Below, in pieces: positions 1 through 64,000 of a DNA stretch of 64,000 bases. Within the stretch, counting starts at the first letter, position 1. Every line of letters begins with the position of its first letter. Origin of the DNA: Phytoseiulus persimilis (Eukaryota > Arthropoda > Arachnida > Mesostigmata > Phytoseiidae); NCBI GenBank assembly GCA_037576195.1, contig CM075103.1:36531250-36595249 (forward strand). Direction: 5' to 3'. The notes beneath the pieces were generated by a model. The model was not told where the DNA came from. It searched no databases and worked only from the letters and a program-made list of their open reading frames with translations. The translations under genes were made by a program, and so were the position numbers.

Positions 1-2039
1 TATGCTGTCGGATCCTCCCCTCGTAGCATCGGAATCCAATAATTTATTTATGAGCTTGAGCCACCCATGCTGACACTGTAGCTGTTTCTGAGGAGCACGT
101 CGCCACCGAGCTCGCGGGACGCCGGTTCTGGCGCGCCAAGAGGAAGACAACAAGCAGGATACGTAAGCACGACGATGAATATTGAAGGAATCGCGGTCAA
201 AATTGTGAGCAACACCAAGTGGGAGTCTTATGCTGCTGCTAGTCCGTGACGCGGTCGATTACACTCGATCGATTCCTAACAGAGGATCCGTCGCACGAGG
301 CACCCGGGAGCCCGAATCCTTACTTTCCGGCAAGAATAGATGCTCCTGTATCGATCGACGCTCCCACCGTGCCGACTTTTCGCGAAGCGTTTCATGTGGA
401 GCTTCGGAGCTCCCTGATGCGACTCCCAGCGACTGTTTCTTGCGACGAAGCTCTTTCACTGAGAACGCTCCCGGGTTTTGAGGCTCCGGACACACAGGAA
501 TCGTAACAGGAATAACGAACCATCCTGGCTGGCCCCGCCTGCAGTCCAGATTCACACATTCGCGATCGATTTCATCATTATATTCGATTCAATTCTTCCC
601 TATCATTCACTTCCGCCCGGTATTCATCACAAACATTATTCCGCCAACGGTTCTCCGCTTCCCCTACATGTCTCTCAATCTCTGCTCCTACATTCCTTCT
701 CAGGAGTCGTTTCCGCCACTGTGGGTCAGACACGCTGGTCGAGGATCACTCATAAAACATCCGAGGCTTGGGATCCAGTTGTGTGACTCACCGGACATAT
801 CCGAATCCCTAATGCCCTTTCTGGAGCCCTGGTTCGACCTCCTCTACCCCCGCCATATCCCGCGTCCTCTCGGACCCCTCTCCCTCTTCCAATGTTCCTT
901 CACGCTCCCCGAAACCCCTCGTAAATCAGGCTTATTCGCTCCCTTCGCTCTCATACAACAATACTTCTTGTGGCGGCCGGCTTTTTTCTTCGTGGCGTTC
1001 TCCTCTTATTGGGGTCTATACACGAGGGTCAATTTGCCGCTCGAGCGGTCTCCGGAGGCTCACGGTGCTCAAGGAGCTCGGGGGAATTAACGCTGGCGAG
1101 CCGAAGCAAGAATTGTCCCGAAACGACATCTATCCGGTCGATTGGGTGTGATTGCGATGCCATGCATGCAAACGGCCTCTACGTGCCCGTAGTCGATTTC
1201 CAATGGGCTCGCCATTTCGTGCAATGCCGCGCGGCGCGCGCCAAGCCACCATTCCGCTGCCTCATCTCAACCGTGGTTCATCGCAAGGTGGCTGCCGCGA
1301 CGGCGGCGGCGGCGGCGGCGGAAGAAGGAGCAGCTGCAAGGATCGCAGGTCGGCTCCTGCTGCTGCGGGTGCACTCCTAGGAGCGAAAGGGTCGCTTCAG
1401 GGATCGGCGATCTGAACCCTGGGCTGAGAGTCGACGCCATTTTGACTCTGTTTGACGGATACTAAGCAAGTGTGAGCGCGCCGTCCGGTTCTGGGTGGTC
1501 GTCCGTGAGTATCCGGAAAGCTGCCAATCGTTAACGGTGGATTGTTTAGAGAACGTTAGCGGTTAGCGGTTGGCGCTACGAGTCGCTCTCGAATCGCGGT
1601 CTGTTGCCAGCCGAGAGCCGTGGAGGAGATGGCCATAGAGACAGATCGCACTCCGTCCCTTCCTCTCGACTCTCGCCGCCTTTCTCCGCCGACTACAATG
1701 CTGCAGCCTCAGGGTTCCAGCACCCACTGAAGAGCGGGTCAGCCAATATGGCCACACTGTGACTTGTCGTTGTCGTTCTGTGCCCGTTCGGCTCTTTTGT
1801 GACTAGTGGCGACCGTGGATACGCAGACAGATCATCAACAGAGCTGTGTGGTAACTCCCCGAACCTTCGGTGTTTCAGGAACGTCGTGGGAACAACCAGC
1901 CAGTGGTCCAGTGGAAGAGACTCCGAGGCTTGCTGCGCAGTGCGGCGCAGCCACCGGTGACGTCTACCTGGCCTCCTGAGGGCCTTCATGGATTCCGAGT
2001 GAACTGAACTCAGGGGAACGTCGTCTGAGAGCTGCGAAA
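1..2039. other. Upstream/leader region of the TMEM132 gene, no recognised gene
   Basis: No open frame here resembles a known protein. The region probably holds the promoter and 5' leader of the TMEM132 gene that starts at 2040. A (CGG)n run of about seven units lies at 1301-1321 in a GC-rich stretch, compatible with a leader or promoter-proximal segment. The context of the ATG at 2040 is good, with A at -3. No TATA box or transcription start can be assigned by eye. UTR introns cannot be excluded. Confidence 0.4.
1301..1321. repeat. (CGG)n microsatellite
   Basis: About seven uninterrupted CGG units lie upstream of the TMEM132 coding region, inside a locally GC-rich stretch. Such a tract is a candidate for length variation. 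Confidence 0.8.
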
Positions 2040-5000
2040 ATGAACTCCGCATGTGTTTCGCTATTCGTCGTCGTCGGCCTCGCGGCGGGCTTCGCAGCCG
2101 CCCAGAAGGTGCAGGTGGACCAGGGCGAGATCCTGTTGTCGACGGTGCCCAACGACACCGTCGACGCGAGTCTCGTCAGGTTCGCGCTGATCTCGTCGAA
2201 TCGGGCCACCGTCAGGGCCACGTTGGGCCCCTACCAGTCTAGTCAGACGGTCTATCACAACCGCTCGGATGCTGAGCTTTCCGCGCACGTCGTCCACAGC
2301 ATCGTCTACCGACACAATCCGCAGGTCCGCGTAGTGTTCCACGCCAACCAGAGAGACTTCCGACCGCTCTGCATCACGCTATACGGCCAGCTCATCGACT
2401 CGAAGAAGGCGCCGCTTCTCGCCAAATGTCAGCCCGTCAAAGAGAACTCGGCCTGTATGGCCGAACTCATCGTCCCCGCGGATTGGTGGCCGAACGCGTG
2501 GCTCGAGAACGGCGCTGGCTCGCACAAGAGCAGCAAGAAAAGCAAACCCCACATCGAGTTGTCGTACGCCACCTCGGACGACCTCAACTGTCAGATGGGA
2601 GGCCTTAACTCCGAGCTCAAGTCGGACGCCGCGAAGGAGTCCCAACCGAAACATATCGCTCGCATACCCCTCAGCCCCGTGCACGCGACCTACGAGAAGA
2701 TCACGATGAAGGACTCCCCGATCGAGGTCTTCCTCCCCGAGAACCCGCTTTACCCGAAGAACGTCATCTACGCCCCCGTTTTCGTCAAGCAGAACGTGCG
2801 CCAGTTCGTGATCGGGGCGAACATTGTCGGCGGTCTTCACGTCGAGCGGCTCGAACCCGTCGCGAAGCACGTCTGGAAAGTCGCCATCGAGACGACGGGC
2901 AACCAGAAAATCCGCATCACATGCAGCCGCATCGACGACAGCCCGCCCTCGATGGGGCAGGCGGAGCACGTCTTCGACATCCTGTTCCGCGTCGACACCG
3001 ACCCCGACAGCCTGATGGCCGCCGAGCAGGCGATCGAATGGGTGATCGACGAGAAGATACAGGCCGTTTCCCAGCTCAACATACAGAAGGACAAGGTGCA
3101 GAACATCCTGGTCATAACGCGGAGCCGCGACCTCATCAACACCGCCATCATCACCGGCAGTCAGGTGTCGCAGCTCGTGAAGCTGATCATGATCTCGGAG
3201 GCGGGTCAGATGAGCGACGTAACCCACAAAGCATCCTGTCATTCTAGCGACGAGTCCGTGCTCAAAGTGTCCCCGTCGTGCACGTCGATCTACCTCGACG
3301 GCTCGGAGAGCCGCTCGTCGGCCAACGTCTCCATCCACGTCAAGTACTCCGGCCACATGAGCGAGAGCTACTTCACCGTGTGGACGCCCGAGACTCCGTT
3401 CACGATCAGCGTCTCGGACGAAAAGCTCAGCCACGTGAAGCAATGGCACGCTCCCTCCAGCACACCCCACAACTGGCATCGCAACGCCATCCCCAAGGAC
3501 GAATGCAAACTGCGTTTCCAGCAGAGCATCGTCAAAGTCTACACCCGCTTCGTCTCGATCAACCACAACTCCGGCAGGGAGAACTATTTACTCGGGAAGC
3601 GCCGACTGGTCGCCGACATCACCGACATGGCGCACATCCGCAGCTCGAACTCGCACGTGGCGTCGTTCGTGGCGCCGAACGTCCTCACCGGCGTTCACCC
3701 TGGCAAAGCCGACATCCAGGTCGTGGCGCCCACGACCGGGAAGATTCTCGCCACCAAATCGCTGAGGGTCACCGCCGAGAAAGAGGTGATCACCTCCCTG
3801 AACGCCCGGGTCGTGTCGGGCCTGAACCTCGCCGTCGCCTCAGACGTCGAGACGAACAGCAACAAGGAGAGCAGCCATTCCGAACGAGCCATCTACGTCG
3901 CGAAGGTTTCCACCGACGAAAAAATGACTTCCCGCTACCAGGAAGCCGTGCTTGACGTGACCCTGCGCTTCTCCGACGGCACCGAGATGCCGCTGGAGAA
4001 CTTCAGTCCGACCGAGTACAACATCACCGTCGACACGCTCGATCCGAACGTGGTCGTTGTCGCTCCGAACCAGAATGGCAACACCGGCGCCCATCCGAGG
4101 ATCATCTGCGTGGGTCAGGGATCGGGAGACCTCCTCTCGATAACGCTCGAAACGAGCGACCTCTGCGTCAAGCGCGGAGGAGCCATCCAGGACGCCGCCG
4201 TCTACGTTTCCTGCATGCCCAGCAACCCCGACAACTATCTGTACCAGGACGCTCAGGTCCCGCGCAAGTACAGCGCTGCGGTCACATTCGAACTCCAGCC
4301 CCAAAGCCACAAGAACCCGCACTACCCGCTCGTGAACCATCACCTCAACCACCTGAACGGAGGCCCACTCCAAGTGGGTCTCTACACCCTCTTCGGCGTC
4401 TTCTGCATGGCGCTCCTCGCGTTCGTGGCTTCGTGCAGTGTTTTCGCCGTGCACATCAAGAACACGCGCCAGCAAAACACCAAGGATAACTCCCAGGACT
4501 GGGTCTGGCTCTCCAAAGAAACTCTCGAACAGGCTGTGCGACCTAAAAACGTCTCCAAGTTCCCCAACATCGTCGTCAACCCCATGAGCGATCTGGAAAG
4601 CTGCCGCAACCTCGGCAACTTCGTTTGCAGCGATGGCTTCGGCGCCAACATTTGCCAGAACGGAGATCTCGCCCGCAGCGCCGGCAGCCAGCAGCGACAA
4701 GAAGGCCGAATCCTGCTCCCGGGCAGGGCTCGTCCTCTCCCGAGCGAGCCGATCGACGTCCGCAACAACAACGTCCCCGCCGACAACAACAACGATCAAG
4801 CGAACATCGATATGAATCAACAGATCACGGCTCGGAACCCCGCCGCAGTCGATGCTCTCTCGTTCAACCAAATCTTCGGTAGCGGCGCGGAAGGCACGGA
4901 CAAGGTATCCCCGTCCACCGACAGTGGAGTGGCGCAGTCGCCAGGTTTCGAGTCCGTGAACGAAGTTACTGTGCGCTCGAATATGCTCGCCGAGGTCGAG

Positions 5001-5300
5001 GACCTCGGCTCGTCCCGGTTTTCGGCCGGCTCGCCAACTGCGGCAAGCTGCGCCAGTGGCAACGTGGTGATGGTGTCGGCCGCCGGTAGCAGCCCAAGCA
5101 GCAGCAGTGCGTCTCGAAGCATTATCGTGAACCCTATCGACGAGTTGGGTGAAGACGAATTGGAACCTCCGCCCGTGCCTCCGCACCGTCAGCCAGGAGG
5201 CAACGACACACTTAACTGGCGACGCCTCGAGCGGCAATACAACAACAACAGGGAGAAACTCGCCGAGTACCTCGACTCTCTACAGGAGTCGATTGCCTAG
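2040..5300 (+). CDS. TMEM132: TMEM132-family single-pass type I membrane protein, intronless
   Basis: This uninterrupted frame encodes 1086 residues. Residues 1-21 form a signal peptide (a hydrophobic stretch ending in AAA). A large extracellular region follows, of the TMEM132 N-terminal and Ig-like/cohesin type. One transmembrane helix lies at about 780-806, and the cytosolic tail is about 280 residues. Just inside the membrane the family motif DWVWL occurs at 820-824. Near the C-terminus a proline-rich PPPVPPHR segment (1043-1050) could bind SH3 or WW domains. The family is thought to link the cell surface to the actin cytoskeleton in adhesion and neural tissue; the Drosophila member is detonator. 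The ATG at 2040 has A at -3 and directly precedes the signal peptide, so the start is well supported, and the stop is TAG at 5298-5300. The tail is rich in Ser, Asn and Pro and looks disordered. Lack of introns is unusual, since vertebrate members have several. The family call is firm; the cellular role is inferred from relatives. Confidence 0.93.
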   Translation: MNSACVSLFVVVGLAAGFAAAQKVQVDQGEILLSTVPNDTVDASLVRFALISSNRATVRATLGPYQSSQTVYHNRSDAELSAHVVHSIVYRHNPQVRVVFHANQRDFRPLCITLYGQLIDSKKAPLLAKCQPVKENSACMAELIVPADWWPNAWLENGAGSHKSSKKSKPHIELSYATSDDLNCQMGGLNSELKSDAAKESQPKHIARIPLSPVHATYEKITMKDSPIEVFLPENPLYPKNVIYAPVFVKQNVRQFVIGANIVGGLHVERLEPVAKHVWKVAIETTGNQKIRITCSRIDDSPPSMGQAEHVFDILFRVDTDPDSLMAAEQAIEWVIDEKIQAVSQLNIQKDKVQNILVITRSRDLINTAIITGSQVSQLVKLIMISEAGQMSDVTHKASCHSSDESVLKVSPSCTSIYLDGSESRSSANVSIHVKYSGHMSESYFTVWTPETPFTISVSDEKLSHVKQWHAPSSTPHNWHRNAIPKDECKLRFQQSIVKVYTRFVSINHNSGRENYLLGKRRLVADITDMAHIRSSNSHVASFVAPNVLTGVHPGKADIQVVAPTTGKILATKSLRVTAEKEVITSLNARVVSGLNLAVASDVETNSNKESSHSERAIYVAKVSTDEKMTSRYQEAVLDVTLRFSDGTEMPLENFSPTEYNITVDTLDPNVVVVAPNQNGNTGAHPRIICVGQGSGDLLSITLETSDLCVKRGGAIQDAAVYVSCMPSNPDNYLYQDAQVPRKYSAAVTFELQPQSHKNPHYPLVNHHLNHLNGGPLQVGLYTLFGVFCMALLAFVASCSVFAVHIKNTRQQNTKDNSQDWVWLSKETLEQAVRPKNVSKFPNIVVNPMSDLESCRNLGNFVCSDGFGANICQNGDLARSAGSQQRQEGRILLPGRARPLPSEPIDVRNNNVPADNNNDQANIDMNQQITARNPAAVDALSFNQIFGSGAEGTDKVSPSTDSGVAQSPGFESVNEVTVRSNMLAEVEDLGSSRFSAGSPTAASCASGNVVMVSAAGSSPSSSSASRSIIVNPIDELGEDELEPPPVPPHRQPGGNDTLNWRRLERQYNNNREKLAEYLDSLQESIA

Positions 5301-5391
5301 ATCTGAGGGTGTGCGTAAATGTGTCGAAGCCTCCGTCTGATGAGTTCATTGTCGCCGAGGGCTGTCGTCGCTGTTGGCCGTCATTAGCTCC

Positions 5392-5411
5392 CTCTCTCTC
5401 TCTCTCTCTCC
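5392..5411. repeat. (CT)10 microsatellite
   Basis: Ten CT units begin about 90 bases after the TMEM132 stop codon, probably inside the 3' UTR. Confidence 0.85.
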
Positions 5412-5906
5412 CATTCCTCTTTCCCTCGTCGCGGGTTTCGACCTCGTCCCAAGACGAGTTCTCCCGGGAACCCACCCGGTTTTCGTAGTTGTTGTCACCC
5501 GTTTCGTGGTCGCCAATATTCGATCCGATGCAATGACGGAGGGATGTCGTATCTTCGCAATGTTCAACGAAACCCAACATGTTCGGACATGTTGGGGCAA
5601 AAACCTGCCCTGTACGGCGCGAACCAGCGACGACGGTCATAACGGACAACGCGAGAACGAAGAGACCTATGAATTCAGAATGGGAAGTGGTCGGTTTTTT
5701 TCGAGACACCACTGCAATGTCAACGAAAGCGTCGAGATGGATGCCATCGACATCCGTAAAGCACATGCAGCCATTCCCGGGATTATGTCACGTTCTCAGT
5801 TTGGCGTTTGTTGCGCGTGTAAATCTTGTATTTCTTCTGTTAGCCGTCGAGATCGGTTCTCGCGCAGATTTCAGTTCAGTGGAGTCTCTGTTGATATCAT
5901 TATGTA

Positions 5907-5931
5907 CCCCCCTCCCCCCCCCCCCCCCCCC
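5907..5931. repeat. Poly(C) tract
   Basis: A C-rich run interrupted once by T; the longest pure part is 18 C (5914-5931). It is one of seven G/C homopolymers of ten or more bases in the window. Confidence 0.85.
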
Positions 5932-7744
5932 AGAGACGATTGAGAGCGCTAAGTTTGGCATTGGCGTGCTTCATTGAGGCGCTCGACGATGTCACAACTT
6001 GTCTCAGCTCGGAGTTCAGCTCTTGGCGCTTGATCGTCGGTCCCGCGTTGTATCTATCGATTATTGTTTGATTCAGTACCTTTGTAAATGAAGATTGTCT
6101 CCATCCTCATGACGGGAAACAAGGACTCACTGCTGCTCATCATCGGAAAATGATTCCGATGGATTTCCGAGTCTGACGATGATGACGATCGCCGATCATC
6201 AACAAATGATTCCGTTGGATGGGTTGACCGCAACCCTTTCAGTGACCATTGTACCTTATGTGTCTGTGAGTTCTCGACGTGCGGATTGAGTTTCGTGCAG
6301 TTGGTGAATTTTACCTTCGACGGTTTCCGCGTTGAAGCCTCGATCAAGTGATCCTTCGTTACGATCGATCGATGTCATGTGTTGCGAGACATCGGCGTTC
6401 CAATTCAATGGCAATGTCGCTCCTATTTTGACAGAGACAGGACGTAGAAAAAGTAAAAGTCAACAAGAAAAGGCTGCTGTACCTCACACGGGTTACCCAA
6501 ATCACAATGTTAAGCAGTACCACCCGCCTACGATTATTATTACAACACAATGATACATAATCACAATTGTCTCACGATGAATAGTCAGTCGTCACACACC
6601 TTTGTAGATTCGATGTCGAGGCGGCGAGCTCCGGAACACCCCTGCCGACCATGCCCTTACGATCGCCGCTGCTTCTTTATATTCTGAACCCTCACTGACC
6701 CTCGGATCAGGAGTCGTTGGCGAGTTCTCTGTGATCGGCCACTGAACCGTTCATTGGGAACGTCCGCATCGCAGCCAATGAGGCCAGGGCCGTGGGGCGC
6801 GAGGTTGGCTGGACCCAACCCCACGACTGATTTTAGCTCGGCAGGAGCCGGAAATGAGCTCGGCGCGCCGATTCGCACGCCGCAGTTGATCGTTTTTGCG
6901 AATATATCCGTGCGTACCCAGTGCAAACTATTCCCATGTTCCTATAAGTCACATAGTTTATATCCTCTCACCCAAGAGGGCGCTGTAAATATCGCTCTGG
7001 GCGGCAGGGACGGAAGCCTAGCGAGCGTCACGTCGGAGAACCATGGGCAAGTCCACTCCGTCACACTTTTAGTGCCATAGCGTCGCCCTTGAACCCCCTC
7101 CCATCTTCCCCTGATTCCGTTTTGGATTGAAATCCCGGAGAGATCCACTTTTCCCCTATCTCTCTCTCACTCTCTTGAGCTGCGCCTCAAGAGGTTGTGG
7201 CCCTGCTGGGGCTTCGCCTCCCCATTCCCCGCTCTCCCCAAACCTGGGCCGAGCGCCCTCGATGACACGAGCCGTATTTCTCTTGAGAGAACGAAGTATT
7301 TCGTCCCCATGTCGCTTATAGCGTCCCAAGGTTAACGACAACATCCGCTGCAATAATTCTAATAATCATCATCGGAAAACTAACGAGACAACGATACGCG
7401 AAACTATGCCGCCGTGTTCGCCTATAGAAGAAACCCTCTCCACTAGAGGAACAAAGTGAACAATGAGAGGACTCGCGAAAGTGCGCATCTTGACTCCTGA
7501 TGCAAACATCCATTCTACGCAACTCTTGGATACTCGACGACATCGTAAGAGTTCGGATTGTCCAAACTTCCGTGAGAATGCAAAACCTGAAAATATGAGA
7601 ATTGACGAACATCATGACGAATAAACGAAAGACATGGAAAAAGCCAACCATTTGGAAACCTTCCTGGGCGGGTAGTGTTTACCTCAGCGTATACCGTCCA
7701 TAGATACTCGGGAATATCTAAACCCCACTTCGAATCTGACCCGG

Positions 7745-8360
7745 CCAGAAGATTCCCGACCTCATCAACAAGCTGTCAGCGAACGCGGCCGGAATCCGCG
7801 TGAACCTCAACGAGCAATTGACCGCCTTGGACAAAATGGTCTCGCAGGATCGATTCTACGCGCTTGACCTTCATTGCTGGACTTTCCTGATCGGGAGGCA
7901 ACGTTCAGTTCATCCGGTTTCTGCCCCGGACCAGAGATCGAGCCAACGAAGTTGACAAACCTCGCTCACCTATTTATCGGGATGTCCATCACGGATGAGT
8001 TCAACTTCGGGGAGTCAATGGAAGATTCGCAGCTACAGAAGCGAAGCAAATAACCCTCGAAGAATAGTTGATCCAGTTGCTCATATAATATTCTGGTTGC
8101 CCACATTTGGGTCTGCTCGCGCAAGTTGTCTCCATTTCTCTGAAGATCTCCATTTCAGATGATCATATTTTATGTTTGAGGTCATGCGAAAATACAATCA
8201 GTGCACATCAAATGCATTCATCTTCTCAGACCCCGAAAAAGAAGGGGGGGGGGGGGCATACAATCCGCCCCGAGCATCATGAAGGCTCGCTACGCCACTG
8301 GGCCTACCGCACTTCGATGCGCCACTTCGCCGGCGAGAGAGTTGATTCTGGACGCCTCTG
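7745..8360 (+). repeat. Dispersed repeat, copy 1, with broken coding remnants
   Basis: This segment is related to the reverse complement of 15280-15570. Shared stretches include the run around GAGATCGAGCCAACGAAG at about 7933, the SITDEF-encoding stretch near 7990, and the segment with a G13 run at 8244-8256 followed by a CATCATG...GCTCGC motif. Conceptual translation gives broken peptides such as LNEQLTALDKMV and TNLA..SITDEF with frameshifts, as in a decayed retroelement gag-like or ORF1 region. The two copies are clearly diverged. The family and its true ends are not determined. Confidence 0.6.
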
Positions 8361-10247
8361 AACTCGCGGCCATTTTCTCCGGCCACGGAGCATCCAAACG
8401 ACCTTAATATCAACAACAGTCATAGTAGAGGAACATTTAACTTCTGTGTGATGATTGTGTTGGGGGAAGAACATCCCAGCCTATGCACACCTCGTACCGA
8501 TTCGCCGCTCATTCTTCGAATCTCCGTTTTCCGCCCTCGATCCCCAGAACATCCCCAAGCCCGAAGTTTTCCGGGGGAAACAAGCATCTTTGAATCGGCC
8601 CGACAATTTTTATTTGGGAAGTTCGGCAGTCTCTCTAGTCTCACGATTCCAGGCAAATCATTCGCCTTCCCAAATACTTCCCCTCCACGGAGAAATGCCC
8701 TGGTAGAATTCCTGTGCTGTGGTTGAACTCGTTGTTTATTATCTGCAGCATCTGGATTATGACGATTCTCGCCGGAATTCCCTGAAGCACTGATCCTGTG
8801 CGCTGAACGAACCTCATCTCTCCGGAGCGTCTGAGTTTCCGCTTGTCGACGAATACTCACGACAATCGCTCGGCACCTCTCCGATGAATTCCCTTGATAT
8901 TGAGAGACGGAAGGCCCTCCCAACTCTTGAGCGAACGAACGCAGCCTGGAACATCAACAATATCTTTATTGATTCCTCATCGCGATTCCTCTCTCGGTTG
9001 TAGATAAGAGTGGTTCCGCTCCTGTGGATCATTGCCGCCAGCGACACTCCACGCGGCCATCTACTCGCTGCTCTACTTATAACTGCCGAACTGGTCCCCA
9101 GCTTATCTATATTCTGGAAGCCTCACCCCAGCTGATTTGAGTGCACTGCGATGACATCTCGCAATCGATAGAGCTCTCTGCTTTGGGTGCCGGGTTTCGC
9201 GTGGACGTGCATCGCATCACTCATTGCTGGTTGTTGAAGGAGTTGGATCCGCGCGGCGTCGAGGTTGAAGCTCCAGAGACTTGCTTTCGGACATCTGCCG
9301 CCGAAACCCTCTAATCTCATAATGCGATGAGCATTCAAATTTTTCCGCACCGGCCAGAATCCTCCCCATTGTCGTCACTGCATTATCAGGTCGTATTTTT
9401 GTATCACGCGATGGAATATCTCTCTGACACCCATCAACTCACTCGACGACTGGATGAAACCCCGGTTGTCTGGTATAACCTCAAATAACGATAGCTCTCG
9501 CTGCACGCTCGACGACGACAAGAATTTGACGTCGTTGGCGACGCCCGCAGCTGTCGAAGATCGTCCGATTGGCCAATTTATTCCTCCCAATTGATTTAAG
9601 CATTGCGTCAAGTTTCTCGAGCGGAAAACCTCGTTTGTTCTGATTTGAGTTTGTCAAAGCCAGATGCTTCTCCCCCGCGTACAGACGACGACTGCTCTGT
9701 GTGCGTCCCATCATTTATTCGATTTGCGGTTTTGCACTCCCTCGCTCTCATTTCCCTCCTCTCTCGTCTCTTCGACGATTCTGGAATGCGTTTCGGTGAG
9801 AAGGAAACTGAGAAGATCCTATCTGATGGACCTCCTTTGAGTGACCCTGGATTTCGCGACAAAACGGAGGAGTCGAATCCGCGCTCGGTAGGGTTGTACC
9901 TGGGTTCTGTTGACCCCATCAAAAAATTAATTAAAACAATTGAGACGAATGTAATTTCCTCTATAACGTTCAAAGACCAGGTTATCGCTATCTGGGAATC
10001 CTGTCGTTCGCACGTCGCGCGATTTCCCTCGTCTTCCAGGATCTGATCCATTGCTGTTTACGGAGTAGTTCGGATGGAGAAAATCTCCTCCGAGAAGAAG
10101 CCAACGTCGCTAGAAGGTGACAAACGGCTTCACCCGAGGAAACCTATCGGCCGCAGCGGGATTCCTCGGCGAAGTTGGCAGTGTTCCCAGAATGAGTGAT
10201 GGATTTGACGAGGGAAGTTTGGCGCGTTCATATCGCGAAAAATAACG
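8361..10247. other. Intergenic DNA upstream of the kinase gene
   Basis: No recognisable gene. Overlapping frames of about 150 codons on both strands at 9603-10051 look like no known protein. The last part presumably carries the promoter and short leader of the kinase that starts at 10248. Confidence 0.4.
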
Positions 10248-11291
10248 ATGGCGGAAAGCCCTGAAGAGAGGATCCGGCGTTACAAAGAGTCTATAGAGAA
10301 CGCTGAGAGCGTTTTCAAAACTGAGATCGAAAGGAACGGGTGTCCTCGAGTCAGTATCAGCGAGTATGACCCCCAAACTCTGATTGGCAAAGGCGCGTAC
10401 GGAGAAGTATTGAGGGCTGAGAAAGATGGTTCCACCTTCGCCGTCAAACAGCTGAGCAAGCAACTTTACCGCGACAAGAAAAAGACACATATGGTCATCC
10501 AAGAGAAGAAGTATTTGTGGGCCATGTCCAGCCCGTTCATCGTTCATCTTTTTTGCGCGGCAAAAGATAGAGACTTCTTGTACCTTGTCATGGAATATAC
10601 GCCGCACGGTGATTTGAGGAAACTCGTGAAGGGCAGAAAAGTTTCAGAAGATGTGGCGCGTATACTCATCTCCCAGATTGTCATGGCTCTCGAGTATGTC
10701 CACGCCTGCAACGTCATCTATCGTGACCTGAAAGCTGCGAATATCCTGGTCTTCCCCGAGGGTCGTCTGAAGCTGGCCGACTTTGGAATCGCTCTGCTCA
10801 GTTCCGCATCGACGAACACGTTCTCCGGAACGCCCCCGTACGTACCCCCCGAAATGATAAACAAAGCTTTGTACAACCACACGGCGGATTGGTGGGCCGT
10901 CGGAATCGTGTTGTTCATGATGCTGCTTGACCAACACCCGTTCGCCCTGCCCGGAGACACCAAAGAGCAGGTGTTCAAACATGTGTTGGGGAAGCGCATA
11001 CAGAATCTGGACGACTCGACTCTCTCCGAGGAGGTGAAGGATCTGCTGAGGAAGTTGCTCAACAAGGACTACACTGAACGGATCGGTGGCCTCGCGAACG
11101 GCATCAACGACATCAAGGAGCACCCGTGGTTCGCGCCAATCGACTTCGATCAACTGATTGTGGCCGAGCAATTCTATAAGTTGAAGCCGGAGCACACCTT
11201 CGCAGCGAAAGAGACTCCAGTTAGTGACGATGCGTTCTCACACGGGAATGACGACGAGGATCCTCTCAAAGACGATCTCGCTGAGTTCTGA
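10248..11291 (+). CDS. PKA-like AGC serine/threonine kinase, intronless, altered substrate site
   Basis: The frame encodes 347 residues, close to the length of a PKA catalytic subunit (about 350). The kinase core is intact: glycine loop GKGAYGEV (47-54), lysine K67, helix-C glutamate E86, catalytic YRDLK (D160, N165), DFG (178-180) and DWW (214-216). The activation-loop threonine is T191 in TFSGTP. The stretch LLRKLLNKDYTERIGGLANGI is clearly PKA-type, and the C-terminus ends LAEF, echoing the FxxF tail that docks on the N-lobe. By alignment with PKA, E170, E203 and E230, which bind substrate arginine, become A164, P197 and M224, while E127 becomes D122. The APE motif reads PPE (200-202). There is no N-terminal glycine for myristoylation. 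The ATG has a strong context (A at -3, G at +4), and an ATTAAA signal lies 30 bases past the stop. A catalytic kinase with non-PKA specificity is likely. The lack of introns suggests intron loss or an old retrocopy. Confidence 0.92.
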   Translation: MAESPEERIRRYKESIENAESVFKTEIERNGCPRVSISEYDPQTLIGKGAYGEVLRAEKDGSTFAVKQLSKQLYRDKKKTHMVIQEKKYLWAMSSPFIVHLFCAAKDRDFLYLVMEYTPHGDLRKLVKGRKVSEDVARILISQIVMALEYVHACNVIYRDLKAANILVFPEGRLKLADFGIALLSSASTNTFSGTPPYVPPEMINKALYNHTADWWAVGIVLFMMLLDQHPFALPGDTKEQVFKHVLGKRIQNLDDSTLSEEVKDLLRKLLNKDYTERIGGLANGINDIKEHPWFAPIDFDQLIVAEQFYKLKPEHTFAAKETPVSDDAFSHGNDDEDPLKDDLAEF

Positions 11292-11320
11292 GCCGGTTGA
11301 TTCACGCGAAATTGATCACG

Positions 11321-11326
11321 ATTAAA
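11321..11326 (+). terminator. Poly(A) signal ATTAAA of the kinase gene
   Basis: The common variant signal ATTAAA lies 30 bases after the kinase TGA (11289-11291). It predicts a very short 3' UTR. Confidence 0.6.
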
Positions 11327-11634
11327 TGAAAATCGTCGAATCTCCCGGGAGCCTTTATTTCTAACGAGCTCATTCAAAGCCACGACGTCTTCGACGTTTT
11401 CGGTTGGCTCAGTGCGGGGACAGTCGCTAATGCCCTCGACAGGACCGTTGCGCCAGTGTGCTCCGCGCACTTCAAATGTAGCCATTTCACCTCAAAGGAT
11501 CCCGTATGAATCAGAGCGAGAACTACGCTCTTCCAATCAGGGGACAAGAGAAGCGTCTGAGACGCCGCTTTTCGACTGAGCGCACGTCGGAATCTTTGAG
11601 CAGGAATTTCAAACTTTCATTGAGAAGGATAACG

Positions 11635-12010
11635 ATGGCGGGCTACAGAGAAGCGAGCATCGAGGCTTATAAAAACGCCGTCGCTGACGCAGAGGCTGCT
11701 TTCAGGGCTGCGGTCGCCGACGACGACTGCCCGCCAGCGATACTAAAAGTTTCGGAGTCTTTGGACTACCCGGCTCCGGTAGATACGGAGCATTTTACAG
11801 AGCCAGGAGGAACGGAGCATCGTTTGCAATCAAGGAGCGCCAAAAGGCACGTTCTCGTCGATTTGGGAACAAGTTTCTGTGCGAGGCAACGGCCAATCTC
11901 ACCATTGTGGGACTGTCCGTTAGGTCAGAATGTCTCGGAAAGTTTACCTAATCATGGAATGCATGCCTCACAGCGACTTGAATCAAGACTGTTATCAGTA
12001 ATCTTCTCGA
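11635..12010 (+). pseudogene. Truncated, frameshifted paralogue of the PKA-like kinase
   Basis: The segment begins ATAACGATGGCGG, the same start context as the upstream kinase. It encodes an N-terminus with the same spacing of conserved residues (I..YK..., AE..F, CP). A frameshift after about 11750 moves the kinase domain to another frame, which reads LPGSGRYGAFYRARRNG then SFAIK, matching the glycine loop and catalytic-lysine strand of the neighbour. A helix-C/beta-4 region follows (NKFLCEATANLTIVGLS). After a second shift the hinge reads VYLIMECMPHSDL against LYLVMEYTPHGDL in the intact gene. Homology fades near 12010, before the catalytic loop. This is a tandem duplicate that is broken and probably non-functional. 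The low protein identity suggests an old duplication. A spliced functional gene is unlikely because the catalytic loop is not found downstream. Confidence 0.85.
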
Positions 12011-12708
12011 GTCCAAGCTCTGGAGGCCGAGTGCTGAACGATCGATTAAGAATGGCTAGTGAGCAGCAGTCGATTTCGATCGTTTCGGGACTCGCTTCAT
12101 CCTTTTCGGTATGAGAAGCGGACTGAAGATGAACCATGGGTCAATCACTGACCGACGCCCGCGAGAAGTCCTCTACTTGGTAGGGATCCCATAAGCGCAA
12201 CGGCGTTGTCCTTCCAAACTTCGACTGAACCCTCTGGAGCGGGGACCCCTGCTCTCCCATCATCAGAGACCGTTTCGATCGTTTTCTCCAGTACACGGAG
12301 GAGTGTTTCAAAAGACTCACTTTGCGAATTCAAGGGTTTCCACCGCGACCGTCTGAGCAGTGACTAGGTTCTCCAGGTCCGTGTTGTTCGTGAATCATCC
12401 GCATCCTCATCCGAACGGAGAGTCTTGGTCCCCTTGGAGACCCATCGGCTTCAACCCGCTCGCGCTACCCGCGGATTGCTCACCGGGAACGGGTTACCTC
12501 CCTCCAGCCCGAATACCGCTAGCACGACTGTCACGAGTCTGATTCCATCAGCTCGATCGCCAGAATGGGGCTTCTCCTAGCCGGGGCTTCTAATGGGGCT
12601 TCTGCGCGTGAACCTGATGAACATTCTATGATCGTGCTCCTCTCAGGTCAAAAGGTCGACGATGTTGTTGAGCAGACCGAGGTCAGCATATGGAACTTGC
12701 ACAAAATG
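12011..12708. other. No recognised gene
   Basis: The sequence after the kinase pseudogene may hold further decayed kinase DNA, but I could not align any of it convincingly. No other element is apparent. Confidence 0.35.
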
Positions 12709-12884
12709 CTGACCCTGTGCGAATGACGGACGTAGCGTTTGAGTATTCTCTCAACTATGGTATTCGGTTTGACAATATCGTCGAGGAGACGTTCTCCTGA
12801 CCCTGTGCGAATGACGGACGTAGCGTTTGAGTATTCTCTCAACTATGGTATTCGGTTTGACAATATCGTCGAGGAGACGTTCTC
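12709..12884. repeat. Tandem duplication, two 88-bp units
   Basis: The unit at 12709-12796 is repeated immediately at 12797-12884, starting CTGACCCTGTGCGAATGACG and ending in GTTCTCC. I see no differences between the two copies, so the event looks recent, or the two copies are an assembly artefact. Confidence 0.9.
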
Positions 12885-13674
12885 CCGGTGCGATGAACCG
12901 ATCTTCATTTGAGGGAAGGGTCACCAGAATTTCAACTTCCTTCCACTTCGATCACTATCATATCTTTCTTGTTACCATCTGAGAGTCTGCTCCAGAGAGA
13001 ACGATTCGAGAAATGAATAAGGCCTTATCCGCGGCGACTACATTTATAGACGAGGATTCGAGCAAAATACACGGGCCTGGGCATCTTCGTGCGCTCGAGA
13101 ACAACTCAGACGAACGAAATCAAAACTGAGTCTCACCTGAGAATAGCTTTGAGAGGAAATGCCGCAGCGAAAAATAAGAGAGAGAGTTTTCGGAGTTCCG
13201 AGTTGACTCCGTCCCTCGATATCTTCTATCCATCGAGGGGATTATCCGGAATCTGTGCCCACGCAAATGTGCGAAAACATGCGTCTTAGCGGAATCATCT
13301 CCTTTCCTTAAAAGAGGTGTGGGAGGAATGCGTTTACGCACACCACCCGAAAAGGTATGGTCAGACTGGTCCCGGAGTCGACCCGACCATGCTTCTCTGG
13401 GTCTGAGGAGGTCAATCAGGGGTCAATGTGACGATACTCTCCGGAGTTTGAGGAGGTGATTCCGGGGTCGGTGACTCCGGGGTCGAAGAATAGACTAGTG
13501 GGACTGTTCCCCTGCAACATCGAGGTTTGTCCAATCGATTCCTTCCGTTCCGATATTCCTTACCACATTGAGTCATTTACTGAGGCTCGACACAGTGGGG
13601 GCTTGAGAAAAAAATTTGGCCTGTGTTTACTCAGTGAGGTCAATCGCAAAGTTCTAGACAAAAAGATTAAAACG

Positions 13675-13790
13675 GTCGGGTACGGGTTACCCGAATCCCA
13701 GTTACTCAAAACCCAGTTACCCGAATCCGAATCACTCTCTCTCACCGCTAAATCCCCAAGCTTTTTTTTGGGGGGGGGGAGAAGGTGATG
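13675..13790. repeat. Solitary end of a foldback-type element
   Basis: The sequence has GGTCGGGTAC, then units of the GTTACCCGAATCCCA type, then CTCTCTCACCGCTAAATCC. The same order occurs in the left arm of the element at 21394. No opposite arm is found nearby, so it looks like a single remaining end. It is followed by T8G10 (13762-13779) and GATGAT-rich DNA. Confidence 0.65.
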
Positions 13791-13894
13791 ATGATTACGA
13801 TGATAATGATGATCATCGTCGCGAGATTTTCATGACGCAATCAACATGGTTTTCATGCCCCGCGTGTTTTTGCTCGTGGGTTCCCATGATTCTC

Positions 13895-14726
13895 GGTGTC
13901 CTCCCGTTTCCCCGATACCGTTTCCCCGAGACCGTTTACCCGAAACCGTTTCCCCGAAACCGTTTCCCCGACTAGAAACCCTCTCCTGATTCTGAGACCC
14001 TCCGAGTCTATGAGGCTTCTATGTGGACCGCGGAGTCCGAGTGAGCGGACTCCAAGGGGAGCGAGTCATGTTGAGGGATTCCCCTGCGCAATGTGATGGA
14101 TTTGCATAGAGGAATACAGTCGCGTGTCCCGCGAGCCCCCAATCCGGGATGAATAATTTCAGATTTGCTCAATATCACAATAACTTACATCAGGGCCGGG
14201 CACCTTGGTGCGGCCCGCGGGCCACCTTGAATTTTCGATGATGGAGAATCAATCAGAAACTCATGAACTTCGCGGAGGAATTGGAGACCAATCAAGTTCC
14301 GCTGTCACAATACCTTCAAAATGTTGCGTCCGTGAAAACTCTTGTATGACCTCGGGTCACTTGTCGAGACCTGATATGAATCCTCATACCCTTTTGTGAT
14401 AATATAACGAGCATATCGGCAAGCAAAGTTGTGCGGAATCATAATAAACCCTTAACCGCCAAATGTGACTCGCCAAGCTCCAGCACCATCATTCCTGGAG
14501 CCAAAGGTTAGTGTCTATGGTCGGCCGACTTCGAATTCTTCTTCCGAATTTATCAGTGTAATTGGTCTCGACTCCGCGGTTCACATAGAAGCCTCATAGA
14601 CCCGGAGGGTCTCAGAATCAGGAGAGGGTTTCTAGTCGGGGAAACGGTTTCGGGGAAACGGTTTTGGGGAAACGGGTTCGGGGAAACGGGTTCGGGGAAT
14701 CGGTTTTGGGGAAACGGGCTGTAACC
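13895..14726. mobile_element. Foldback-type transposable element with tandem-repeat inverted arms
   Basis: The two arms are inverted. The outer parts are tandem 14-bp units of the ACCGTTTCCCCGAA type (about 13904-13971 and, inverted, 14636-14718). The inner parts are a 66-bp inverted repeat (13972-14037 against 14570-14635) with only two mismatches that I can count. The centre of about 530 bp has no coding capacity that I recognise. An 8-bp direct repeat TGATTCTC flanks the element (13887-13894 and 14727-14734) and may be the target-site duplication; because a similar string also occurs inside the arms, this is less certain. Long inverted repeats made of short tandem units are the hallmark of foldback elements. 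Confidence 0.8.
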
Positions 14727-15279
14727 TGATTCTCACGCCATATTTGTATTTCACACGTCACATCTGAGGCTGGAGATTCGTGGAAATACACTGTCCGGTG
14801 CGCTGTACTTCCCTGCACGGAAACGACTTCAAATATTCGGATGGGATGAGACGAATAAAACGGATAACGGATGGGTTGGAGATAGCTCAGGCGACTCCGC
14901 TATGTTGGTAGCCGACGGCGGAAAAAATCTGAGCTGCTACTTCTCGCCGAACAAGACAGCAGAAGAATTCATCGATTACCTGGAAGAGCTGGAGGACAAA
15001 CTCAGCGGGCACCGAGAACCAATGCTCGCGGCTGGTGACCTAAATTCTCACTCGAGCACCTGGGAGAGACGTTTCACGGACGTCAGAGGCAAGGAACTAC
15101 ATGGAAGACGCATTAACGCGGAGAGCCCTCTTCATAGCCAACGAGGTCTCCGACACAGCGTACGACCTGATCCACACATCATTTATCGACGTCATCGCCG
15201 TCCCGGACTCAAGCTCTATCTCGGAGAGGGTCACTAATGACTAGGTTATATCAGGCAGCGACCACTCGCACATAAATTC

Positions 15280-15600
15280 AGTAGTGTGGCGAGCCTCCAT
15301 GATGCCCGTGGCAGATTCGATGCCCCCCACCCCTTCCTTCTTTTTGGAGTCCGAGAAGATGAAAGCGTTTTGAATGCGCACTTACCGTATCCTTGGATGA
15401 CCTCAAAGAAAGAAGAAAAGCTGCGAACTCTTCTATGAACTCCACGAAGCTAAACTCGTCCGTGATGGACGTCTCGATGGGCAGGACAGCGAGGTTTGTC
15501 AACCTCGTTGGCTCGATCTCTGATCCGAGGCAGGACTGAATGAGCTGGACGTTGCCTCTCGATCCGGAAGGAGGACGAAGAATAGCTGATGGTTCGTCAG
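15280..15600 (-). repeat. Dispersed repeat, copy 2, inserted inside the LINE remnant
   Basis: The reverse complement matches 7890-8330. It shares GAGATCGAGCCAACGAGG, the frame LTNLAVLPIETSITDEFSF, and the purine-rich segment AAAAAGAAGG followed by a G-rich run. Its minus-strand frame (15278-15502) stays open for 74 codons. Its position between the endonuclease and RT parts of the LINE remnant suggests insertion or rearrangement within that element. Confidence 0.65.
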
Positions 15601-15873
15601 AGGGTGAAAAATTAGATGCAACGATCTGACTTTGCCCCTACTCTGAGGATTCCGGATAAAAAATCTACTCGGAGGAGCTCAAGGTCCCCAATGTAACAGG
15701 CATGGAGAGGCATTCTGATGCCCGGGGCAGACCGCCTCTCGCTACGCTAGTGCATAGCGTATATCCTGAGCACTGAGCTACCGAAGGCCGCAAGCCCTGA
15801 TCGCAGTTGAAACCGGAGGAATATATACCAACAATTGGCAGCAGAATACATCGACGGCGAATGCGGGAGTCTC

Positions 15874-15937
15874 AGCGAACAAGGCATTAGGCCAACAGCT
15901 AAGCGAATCTCCGACATCTTGCGAGAAGCATGTCTTT
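15874..15937. repeat. 64-bp exact repeat, copy 1
   Basis: An identical 64-bp sequence (AGCGAACAAGGCATTAGGCC...TGTCTTT) recurs at 17404-17467 in the same orientation. The flanks differ. It overlaps the start of the reverse transcriptase remnant. Confidence 0.9.
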
Positions 15938-16100
15938 CAGCATCGCCGAAAACCTCAGAGCACTTCAGAGGGAAGGAATTTTAGAAAGAACGGTTTGGAT
16001 GACAGCGGGAGTGTCCCGAGGGTCGGTTCTGGGTCCCATCGTATGGAACGTCCGCTATGATGACGTACTCAAGCTCCGACTCTCAGAGGGAGCAACGACG

Positions 16101-17403
16101 AACGCTAACGCTTGCAGGAGTGTCGCTCAATCCCAAACTCTTACCCGACGAGCTCGGATCCATGTGGCGCTTTTTGGGCGGATAACATTTGGGACCGAAA
16201 GAGAGGGCCGTGCTCGTCCGGAAACCAAGAACCTAGATCCTCCACCGTTCAGCTCGTCGAGCGTGGCTCATTCCACTCGGGATGAAAGCAGGTCGGGAGG
16301 GAAAGCAAGGGTGAATTTACTCGGAAACTCGGCGCGAGCTCCCCGTAGACGAGCTCTGACGCGTGGGAAAGTTTTGAAGCCGGAAACAAACTCTGCCGAA
16401 AGTCCTGTTCTGCTCCCGCCGAGCGATCCAGGTCAGAACTTAGTTTTTGAAGAAGTCTGCCACGCCTCACTGGAGCGTTGGTCCGCCCGCACGTCTAGCA
16501 CCGACGGGGATCAACTGCACGGAGCCGGTAGGTGCTCTTGTTGTGTCATCTGTTTCGTAGGAGGACACGCGGTAATAGTGGAGATCGTTCACTCGAGGGC
16601 TCACCTCCGACGTACGACACTTCCGATTGGCGGGCTTGATGAAGTTCACCGGGGGGGGGGGGGGGGGGGGGGGCTCGTGTCGGTTATCGCTCGCTTGTCG
16701 CAACTAACTTAAAATGATCGAGGAACAGTTCTCAGATGGTTCAGGCCTCCCAAAGTGGATAACCTCCACCACGGCAGCTCGACTAGTCGCCTCGACGAGA
16801 AATTCTTGCGGGTGAGTGCTTTCATACCTTAACACTCATGTTCCCGAACGAGACCTTCGGCTGACACCAGTGTTGTTGAATGTCAGCAAACGAGTTCCTC
16901 ATTGACAGCCTGCCACCTCAGGCATGTCCCGGTCGAACTCGTCTGCGAAGCATCAAGATATCAGCCACTCATGCGAAACGTGGCGTCAGATATGTTGTCT
17001 CATATGAGTACCGACCGCTAGAGGTTTTCGATGAAGTGTCCTCGTGATGTGCCTCCGGACAACCAGAAGGGCTGCTCGGATCACAACGAGACGAGCTGTC
17101 CCAACCGATCTCAAATGCTGAACGGTGGAGGGTCGAGGATCTCTCCAACTCACTCCCTAACGCTCGTTCCGCAATAACATCTTTCTTATATCCTCATAAT
17201 GTTTACGTCGACGCCTAGTCCCTTTTTCGAGTTTCGAAGCGATTTTCTACGAAGCCGAGGAATCCCATCCGCGACGAGTCGATTGTCTCAGCTCCTTTTT
17301 TTGTGGTATTTTGTGGAGTCGGTGTGAAAATCCCTTCGGATACCAGAGATCGGGCAGTTGGGGCTCACTCTGGGTATGAGGTGTTTCCTCTAAAAACGCA
17401 CCT
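16101..17403. other. Low-information region, probably more element debris
   Basis: A long open frame continues from the reverse transcriptase fragment to 16712, but its translation is not protein-like beyond about 16100. A G23 homopolymer lies at 16651-16673. Nothing else is recognised. Confidence 0.35.
16651..16673. repeat. Poly(G) tract, 23 G
   Basis: This is the longest homopolymer in the window. It could form a G-quadruplex-like structure and is also a likely place for sequencing length error. Confidence 0.85.
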
Positions 17404-17467
17404 AGCGAACAAGGCATTAGGCCAACAGCTAAGCGAATCTCCGACATCTTGCGAGAAGCATGTCTTT
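17404..17467. repeat. 64-bp exact repeat, copy 2
   Basis: Identical to 15874-15937. The match begins and ends abruptly, so the unit is a short transposed or duplicated block. Confidence 0.9.
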
Positions 17468-19614
17468 TTGAAAGCTGATGTACCCTCGCATCGGGGGGTG
17501 TTTCTGTTTTTCGGGTTGACTGTCGAAGTTTCCGCAGAGGCGAAGCTATGAAGCATGCGCTGCCCGGAGTGAGAAACGCGGATCCATGATGGAGAATTTT
17601 TGGACTCGCAGCGTCGCAACAGCTGGAAGTAGCGAACATCTTGGGTTACCAATCGGCAGCGGTGGACTCCTCGGGAGGTTCGTGTGAGGGCGTCTTCGAA
17701 TGACGTCCACCCGGTCATCGCATCATCATATTGCCGGCCTAGATGTCCGCCAGGTTCGTTGACATATGTATGAGGCCATGGTGACGCGAAGCAAGAATAG
17801 CCTGCTGATGATGATCAGTAGTTATTGGTGCCCCTTGCCCTGAGCTTAGCCGATATTCGTTTCTCAGTCGTTTGAATCTTCTAGTCTCCCCTCCGTTGCA
17901 TAATCCGAACACCGAACTCCGGCGTGATCGCGTCCGTGAGGAACAAGTCCTCAACACGGAGATTCGAACGCATAAGAAATTCCCGGAAGCTGGTCCCCAC
18001 CGGCCAAGGATCGCCGTTCGGCCAGCTGGCGAATAGACCCACACGTTCCGACCAGTGGCCGTTGGTGAATCATGCACTCCGCGGACTGCTTCGACTCCAT
18101 TCGCTGCTGCTGCGACTCGTTCTCCCTCCTGAATCCCTTCTTAGTGCTTCGGGCTGGCCCTTCGCCAGTCTTGGGGTTCAGTTCTTTGACTTGGAGAGTT
18201 TTCAATACGAGAGACTTGTTCGGTATGCACGGAGCGATCGACTTCCCATGCCAGACCACGTTGAAGGTGAATCATTCATGGCAAACTCCTGAAGGACATC
18301 CTGCTTTGTTCTCCGAAGAGATCTGGCTCCCCCCTCGATCCCCGGAAATCCATGGACGAGTCTTTCCGCTCGATATTCTAAGAGGTTTCGAGCACGGATT
18401 ATCACTCCGTCGACGTGTGAAAATGCATGAGCGGTTTGGATACATATCCCCTGTCCCCGACATCATCCGAGCGTTTGAAACCGATCGAGACGCAGACCGT
18501 CAATGCCGAGAGCATCCTTCACACAGAGCTTGAAGGTTCCGTTCCCAGAGAGCTCCCCCGATAATCGTTTTCGCGAATGATCTCGCGGGGAGACCCTTAG
18601 AGGTTTTCGCTTCGCTAGATGCTGCGATCCGATTCTCTCCACGATTTCGGGCCCTCAGCCTCCGAAGAAGCATCTGCGATGCGAATGTTGCACCCGATAC
18701 CGAGCTGCTTTTCGATTCGGCTTTGTTCCAAACGCTTTCCCAATGTTGAGCTCTCGACATGCGGCCGCTCCAAGAGGTAAATAAGCCGTCGCGAAGCTTT
18801 CGACCATTAGGCTCGCGTAGGCGCGCGCAAGCTCACATAACAGCACCAACGCTCCAATATACGCATCCGAAGACGAACCGTAAACGCTCCCTTCAAATGA
18901 CATACAGCGCATTAACGCCGAACAATCGGTGAATAATCGCGAGGTGGTCTTTCCGATTGAGCTGCATGCCGTTACTTGGCTCCTGTGTAAGTGAACGCCT
19001 AATTCTGCCGGAGGCTCGCGGAATTCGAATAACTCTCGCGTCAAAGACCAGAGGGTGGTCGTGGGACAGCAGCTGCGTGCGGAACGAGGGAAAGATTCCG
19101 ATCGCCTCTTCGAGCTGCTATCAATTAACTTGCATTTTTCCAGGTGCGACTCAGCGTCGATCGCGTTTCTCTATGCATCGAGTATCATACAACAAGCGTG
19201 AAAAACTCGCTGGAAGAGGATGGGGTAGCGGCGGCCTTCATAAGCGAAGCTATGCGGCAATGTAGGAATATATTGGCAGCGGAAGAAAGCCTGCGTGCAA
19301 AACTCGCGGATGCAAAACTCGACCCCTCTCCCCCCCCCCCCTCCACTCATCCACACCTGCTCGATTTCGCCTATTCCGAGTCCGAGAGCCGAGATCGCGT
19401 TTCGTTATTTTAGTGAAAGCGAGTCAGATCCAAGATGGTAGGCACATCTTGTATTGGAGCCGCCACCGAATTTCCAATCCAGCACTTCCGTTTCATAACA
19501 GAGCCTGAAGAACCGGGATCCCTCGATCTTTTCTCGAGAACACCCTCTGAATTTGAACTTCTCTAGAAGACTTCCGAAGTGAGCCTGTAGAGAATTTCCG
19601 TAGAGATACCACCC
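17468..19614. other. No recognised gene
   Basis: Several frames of 100-150 codons occur around 17950-18530 on both strands, without recognisable motifs or splice structure. A C12 run lies at 19330-19341. Confidence 0.35.
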
Positions 19615-19629
19615 AGGGAAAATATAACG
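19615..19629. repeat. Left target-site duplication of the SINE
   Basis: The 15-bp AGGGAAAATATAACG is repeated exactly at 19902-19916, directly after the A-rich tail. Confidence 0.9.
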
Positions 19630-19901
19630 TCGGCTCGTTGGCCGTGTGGCATAAACCAACGCCTTTGGTGCCACGCTAAGCTATCAATCGCGGGTTCGAT
19701 CCCCGGCCGACAACAAAAATTTCTTGTGTGGTAGAAAGAAGATTTAATTTATATCAGAATTAAATCTGAACCATCTTAAGACCCAAGCCCACCGCCCGCA
19801 ATAGGATTTGCGAGGCGATAGGGAGTGTTACTGAAGCAATACCGAAAGGTACTCCTGACACTCCTGAGGGCTGGCTGAGAGGTTCAGCCGGAAAACAAAA
19901 A
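19630..19901 (+). mobile_element. tRNA-derived SINE with perfect 15-bp target-site duplication
   Basis: The insert of about 272 bp lies between two exact copies of AGGGAAAATATAACG (19615-19629 and 19902-19916). Its 5' head contains RNA polymerase III promoter boxes in tRNA order: an A box TGGCCGTGTGG at 19639-19649 and a B box GGTTCGATCCC at 19693-19703. A tRNA-unrelated body follows, with an adenine-rich 3' end (GGAAAACAAAAA). Cloverleaf pairing is poor, so this is a tRNA relic and not a working tRNA. The layout (Pol III head, body, A-rich tail, long direct repeats) is that of a SINE mobilised by a LINE endonuclease. The perfect duplication implies a fairly recent insertion. Confidence 0.9.
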
Positions 19902-19916
19902 AGGGAAAATATAACG
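19902..19916. repeat. Right target-site duplication of the SINE
   Basis: Exact copy of 19615-19629. Confidence 0.9.
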
Positions 19917-19956
19917 AAAAACTGCCATAATCAGACCACTTGAATCAGCCATGAGT

Positions 19957-20622
19957 AAAGCTCCCATATGACCGGACATGTCCTTCTCCGTCCGTTTGTC
20001 CGGTTTTCAGGCTCACAGATCGAGTGGCCAACCATGACTTTGAATGAATTTCCCCATAGAAAAAATCGATGGGTTTCGGGCAAGAGAGCGCGAAATGATT
20101 CCGGGATTGTAAGGGGATGAGTGAAGAGCGGTTTTCCAGCAGCCGGAATATCGATCCTCGCTCTTTATCTGCGGAGCGATGGAGGTAATGCCCTCTGGCG
20201 GCCTCGTCGATATGAAACCATCTGAGCCAGTGATTACACGCTGGGGTACATTTCTGAGCACCGGATTCCACCCTCATGAAAGTTTTGAGGAAATCAAATC
20301 GTTCGTCTCGAAGATCCTTGCAGTTCTTTTCCATGTATAAGAACCTTCTTTCGGACAGGAGACATAGCTTGTCACGATCGAACACAAAGAGGCCCTTATC
20401 GATACAGTTTATGCGGACCTACTTTTCGACGAATGAAAAGCCTGTGACGGTACCTAAGCTAGTCCGATAAAAGGGGTCCTCATTCAATCCTCTCAAATGC
20501 TCAATTTATCTAGAGAAAGTCCAAAATTTGCATGTCCGCCTCCTAGACCGGTTTCAGGCGAAACGTCCGCCGGACAAATGTCCGCTTTTCGCAAAAAAAT
20601 GTCCGGTCATATAGGAGCTCTA
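19957..20622. mobile_element. Non-autonomous hAT-like DNA transposon (666 bp)
   Basis: Terminal inverted repeats of 24 bp lie at 19957-19980 (TAAAGCTCCCATATGACC...) and 20599-20622 (inverted, TAGAGCTCCTATATGACC...), with two mismatches. The element is flanked by an exact 8-bp direct repeat GCCATGAG (19949-19956 and 20623-20630). The 8-bp duplication and ends of the form YARNG are typical of the hAT superfamily. Subterminal TGTCCG/CGGACA boxes recur near both ends, a likely transposase-binding array. A minus-strand frame of 146 codons (19945-20385) has no transposase motif, so the element must be mobilised in trans. It lies 40 bp after the SINE. Confidence 0.85.
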
Positions 20623-20630
20623 GCCATGAG

Positions 20631-21384
20631 GATATCCCATCCGGACGACAATTCCTGATGCCGTTGCTCGTGGGATCGACTCTCCGTTCGCCGGAGTGAC
20701 TCCCATTCTGTCGCCCTCAGTGGCTGCAGAACTCATAATCCGGCATTGGGTCCGCTGTTCATTCCATTTGTGGTGGAGCGGGTGGAGTCGACACAAAAAC
20801 CATCTGTCACAAGTGAACATTCGATTTCCAGGGTACCGAGAGAGGGTATAAGAGAAGAGAATAAGAAAACATGGCGGTTTCGGTTGACGGCATGGTGGTG
20901 AAGTTCCGCAGTCATTTCAAGGAAAGGAGCAGGCTGATAAGACTTATTTGTCGCTGGCATTCGAACGCCCCAACTCGATCTGTTTGAAAGTGATCTCGGG
21001 GAACTCTTCCCCCTCATAGAGGCTCAGTCAATATGCCCTTCGTTCGCCCTCTTCGACTGAATTTTCCGCGAATAGGCTGAGATTCGAGCTTTATGTGGTT
21101 TTTCGAGAATCAACCCGGAAGGATCTAGATTCAATCTAGTTGATAATATGATCAAGGACAGGCTCCTTGATCGAGATATCGCTCGTTCCCATTGCGATCG
21201 ACAATGTCAGTTCAAAACTCACGCCGATAAATAGGAGGTTTCCGTCATATCAGACAACTCTGATGATCCACCAGCACTGGTTCACCTGATAGGTAAAATG
21301 TCTTTGATTCGCTCGTTCAGTTCCAGTTTCCTGCCCCACGGTCCAGAAAATATGACCAGAAATGCCTCCAAGTGAGAGTGTACC
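20631..21384. other. No recognised gene
   Basis: This stretch lies between the hAT-like element and the second foldback element. No coding or repeat signal is apparent. Confidence 0.35.
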
Positions 21385-21393
21385 ACTGAGGAG

Positions 21394-21898
21394 GTCGGGT
21401 ACCAGTTACCCGAATCCCAGTTACTTGAATCCCAGTCACCTGAATCCCAGTTACCCGAATCCCAGTTACCCGAATCCAAATTACCCTCTCTCACCGCTAA
21501 ATCCTCATGCGCTGAACTCCATGTCCGATTCGCGCGCCGACAGAACTTCGGAAGTTCAAGTCACCCAATACTGCCTCTCCCTCAAGGATGACGTTACCCA
21601 AGAGTTCCAGTCTCCTATCCCGATTGAAGTTCACGATATTTCTAGTAGGTCTCCGTGGAGACGTCCTTCACAAAGAGCCTAACCTGACCTAACCTAACCT
21701 AATCTAACCCAGCACTGTACTTCACTGCACGAACACGACTTTGAATAATTTCTTCGGATATCTCTTTCAGCCAGTTCCTATGCTTCTCCTAGGGATCCGT
21801 CGTGACTCTAGACCTAGACTCTAGAGCGTGAGGATTTGGCGGTGAGAGAGGGTAATTTGAAGTCGGGTAACTGGGATTCAGGTAACTGGGATAGGACG
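21394..21898. mobile_element. Second foldback-type element with tandem-repeat arms
   Basis: The left arm holds five 15-bp units of the CAGTTACCCGAATCC type (21403-21477) followed by CTCTCTCACCGCTAAATCC. The right arm carries the same parts in reverse complement (GGATTTGGCGGTGAGAG near 21835, then about two units ending near 21890). The flanks share the 9-bp direct repeat ACTGAGGAG (21385-21393 and 21899-21907), a probable target-site duplication of 8-9 bp. Its arm unit resembles that of the element at 13895 (shared core GTTnCCCGAA). The centre contains a CCTAA tract and no coding region. Confidence 0.75.
21678..21710. repeat. Interstitial telomere-like (CCTAA)n tract
   Basis: Six or seven CCTAA/TTAGG-type pentamers with single-base variants lie inside the second foldback element. 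TTAGG is the common arthropod telomere repeat. The placement suggests transposition or repair insertion, not a chromosome end. Confidence 0.75.
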
Positions 21899-22901
21899 AC
21901 TGAGGAGCCCACTGGGCCTCCCCTTCTTCTGTTCAGAGAGTATTGTCGAGAACACCTGTTCCCTCTGCGGAGGGAGTAGCCTCTAATACACGCGCGGATT
22001 GCGAGGGGAGCATTCGCGTGGCTCATGCATTTTGTACCGATCGCTCCATAGGTTGTCTCTATTAGGTGAGCCAGTGTTAATACTTCATCATCGTTCGATA
22101 TCGAAAATGCCTTCGCTTTCCCTGGATTGACCTCGAGCTGGGATAATCGGCTGCACTCACGAACGAAATCTTTCATTCGACATTAGGTTAACTACGTTGA
22201 GCCGCGATTTCTTGGTTCGAGCTGGATCCACGCGCTAATGGGGCATAGTGGAAAGGGTTGGACGATGACTTGAACCCATTTTGAGAATCTGAAAGCTGGG
22301 CGTAGAGCCCGCATTTTCAGGAACGCAAGCCCACGAACTTCCGCAGCTGCCGCGTTGGGACCGCGGGCTTCAACCGCACAAGCCTGCGCATCAATTATCA
22401 TTGGGATGATTATTCGGATTACAATCATCGAACTCCGCTAACTATCAGTGAAAGTCAAGATCCCGGAGTTGAGCTCCATTAGGCCCGCAAGCCCACGGCT
22501 TCCATCTGAGGGCTTTCTATCGCGGTCACCCATGAAAGTTGTGGACCGCCGGCTTGCGGTCCAGTAAATGCGGCTTCTACAAACCCAACGCCTAGCTTCC
22601 AGATTCACGATGCGTTCGATTCGTCGTCCATCCCCCTCCAACATGCACCCATTAGCGGATCCGGCTCGAACCCAAAGAACCCGACAACCCTCCATTCATC
22701 CCGGTTTCGCCTCGGTCACACCCAATGGAGCACAGAGGACCTTTCTGAAATCTCACTGATATTTCGAGCTGGGAGCATTCCCGCCGCAGCCAAAGCACGT
22801 AGGGAGTATTTTTCCTCGCCAGTTTGTTGACATCTAATGCGAGAGACTTTTCTTCATTTCACTGTATCACATATAAATATATTCATATATTTTAAAAAAT
22901 G

Positions 22902-23064
22902 ATAGCCGCACACAAACTGCTTCCTATCCAAATGATGACCGCACATTGTGCGGTTATCATCCAATCTAAGTTTTTCTCCGCGAGCGGTTACCAGCCATGT
23001 GCGGCTATTATTCGACTGACCGCACAGCCCGTAACTTCATCGGTTTTGAGATTCGGATACCGCA
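22902..23064. promoter_or_regulatory. Cluster of palindromic CCGCAC/TGCGG boxes next to AT-rich DNA
   Basis: About six CCGCA/TGCGG boxes occur within 165 bp. A 29-bp near-perfect palindrome (22932-22960, one mismatch) is nested inside an 11-bp inverted repeat (22902-22912 and 22999-23009, ATAGCCGCACA). Three boxes fit the RUNX consensus TGYGGTY: GACCGCA at 22937-22943 and 23018-23024, and TGCGGTT at 22949-22955. An AT-rich stretch precedes the cluster (22871-22900). It could be an enhancer with repeated binding sites or simply a hairpin repeat. No adjacent gene is known. Confidence 0.4.
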
Positions 23065-26000
23065 CGGAATTCACAATCTGCCTACCTCTCCGTCCCAGCG
23101 ATATAGACAAGAAGTTATGAGAACTAGCAGTATGAAGGCTCAAAACTGGAGCTTGTGATGGAAGCTAGCCCCGACTGACAGGGAATTTCGCTTTGCGCTC
23201 ATCGCTCCCGTGAGGTGAGCTTCTCGACAAGTGCAACGGCGCGGGTGAGCTCTGAGAGATGAGCGCTGCCCTCGAATGCAGGGAATTCAACATTTCAATC
23301 GGAACAAGGAAGTGGGAGAACCACTTCGAGAATAATTCTTTATTGGAATCAGATGAGATCACCACTGTACGCGCATGTGTTGATCACGCTCGGATCATCA
23401 ACGGGGCTTCTTCAGGAGATTGCTGACTAGAGACCTCAAATTGGCGACAGTCAGGTTCTCGGGCACCGGGAACCAAGCAGTTAGGGCTGCACAGATTTCT
23501 TGCGATCGAGCACAACTCGGAAAATTCTCCGTCCGGAGCTCTTATGGAATCTACTCCTTGAGACATTCGATGATTTCATGGGTCCACTGTATACGTGGTG
23601 CCGATCGGCGCTTGGCGAAACGTCGGCTCCTCTTTGAAAGTTGGAGACGTCCAGTTCTACTCACCAGCTCCGCCTGCTCCCAATCTCCATTCGATCCTGC
23701 CATCGTATTCGGATTTGTGCTGTTTGCGGAATTCTCGTCGGGGGTTCTGCCCATTGTGCACACGGTCTCCTTCTCCCATAATTTTTCCAAGCTCTCTCGT
23801 CCTGTCGATTCCATGGGCGCGCACCGTCTCGATGACCTCATGTTAATTGCCGTGTTGATTGATCGGATGACGGGAGGAATACGAGACGAGCTTTCCGCAG
23901 AAATTGCAGAAATGAGCCTTTCTTCTCTTGCTCAGTTTGGCCTTCGAGCTACGTGGAGAAACGCATGCTCAGCGCGAACAATCCGACGAATTCCCCGTTG
24001 CTGATGAGATTATTGGATCTAATGGGCATCTTCATAGGAATGGGTCATCAGCATAACTCACCCAGATCACAACCGATGTGTGGAAACTCAAAATACCTGC
24101 TCCTAACCGGCTCAGCAGATGAGACCAGGCATGTTCTGAACGAGTGTTGCGGATCACACTGCAATCCACCCCGGAATGCCTGTCCCTCCCCCGTTCATAT
24201 CGGTGGCATAAACACGCACTGATATATCTTTCGCGAGTGCAATAATCCCGCATCTACCTCCCTGTTTGTGTTCAAATTCGCCGTGGTGAGAAACATAACT
24301 CTCTATCGACCTGGAACAATTGAGCTCATATTAATAGTATACCGAAATCGTGCTCCGAGCTCCTGTAGATTTCAACGCCAACAATCCGATCTCTCCTGGA
24401 CTGAACTCGTTAGCAACTCTGCATGCAGTCACTCTCATCGGCTTACGGACCTCAGCAATTCGCTTTTTTTCCGAGAGAGCGGGATAAATTTTCAAACTCA
24501 TTGATGCCCCGTCTCTTCACTCCCAATTTCGGAACCCTTGGAGACTGGGGTTTACGCTGTGGATGATTCCGAGATATTGGTAGACATCCCGTGTTCTCGA
24601 TTCCATCTGTCGAATGTTCACAGGAGGGCAGGTTGCTCAATATTTCTCCTCGTTCTGAACCATTCGACCTGCGACATTCGAATCGACACCGCCCTCCCCG
24701 TGGTCTCACCGGGGAATCATCCTGAATCGGGAATGCAGTTTATTCTTGTCGCTCCCGCCACGGGAGATAACGAGAGGAAATAGAAATTCAGGTTTGTATC
24801 CCAACCACGGCAGATCTGGGTGCAACCGGATATATCTCGATCAGGCCGCGGAAATGGGAAAGAATATCAGCGGTTCCGCGATTCCGGCGCGATGTATGGC
24901 TATGAGCAGAGCCAACCGCTGTAAACTCTATGAGGATTTCTCGATTTGCGTTCATGAATCTGACGGTTCGATGATTCCAGGACTCGGGACTCCTGAAGTA
25001 ATTCTGGAGGCCTTCGTACTCTGAATGTTAATTGTCTTATAACAGTGACGTTGTGCTTGAACGTACGCGTCATTGTTACCGCTGTCTTTGTCTTCCATAG
25101 TTCCGGCTCAGCTCATTACGCGGGATCTCGAGCTCGAGCATTAGACGGATGGATGAACTGTCGATATCCGCTCAATCCACGAAATTTCGAGCTCCTGTCT
25201 ATTTTTAGCTTCGTCCTTGCACCGGCAAGTTGACCCGAGTGACGAGATCAGAGCCGAGACAGACTCTGCGCTAAGAGGGTTCATATCCAGTAGGCGGTGG
25301 GCGGAGAGGCGTCAGTGGGCTCTGCACGCGTCTCCAAACGGGCACGTGCAGATTCGACGTAGCCGCGGGGCGTGGGACGGCTCACCCGTTTGAGTTGCTT
25401 TATTGAGTTCAGACGACGCGGACCTGGAATACTGGGGCGAAACTGCTGGGACGCTCCAACAAGTCCTTACCTGGGAATTCCCGCCCCCTATCCGCTGTGG
25501 ACTCCGAGCTGTTGATATGACGGAGAGTACTGGACCCTAGAGTGAAGTCATTGGCCGCGCAGGGCTTCGTGAGGCCGTTCTCGGGGCCCCGCGAGAGTGT
25601 TCCTCATCGTCTGCATTTTCAAATCGGGCTCCGAGATCTTTCCCTCGAGCCCTGAGATCGTCGGCTGAAAGGAAATGACACATGTTGCCTAACCCTGATG
25701 AGTTCAGAATTTTCCGAGTTTTGCGCTAGGAAGCAGAACTTCGATTGAAAGCTGCTCAAATGTATTTCAATTTTCGCGTCTCCATCTCATGAACGTCATC
25801 GGGCAGAAGTCTTTGGGGTTCCGCAGAATGCCGCTGTCGATCGGTAGACGCCCGCAGGCTCAAATAGTACGGGAACAACAGACATATCGGGTTCTCTGAT
25901 ACGAGCTCACAAAGGGACCGAGTTCGTGCTCCTCAGCAGAGACCCGATGTTGAAGGTAACATCTATCTCCCGCTGAGGCGAGCCACATTGAATTTCACGT

Positions 26001-29000
26001 CATCCCAGCTCCAGCATTCACGGCTCTGCTGTCAAACCAGCTACGAAAGCAGGAAATATTGACTCCAGTTCGACTCAGATTTCGTGTCTGGTTTCGAAGT
26101 TTCTGACACCATCGTATCCAAGCTAACGACACCGCAGTCCGGTTCTATCTCCGTCAGGTTCAATCATCCTTAGGTTTCCTGACTCAAAAACTCTTCCAAA
26201 AACTGAATCCCGCCCGTTCATTCATCGAAAGAGCGCCTTTTCCTCAGGAATTTCCGTCCAAGTTGAGGTTTACTGAATGAAACTGCGAATGACAAGGGAT
26301 CTTCCCAGCCGAGAGCTCGGAAAATATGTTAGAAGGCGGAAAAAACTCTCTTCCGACATTCAAAGACTTTGGCAGCGGAGCGTGTATGGCCGAACTAAAT
26401 CCCGGATCCAGGGAGCTTTGAAATGGAGATTGAGAATTCGTCTGAGATTCCCCGGCTATCTCCTTTCATACATGAAGCATTTTCCCGCCGCTCCTCCTTC
26501 TTCATTTTGTGTGCTCCATTTTTCGGAACGTTCGCATCCGAGAGAGAGAACGTCCTCTGTGTGACCAGACTTCGCCTGTGAGGACAACACATACACTATA
26601 TTGTGGCACGCCAGCCGACCCTTGTCGTGAGGTCAGATGACTACGTTCAAGAGCCACACACGATGTTGGTATTTTCTCCTAAATCAAATGAACGGAGCCT
26701 GGACAACTGTCAGCGGTGTCTCGAAGTGCCCGCTCTCGGATATTCTCGAACTTGAGCCCCTCGCGGATCATCCGAAGCGCGGGAGGGTCCGTAGAACTCC
26801 CTAGAATATATGATGTCGACCCAGGTGGGATCCTTCGCCGATCGAGATTCTGTCTTGATCCCAGTTGAGCCTCAGAACACAGAAATCCGCCCCCTGTTTC
26901 TCGTTTTTTTTTTTTTGTTGCGATTCGCCCGTTTCAGGATGCTTTAAATGATGATCTAGACGGGGAATCCTCACAACAGGGCCCTCGACCGCACTCTCGG
27001 GGAGACATTTCAACAGAGGTAGCTGTCGACTCACACGACAATATGCTGACTAAAAAACTCTCTGGAGCGTTTCTCGGATCTCACTCGAGTTTTACGACCT
27101 CGAGTTTCCCGAAGCGTGTTGTTATCATATACCTGTCAGCATCTTCTATGTGTTGCCAGCAGCTGCCATTCCTCGCAGAGTCGAGACCACTGACTGATTC
27201 TGCCGCCATCTCTCTTCTCGAAGGCGCTGCTGCATCTCGGAAACGTTTCATGATATCCATTCCCTGGAATTTGGACTCTCCTATTGAATTGGGGAAACAA
27301 AAATTCGAGATATCCCCGAGTTCCCAAGGCTCGAAAAACTTGCTTGAGACGTTTCATCGTAGAGACTCTGACCGCGATGAGAATGGAGTACGTTCCGGAC
27401 AGGTGAGGACGGCGAGCCGCCATCGGGGCAACACGATTCGCTCCTGGGGAAGTTCAGGGTTGATCGAGACGACGGTAACATCAAATCAATACCCTGTAAG
27501 TAATCTGCCAAGGCAAAGTCTCATCCTCAGAACTCGCTCAGAGTTCAAGGATAGTCGTATGGGCCGCGAGATGCGGGTTCGACTTGTCAATTTGTCAACC
27601 CATCCCGGAACTCCGCCCTCCCCGGCTAAAGAGCGTGACATTCTGGACGAGGGGCTGGAAAGGCGAGAACTTTCCTCCTGCAGCCGCTTCAGAGCTCGCG
27701 AGTCTTCGCTCAGAATGACAGGCGGGTCGTTGAGAAGAGTATTTGTTGTTCGCAGGCAAACAATTTCGTTTCCTTCAGCGGTCGGAGCTATGTTGGCAAA
27801 AGGATGGCTTCCCGGCGAGGCAAGCAACTGTCCTTCGGAGGTTGCAGACTACGAGGACTATAATTAGTGTCAGTGAGCTCTGTCCTCCAAAACCCTCCCG
27901 CATCCGGATCTACCCAGAAGGGACCTGCTCCTCCGGTCAGAGGAGTTGGAAAGATCCGACTCGGTGGTAGACGAAACCCGGACAGTATTCCAGCGCTGGC
28001 CCCAGGAGATGTTTGGCTCCAGTTGGGATCTCTGAGCGGTTTGCTGAGAAATTTTCCGCCAGATCTTCGATTACCGCTAGTCATAAGAGAGTAGAATATG
28101 CTTGTTTGTGCCGACCGATCCGTCTATGATCAGAGCGTGAAACTAAGAGAGTTTGCAGAGCCTTGAACGCCAGCCACGCTCATCGGTTCCCAGTAGATGT
28201 CAGCGTACGGCAAGATATGCGATTGCACGCTGAAATCATTCTGTACAGACGAAATATTGTCCGTATGGAAATGTGTTCCGGGAGGGCACTGGGGAGCTGG
28301 ACTCTCCGTCTCCTTCGGTGTTTCCCCTAACGGAGGCGTAGTCTGGAAAGAGGGAAAACTATCGTTTTTTTTGCGGCTTCGAGAAAGAGATAACGGGCAC
28401 ATATTTCGCATCGAGTGGATGATGGCTTAACATCGACGGCTAGAACGCATCGTTTCGGAGCCGACGCGTTTCGGCCTTGGACATTTCGGGCCCGGGTGGT
28501 CGCAGTTATGTTTGCGGTTCATCCTCACGACTTCATGCGTGCAATCGCTCCACTTGTGATGCGGAGAACTTCGGTGAAGATCTCTTGAGAGCCATCCTCC
28601 TGGCGTGCGCAGTCATGCCGAATGGTACGGTTTAGAAGCCTTACGTCCGCATCCTCCCAGCGGAGATTTCGATTAGAAGCCGACGACACAGGTGAGCGTC
28701 TCCGTGGTAAGCGGGACACGTGCGGCTCCGCATGCAGCCATGGGAATATGAGCCTGGCGGCCTTCCGTCGACCTGTTGCGGCGTGGTGACAGATCGCAAC
28801 GGGTGATGCAGGCGGTGACCACAGTGCGGCCAAATCTCAATCTTTGTAGATTGGCCCAGATGGACAGATCACAGATCGTCGATCAGATCACAGTTAGAGA
28901 CTACCCATGGCGTGAATGCTGAGACATGACCGAACGTACCCAAGCTACAGATTGGTGCAGAACTTTCAGAATCGTTGCTGGCTGCCGCCGGCAGGGTGCA

Positions 29001-31109
29001 AAGAGACTTTCGGATCGATTCGAGATAGGCCCGAGCGAACTGGCGGCCGGACAAAGACCGATGCTTTTGCGCGACCGTTGTTCGCAGCTTGGCTTCCGTG
29101 TGTGCTTCATCATCAGGAATTCCCCTAAAGTGTTCCGAAACGGAAATCGATTATTGAATGTCAGTTTCCGGAGCCAGTCACCTGAACGGAGGTTCGCGCA
29201 GTTGGACGAAACGCTCGCAAAGTCTCACTCCTGATGGCTCTAATCATTGTCGGTAGAAACGACGACCGGGAAACGGAGCGCAGGGAGCAGGATTCCTCGA
29301 CAGAGCTCAGATCCCTCTTGTGCTCGTTGGGGGTCGAAATAGGATCCGGGGCTTCCCCACAATCTCCAGGTCATGCTGCTCGAAAACAGGTCTAGACCGC
29401 AAACTGGGAAGTGAAACTCAGCCTCAAACCCAGCTCAGTCGGGTCGACTCTTCTGGAATGACTCTCACGGGAAATGGTGTTCTACGGACCTTTCAAATAC
29501 CCCAAAGACTCTTAAGGATAGGGATAATACGCCCAACATTGACATCCACATATATCTGCTCACCGACGGAAACTATTTCCTCTTTTTTTTTCAGAAAAAT
29601 ACTCGAAGCTCTCTTCGATGCGAGCCTCCCTCTTCTTCCGCTCGTTCAGACGAGTTCGCGATCTCCATTGGAAGCAAGAGGTGGCTTCATTGATCCCGAA
29701 GGGATTGACTCGCAAAGGATCCGGCTCATGTTCTGCAGGATCGGGTCTCGCCGAGGAGGGAGGAGAATATGTTCTCTCCGAATTTGAGTCCCCATCCTCC
29801 CCATGAGACGTCGGCCTTGCGATCGGTTCGGCATCGCAGATTCGAATACCCAGAGTCCCGAACAGTCGGAACCTCGAATCTTTCCTCCCTCGAATACAGC
29901 CTTCGAAGGCGGTGACGAAGTCAACGAGACTTCCATGTTTAGCGAGCAGTCTGAGCGACGACGTGGGAAGTATATGAGAGGAAGCTGAGGTTCCAGAGGA
30001 AGCCGCGGATGCGATTGGCAGAGGTGCCGTTGCTCATTTTGAGTATCTTCCAGGACGAAGCGATTCCCAAACCCATACTTGAATCATTCGAGGTCGTCCC
30101 CTAGCAGTCAGGTTTCGATAGCGCTTCGATAGTCAACCCCAACTATACACAAAAATCTATCGAGTTCGCGGGCTCAAGCTGACGAATGGGCACTGCTCCA
30201 TCACATGTTTGGACTCAGATGTCGACGGGACGCCTATATCATTGATTACTACGAACCCGAATCGACTCGAAGGAGACTAAAATGAGAAGTCCCGTTCGAG
30301 TCATGGAGAATTTGATGAAACTTGTGAGAGCACTTCCTTTCCTGACCTGCGAAGCCTCAGGGGTCAGATGGAGTTCGCTCGACGTACCGGAAGGCTCGGT
30401 CCTGCTCCACAGATAGCTCTATCTATCACTTTCCGCGGAATGGTTACATGTAATGGTACTTGAAAACAACAACGCCCCCAGCTCCTAGGATCGATGTATC
30501 TGATAGACTGCGAGATGCCTGGGTTTGCTGAAGTATAGGCTCTGCGTTCCGCCTATGCTAACCATATCCGCGGCTTCTACAGTTTCTTCTGAAACCTAGG
30601 CCGCCTCTCATACTTCTCAAGTCCACCCTCAGACTCATCGCTGAGAGTAGAAGACCCGTTGACTTTCACCAAGGCTCGGCTTTGGGCCTCGAAGGAATTC
30701 GGAAAGCAATCATAGGGGGTGGTTCCCCTTCCCTGGGAAAACAGTTTCCGTAATTCAGATCACCCCGATCAGCTTTTGTTTTCCCATACTCCACTGAAAC
30801 CCTCCATGATAGGAGAAGAATCTCTCTCTCGATGGAGACTCTCACTATATTCCATCGGATAACTGAGGAAAACGATAAAATGAGTAAACGGGGTAAATGT
30901 TATGCTTCTCGGTGAGAAAAAATCTCCTTCATGAAAGAGAAATAACTCTAAGACTCCCATGAGCCTAACACTCGAGAGCCACGCGAGTTGATGGATTAAG
31001 ATATTCATGTGAGAAGCACCCGGAACCCATCTATGATGCATGCAAGCATCAGCCCGATTGGAAGATTCCAGAGGATACTAATGGCCTGTCTTCCATTCCG
31101 GACCCCTCG
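23065..31109. other. Long region without recognisable genes
   Basis: I find no gene with recognisable motifs. The longest frame (27043-27867, 274 codons) has low-complexity, Ser/Arg-rich translation resembling no family I know. Two short peptides recall reverse transcriptase block motifs, VPEGSVLL near 30393 and HQGSALGLEG near 30669, and may be ancient LINE debris. A T13 run lies at 26904-26916. Confidence 0.35.
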
Positions 31110-31250
31110 GATTGTTATCATTCCCGATTGCGCATCAGCCAATGAGCTCGCGCCCAGTAATAAAAAGCCTCCGCACATATTTCGTGCTTATATAATTTGC
31201 GAGTCTCGTTCGTTCTTGAGGTTCAAGAACTCTTATCATTATATCATTCG
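31110..31250 (+). repeat. Dispersed repeat pair, direct copy
   Basis: This stretch, including GCGAGTCTCGTTCGTTCTTG at about 31199, is related to the reverse complement of 32525-32625. Both copies can be read as ESRSFLR..N.YH.II in one frame. They form an inverted pair about 1.3 kb apart. The family is unknown. Confidence 0.55.
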
Positions 31251-31689
31251 ACTCGGTTATCAATCTTCGTCGCTGTCCTGGTCGATAACTGAAATAATTA
31301 CATCGATGGGACAGTTAGTCTCTGCTGGTCCTATAATATAAGAGAGGTAGCGCGCTTGTGATTGTCAGAGTACAACGGTCGGGACATGTGAGCAGTAGCC
31401 TATGATGAATGTAGCAACGGTGAGTCTTCCTCTTCTTTGGGCGGGACCAAGCTTCCACCCTTAGGACATTGCACGATGCATGTCGAGGCGGATGATGCCG
31501 TCCTCTCTCAGCATTTTTGCGAGGTAGGACACTGACTGAGAAACCTGGTAGACCTCGATGAAAATGATCTACAGAACTTCTGTCTGTTCAGGTTGACCCG
31601 GAACCGATTCAGGTATCACGACGGACCGTAGCCGCCTGACCCTGCTCCATCCGTCGTCCTCGACTTCTCAAGCTAACGTACTAAGGACT

Positions 31690-31825
31690 AGGGGTCGCAG
31701 AATCGGATATCCGAGGCTGGACGTCCGATGCCCGACCATATTTTCTGGGGAACGTGGACCCGGATATTCAAGGCCGAACCCGTGAACCCGAATCTTCGAG
31801 GCTGGACCGGGTATTTGCGACCCCT
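31690..31825. repeat. Small palindromic repeat with 10-bp terminal inverted repeats
   Basis: AGGGGTCGCA at 31690-31699 is inverted as TGCGACCCCT at 31816-31825. The interior repeats variants of CGGATATCCGAGGCTGGA in both orientations. It resembles a very small MITE-like or foldback unit. No clear target duplication was found. Confidence 0.5.
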
Positions 31826-32524
31826 ACTCAGGTCGTTCCGCAACTAATGCATGCGATCCAGAACCTCGTTTAGCATGGATCTGAGGCGCTTACCAGACCT
31901 GTTTCTCAGGAATAAAGTGGTTCCAGTCGAAGCTCCGATCCCAGGAAGCTGATCATCTCACATTTGATTATCCAGGATGCGGTTTTCTGCCCATGGTACC
32001 GTGCACTTCTTCGACAGCTCATCGGATTTTCGTTGCGTTTTGAGAGTCGTTCTCCGGTAGTCGAATGCTTACGGTTGAACTCGTGGAAACGTCCCGCATC
32101 CGATCAGAGCATGTTCAATGAGGTTGATGGGCGCATGCAACGGATGTGGAACGTAGAAGTCCAGGACAATGAACGGAGCAGAAATGGATGAGGACGGCGT
32201 CATCAACCTCTACACGCATCGCGAGCCTGACTGCAGAAATATCCTGAAGTTGCAAACTCGGTCGCGCCGTTAGCAGAGGAAGACTTACCGTTGCTGAATA
32301 GATTATGTTCAGGGAATCAGTCATGCAGCAATCAATTATCATTATTCCGAGTGTGCCAACGGGACTCGCACAGTAGCTTGCTGTTCACATGTTCCGGCCG
32401 CTGTATACTGCCTCTCTCACACGCAATATCTCTCTAATATTGTGAGACCAGGAAAGATTCATTGTCCAAAGTTGGTGCCAGTATGTCTATTGTCGTCGGA
32501 GGTTGGAAATTGTGCTTTAATAAT

Positions 32525-32625
32525 GTGATGATAACGATTCGATAACCTCAAAAATGAACGAGACTCGCGGAAAGCTCGAACTCTTTGGCTATTGCGGTAG
32601 GCATGATAACCATCCGGGACGCAGA
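32525..32625 (-). repeat. Dispersed repeat pair, inverted copy
   Basis: Its reverse complement matches 31110-31250 over the GCGAGTCTCGTTCATTTTTG region and its flanks, with moderate divergence. Confidence 0.55.
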
Positions 32626-35600
32626 ATTGCAAATCATTATCCTTTGAACTCTTTCGATCGGCATGATATTTGCATGCATGATGTATGGGTTTCGGGCGCA
32701 CCTTACATGGATATTTTCATCCATCAACTCTGATGGCTCCTAAGTGTTGTGCTCATCTGGGTCTGGATGGAATTCCTGTTCCTTGTGAGAGATTTTCCCT
32801 CATCGGAAAGGGAGCCTTTCTGTAGAATTTTTCCTCAGCAAGTCTCCATCTTTCCCGTTTCCGCCGAGCAAGTCGTTAAACATTTCTTCCTTTGCGAGAT
32901 CTCTCTTCATGAAGGTTTTCAGTGAAATGGAAAGAGAGGGTGATTGGACTGAACTAAACATCAGAGAATGTCACCTTAGCGAAGGGCAATCACCCCATAT
33001 AATTGGTTTCCGAACCCTCCGGGGTTCCAAAAGCGACCCTGATTCGACTGTGTCCTTTCTGAGAACTTGTTTTTAGCGTTTCGCTTGCATGGCTTCTTCG
33101 GAGCTTCTTCAGAGAGGTATACTCGTTTGGGATGGAATCCTGGACACAATTCGACCGCAGCCTTCGGGAACGGCGAAGCGCTAAGCGCCAATTCTTTTCC
33201 GGAAGAGAATTCAACTCGCGGGTCGCCAGCTCGAAGAGATGTCGAGGAGTGACACAAGGGCTATGTGGAACGGGAGCTCTCACACATCGAAGTCAATCCG
33301 AGACGGAACGCATGCCCTGAGGCAATGGCGTCATATATATTTCTATGACCGACAAGGGAATAGGAAAGGGTAGAAGAGTCAGAGAAGAGCCGCAGTTGGT
33401 CGTCGATAGCTGGGACGCTGGGCTTGGCGGGAACGTCAAGTATCCACTCTCGGCCGGCCTCAAGACGCCGTGTCGTTTGGAGTCGAGAGGAGCCGACCGT
33501 GCCCATCGGGCCGCAATTCTCCCGTCAGGCTTGAATCTGCTGTATTCTTCCCGATAGGACGGCAACTCAGATGCGGCATGAAGGGGGTACCTGACTCAAA
33601 TCGCGGCATTTACAGGTTCTGCACTCAGAGGGGTGGGACTATGACCATTAGGAAGGGCACCCGCGATTATCCCCACAGGAAAAAGAAGAAAACCCGCAAA
33701 CTTCGTTGTCTTCGATTCGATGGTGAATAATCATGGGCTCGGGCGAAACCGGTTCCACAGGAAGTCACACGTACGAGTTCCGCGGCACAGGTGGCAATGT
33801 GTAGAGGAGGGGTGGGGATGAGCGCGTAAGTATCTGGAATCTGGATAAAACCTTCCAGGAATTTTTCACGGAGTTGAGACTCCGAATTACGGAAAAAAAT
33901 CACGATTCATCCAATGAGTCCTGATTTCAAGGCTGGCAATCCAATGACCTGAGCGAAATGATCCGGAGTCCGATACTTCCGCATCAACCCCCAACCATGC
34001 TCCTATTATCATGAAAAAAATGGTGTCAAGTTCAGCTGCTGAACTAGTGGTTCCGTAGGCTGACGTTCCACATCGATCTGATCAACGACCAGTAAATTGG
34101 AAGCAAGCCGCTGACGGCAGAGCGAGTGATAAAAACTAGTCGACGGTGCCGCAAAGCACAACTCTGGGTGGTTTCAATTTCGTTGCGGCTAGCTTCCGGC
34201 ACAACAAGCGAACCCTCGCCGGTAGAATGTAAGCCTACATCAAAAAATGTTGCCAATCGGTCGCGTACTTTTCCCGGAAACCGGTTCTGAAGATTAGCCG
34301 GAATGCGATTTCCACGGACTAACGAAAAAGCAATAAAAGGTTTGGAACCCTGAACGAGAGCATTGATCTCGATCAAATAAGTTGCAATAGACTTGTAATC
34401 ATAACGACAACGAAATTATTGTTGTTATCGGAACTCTCGAAGACAACGAAAATTTTCCTCTGAACGCTACAATCATCGTTATGAGATGAGTGAACTCGGT
34501 ACATGTCAGCTTGGCGGCCACCACGCGAGCAGCCTGGTTTCCAAGGCTGGAAAACCAGCCCACTACAAGCCACCAACAGAACCGCTCGAAACAGGATACT
34601 CGCGCTCCGAACGATTTGCTGGTGCGTGGCCAAATGTGATTAGTGACTTAATGGTGGAAGGCTCTGAAATTAGGAAAGATTTCCGTCTCCCGAGGCTTCG
34701 ATTTGGTCGTGGTAGGCCACATTCCTTCCAGAGTGGACGGTGGAGGGCTCCCGAAACGCTGAGTTCGTACTCGATCGGAGTCCGACAAGAGCATCAGGAG
34801 TTAACAGCGTTTAGAGAAGCCTGGAGTTCGGAAGTGACCCTGGCGCCATCTCGAAAAATCCGTTCGCGCGCTGCTCGCTCGATTCCAAATTTTCGCGTGT
34901 CGGTTCTTGAAGGTCCCCCCACCAAAATATGCACTGAACAAAAATCGGAGGGGTTGACGAAAATATCGATTTTTCTGTAAGGTACCCCCTTAAGCGCATC
35001 GAGCCCACGTTCCTCTCTCACGGCTGCGAAGCAATTGACTCGGTTTCGCGCTCTTCTCCCCTCGCTCTTTTGATACTGCTCGAGGATTCTGTTGGTGAGA
35101 ATCATACCGGGAGCGCACAAGAAAATCGCGAAAATTAGATCCGTCACGGCTCTCTCGGGATCTCGGATATTTTTTGTTGCTTGCTCACGTAGATCTTCCC
35201 GCAGCCCTCTGGCAATATTCCGTTCCTTGCCACGCTAGAGCTAGAAGCCATGCATGAGCGAGCAGGGAGTGGAGTGATCCAAATCCGATTTCCGATCCGA
35301 GGAGCAAGTCGTTCGGGATGAATGCTCAAGAGAAGGCGCCATCTATCTCTCTTCGAACTTGATTTTGCGTGCGGAGCTCGCGAGCGCAGAGACCAACGGT
35401 ATTCGCGAGTTTCAGACGAAATATGATCCGCGCTGGGCTAGCTCGAGGAGTCACCATCTCGCCGAGATGCGTCCCCCTCCTGGGGGTGGAGGTTCAAGTC
35501 CAACAGGTCGAATTCAGTTCCCGGTCGAGCTCTCGTCCTGAATGATTTCCCCGTCGAATATTGTGTTGACTCGTTAGAGATTTCAGGGCGGGTAAAAAGT

Positions 35601-38600
35601 TGAACAAACATCTGCGTTCGCCTTTCCGCCGGCGACTCCGGCATTGACTTCGGTACCTCCTCTTTGCGTGATCCCCGAAGCGTACGCGATCTTTGACTTG
35701 GATCCTAGGGCGCAATCCAAACATCCAAACTCAGCTTTTCTGACGTCGCTCTCTAGGTCGAGCGCCAGGTCGGGATTGTCAACGGGAATCCCGTGAAGCC
35801 AAAATGAGCCATCATCAAAGACCGTGACGTAATCACAGAACGTCTCATATCCGTATCCAGGCTGAACTCCACACAAAGACTCCACCAATCGAATTTCCAC
35901 ACGAGAAGCACGACTTCGTTCGACTTTCAGCTTCATTAGTTAACATTCCCATGGGACAGACCTCGGGTTGTTGAGCCTCAGGAAGCTGTTGCTCGTCTGA
36001 CTACACGATGGATTTTAGCCTCGATCTAATAACTGAGAGCGTACCGATTAGCTCCCGGTCCGCGCTCCTGTCGATCCAGTTGCCCGGCTGCCAATGAGAG
36101 GTTCAACTGTCTCTACCCACATTTTCGACCAGGCTCCTGTTTTATGTGGACTTCCGACTCATTAATATCGGTCACTCGCACAACGCTCGTGGGACTACTC
36201 TGGAGCTGCAGAAAGGGGCATTCTAAATGAGACGAGACTGGAATATTCGGATTCGCTAATCGTTGCATGGAATCTACAGCTGAACTCAGGTGTTGGTTCG
36301 CAGTTGAAGCGGAACGCGGGTCTCTAAAAACTCGAACCCGAGCACGAAACTAGTTTTGCGACGCTGTTCTCGAACTGCGAGATGGCCTTTCTTAGTTTTT
36401 GCCCCATTCCCGCGGCACACGGTTCCACGAGTTCCATGAAATGTCCACGATGCGAATAAGTCTTCCCTCCGGACGGATATTCCAAAATCAGGAGAAAAAA
36501 AGGATTCACCAAGAGCAGCACTCCCTCTAAGCGATAGCGGAGGCGAATCCTCGCACGCTTCCAGCGAACGGAATGCCCGCTCGAAAGAATTCCATGTTCC
36601 CACCACGAAATTTCTTGCCTCTCGCTGTCTCGGGATTCACTGAATTTTCAGTGCTCGCTGCTGAATTCTCCCGCAGACTACTTGTTCGGTTGTAATCTGT
36701 TTGGCTACCGCAAATCTGATTTGGGCGACTTGAGGCGACCAAAGCGCTCCGACACGGGGAGAGATCTCGATCCTGCGGCGGACTGAGGCCAACGTCGCGT
36801 CGCCGAACCGCGCGTGGATTCAGAGCTTCCACGGTGGCTAACGTCGGGATAGAGAAGGATTCGATGGAATCTCGTCGTACTTGTTTTTCGTGGTCCGGTT
36901 CTTTTTCAACAGTTCAAGATGTTGCTTAAAGATCTCATTGAAGCTCTGAAGACTGAAACCGAGGCGTTCTATTTCCTGCATTCCCGTAACCTGATTCCTA
37001 CTGTTGGATTCTGTGGGAACAAGCATCGAATGCAACATGTAGGAAGTCGGAGCCGTTGTTTCAAGCAGGGCTGTCGTCAAGATGTGGGCCTGCGGTGTGG
37101 AAGTTTTCTGGAGAACACCAAGGCACCCCTTCGAGACATCATCATATTCATCTATCTCTGGGCTTGAGCTGTCTCGCTACCTATGCTCTATACTCTAGTC
37201 TCTTCGGCTCCCGCATTTGATGGAGCGGGCTTGAAAAGCGCCATTTCGGCGACTTATTTTGCGGTACCCAAACAGACTAGTACCACTTGTTCATGGCTGC
37301 ATTCCCAAAATCCAGTAGCCCAATAGAAGTGGATTCCTCAGATAAGACAGTGAAAGGGGCGTTATTTTTTTTTCATCATTATGGCCTCTCTAACATGCCC
37401 TGGATATTTCTCGGCTCTCCAGTCCCTAAGGATTCCTTATCGCCATTCATCAAGAATCCATATTCACAAATTGCTCTGATGAAGAACTCCCTGTCGTGCG
37501 GAACTATCCCATCCAGCGCTTGACTTCGCGTCCCGAGGCAGAGAGCATGTTCGAACTTGTTCGTCGATTACGAAGCAGGATTCGGTTCAAACCACTCTGG
37601 TACATGAAGTCAATACTGAGCTTGCTGTTATCTTGGATTCGAATATCTATGGAGAAGGTTGGGGACACACTTAATTTTCAGTTGGTATGCGAAATGAGCT
37701 CAAAGAACGCTTGCGGAGCCATTGTCTGAGTGCATGGAAAGCATCTCTCCACGAATGATGGTGGGCAAGTGTCGACCTGAATCGAAACCTCGAGCGGCAT
37801 CTCGACACAGTCCTGCTCTGAATATCATCAACCGTGCGTCGATGGGAGGCTTGTCTTTCATGCTGAAGTTCGCGCCTCCGGGACGAGCCCACCCGCTCCA
37901 TACCCGGGAATACCATCAGCAGGAAGATGCACACCGGTTTCCACGGGCCGCAGACTCAGAATGCCGTTGGAAATCTACGGGTTACTCTGGTATGACTGCG
38001 GGAGCTGACTCCCTACCGCGGGAACCCGAATCGTTCCCACGTCCCTCCTGTCAATACCCAGTTACATGGCATGATCCAACGTTCGGAACACAAAGCAGAT
38101 GAGCATGTTTTCCTGCTATCTACAACGAGCTTTTGCTCACTTGCTCTGATGAGTTTCGTGACAAAATTCGTGGATTTGATGTCGACGTTCCGCTCCTTCT
38201 GCTTTTCGACCAGAGAGGGATCCGGCCTGGTTTCCTCGCAGATTCCGATTCGACGATGCCGATTGCAGCCTCGAGTTTCTGCGGTGAATTGTACGGTGTA
38301 CTCAATCGTTGAATCGCTACAGGATGGATAATCCTACCCGAAAGGAAAAGATCCCTCTGGGCTCCTCCTATTCGACTCCGATTCCTCTCTCACTCTCTGC
38401 GATTCTCCTTGTACCGCCCATTCCTGATCGTTAGAGTTTTGAATCAAGCTCCATGACCACCGAACGGTAGATCGCTAGTGAAACACACGCATTGGTCCAA
38501 TAAAAAGGCTAGAAGTAACCAGGCCGGGAGGTAAGATTGGAGCCGATCATGCCTGCAGCTCCACACCTTGAGTCTGCCTGAGAAGCCTAACCTTTTTCGC

Positions 38601-38638
38601 CTTCCGGGTCTACTCTACTATCCAACATCTTTCCGAAT
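32626..38638. other. No recognised gene; possible old retroelement debris
   Basis: Frames are short. Near 33235-33450 the peptides CRGVTQGLCGTGA and LVVDSWDAGLGGNVKY in two frames faintly resemble neighbouring blocks of a LINE reverse transcriptase (GV.QG and the segment after the catalytic YADD). This is weak. Nothing else is recognised. Confidence 0.3.
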
Positions 38639-39046
38639 GTCACTTGACGGGAAAATACATGGAAGGCTTCCTATATTTCCAGTCTTGCAGGTCTTTTCAA
38701 GAACCAGCGCCAGGAGTACCAGGAGACAAGAGACCATGTAGATCTCACGCGGCTCTACTGTGTGTGGGAGCTCCGATCTCTTTGATGCTGTCGCTCAAAT
38801 ATTTCCTCACGGGTCGGGGTGCATCGCATGAAATTTCAAAACACGGGCAATCTGCCGGACAGTATCACATTCACTGATGGCTCTCCATACATGCTAACAA
38901 TGAACATATACGTGGAAGATGGATTGGTAAACGGAGCTATAGGCGTCAAGATTGTTGATTCGACGGGAATTCCTCCACAGGTGGGATCGAAGCAGCTTGT
39001 CGTGATTCCATCGTGGGCCTGGCCGGCCTTCGCCACCTGCCGTTAA
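38639..39046 (+). pseudogene. Fragment of a PIF1-like helicase, probably from a Helitron
   Basis: From 38819 a 75-codon frame contains MLTMNIYVEDGLVNGAIG (about 38891-38944). This matches the C-terminal block of PIF1-family helicases, where a hydrophobic strand (ML..N) is followed by DGLVNGA.G. Preceding DNA (38690-38770) in another frame reads LFKNQRQEYQETRDHV, which could be an upstream helicase segment after a frameshift. Walker A and B motifs are not found nearby, so only a fragment survives. Helitrons encode such helicases; a fragment of a cellular PIF1 gene is the alternative. No Helitron terminus (TC...CTRR with hairpin) was identified. Confidence 0.55.
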
Positions 39047-42000
39047 TAAAGCCGACAGGTTAGAGTTCCTCCCACTGTGGCCTATGTTAACGAGCCGAGT
39101 GACATTCTCCGTCGACGGCAACGCCATCGCGTAGGTCGGATGTCGTCTCACTCTCCGCAGCTTCATTCACTCTGACGGAGCTACAAATCCACATTCATAG
39201 GAGTTCACAAAGGAAAAACTTTTTCGCCAGGCTTGATATAGTTCCCGTTGACGCAAGGGTTCAACAGAGCCGCTCGCCCCACAGCGACAACAATGGACGT
39301 CCCGGTTTTGTGTAGAGAAGTTTCTGCATTCCATCCGAGCTGCTAGGATTTGCGCGAGCGTAAGCTTCCGCAGAATTTTCCAGTTGTCGACCCTACCAAG
39401 AGCGAGAGGAGACGAACCGTGGGGAAACGTTGACGCGATGGGGCGTGCTGACGAGGCGAGTGATTTCCAAGTTCTTGCCGCGTTGACATGCAAGAATCTC
39501 AGCTCGTGAAGCATGAAAAAAACTGACCGAATTGGGCAAGAACGAACCAGGGTTGGGACGAGAATGAGGCTGCGCAAGCATATGCTAATTCATCGTCTTC
39601 TCGTAAGCTCAAAATTCTAAAGGAAAAGAAAATCTCGCCAATATCATTATTTCCTGTTCGCCGAGAGCCTGCAGATAACCAACCTCTTGATTTCGATTTT
39701 TTTTCCTACGAAAATTGCAGCTTATGATGTCGAATATCAAACTTCCTTGGGAACGGACTCCCCAGACAGCGGACTTGATAAGAGTTCATCTTCTGAAGAG
39801 CATATTGTGTGCCATGTTCATGATACGAAACGTCCGTTATCCTGGGCTCTCAAGCGTACATCTCCGTGGCAGCTGCGTTGGTGCTGAGCGCTGACGGAGG
39901 GGCAGTTATTCACTGGAGCTCAGAGGTTTATTCATCCCATCTGATCCGAATCGGGTTTCTCAGAACGGTCGAGTTGGGAGCCCACGTCCGTTGCGAACTG
40001 TTCTCCCTGTGATTCTCCGCAGCACGGAACTAGTCTGCTCCCGAGAAACCCAACCCCGATTGCTCCGATGAGCTGTTGGTTTCTAGTTCCTCGTGACAAC
40101 CTGAGCAGCACGCTTCTATTCTTCTGTGTTATTGCGTGGCGGAAATGAGTTTCCTTTCCTGCTGTCGAACAAATCTCTAGAGCTTGGACCCTGCTGAAAC
40201 CCTGCTATGAACGCCCTGCTGACAGTCCCAGCCAAGGACCCTGACAACAGTTCCCCCAAGCTCAGTGAGATATCTCCAGTCAACAGTCGACACAAACCTG
40301 CAACGTCTTCTTCTGTTCAGGGCTCAGGATAAATCGCTTCCAAAACGGATAAAGTTGCAGCGCACGTTCTTCGGGAAGGAAGGAGGCATCCCCAGCCACG
40401 AGAGCAAGGAACATTGTTGACCAAGTTGAATCCGGAGAAATACTCTAGAGTTTTCTCCGTGGGAATGGAGCTCGGAGTCTAGTCTCTCCGGAATGAGTAT
40501 TCCGCCAGACTCATTCGCTCACAAGGTTCGTAAGGAATGCAACCGAATCCAAAGCAGCGGCCGGGTTCGAGAAAAGCTACACGGGCTCTGCAGGCGTGCA
40601 ACATGCGAGCTGAGTCGGGAATATGAGCCTAATCGAAAGACGGCACGATCTAGATTATGCGCGCTCGGAATACGTTAAGGGCTCTTGCCTAAGAGTCCAT
40701 CTTGCCTAACTTGATAAGGGTATAACTGAATATCGTTGACCAGACGCAACGGCCATGGCTGGCAGGATTCGTCTTCCGAAGCTGGGTTCGGCTGCAGAGT
40801 CATCTCGTTGGGAGAGTGTTGTCACAATATCTTCCGGCTGCTCTTGTGAATCTCGTCAGGAACAGCGAGGCGCTCGCCCGATGTGTAAGGGTGTGCATTC
40901 GAGCGTATGCATCTTATCCAGCCTACATAAGAGAACCCTCGGAACTAGAAGTGTCTGAGAGCAACAACCGACGTACATGTACTCTCTCACAAGGGGCATT
41001 TGGCGGGCTGGAAGGCGGGCACATCGGGGAGCTCCTGTACGACACAACATGCCCTCCCAAGGAAACTCACCGCCGATTCCCGCCAAGATTTCTCCGAGGA
41101 GCTCCTGGGACAGATACTTCGTCTAGAAGGGGATCGAACAAATTCATCGCCGGATATAAAAGAAGTGATGGTCGATCTCAGCCATCCTTCTATTGACTCC
41201 ATGCTTCTTCGACCATCCCCCTGCCCCGTGAGAGGCTTCCATCGCTTCCCAGTCTCCCGAGAGTTCAGCTCCTGCAACAGGGATGGAAACTTCGGGAATG
41301 ATCCCCGTCGCAAGAGGCAACGGGACCGATGCCGGATCGGATTCTACTCCGGCCTGAGAGTTTGTTATCGCTCTCCGGTATCTCGACCAGGTTGGAAGAA
41401 TGCCGAGTTCCCGCGATTTATGTGCTGCATGCGCCCACGCCGATGAGTGTCCTTGTAATCGACTATGAAATATGCGTTTGTGAGTCTACGATCTCACGGC
41501 TGCACCTCGGAGCACAAGTCTTAATCCTGGTGGCGATGTGGGCGGAATCTAGAACAGCCGACATCAGAGTGCTCATGAGCCTACTCGTGGAAATGGTCGG
41601 GATCCGTTGTGGACACTGGCTGATGTTGTTTAGCACGGAAAGATCGTATATTTGGAGCTTCCGAAGGCTCTCTCCAACGGAAAGTGTATTAGAGTCCTGT
41701 CGCTTGTAAATTATGCACGCTCGGATGCGCTCGGCATATCCTCGACAGGATACGGTATTCACGCACTGCTGGAGGATAACCTCATTCACTCTGGAAACCT
41801 GGCTCTGCGACCAGCGGAGTCATAACCAGAGCTCCAGTGGCGTGAAACTTCCGTAACTTTTCAATGACTCGTTCCTCTTTTGGGACAATGAGGGCTCCGA
41901 GGTAAATCCTCTGTCAGGGAGCCGTTTCGGACTCGCTGTTGGGGACATTGAAGTTAATAGGTCGTGGAAACGACTCCCCGCGGGGAATCCGAATTTTCTT

Positions 42001-43315
42001 GGAGCTGCCGAGTCTGGAGAACCGTCATTGCTCTAGAGACCGAAATGCTCTGGTTCTCTGACAGGCCCTACGCCTCCGGGAACGACCTAATGCTTTGTTG
42101 CCAGCGTTCCTACCCTTAATGTCAGCGTGCTCGGAGAGGCGCTTCGAGGTGAAGTCGACTCGCGGTTCCGGGAAAGCCAAGGAGCATACGGGCAAGGACT
42201 CATCAATGAGGAGAGCTCCTGAATCGAGGCATAAAGATCAATGCAACAAGACGAAAGCTCCACGCAGACCCTCAAGTATCGTTGCGGTTGGGAACATTGC
42301 GGTTCACGACACGATGGGTTTCAAGCTGAACATTTGTTGATGTCCCATGGGAGATCGCACATCGTTGAGGAGATGCCACGGATGCGATAGCGAAACGCGG
42401 TTTGAACCGTGTTCGAGCCCATGGAGAATAAAGCGAGCAGAACAAAAGGTTCCCCATCGAATCTGCGAACAGAAGTTTGAAAATTCGAAGCCCATTGAAA
42501 GGCGAGTGCAGTCAGGTGCCCCACCTCCCGTGTTTCGTTCTTCCGTTCGGTGCTGCTGAGTCGGGAACGGCATTCTCACCCAGAGGAGGGTTTCGAGGCT
42601 CCGACGATGAGCCCCAGCGAGTCCCACCGTAACCGAGATCATGGTTCCCATGCCGTCTTGGATCTCGGAAGAGAAGGGTGGAACGCTCGAGTCAGGAGCT
42701 CTTATATGACCCCAAGTTTTCAGAAACTGTATTATGCGAAGCCCTTCATTGTGAACATGTTAAGATCGATGGAACCTGACACCCTCTTCTACTGCCTTGA
42801 AGGTTTCGAAGAACGGAATGGAATCCCTAGTTGATGAACGCGGGGTCGGGGCCCTGGCGGGAGCTCGACTGGTCTCCGGGCCAACGGTGAGGAGAGGCCG
42901 AACGACCGGATAGAACGATTGAGGAGGGTGCCAAACCGCAAGGATTCGGCGAGATTTCATCGAGCGACCGCGCGGAGCGAGGTCCGCGGATAGTCAAGCC
43001 ACCGGGAATTACACGATTCAATTTGGAGAAATCAAAGGATTGTCGGGTAACTCCCTAACTTTGGATAGATATCGATTTTCCTCCCTCGATAAACCCTCGT
43101 TGGTAAGAAGGCATGGAAGGCATGCAAAATACCACTTGGAGCCTCAAACTTCCTCGGAACTAACGTACGCGGTCGCTGTCCCCCAGCTGCGATCCAAGAT
43201 TCATTGTCTTCAAGTTCTGACCCGAGCCAACACCTTCGAGAGAAGTTGGGAACGATCACTCCGACCAATTCCGGATGCAATGAGAACATAGCTTCGGTGT
43301 CTGCCGCCTGGCACC
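39047..43315. other. No recognised gene
   Basis: Many short frames occur on both strands without motifs or credible splice structure. The last bases lie downstream of the RpS23 poly(A) signal. Confidence 0.35.
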
Positions 43316-43321
43316 TTTATT
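43316..43321 (-). terminator. RpS23: Poly(A) signal AATAAA of RpS23
   Basis: On the minus strand AATAAA starts six bases after the TAA stop (43328-43330), giving an extremely short 3' UTR, as is common for ribosomal protein mRNAs. Confidence 0.85.
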
Positions 43322-43327
43322 GGGCAT

Positions 43328-44429
<1,102 letters not shown>

Positions 44430-44441
44430 GTCGCGTGGCTG

Positions 44442-44451
44442 CAAAGAAAAG
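44442..44451 (-). promoter_or_regulatory. RpS23: Probable TOP/TCT initiator of RpS23
   Basis: On the minus strand TTCTTTTCTTTGC lies about 13-22 bases before the ATG. A C followed by pyrimidines at the start is the 5' TOP / TCT initiator of ribosomal protein genes, which couples translation to growth signalling. The same CTTTTCTTTGCAG string could instead be a splice acceptor of a 5' UTR intron. Confidence 0.55.
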
Positions 44452-44457
44452 AACAAT

Positions 44458-44470
44458 CCAAGATGGCGGC
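44458..44470. promoter_or_regulatory. YY1-like motif (CCAAGATGGCGGC) at the RpS23 promoter
   Basis: CAAGATGGCGGC is the classical YY1 core element, frequent at promoters of housekeeping and ribosomal protein genes. It lies just upstream of the likely RpS23 start. It also contains an ATG that opens a 63-codon plus-strand frame of unknown meaning. Confidence 0.45.
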
Positions 44471-47400
44471 AAAGCAGCCTGTCGTCGGCGCTCGGATCAC
44501 AGCGTACCACAAGCGCGGCCCATCGTGGTGTGTCTTCGAGCTCGCTGCGGATTTCCTGTTCGTTGGCCTTGATAGATCGCCGACTGAGCTTCGCTTGTTA
44601 TTCTCAGTTAAAGCGTGCAGAGAACCCCCGGGATTTTTCCAATACCAAAAATGATAAATGTCCCTGGTGCCACAAACGTGGTACGCGCGGGTCTTTTAAA
44701 ACTTATGACAGGGAGCTGTACGGAGCTGTTGACCACTTTCTCCGCTGGCTCTTCAAGTTCTCGAACCTGCTTCATCTTAAACGTTATCGGTCGAGTTGAG
44801 GAGCTCTTTTCCTCTTTTCCGAGCAGCTAGCGATGCCGTTCCGTTTTGTGACTCTGTTTCACCCGATCATTCGCCTCTTTTATCTTCTAGGCCATCATAA
44901 CTCTACAAGAAAACCTGTGTAGTATCGCAAACCGGTCCCTTTCCCACATGCAAGTCCGAATGCTTCCCGCTGAGTTGCAGCGAGTCTTCCCATCACATGA
45001 AAGGAAACTACGAGTCGACGTGAGACCTCGCATAGGGGATCTACGATTTGACTTCGACTTCACGAGTTGTTGATTTGTCATCGAACTCGCAAGGCCATGA
45101 GACTCATTCGATGGAACGGATCACGATTTTCTCAGCTAGATTTTGGTGGAGCCGATAAGTTCCGGGAACATCAAATTTCGATTCCAACAGTCTGGGGGAC
45201 TGAGTGACTGGGGGGGGGGGGGCTCAACTGAGCGAAGGCTTTGTTTTCGCATGATGAGCCATGATTCCTCGTTAAGGGTTCCTCGTCGTTGGGAATGAGG
45301 GGATTTGAGTCGGATATTCGAGTTCTTGCCGTCCATCGACGCCGCACAGATCTTCCCCGACAGCCTCGGGGGTCGGTGCCGACAATGCCGAGGAACACGG
45401 CTCCGCCCGAGAAGTCGACGAGGGATAGAAGCACATTTGGACTGCTTCAATTACGAGGACGGCTTCGTCAACCATAACGGTCAACCCAATTCAGCAATCA
45501 TGGGCGCTCGGGAGGGCGGGCCGGAGTCACGGTTCGGAAGATCTGACGCAGGGAGCGTTCCCTCGAAGGACGCATTTCGTGGGACTTCCAGGAATTCATG
45601 AGCGTCTGCTCATACGGTCTCCATGGCGTCATCGTGTATTGAGGCCTCTCAATGAATCGAATCTTCCTTCCAAACCCTCTAATTTGACGAGGATTGACGA
45701 GTCTCTCTTCGCCTCTAGCTCACTCAATTCTCGTTTCCGATAGAAGGCTGTCGTGCCAGGCTTCAGAACACTGCTCGTCGACGACACTGTCGCGGTCAAA
45801 CCTCACGAAACGGCCCAGCAGCTCCTCGGACTTCAGATGCCGGCAGATCTGTCCCTGGCGATTCCTGCTTGAAACGTTCTCGCCGAAGCATGGAACAACT
45901 ATTGGAGCACAACTATCAAAGTTCCCTCCTTGAGTGATCTGGGAGCGATTGATCAGGCGAGCAGTCTTCGGCTCCCATTTTGCCTCCGTGATCGACACGG
46001 AACGCTCGAGGATTGGGTGGGTCAGATTTTAGGAAGTGCCACGCGTACGACAGTGAAGCGGCTGAGAGCATCGAATGAAATCCCTCATCCGCGCATGTTT
46101 GACTCTGAGACACCGAATCCCTGAGGATGTCTGGTTGCGAGCGATCGCAGAGTTCTAGGCACCACCGACATAGAATTCTTTGAGGATCCCATGTGCTGTC
46201 TCGATGTTTTGCAACATGAGCAGTGCATAGGATCTTTTATTCCCATGATCTGTGAAAATCTGTTTACTTCCTTGCGGAATGGAACGTGCTTCATTCGGAG
46301 GTGTACCGCTTTCGATGTTGTCGAGGGCATGCTCGAGCTTCCTCTGCCTGGCTCGTATTCTATCCTGGAAGCTGACGGACGTCGAGTGATCGCGTGGACA
46401 AAGCGTCCCCTCGGATCGACATCGCCCCCCGGTTGCCTCCCTACCGCAAGTGCCCAAGCCCCGCTCCCATCATGGCTTCAATCGAAACCAAAGAGAGTCG
46501 ACCTCCCATGAGCTTGCTAATAGGTCGCTCTGAGACCCCTCCTTCGCTAAATTCCATCGCTCCACTCATCAGTGAAGAGTTTCTCAGCTGCAGGTGGGAA
46601 ACGGGAATCAGGAGCATGAGTAAGGATCTATTGTGAATCCGAACAAAACGAACAGTTGAACAGGGATCAGTGGTGGAGCAGAAGTAAATATCACCTCCCT
46701 TCGTTCCTCCTTGAAGCTTCCGGGATTGACGGTGTCAACGGTAGTCGAGGTCCAGTCAGCATCCGGTATCCGTTGGCGAAGAACGATCACACTGAAATTT
46801 TCCCACCGAATAGACCTTGAAATGAGTGAAACCGAGCAATGACACAAATAGGCAACGACAGGTCGTTCGATCAGATGACGCGCGCAGCCCTGACTCGTAC
46901 GCCACGAAATGCTATTGCGATGTTTGGAAGCATCAACCAGCGACCCGTTATTTCGGGAATATCGGGGGTAGCCCATATCCTGGGGCCCCATGGAGCGGTA
47001 TTCAGCTTTCGGGGGCATGGCACGGGGCCCTTTCCTCCACCCAACCCCGGATACGCTGCCGGACGCGTCGAACGGGCCCCGCTTCGAGCTGTTTCTGGCA
47101 GTTTGTTGCGGCTGCTGGAAAGCCTCGTTCCCGCTTGAAGATACGGCGTGGATTACGAAGGTTTGCCATTGAACTCAGCTCGCTCGGACGAACAATTAGG
47201 CATGCGCTAATGCTCGACATCAATGGGTGACTTTCTGGAGGGATCGGCCGAGGAAAGCGGGTTCCCAAAGACAAAGCTGCGTTCTTGCCAGACGAGAAGC
47301 TTTTTCGCTCGCGTCAGAAAGAAAACTCTCCGGCTGGTGGGCGGGTCTTCGCAGCGCCTCCTGGTGACGAAGCCGCTTTCACACAACAACGCGAATCACT

Positions 47401-47601
47401 GGCCGCTGCTGCTGCCGCCGCCTGTGCCTGTTGTCGTCGGTCGGTCGGTACCAGCCTGCCAGCAGAGTACTACAGGAGCCTTCAGCGACAGTGCTGCTGG
47501 ATGACAGTGGTGGTGTATGATGGTGAAGTGTTACCGCTGAAGTGTCAGTTGCTAGCCACTGGATTAATTGATTCGAACGTGCCGCCGCCCCCACCGCCGA
47601 G
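44471..47601. other. Divergent intergenic region between RpS23 and the formin gene
   Basis: No gene with recognisable motifs. A G14 run lies at 45210-45223. The last few hundred bases, rich in CTG/CCG triplets near 47400-47590, probably form the leader of the formin gene. Frames at 46155-46511 on both strands are unidentified. Confidence 0.4.
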
Positions 47602-50600
47602 ATGGGCCACGGCGCCAGCCACAGTCAGGCGTCGGGCGAGCGCTGGAAAAATAACGCTGAAATCAAACAACCGATGCCCGACGAGCCCACGGTGGAGAAA
47701 CGCTTCAACGAAGTTCTGGTCAGTTGATAGACTCGCTACCGGGAACGACGATCGGAAACTTTTCCCCATTCGCTCCCTCTGCTCCCTTGCTCTGAGTCAC
47801 TGGTACCATTTGTGAGATCCCGATGCCAATCTGCGCGAAGTCGGTTCCGTTTTCTTTGACGCGTTCTGTTTCTGGCGTTCCATGATTGTCGCGGTCGGCG
47901 TCGATATCTCGAAAAACACGGCTCCGCTGGTGTAGTCGGAGAGTTCGGAGTCCAGAGTCGCCGGCGCGTGCTGTCATGTGCTGCGGGAGCAGGCGATCCT
48001 GACATCGAAATGGGGAGCCCTCGACTTCCTGGAACGATTCCCTCTCGGTCCGAGAAGCGCCGGGGTGCTCCGCCCGCTCTTTTTCAGAATTCCCCCGGTC
48101 GAGAACCGCTCTGACGTTATCCATGTCAAGGTCGATGTCAACGACGACGACTCGACACAGCGCTCTTAGTGAACAACCGTGTACTTTTCGTTCCGAACGG
48201 CAGAAAATCGCTCTCCGAAAATGAAGATTCGAGCTGTCTGCGGAGCGTTCACGGCAAGTTCTCAGCAGATCGAGTTGACATTCCGTTCCGAATGCGGGAT
48301 GCACGCAGACCCTCAATCCGCCGTCGGTTCACGGTCATGTCGAAGTTGATGTCCAGCCATTCGGCGAGCAAGTGGAACACAAAGCCATCTATCGTGAGAC
48401 GTGCGACGGCGTTCCGATAGAATTTATGGCAGCAGCGCCGTCCGCCAATCTATCGGAATATAAATTGCAGCTGCTGTGTTTCTCGAGGTCCGAGGGCATC
48501 TCCGTTTTCTTCGTGGTTCTCGCTGGTGCCGCACGATGGGACACACGATAAGAGTCTCTATCGAGTTTCGTGCATTCTCCGGAAATCCGCTGATTCCATG
48601 TGACACTCCCGTCCAAAAGCTCTACTCCACCCCCAGAGGGCCGAAGAGCGCCAAAACTTGGTTTCTCGTCGATCGCACCGAGTCCGTTATTGTTTCTGAA
48701 AGCTCTGAAAAGTTCCTGTTGACGTTGTGGCAATCGTGTCGGAACTCGTGTTTGCTATCTGTATCACGGATCCACAGTGATCCGTCCGCGATCAAGGCGT
48801 GCGGTCGAGTAGAGAATAGTTTTTTTGGAACAATCGTTCCATTCGAGAGCCCTCGAGAGCTTTCCGGGTTGGGCTCTCGATAGCGCTAGCGACGAAGTTT
48901 ACGTTGTCGAAGCCGAAAAGCCGGGCATATGTTCACGCGATATCGACTTCTAGAGAGGTCTGAAGATCACCGAGCGTGACATTCAACTGGTTGCCGGCTG
49001 CCTTCCGTCCCTCCCTCGCTCGCGAGTTTCGTTGACTGCGACGACAACGACCACACCACAGCGACCGGAGTTGTTGGAGTCATCAACAACGCCCTCATGC
49101 AACCGTCATTTTTGAAAAACTCGCGCGCGCCAACCGGACCGCCGGTGTACTCCCTGTGGGCTTCCCTGATTCACTTTCGATTCAGTCCGAGATTTAGTCG
49201 CGTTGTTTGGTTCAGGTCGAGTCCCGTCAATGAAACCGTCGGGTTCCATTCTGATCCTCTCGGCTCTTCTTCGGATAGCACCTCCTACGAAACGGATCCC
49301 GTCCTGAGTTTGATAACAGCCTTATCGAGCCGCTTGCCTCTTACGGCGTTGGGATCGCGGTATTCGAACCGTAACAGGGACTTGGGCTGTGAAACGCCGC
49401 GCGTTGTTTCACTAGGCTGTTTGCCCGCTATCATCTGCACGCTTTGTATTGTCATCCAAAGTCGTCGCGTAACGCTTGCAGAATTAATCGATAACAGCCC
49501 CATTCTAAGACACAACCGTGACGACCGGAGCCCAGGTAGTTCATGCCTTGATAGATTACATGTTTTGGGCGTTCTTGTCAGCCAGTTCCGGGAATTCGAT
49601 ACAAGGAAGGTAATTGGGGGGTTTTGGAATCTACTCTTCGAGGCTTACACCATGACGTATCGTCCGCAAGCGACGGGAGTTTCCGATTGGAACCAATGGG
49701 ATGCTTACCACAAACTGTGACCGAACCGCGTAATTTTCCCCCGAGCAGATAAGTCGCATTCCTGTGCGGGGATTACCGATCCAGTCACTGAGCTCGAGGA
49801 ACGAGTTTAGGAAGGATTCACTCGAACCTGACATAGAGGAAAACAACCCTGATTGCGATCGATGACTGCGATTCCCGGGAGGTGACGGCGGGAGGAATTC
49901 CCAACCGCCTGAGAGGATCGCCGGCCGTGGATGATTCGCGTACCGTACGGAAAGGGCGTTAGGTTCCTCGAAAATCGGCACCCTGTCCGTTCTCGTTCGA
50001 AGTCGATCAGTCTGAAACTTTGTGGAAGAGAGCGACGCCTACTGGGGCTGCTGTTGTTCTCGCTGCTGCGGTCGCTGTTGTCGTGCTTTCCACTTCGGCA
50101 ACAATGAGGAGGCTTCACGATGAAGAGGAGTCATAAGCAGACCTGTCGACGGTTTCCTGCAGCTCATCCCTCCAGCCGGCCGTGTCTGAAGCTTGTCTGT
50201 GTCCCAGACAGGAAGGGACAAAGCAGCGAGAACGGACGAGTGCGAGATGGAGAAGCGAGCGAGTCTTCCTTTCTTCACGATTGATCTAGATGCGCGCGAA
50301 GCAGCGTCGCGACGTCGAGCCGCGGCTGACTTCGCGGCGACTCCATCCGCGAATCCTGGGGCTCATTGTCAACCCGAAGAGACGAAATCGAAGCTCGAGC
50401 TGTTTTCTCCGCTTCGATGCCCGCAGGTGGACTCCATCGCCTTTGTTCCGGACGCCTCCACTTTTAGATACAGGATTAGTGCACCAAGTCCGGTCGGAAC
50501 CGAATGTGTTCCATCCGGTCCTCTTTGATTCGATTCGGCTTCCCCGAAAGCTCAGTTTAGTCGTCCGAGTCGAAGCTTCTGGGGTCTGGTCGTTCGCGGT

Positions 50601-53600
50601 GATGTAACGCCGCGCCGCAGCGATTTCTTTTCGCAAAAATCAAGCTAATATATGGGAATCATGGATACGCGTTCCGTCAAAATGTCCGTCGTCTATCCGC
50701 GGCTCACTCGCTCCCCGACGTGACCGGTCGTTGTTTTGAGACTCGGGTTACGCCTGCGAATGTTTTGATTTCTGTCGAAAGTGGTCGACAGGCAACGCGC
50801 CTTGTAACCAGCAGGATGGACGCTCGAGCCCGTACTTCTCGTCGGGGTCCCGATTCAAGTGATCACGATTCTTGTCGCGAGCGACGCATGAATATAATGG
50901 ATTGGGGCTGTATTGCGTCAGTGTCGCTGACCACCGAAGAATAATTGTTTGTGAGGTGCGTAACCGTTAAACGCATGAAGATTCGATTCGCCCAGTGCCA
51001 AGCCCGGTTGACCCGCGCGATGCGCGCCGGCGACGCGATCGACGTCTCGCATTGTGTTGCCTTGGACCGCTGATATTGATCTATTGGTGGCGGTGGTCAA
51101 TGGAGCCCGCGGTCAGCGGATCCACTGACGCCAACTCGTTCCGGGGATCGCCGATGGAGCGAGCAAGCTGTCTGTTCGCGGAGATATCCCTCGCTGGGCG
51201 GACTCGCGCCAACTTTCGCTGCTTGTGCTCGCCCTGTTGAAACACTTCCACGGCAGACGCTGAATCATCTCATGAGATCAGCTTCCTCTCAATAACCTTG
51301 ACGTGCAGCGGACGATGCGAGCAGGCCGACCTCGTCATCCGCGGGAACGCTGTTTGGTTGTCCAGGACGAATGGGGAGTTTTCGGAGAGCTCGTCGAACC
51401 GCGAATATCCCGAGAGTTTCCTTTCCTAAGTAATCTACCGCTGCCGTCACAGACTCCTGAATGTGGATGCCCATGTGGTGTAGAATCCGATTCTCCTTAA
51501 AACTTCGTGTTGATGTTGTCTTTGATCCAACCCCGCGCGGGAGGCCAGCGGACCATTGTTGAGAAGTCGCTGTTTTGACGTCGTGGGGACTTCCGGGGTG
51601 TGTTCCCCTAAAGAGGCGTCGCAGGGGGATCCTTGACGTGATTCTTCGTTTTTCCCCCAACGCGGTCTTCAGACGAATGCATGACTCATACTTGAGTCGA
51701 TTCTGAAGGACTGGCGTTCGATTTGATCGATGTTGAGCTCGACGAGATGATGTCACGCTCCGAATTATCTGACAGCATGCATGCGTTCCGCTTGCCGCTG
51801 AGCACTGCAGAAGTTCTGCGATTCTGATTGACTCATCTTTTCGAAAACATCTCTCTACTCTTCACCCGACCGCTTGAATGTTGAACGCTCCCACTCAAGC
51901 TGTCGGAAGCGTTCTCTCATATCACGGTATTTTCAAAGAATTGGAGTCAAGTCTCCGGTTCCTCAACCGTCATCGGAAACAGCTCAATTCCAAAGATCGC
52001 GTCACGGTGAACCGTTCAAATGTATCAGAGCCCGCACCGCTCCGCTCTCAGTCGACACCTCCGATAACCTCTTCCGATTAAGAGATCTGGGATTGATAAA
52101 CGTCGCGAGTTTGAACTATGAAGCAAGCAGATCGTTCGGAGGTCATGCCATCGCGGAACATAAAGAGGACCATATTCGGCCGATTTAGCAGACCATGCGT
52201 TCATCCGCCCTCAAGCTCTCGATGGGCTCAACGGCGATCAATCCCGGGATCAGGGGTTTTGGTCCGACTGTTCATGTTCGGTCTCAAGTGGCTTCATGGA
52301 GTTCGACGGGCTCCGATCGGGAACTGAGTTGAAATTCATCGTCACCGTTTTGTTCATTCGTTCCTCGTTCCAAGGGGAGCTTCAGTTTTTGAGGATTAAT
52401 TTTTTCGAAAATGCATTGCCGTTGGGTTCTCATTTCGTTGCTCAATTCGTTCGGAAGCCGTCAGTCTGCTCAGTCATCGCACTGCACCGGGTTGCGGGTT
52501 CCTTGTGGCTTTCCGCTAGGTATTTGATCTTTGAGAGGACCACTTTCGCGCTTTCGCTGCTGAAGTCCCGGTCAGGATATAAAACGAATGTATCGGGCCT
52601 CTTTACTTTCAACTGGTTTGATGTCGAACACCATTGGAACGTTGACTGCAGGCTTACCGACCGCGAGATAGGCAGTGGTGTGTGTTTTCCAAGGTATACT
52701 CGCCACAACAATGACCACGCTCAAGGCGTGCTCACCAAGAATCCAGAAAATTCACCGAGCGATAGAACTTCTCCTTTCATTGAGCGTCTGCGTGTTCCTT
52801 GCCGCGAGCGACTAAATCGTGGTCTAGACAATCGCGATGAACAAATAGCTCCCTGGTGATGCTAAGATGCGATTTATCGCATCTTTGTTTGCTCCTCTGA
52901 AGCTGCTCCCATTGGCGCCACTCAGCTGATTCGAACGATGAAATTCCCAGGATACTTCAATGCTCTGTCAGCCCAGACCGGTATACGGAAGATGGGAGCA
53001 GCCCATTTGTCCACAGAAAATTTCTTTCGGGGATCAGGGGCCTGCAGATGGGAGCTGACGCGGTGTCCGCTCGTTCTGATCACGCGATTCAAACACGTGA
53101 TATTGAGTTGTCTCTTTGTAAACATGAGCAACATCGATGTCGGAGTCGATCTGAATATAGAACGTCACGACCCTGATGAAAACCAGAGATATCGTTGAGA
53201 AGATATCGCTCTCTGTTGGTATCTGAATTCCCCACTTGTCTGATCATAGAAGAGGGTGGAACATGGAACGCGATGGTTACCGAGGATGGTACCTCTTGTC
53301 GGACCGCGTCGTAGCTCGCACTCAGGCTACCAGTGCGCTATCATGGCGGGCGAGAATTGATAGTTTGCGTCGCTGCCACTCTTCTTTTCCACCCAGGTCT
53401 CGTTCACGTGTCGAGCGCGTCCGTTCGTTGTAGTCCGAATTCGGGACTAGATTGTCGTGCTGTAAGCGTTGCACCCGGTCATTTGGCAGATAAGCCTGTT
53501 CCTCGCCGTTCGACGGACGCCGAGGACCTTTTTTGAATGAGCCCACTTCAAGTTGTTCAGCGATTCCAGCCAAGTCGCTTCGTGGGGTGAACAGGTTGAC

Positions 53601-56600
53601 TGAACACCGTAGCATGCCGTCGGAGCGATTTCCAGGTGGAAGAGAGTCAATGCAGTTGGCAGAGAGCGGTTGTGTGACTCCGGTTTCGGACTCACTATGG
53701 TTATAAGGAACGGGGATTTGCGCCTCGAACATGCCTGCGATGGGTTCAAGACGAGATTCGCTCAAGCGTCTTCCGTGAGAACAAATGCGGAAGCTCCCTA
53801 CCCGAGTCATCGTTGCTGTGGGTCTATTTCCAGCCTGCACCCCGAGGGTGGGGATTCACCAACTACCACGGATACTGCTACCCCTCCGGGCCTCTGGTGC
53901 ACTCCAAGCGTTCTGATGTTTCCCTATTTGGAAATTCATTGCCGTCTCGAAATCCGAGCGATTTCGAAGCGAGCCTGCGAGCACGCGGTCCCAGACCTTC
54001 AGATCAAACGGAAGCTATCGATTTATGGTCTCTCGTGGGTAGTATAATAGTTATAGATGTGGCAGCTCCTAGAGCATCGTGGGGAGATCGTGCGCTTCAA
54101 ACGTTCAGAAGTTCTCACAACTGAAAGCGGGAAAGAGCCAGACTTCCCGCACCGAAATCAGTAACTCGATTGAAAACCGACAGAGTTTCCGCGGTTGGCG
54201 GGGGAAAATCGTCTGCCACCAGACCAGCGGGTCACGTGAGAATTCCGAACGATGCCATGTACATATTGGAAACATGAGCTTCCCGCTGGTGCGCTTCGTT
54301 TCTTCCCATATTTGAATTTCTCGTCATTTTTGCGTCAAGCCGGAACGAGGTTATGATATTTAACGGTGATCCCTTGGGCGTTCTTCTTAGTGCCGAAAGC
54401 GTGCATGATTCCAAAGCATCCAGCGGCCCGAAAACTTCCGTGGAATCGAGGGATCATGAATGCAAAGTGGAATCGGAATGATTTCCCATTGCATCCTCAG
54501 GATTGCAGAAGTGTCGTGCTCTGGTTTCCGCATTTCCAACCTACTCCCCCTGATCAACGACCCAAATGAACTGTCGTTATCGTATGTGTTCGGCGATTTT
54601 CTCACGACTGGCAACAACCGTCGCGGTTGGCTGTCAAGTGGCTCCTTGTTCGACGGTGAACAAATATCTTCCACGCGATTTTGGCAAACGACGACGACGC
54701 GCGCTGAAAGCAAACTTCGACAAGAGCGAGATTAGCGAGATGATCACGGATTTTCGGAGAAAAGAGATAGGATGAACATTCCGTTGAAGCGTGCTGCCCG
54801 AAACGGGAAAGCACGAGACGCTCTCCGGCGATAACTGTGTTGAACTTTGTCGTTGGACCCTCAGTTTCAGCAAGTCCTGATTCCAACGCGTGCGGCTTTC
54901 CGAAGAGCGAATCGGAAGCGAAAACTTTGTTGGAGACTTTGTTTCGCGTCGGATTCAGCCGATCACCTTTCCCCCATCTGAACTGAAAATAGGGGCTATT
55001 TTCATCGGTCCTTGAGACGTGATATTCGGTTTTTGTCCGCGCGAGGGGGACAGCAATTGTGACCGACGTGAGAAGCCTTATGGGCGAACCGCGGGGAGTG
55101 TCTCAGCTGTCGACGATGCGCCGAGTTCGTACATCGCAAATGGCAGAAGAAAAACTCCTCTAAAGGTCTCCCCGAACGATTCCGATTACACTTTCACTCT
55201 AGCGGCTCCTATTAACTTACTGCGCGTTGGGGTTTGCCAAGGGTGTCCTTGAATGTCAGCGCATAGTTGAAGACCACTGGTGTTGTCGAGTCGTTTTTCA
55301 GCAAAGGGAATCATTCCGAATCTATGAATCCACCTTGAGAATTTCAATTATGCTTCGTCTCGATTGGAACTTCTGGACCCTGGTTGTTATCCTCGAGGGT
55401 TGGTCAGCAACATAAGTGAATCTAATGGGTTTCACAGTTTCATTCTGACCCCGGAGCCCCCCCCCCCAGTTGTTCCTCGACTTTTTCAGAATAGGTCAGA
55501 ATCGGCCACTAGATTCGACTCCACTACATGCGTTAGCGATGCAAACGGTCGGAGAAAATTTCTTCCGAAACACGACCGTGTCCTTGAATTGGCCAGTATT
55601 TTGCCGAGCTGATCAATGATAGAATATTGCATACTTCGTGCTTCCACCGTTTGCCTCTCTTATTTCCTACATCTTTCCAAGAGTTCCGCGTTCCCTAAGA
55701 GTCGGAAACATTTGACTCCGGTAACGGCAGCTCGGGCCGCTCATCAAAGCGTCATCATGTGAAAGGGATTCCTCTCATTTTCAAGCGGTCCCCGTTCTGG
55801 GTCGAATCGCGCTCAAGAACGTGAGTTCTCTCAGTGCGCTCTCTCGACCAAGCGAGAGTTTCCTCATGAACGATAACCACCGATTGCGAAACGGGTAAAA
55901 CGCCGGACCCTGAGTTGATCGGAGTTCTAATTGTCAGCGCGGAACCATATTCTCGATTATCAGCTGAATCCTAAGATGAGAGAAACGATATCTCCTCGAG
56001 CTGCCGTTCGGAGATATCAGAGATCATTGCATGGATTCGAGCGAGCAAGCGAGAACCCGACTGCTGGAGCCGCCAAGCGAAATATCCGGTCATCTTTCTC
56101 CAGTGAAACGGAGTCTCTCGTTGATGACCATTGTGCAGTCAGAAGCCGACCTGTGAAAGAATCAGTCGGCGGTGACTAGAAATGAATCGAGGGCGTTCCC
56201 TGTTTTGGATTGTGTCCGGCCGTAGATCGCCTGCGCCGTGGAGACGGAGATATTCCAAACATCCTTGGATCTCCTCCAACGCTCCCGGAGGCACTGTTGA
56301 ATAGATCCTTGTTTCCTGAAAACAGCAATATTCGCGTGTAAAGCCTTTCGATCGATTGCTGAGCTTCGAACGTACAAACCGCTACAGTAGATCAGAGCTC
56401 CGATTAGAGAGTACAGGGAACGGATCGCGGCGGAATCGGATGATCCCCGTTCTCGATCTGCTACCCCACCAAATCAACGCCGAGAGGTCAGAGGTCGGGA
56501 AGGGTGGTCGGACAAGCGGTGGATCAGCAGCTGAATGGTAGTCGACGCTCCAGTTTGAGGCCGAAGTCGCGCGATTGACTCTTGGTGGTTTGCTTGTCAA

Positions 56601-59600
56601 AGCTGAACGCGCCGAGGGATGTTGACGCCCGGAGATGACAGACAACTATTCGGGTGTTATGAAAAGGACAAGAGGCACTTTGGAAACGCCATGGAAGTTC
56701 ACGGACCTTGGTCGCCGAGCGAAAGCGCGATGAAATCGAATGACATCGCGACAGAAATGGGAATGACAACGCAACCCGTTGTCGTAACCAACGGCCTTTC
56801 GGCCGGAGGAAATCGGCCCCGAGGTTCTGGTTGAAGGAGCTGCGAAACCGAACGCAAAGGGCATTGGCGGACTCCGTTTGAAATCAACGAGTTATTTAGG
56901 AGCCCCGGGGGCGGAGGGTGCCGTCTTAAGAGCCCGCGAGCGGACTTCCTTCCGAAAGAACAGGTTCCGTTGACGATGAAATTCCGCCGTGCCCAACAAA
57001 AGCAATCGGTGATCGGCTCGAAGAGGGTGGGCAAGAACCACCGTTAAGAGAGGCGGTTGCGTACCGACGTTCAACCGGATGAGTTGAGCCAGTTACCACA
57101 AATAATCGTTCCATGGAGAAGGGGCGCGCACAATTGACGTGGAAGCGCACGGTCATGGCAACAACACGACACCATACAACGTGTTTTGCAATCCTTAATC
57201 CGTTTTCATTTCTCGATGATCGGATACCGTTCGAAGTCCCGACCTCACTTGTCAGACGACTTGCCGAATTGGAACTCGGCTCACGGAACGGTGCTCACTC
57301 GAAGGTTTGCAGACAACAATGGAATGTTCTCCGAACATGAATTCGTCGTCATCGTGCGGGGTTAGATCTGGTCGGTTGTCCAAGCCCCGACCCTACCGGC
57401 TACCCTTTGAGAACAGAGAGCGGAAGTTACCCCGTCCTACTGCAACAGCGATCCTGCTTTTCATTTCTCTCAAATGAATTCCGTAAGACTCGGAAAGACC
57501 AATGGATCGGTGTAACGATTGATGTGTGTTGATGGATGATTGACGACCATCCTCCCAAACTCAACGAATTGTCACATGCAAATCGTTGAAATTTCGACTT
57601 GGTTGTAGGGAAATCGTGAAGTTGTCTCTTCTCCGAGTTGCTCCGTTGACATGGGACAGCGTCAACTGTCGGTCGAAGCTGAACAGAAGCGAGATTCCGA
57701 GACCGTTTGCTGTCGAACGCATAATGAGTCATGACTTTAACAAGTGCTTCTCGTCGAGCCGTCGCGTCGCGTAAACACGCGGGCGTAAGAGTTTTCAGTC
57801 AAATCGGTCGAATCCTTCTCAAATCACCCGTGATTACCAATCAGCGATCGAGCTGCTAGCGGCCTCAATCCCTATCCTGTTCGTCAGTAGATCACGACAG
57901 CTGACGCAGTTTCTCTCTCCGAACGACGACACACTGCTGCTCCAGAGAGTCTTCTCATTCAGAGCCTAAATTGACCTCTAGAACGACTCCGCCGGAATGT
58001 ACCGTTGTCCTTCGCAGTCATGGAAGAGTTTCCGTTCCGATGGATGGCCGCTCGGTACGAGCTGCCGCAACACTCCGTATTGCCCAGGGAGCCTCTCGAA
58101 CCGTTCTGAGCTCGAGCAAGTCGTAGTTATTCCGGATGCTCCAGAAGTAGGCATCAGCGCTACTAAACAGCTCAATCGGCGTTGTAGAGGCATCTTGCAG
58201 CACTGGCCTTCGCGAACTCATCTTGGGCTAGGTGACGCTGATGGATTCCTACACTCCTCCAGATACATATCTCGAATTTCTAGCCGCATGAGAGAGTGCA
58301 TGCGCGCGCGCCACACCGTGTTAACTGAAGCGATAAGTCATCCGGTTTTCTCTCACCCTCGCATAGTCGTTGGTTAACCCGGCAACCAGCTCCTTGTGTG
58401 GAGGCAGTTCAAGCCTCGTGACCTTGAATCGACCGAGCAACCATACAGCATCACCGGATAAGGCAACTTGGCGCGCGGAAGATCCTGATAACATTTTAAT
58501 TAGCAACGATGTTTTCGAGAATTGTTATCCATGTCGAAGCGCAGAGCCATCCTTCGCGCGTCGATCGAGCGTTTTAGAGTAGTTACTCGGGTTCGCAGCC
58601 GTCTCTATGTCATTCTGCGCACCCGATTCGGAGAAACTGTTCGCTCCATACCTTCTGGCTCCTCACAGTTATACGAGAGTTTCCGTTTTTCCGAAAATAC
58701 CGAAGCGTCACTGCACGCAGCGATGACACGATTTACAAGTGAGTCGACCGAACGGGCAAAATGTCGTGACGCCGAAAAGTCATAATGGCCGGGCGGATCA
58801 AGTGGAAACGGCAGATTATCGGAAACTATCCATGGCTTTGTGGTGGCGAGTGGCCAAGGTTCCCATAGAAGGTGACTTCATGACTGATTCTGTCCCGGGA
58901 CTCCATCCCGAGAATCGATGTTCCCGGATGAGCTTTCGACCGAATGTAGAAACGGAACCAAGAATGAACGGCCCACCCATCATCACCCCTCGCTCTATGA
59001 AACAATCACCTGATTGACTAAGATATCACCCCGCTCTGAGACCACGGCTCGGGGTATTGATAGGTGCTTCCACGGTTGTGGGACTGTGTGAATTTCCTCG
59101 GAGCAGTTGCCTCAGTTGTGACCTTAGAAAGACCCTTGTGTGTCGAACACTGAAAAGCCGAACAAAATTGTGCGGCCGACCAGAAAGCCAGCAGCTCGTT
59201 CGGGTCGATTCAACCGTTTCCAAATGACTATGCTCCGCTCGCTGTGCGGAATCACCATTATTTCTTTCTCATTCCCGTTCTTTCTTCTTGCAGAACTTGA
59301 TGGACCTTCCCCCGGATAAAGCGAAAGTTTTGAAGAACTACGACTCGCAGAAGAAATGGGAGATCGTGTGCGACCAGGTTTGTTCTCAACGCACCGCAGA
59401 GCGAACTTTTCACCGAGAGGCATCCCGACCATCGGAAGCTCTTTCCGTGAAATATTCTCAGATATCTGCCTGGGTTGCGCATCCACGAAAAACTGAATCA
59501 CTGACGAGGAAACATGAGGGCTGTTTCGAGTTTCCGTCTCTGTCGTATTTATGCTATGCTTTGCGATGAGAACGCGATGTTCTTTGGGGAAGAAGCTGCA

Positions 59601-62600
59601 CTTCTGAGATAATTTGCTCAGGCGATGGAGTTCTTTGTGTTCGTCATCTCGCAACGTTTCGCGAAGCTTCAGAGGTGAAGGCCGCGCCTATGCGTTTTGT
59701 CGCTGATCGATGATCAATGCGTTTCACGAATTCGATCGCCAACTGAGAGCCGCACTATGGTCTACTTCCTGAATGAACTCGTTATGCGCCGAACCCGTCA
59801 TTCTCCTGGAGTTATCTAGGGTCGTATCGAGGAATCGGTCGCAAAAAAATTAACACAAATAATTAGATAGCGCTCCACATTCTTGGATCTGACACCGTCG
59901 AAGCTGAGGTGAGCGCAGCTCTTCACAGGACTCGATCGTTCATTTGCAGGAAAAAATGACAGCGAAGCAAGCTCCGTCGTTTTATCTTTCGAAGCTGACC
60001 ACGTATTTAGATCCTAAAGCGCCAAGATCAACCAAGGTAACAACGTGTCTGGAATCCTCACCGGCCGCACCTTTCGCTGAAGCTTTCTACTCTTTCTTTC
60101 ATGCTCAGGTATTTCCGTACTTGCTTGCTACCTGTCAACCTGTGGGTTTGGTCGAACGAGGGTTTGCGTGTGCGTGTGTGGTTTACCCTAGTCCGGAACG
60201 AAAGGTGCCTCGATTCATTCCGAAACGGATTCTATTTGAATAGAAGCAACGTGGACGAGAACGGGCACGCCCGTTTCTCGACCTCCTGCTGAGAAACGCT
60301 CTCCGCTGTTTTAACGATCTCCGAGACCATCGACTTAAGACTCGGATGGGACTTCATGGTTTTCTCCACGTTCTTGAGCCATCGGAAAGAAAATTCGTGA
60401 TTCGAGCAAACAATCTGGGCCAAAACGACTCTCCTGCTCAGTGGGGGGTACCGGGGAACTGAGGAACTCAATAATTTGTATTGTACATCTTCTTGCTGCG
60501 TGGATTTTTTCACCGAACTGCAGTGTCGTATTGTGTACTTCACAATCGGAGACGAATGTTTCGTCCCCATGATGCAATACGCTCCGGAAACTCTGGTGAG
60601 AAGAAAGCAGTCTTTGTGAGAAGCTTCGCTAGTGTCCAGAGGCTGGCTTGCCTCCGTCAACTTGAGCTGGCGTAACGGGGACAATATGAACCTTTGCATC
60701 CGAGCGGCTCGGGATTGCTCTGTCGCTTCTGGATTCCGAGATCTGTGATGATGTCCGCATGTTGCATCCTGAGCTACCGTCTGGCACCCACGTAGCGGGT
60801 GCGCGTCAACTGAGCCCGCGGGTCAAACCTGGGCACGGATTCATCCTGATGACGCCAGGCTGTAGTGGCGCCCGAGCCTGGTGGACTCTGAGGCCCAGTT
60901 GAAACCGGAGCCCACTTGACGCGCACCCCTCTCTGTGTAACGGGGCGCAGTCCCGGCATGTGAACTTTGTCGAGGCTTCGGAAACTTTCGCATGCTTTTT
61001 CCCCTGAGAACACCTTCGATAATCCGTTCATTTCTTCACCCAGTCGTTGTTTTGGAATCAATCAATGTTCGGAGATCTATTCTCGAAATAATTCGAGCGA
61101 TCTCCGAGTAGCAATATTCACTTTCGTTGTGAAAAAAACTGATGCTGACGTCCATTGTGAAAGTACACTAATTTCTAACATCTGTGTAGCGTCGACGAAC
61201 CCTCGGCAACTCCAAGTCGACTCAAATTCTCCGAGATTTAGAAATCTCATTGAGGACAAATAACATCGAGTGAGTTGATCGTGTCTTTCCGTAGTTGAAC
61301 TATTTCCGTCCGAATGTCCGTCGGTCTTCCTGCTGTGCGACCGGACTCAAACTTTGATTGCTCTCCGTAGGTGGGTCCGGGAGTTCTTGAATGAGGACAA
61401 CAAGGGCCTTGAAGTTTTGATAGACTACCTAAGTTTTCAACTGGAAATTCTCAAGTGAGTGCCTTTTTCACCTGGGCCCTCCAGCCGTGGAGGGCCCCTC
61501 TCCTATTGCGGGTGCAGTTCACTTGATTCCGAGGAGAGTATTTAACCTGAACTCAAAAAAGGTTCGACCTCGGGAAGGGAGACACGTTGTCGGGCGACGA
61601 TGGACCCCAGTCCCTCGGATACTCCTCGGTCATCACGACGCAGAGCGCGCCCTCGCTGCAAAGAACGAAGTCTCTCGGACCATACGACAGGTAAATCCAT
61701 GGCGACGGCACCCCTGGTGATGTAAGGGTTGGAAAAAAAAAAACTCTTCCAACAGCCTCAGCCGACTACATAATGATGCACGCTCTTGATTTTGTCCTTG
61801 CAACGTTTTCTGCCACGCATCGTTCTGTGCTTTATGTATGAGTATTCCTCGGATCGTCTCCGAGTGACGCACGAGACTCCTCATTGTAGTCCTCACATCA
61901 CGAGAGAGTAGGCTTTGCCCGAGAAAGTTTTGATACGGAAGGGAACGAGGCATTAAATTCTTGAAAGCGGCTGCGATTGAAGCAGTCAGTGGTGTGGGTG
62001 GCATCCATGCAAAATCCCTCGTCGTAGAATCATAACCCGCAGTTGCACCGAAGGGCACAACAGCACGATTGAGAGGTTCCTTGTTTTTCACTAACAACTG
62101 TTTTGAAGGACTTCGACTGCTGGATGCTCGTTCCGTCGAAACCCGTCCAAAAGATACCATGCACTGGATTTTACTGTACGCGCACTCGCTATGTCTTCAT
62201 ACCCACCGAATCCGCATGTCGCAAGGACCGGCAAAGAGCGCCTTATGACGTTTCCGAGGTTTCCCAGTTCCCAGTCGACCCGTTGTCGTACTTGTTTCAT
62301 CCCGCATGCCCGAAGTCGCGAGCTTTCGTGAAGAACTCGTTGTGATGTCGCGTAGAACCGCATTTCATTGCCTGTCAGAGTCAGCTGCTCAGGAGGCCGC
62401 GGTCGGCCTGTTGCCTCTGTGGCTTTCATCAAGTCCTCGAGTTTTACGCAAGAACGAGAACCGTTTCAGCCCGACGGGAGGCACTCCGAAGTTGAAGCGA
62501 AGACCCACGCACAAGCTACTGAGCCGGCTGAACATGGGCGAGGCCGAAGACGACATCCACGTCTGTATCATGTGTCTCAGAGCCATCATGAACAATAAGG

Positions 62601-64000
62601 TACTCACTCGTCCGCCCACATCCAAGTAAATCGGGTACTTTTTGTGATCGCGATACCCGAAATAGACGAGTCGTATCATGGACAAAGAACCTTCTGTTCC
62701 GAGACTTCCGACGGCTCTGGAGTTGAAATCCTCGATCATCGTTGCAGTACGGCTTCAATATGGTCATCGAGCACACGCAAGCCATCAACTGTATCGCGCT
62801 GTCCCTAACTCACAAGAGTCTCCGAACGAAAGCACTAGTCCTGGAGCTGTTGGCCGCCATTTGTCTCGTCAAGGGCGGCCATCCCATCATCCTATCGGCT
62901 TTCGACAACTTCAAAGTTATATGCGGCGAACAGTTCCGCTTCCAGACGCTCATGGAGTACTTCAGAGACTACACCGAATTCAACATCGATTTCATGGTAT
63001 GGTCACCTGGATTTCCCCACTCCTTGAATGGAAGAGATTGAACGTGAAGGACGACGGGAAAACTTAACGTGGGGCAAGGATGATGTCACTGAGTTTCTGA
63101 TCCTACGCCGATGTTTCCAGGTGGCCTGTATGCAATTCATAAACATTGTCGTGCATTCGGTCGAGGACATGAACTTCCGCGTGTATCTCCAATATGAATT
63201 CACGCAGTTGGGCCTGGAGAACTACCTCGACAAGATTGGCCAAACCGAATCAGAGGAACTTCAGGTAGGCTCCGAGCGAACTCTTTCGAGGTATTTGTTC
63301 CCATGCACCGGGACGAGGATGGAGAACCAACGGAGACGTATTCGATACAAACACTGGGAAACGCTCCGTCGCTCTCGCAGGTTCAGATAAGCGCCTACTG
63401 GGACAACTTCTTCGATGTTCATTCGTTGATGGAGGACAGTGAAACCAAAGCGATCGCTCTGGATCGCGTCGCCGAGCTCGAGCATCTCCTCAGCAGATCT
63501 CACGAAATCGAAAACGAACTCCTGGCTAAAGTGGTCGACCTCGAGACAGAGAACCTCAACATCCGTCGCGAGAATGAAGATCTCCTGGTGAGCTCGCGTT
63601 TTCTCTTAAACTACAAGATTCCCGGCTCCTCACCGCTTCCACATACGGCCTCCTCGTCCCTGACACCTCTCCTCACGCGACTCTCGTTTCAGGCTCTACG
63701 CGATCAGTCGACTGAGGAGATCAATACGCTGCGGAAGAAAATCACCGAGAAGGACAAAGAATACACGAAGCGGCAATCGGTCCTCGAGAACAAACTTCAG
63801 CAGCTGGAGAACGGTAGCATAAGCGGAGGTTCTTCTACTTCGTCCCCGGTTCCGCCGCCTGCACCCGCGACGGCAGCCCCAGCGCCACCCCCTCCCCCGC
63901 CTCCACCACCTCCCCCCATGTCGGCTCCAGCTCCTCCACCGCCACCGATGCCGAACATGGCGCCGGGCGGCATGTTCATTCCGCCTCCCCCGCCTCCGAT
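47602..64000 (+). CDS. Frl: Formin-like protein (FRL/FMNL), 5' part, at least eleven exons, cut by window end
   Basis: Exons: 47602-47718, 59294-59377, 59950-60036, 61190-61269, 61371-61454, 61562-61690, 62470-62599, 62748-62996, 63121-63264, 63381-63587 and 63693 to beyond 64000. All join in frame at GT-AG sites and give about 539 residues so far. The protein starts MGHGAS, a perfect N-myristoylation signal (G2, S6), as in FMNL1-3. The GBD/FH3 region follows, with [56 protein letters not shown] and [20 protein letters not shown]; all are characteristic of FMNL formins, which bind Cdc42/Rac, nucleate and elongate actin, and act at the plasma membrane in filopodia and lamellipodia. A coiled-coil stretch follows (63420-63830), then the proline-rich FH1 region from about residue 488, which binds profilin. 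The FH2 domain lies outside the window. The acceptor of exon 7 (62470) is the least certain; it was chosen because its phase and pyrimidine-cag site fit. Confidence 0.93.
47719..59293 (+). other. Frl: First intron of the formin gene (11.6 kb)
   Basis: The intron runs from donor CTG|GTCAGT to acceptor TTCTTCTTGCAG|AAC, both in phase 0. It is far longer than the other introns of this gene (0.1-1.15 kb). It holds many open frames on both strands (for example 47720-48316 minus and 52296-52859 plus) but no motif I recognise. A C11 run lies at 55457-55467. Large first introns often contain enhancers and alternative promoters; none can be identified here. Confidence 0.8.

Follow-up and report, generated by a model that had tools for sequence, protein, structure and literature searches.

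At least 37 intact intronless open reading frames (ORFs) resembling the catalytic subunit of protein kinase A (PKA) were found in the 181-Mb genome, one of which is the 347-aa gene at positions 10248..11291 (+ strand) of the window, by which is meant the whole 64,000-nucleotide stretch of DNA that was analysed. The explanation that we favour, and consider reasonably probable from the sequences, is that this PKA-derived family has kept its catalytic core, with the surfaces that meet substrates and regulatory (R) subunits repeatedly changed, and that the 347-aa gene would encode a working kinase, either of R-x-x-S/T type or with a different motif. As the change in the substrate groove was family-wide among the paralogues, the question is one of an expansion and not of a single odd gene.

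An uninterrupted ORF had been proposed at this position by a sequence-only reading, and this was confirmed, the frame opening with ATG, encoding 347 aa and containing no internal stops. Its classification as an AGC kinase like the PKA catalytic subunit draws on the ORF itself, Pfam, phmmer, the tree and the predicted fold. The protein matched PF00069 (Pkinase) with an E value of 5e-60 (203.6 bits against a gathering score of 31.7), the top PDB rows were PKA in both the sequence search and the comparison of predicted structures, and the predicted fold remained PKA-like through the last residue, at 31-37% identity to PKA (37% in the tree set). The N terminus reads MAES, so that the MGN start of PKA and its Gly2 are absent. 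The C-tail carries the acidic stretch DDEDPLKDD, and alignment and fold place LAEF (11277..11288, +) in the position of FTEF, which we take to be the hydrophobic motif ending the PKA chain; measured against F-x-x-F, LAEF has Leu for the first Phe and keeps the second.

All the catalytic features named in the earlier reading were borne out by sequence and alignment. On the + strand these are the glycine-rich loop GKGAYG (residues 47-52; 10386..10403), K67 (PKA K72; 10446..10448), E86 (PKA E91; 10503..10505), the catalytic base D160 (PKA D166; 10725..10727), N165 (PKA N171; 10740..10742), DFG (residues 178-180; 10779..10787) and T191 (activation-loop T197 of PKA; 10818..10820), together with PPE (residues 200-202; 10845..10853), which aligns with the APE of PKA. 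Equivalents of PKA K72, E91, D166, N171 and D184 are thus present in the 347-aa protein (5/5), and across the family they were kept in 36, 36, 33, 35 and 34 of the 37 members, respectively, with all five in 32. The five members that lack at least one (L018, L025, L033, L036 and L043) are likely pseudokinases, to judge from these residues. The HRD arginine was lost in four family members, and the P+1 loop is missing in L038. Since five members are without a catalytic residue and four without the HRD arginine, kinase activity cannot be assumed family-wide.

Three alignments (one phmmer, two MAFFT) agreed in pairing PKA E127, E170, E203 and E230 with D122 (10611..10613, +), A164 (10737..10739, +), P197 (10836..10838, +) and M224 (10917..10919, +), as previously read, and the alignment gap nearest to any of these sites, seen with phmmer only, lay three residues past D122. 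The claimed loss of three of the four contacts stood, the acid being gone at A164, P197 and M224; D122 is a conservative change that is still acidic. Similarly, the assignment of these residues to the P-3 and P-2 arginines of the substrate was correct except at E203: in the portions available of the relevant sources, E127 is given as the P-3 contact and E170/E230 as the P-2 pair, with positions 129 and 133 also named for a P-2/P-5 site (PMC3219626), while E203 contacts the P-6 arginine in the PKA-PKI crystal (PMC1783638) and was near the P-2 arginine too in a Kemptide simulation (PMC4183626). Position 129 of the 347-aa protein is Arg, neighbouring the 170/230 pair (Ala/Met), whereas position 133 was Lys in the MAFFT and Val in the phmmer alignment; position 241 is unsure, since the alignments disagree there between Pro and Asp. 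Acids that might replace the lost P-2 contacts were sought at the examined positions, 129 and 133 included, and none was found there. The aligned residues therefore support the view that the P-2 arginine pocket of PKA is gone from this protein. A basophilic R-x-x-S/T preference may remain, because the P-3 acid survives as Asp, a residue also found at position 127 in 4/8 non-PKA AGC rows of the same genome that carry all four acids. The 347-aa protein probably tolerates an arginine at P-3 and not at P-2.

The extent of the family was established by a protein search of the genome (180,977,233 bases in 127 contigs), which gave 123 matches, including many full-length frames in a single exon at 29-39% identity. 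Fifty loci were taken (30 + 20); removal of kinases of other kinds and of the broken copies L032 and L040 left 37, the 347-aa gene included, a number that is a lower bound because it covers only the loci taken. All 37 came up again when L028, a distant member, was used as query. Pairwise identity across the open frames had a median of 31%, and the closest paralogue of the 347-aa gene is 37-39% identical to it. Many copies are clustered: C3:24.96-24.98 Mb contains six of them, for instance, and C3:26.78-26.80 Mb another four. When the first in-frame ATG was taken as the start, 8/37 rows began with MG, L026 being trimmed and unjudged, and a strict F..F/Y was found at the chain end in 27/37. The normal, intron-bearing PKA of the genome lies at C2:12.77 Mb, with all four acids present and exons 72-95% identical to mammalian PKA. 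The copy closest to mammalian PKA, L007 (47%), is located about 125 kb from it. Within the normal gene, the E127-bearing exon occurs in two similar copies (L051 ~1769-2003, - strand), suggesting alternative exons. Intronlessness is itself weak evidence of retroposition, because the coding part of insect PKA genes is reported to occupy a single exon (PMC3625193, in the part available) and other kinases of this genome also have long single-exon frames. A viral source was also considered, and a scan of viral contigs with a single peptide pattern from the family alignment returned 14 stretches, none of them a confirmed relative.

Acids at all four contact sites were found in only one of the 37 family members (L007), compared with 9/10 non-family AGC rows of the same genome, PKA included, the exception being an AKT-like row (L062) in which 203 and 230 are no longer acidic. 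The groove change therefore exceeds chance. By position, the 37 members had no Glu and 27 Asp at 127, 10 Glu and 4 Asp at 170, two Glu at 203, and 18 Glu, 3 Asp and 8 Arg/Lys at 230. The last of these, a reversal of charge in the P-2 pocket, was seen in L008, L016, L017, L023, L024, L028, L013 and L022, six of the eight falling within one 7-row group whose support is only 89/29. Loss of acid was common and not universal, as 10/37 members retained acids at both 170 and 230. The tree required at least 7, 9, 2 and 8 changes of acid state at 127, 170, 203 and 230; for Arg/Lys at the last of these positions the minimum was 3. All these counts are rough because 10/44 forks are weak and these columns stayed in the tree. 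General drift also contributes. Over the 80 columns conserved in the ten non-family AGC rows, median retention in the family was 0.89, and counting from the bottom E203 ranked 4th, E170 8th, E230 14th (tied) and E127 23rd; V123, G125 and D175, which lie outside the arginine contacts, were lost even more thoroughly.

Changes were also seen on the surface that faces the R subunits, which we take to include W196, K213, K285 and R194. Family members keeping the PKA residue numbered 0/37 for W196, 4/37 for Y247, 5/37 for K213, 10/37 for K285 and 14/37 for R194, and in the 347-aa protein W196 has become Asn, R194 Ser and Y247 Phe. That Y247 meets R subunits is stated in the available part of PMC3625193. 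Because these further R-contact positions are changed, escape from canonical R-subunit control is plausible, and on the same residues the 347-aa protein could plausibly be independent of R subunits. A search for cyclic-nucleotide domains identified three tandem intronless RII-like ORFs (L052, L053 and L054; G000:C1:37374300-37391300) of 345, 332 and 310 aa, which might be partners of the kinase family. For the second of them, TTG is the first start listed. Each contains two cNMP-binding stretches as its sole Pfam matches; in a profile search the RIIa docking domain was not detected in any of the three and was found at only 2 other places genome-wide. Among solved structures, L054 matched RII-beta best (E 4.5e-46). 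The inhibitor-site equivalents read GRETV, RCKTV and RRETV, with one of the two arginines lost in 2/3. In the second cNMP site L053 has Ala and the other two have Glu.

A maximum-likelihood tree of 47 rows united the 37 copies in a single clade (100/99) next to PKA and a PRKX-like gene; the 347-aa gene is the basal member of a subclade of 11 rows (99/94), and L036 and L043 have long branches. The names given to comparison rows (MAST, NDR, PKN, MSK, citron-like and PRKX-like) were assigned from motifs and are presumed to be right. The possibility that the gene comes from a different AGC family, in which the acids are naturally absent, draws on an identity to PKA of only 37% and on support of only 90/59 for the split between PKA plus the family and the 7 other AGC rows. 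It is nevertheless very improbable, as alignment, tree and predicted fold all put the 347-aa protein with PKA, in agreement with its earlier placement; the best PDB rows are PKA, all four acids were present in 8/9 non-PKA AGC rows of the genome, and the chain, like that of PKA, finishes in the place of the hydrophobic motif. Somewhat less remote, and still quite unlikely, is a divergent ordinary PKA, regulated by cAMP and R subunits and basophilic, in which D122 and the acids of the C-tail would stand in for the lost contacts. D122 is indeed acidic like its counterpart in several AGC kinases, the acidic C-tail stretch is present, and the genome contains R-subunit-type domains beside a normal PKA. 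Such a kinase is, however, difficult to reconcile with an Arg at 129 by a P-2 pocket that has Ala and Met at 170 and 230, and with the changes at W196 and R194.

Relaxed constraint alone, in which the copies would be products of birth and death, their groove decaying on the way to pseudokinases and pseudogenes and no new specificity being gained, was given more weight than either of these, though we regard it as unlikely. A decayed sister copy, frameshifted and truncated, lies directly downstream of the intact gene (11635..11986, +), with homology in three stretches and the intact gene as its best family match (E 4e-5), and L032, L040 and a fragment at C3:24976644 contain stops. The five members without a catalytic residue and the loss of several conserved columns outside the arginine contacts point the same way. 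NG86 omega was 0.13-0.69 for 7/8 of the closest paralogue pairs, the eighth being saturated, and the highest value came from L025/L027, a pair that includes a likely pseudokinase (L025). These figures concern family pairs and not the 347-aa gene, whose nearest paralogue is too distant to be among them; the pairs share members, dS was about 2 in some, and YN00 values were available for 4/8 only. Erosion alone fits poorly, however, with 37 frames that stay open at their low median identity, with the retention of each of the five catalytic residues by 33 to 36 of the 37 members, or with omega values of 0.13-0.48 in the six other scorable pairs; moreover, when simple neutral drift was simulated 200 times, down to 62% identity, no frame stayed open. 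Taken together, the simulations, the omega values and the decayed sister copy indicate that constraint in the family appears purifying but loose, with birth and death of copies. A more ambitious proposal is that of a second, diversified PKA-derived signalling layer with private grooves, in which some Arg/Lys-230 members might be acid-directed and the RII-like brakes might have co-evolved; this we put forward only tentatively.

Under the favoured explanation of a PKA-derived family with a kept core and altered surfaces, the PKA catalytic subunit would have given rise to the family within this lineage, through an intronless copy or intron loss, and the family would have spread by tandem and dispersed duplication. 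The 347-aa protein would function as a Ser/Thr kinase whose activation probably runs through T191, and its P-3 subsite could still hold an arginine via D122. Its P-2 subsite is predicted to be neutral to basic (A164, M224 and the Arg at 129), so that the kinase would favour R-x-x-S/T or a quite different motif and not RRxS/T. The pseudosubstrate and docking side chains of R subunits would meet altered surfaces, so that the kinase would probably be free of canonical R subunits, and control would pass to expression, localisation or other partners. By analogy with intronless or expanded kinase and phosphatase families, the germ line may be guessed as its place of expression. The hint of a sperm or germ-line function is weak, because the genome search for a parallel phosphatase expansion gave only 6 STPPase_N matches and the 14 matches for 14-3-3 resembled a few multi-exon loci.

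Compared with the PKA catalytic subunit (PRKACA/PRKACB; PKA-C1 of arthropods), the 347-aa protein shares the fold over nearly the whole chain, the catalytic residues, the activation-loop Thr and a chain end in the place of the hydrophobic motif, but it is only 31-37% identical and is without the P-2 acid pair, E203, W196 and Gly2; its gene is one intronless copy among at least 37, whereas the genome's own PKA has coding introns. In the available text of a crustacean survey, MGN is the N-terminal consensus of PKA-C and decapods have four PKA-C isoforms (PMC12608923). A further parallel is PRKACG (human C-gamma), an intronless copy retroposed from PKA C-alpha. The available text of PMC3625193 describes it as a retroposon whose mRNA occurs in testis and which may be a pseudogene, and also as a kinase that is functional in vitro with variant properties; that source reports intronless PKA copies singly, as PRKACG and marsupial copies. 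Both PRKACG and the 347-aa gene are intronless copies of PKA-C, but the former is one copy confined to simians, while dozens of divergent copies are found here in one genome. A single kinase group has also expanded massively within one animal lineage in the case of the C. elegans CK1 superfamily (78 genes vs 12 in humans, with a sperm role reported for SPE-6, in the available text of PMC8527485), although that group is CK1 and not AGC. Likewise, the portion available of PMC3137614 describes Drosophila-specific intronless PPP phosphatases with male-biased expression, including 6 novel type-1 members; these are again intronless lineage-specific copies of a phosphorylation enzyme, but are phosphatases, for which no parallel expansion was seen here. 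The accessible text of the N. cucumeris genome paper mentions Pka C1-3 and makes no mention of a PKA expansion. A PKA-like expansion of this kind was not found described in the open-licence literature, single intronless copies being already known. PKA ranks with the best conserved kinases of animals and serves as a reference for substrate reading. From the natural variation among about 37 derivatives in one genome one could learn how substrate specificity is set and how cAMP control is escaped, and the family provides a case of a signalling enzyme in birth-and-death expansion.

A second AGC expansion, in which introns are kept, was noticed in the same genome, comprising L060 (which we take to be AKT-like), L061, L062 and about seven further AKT-like loci judged from match shape only. 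The best PDB matches of L061 and L062 were RAC-beta/AKT2. Within the window, a long ORF at 2040-5300 (+) was assigned by Pfam to a TMEM132 family protein.
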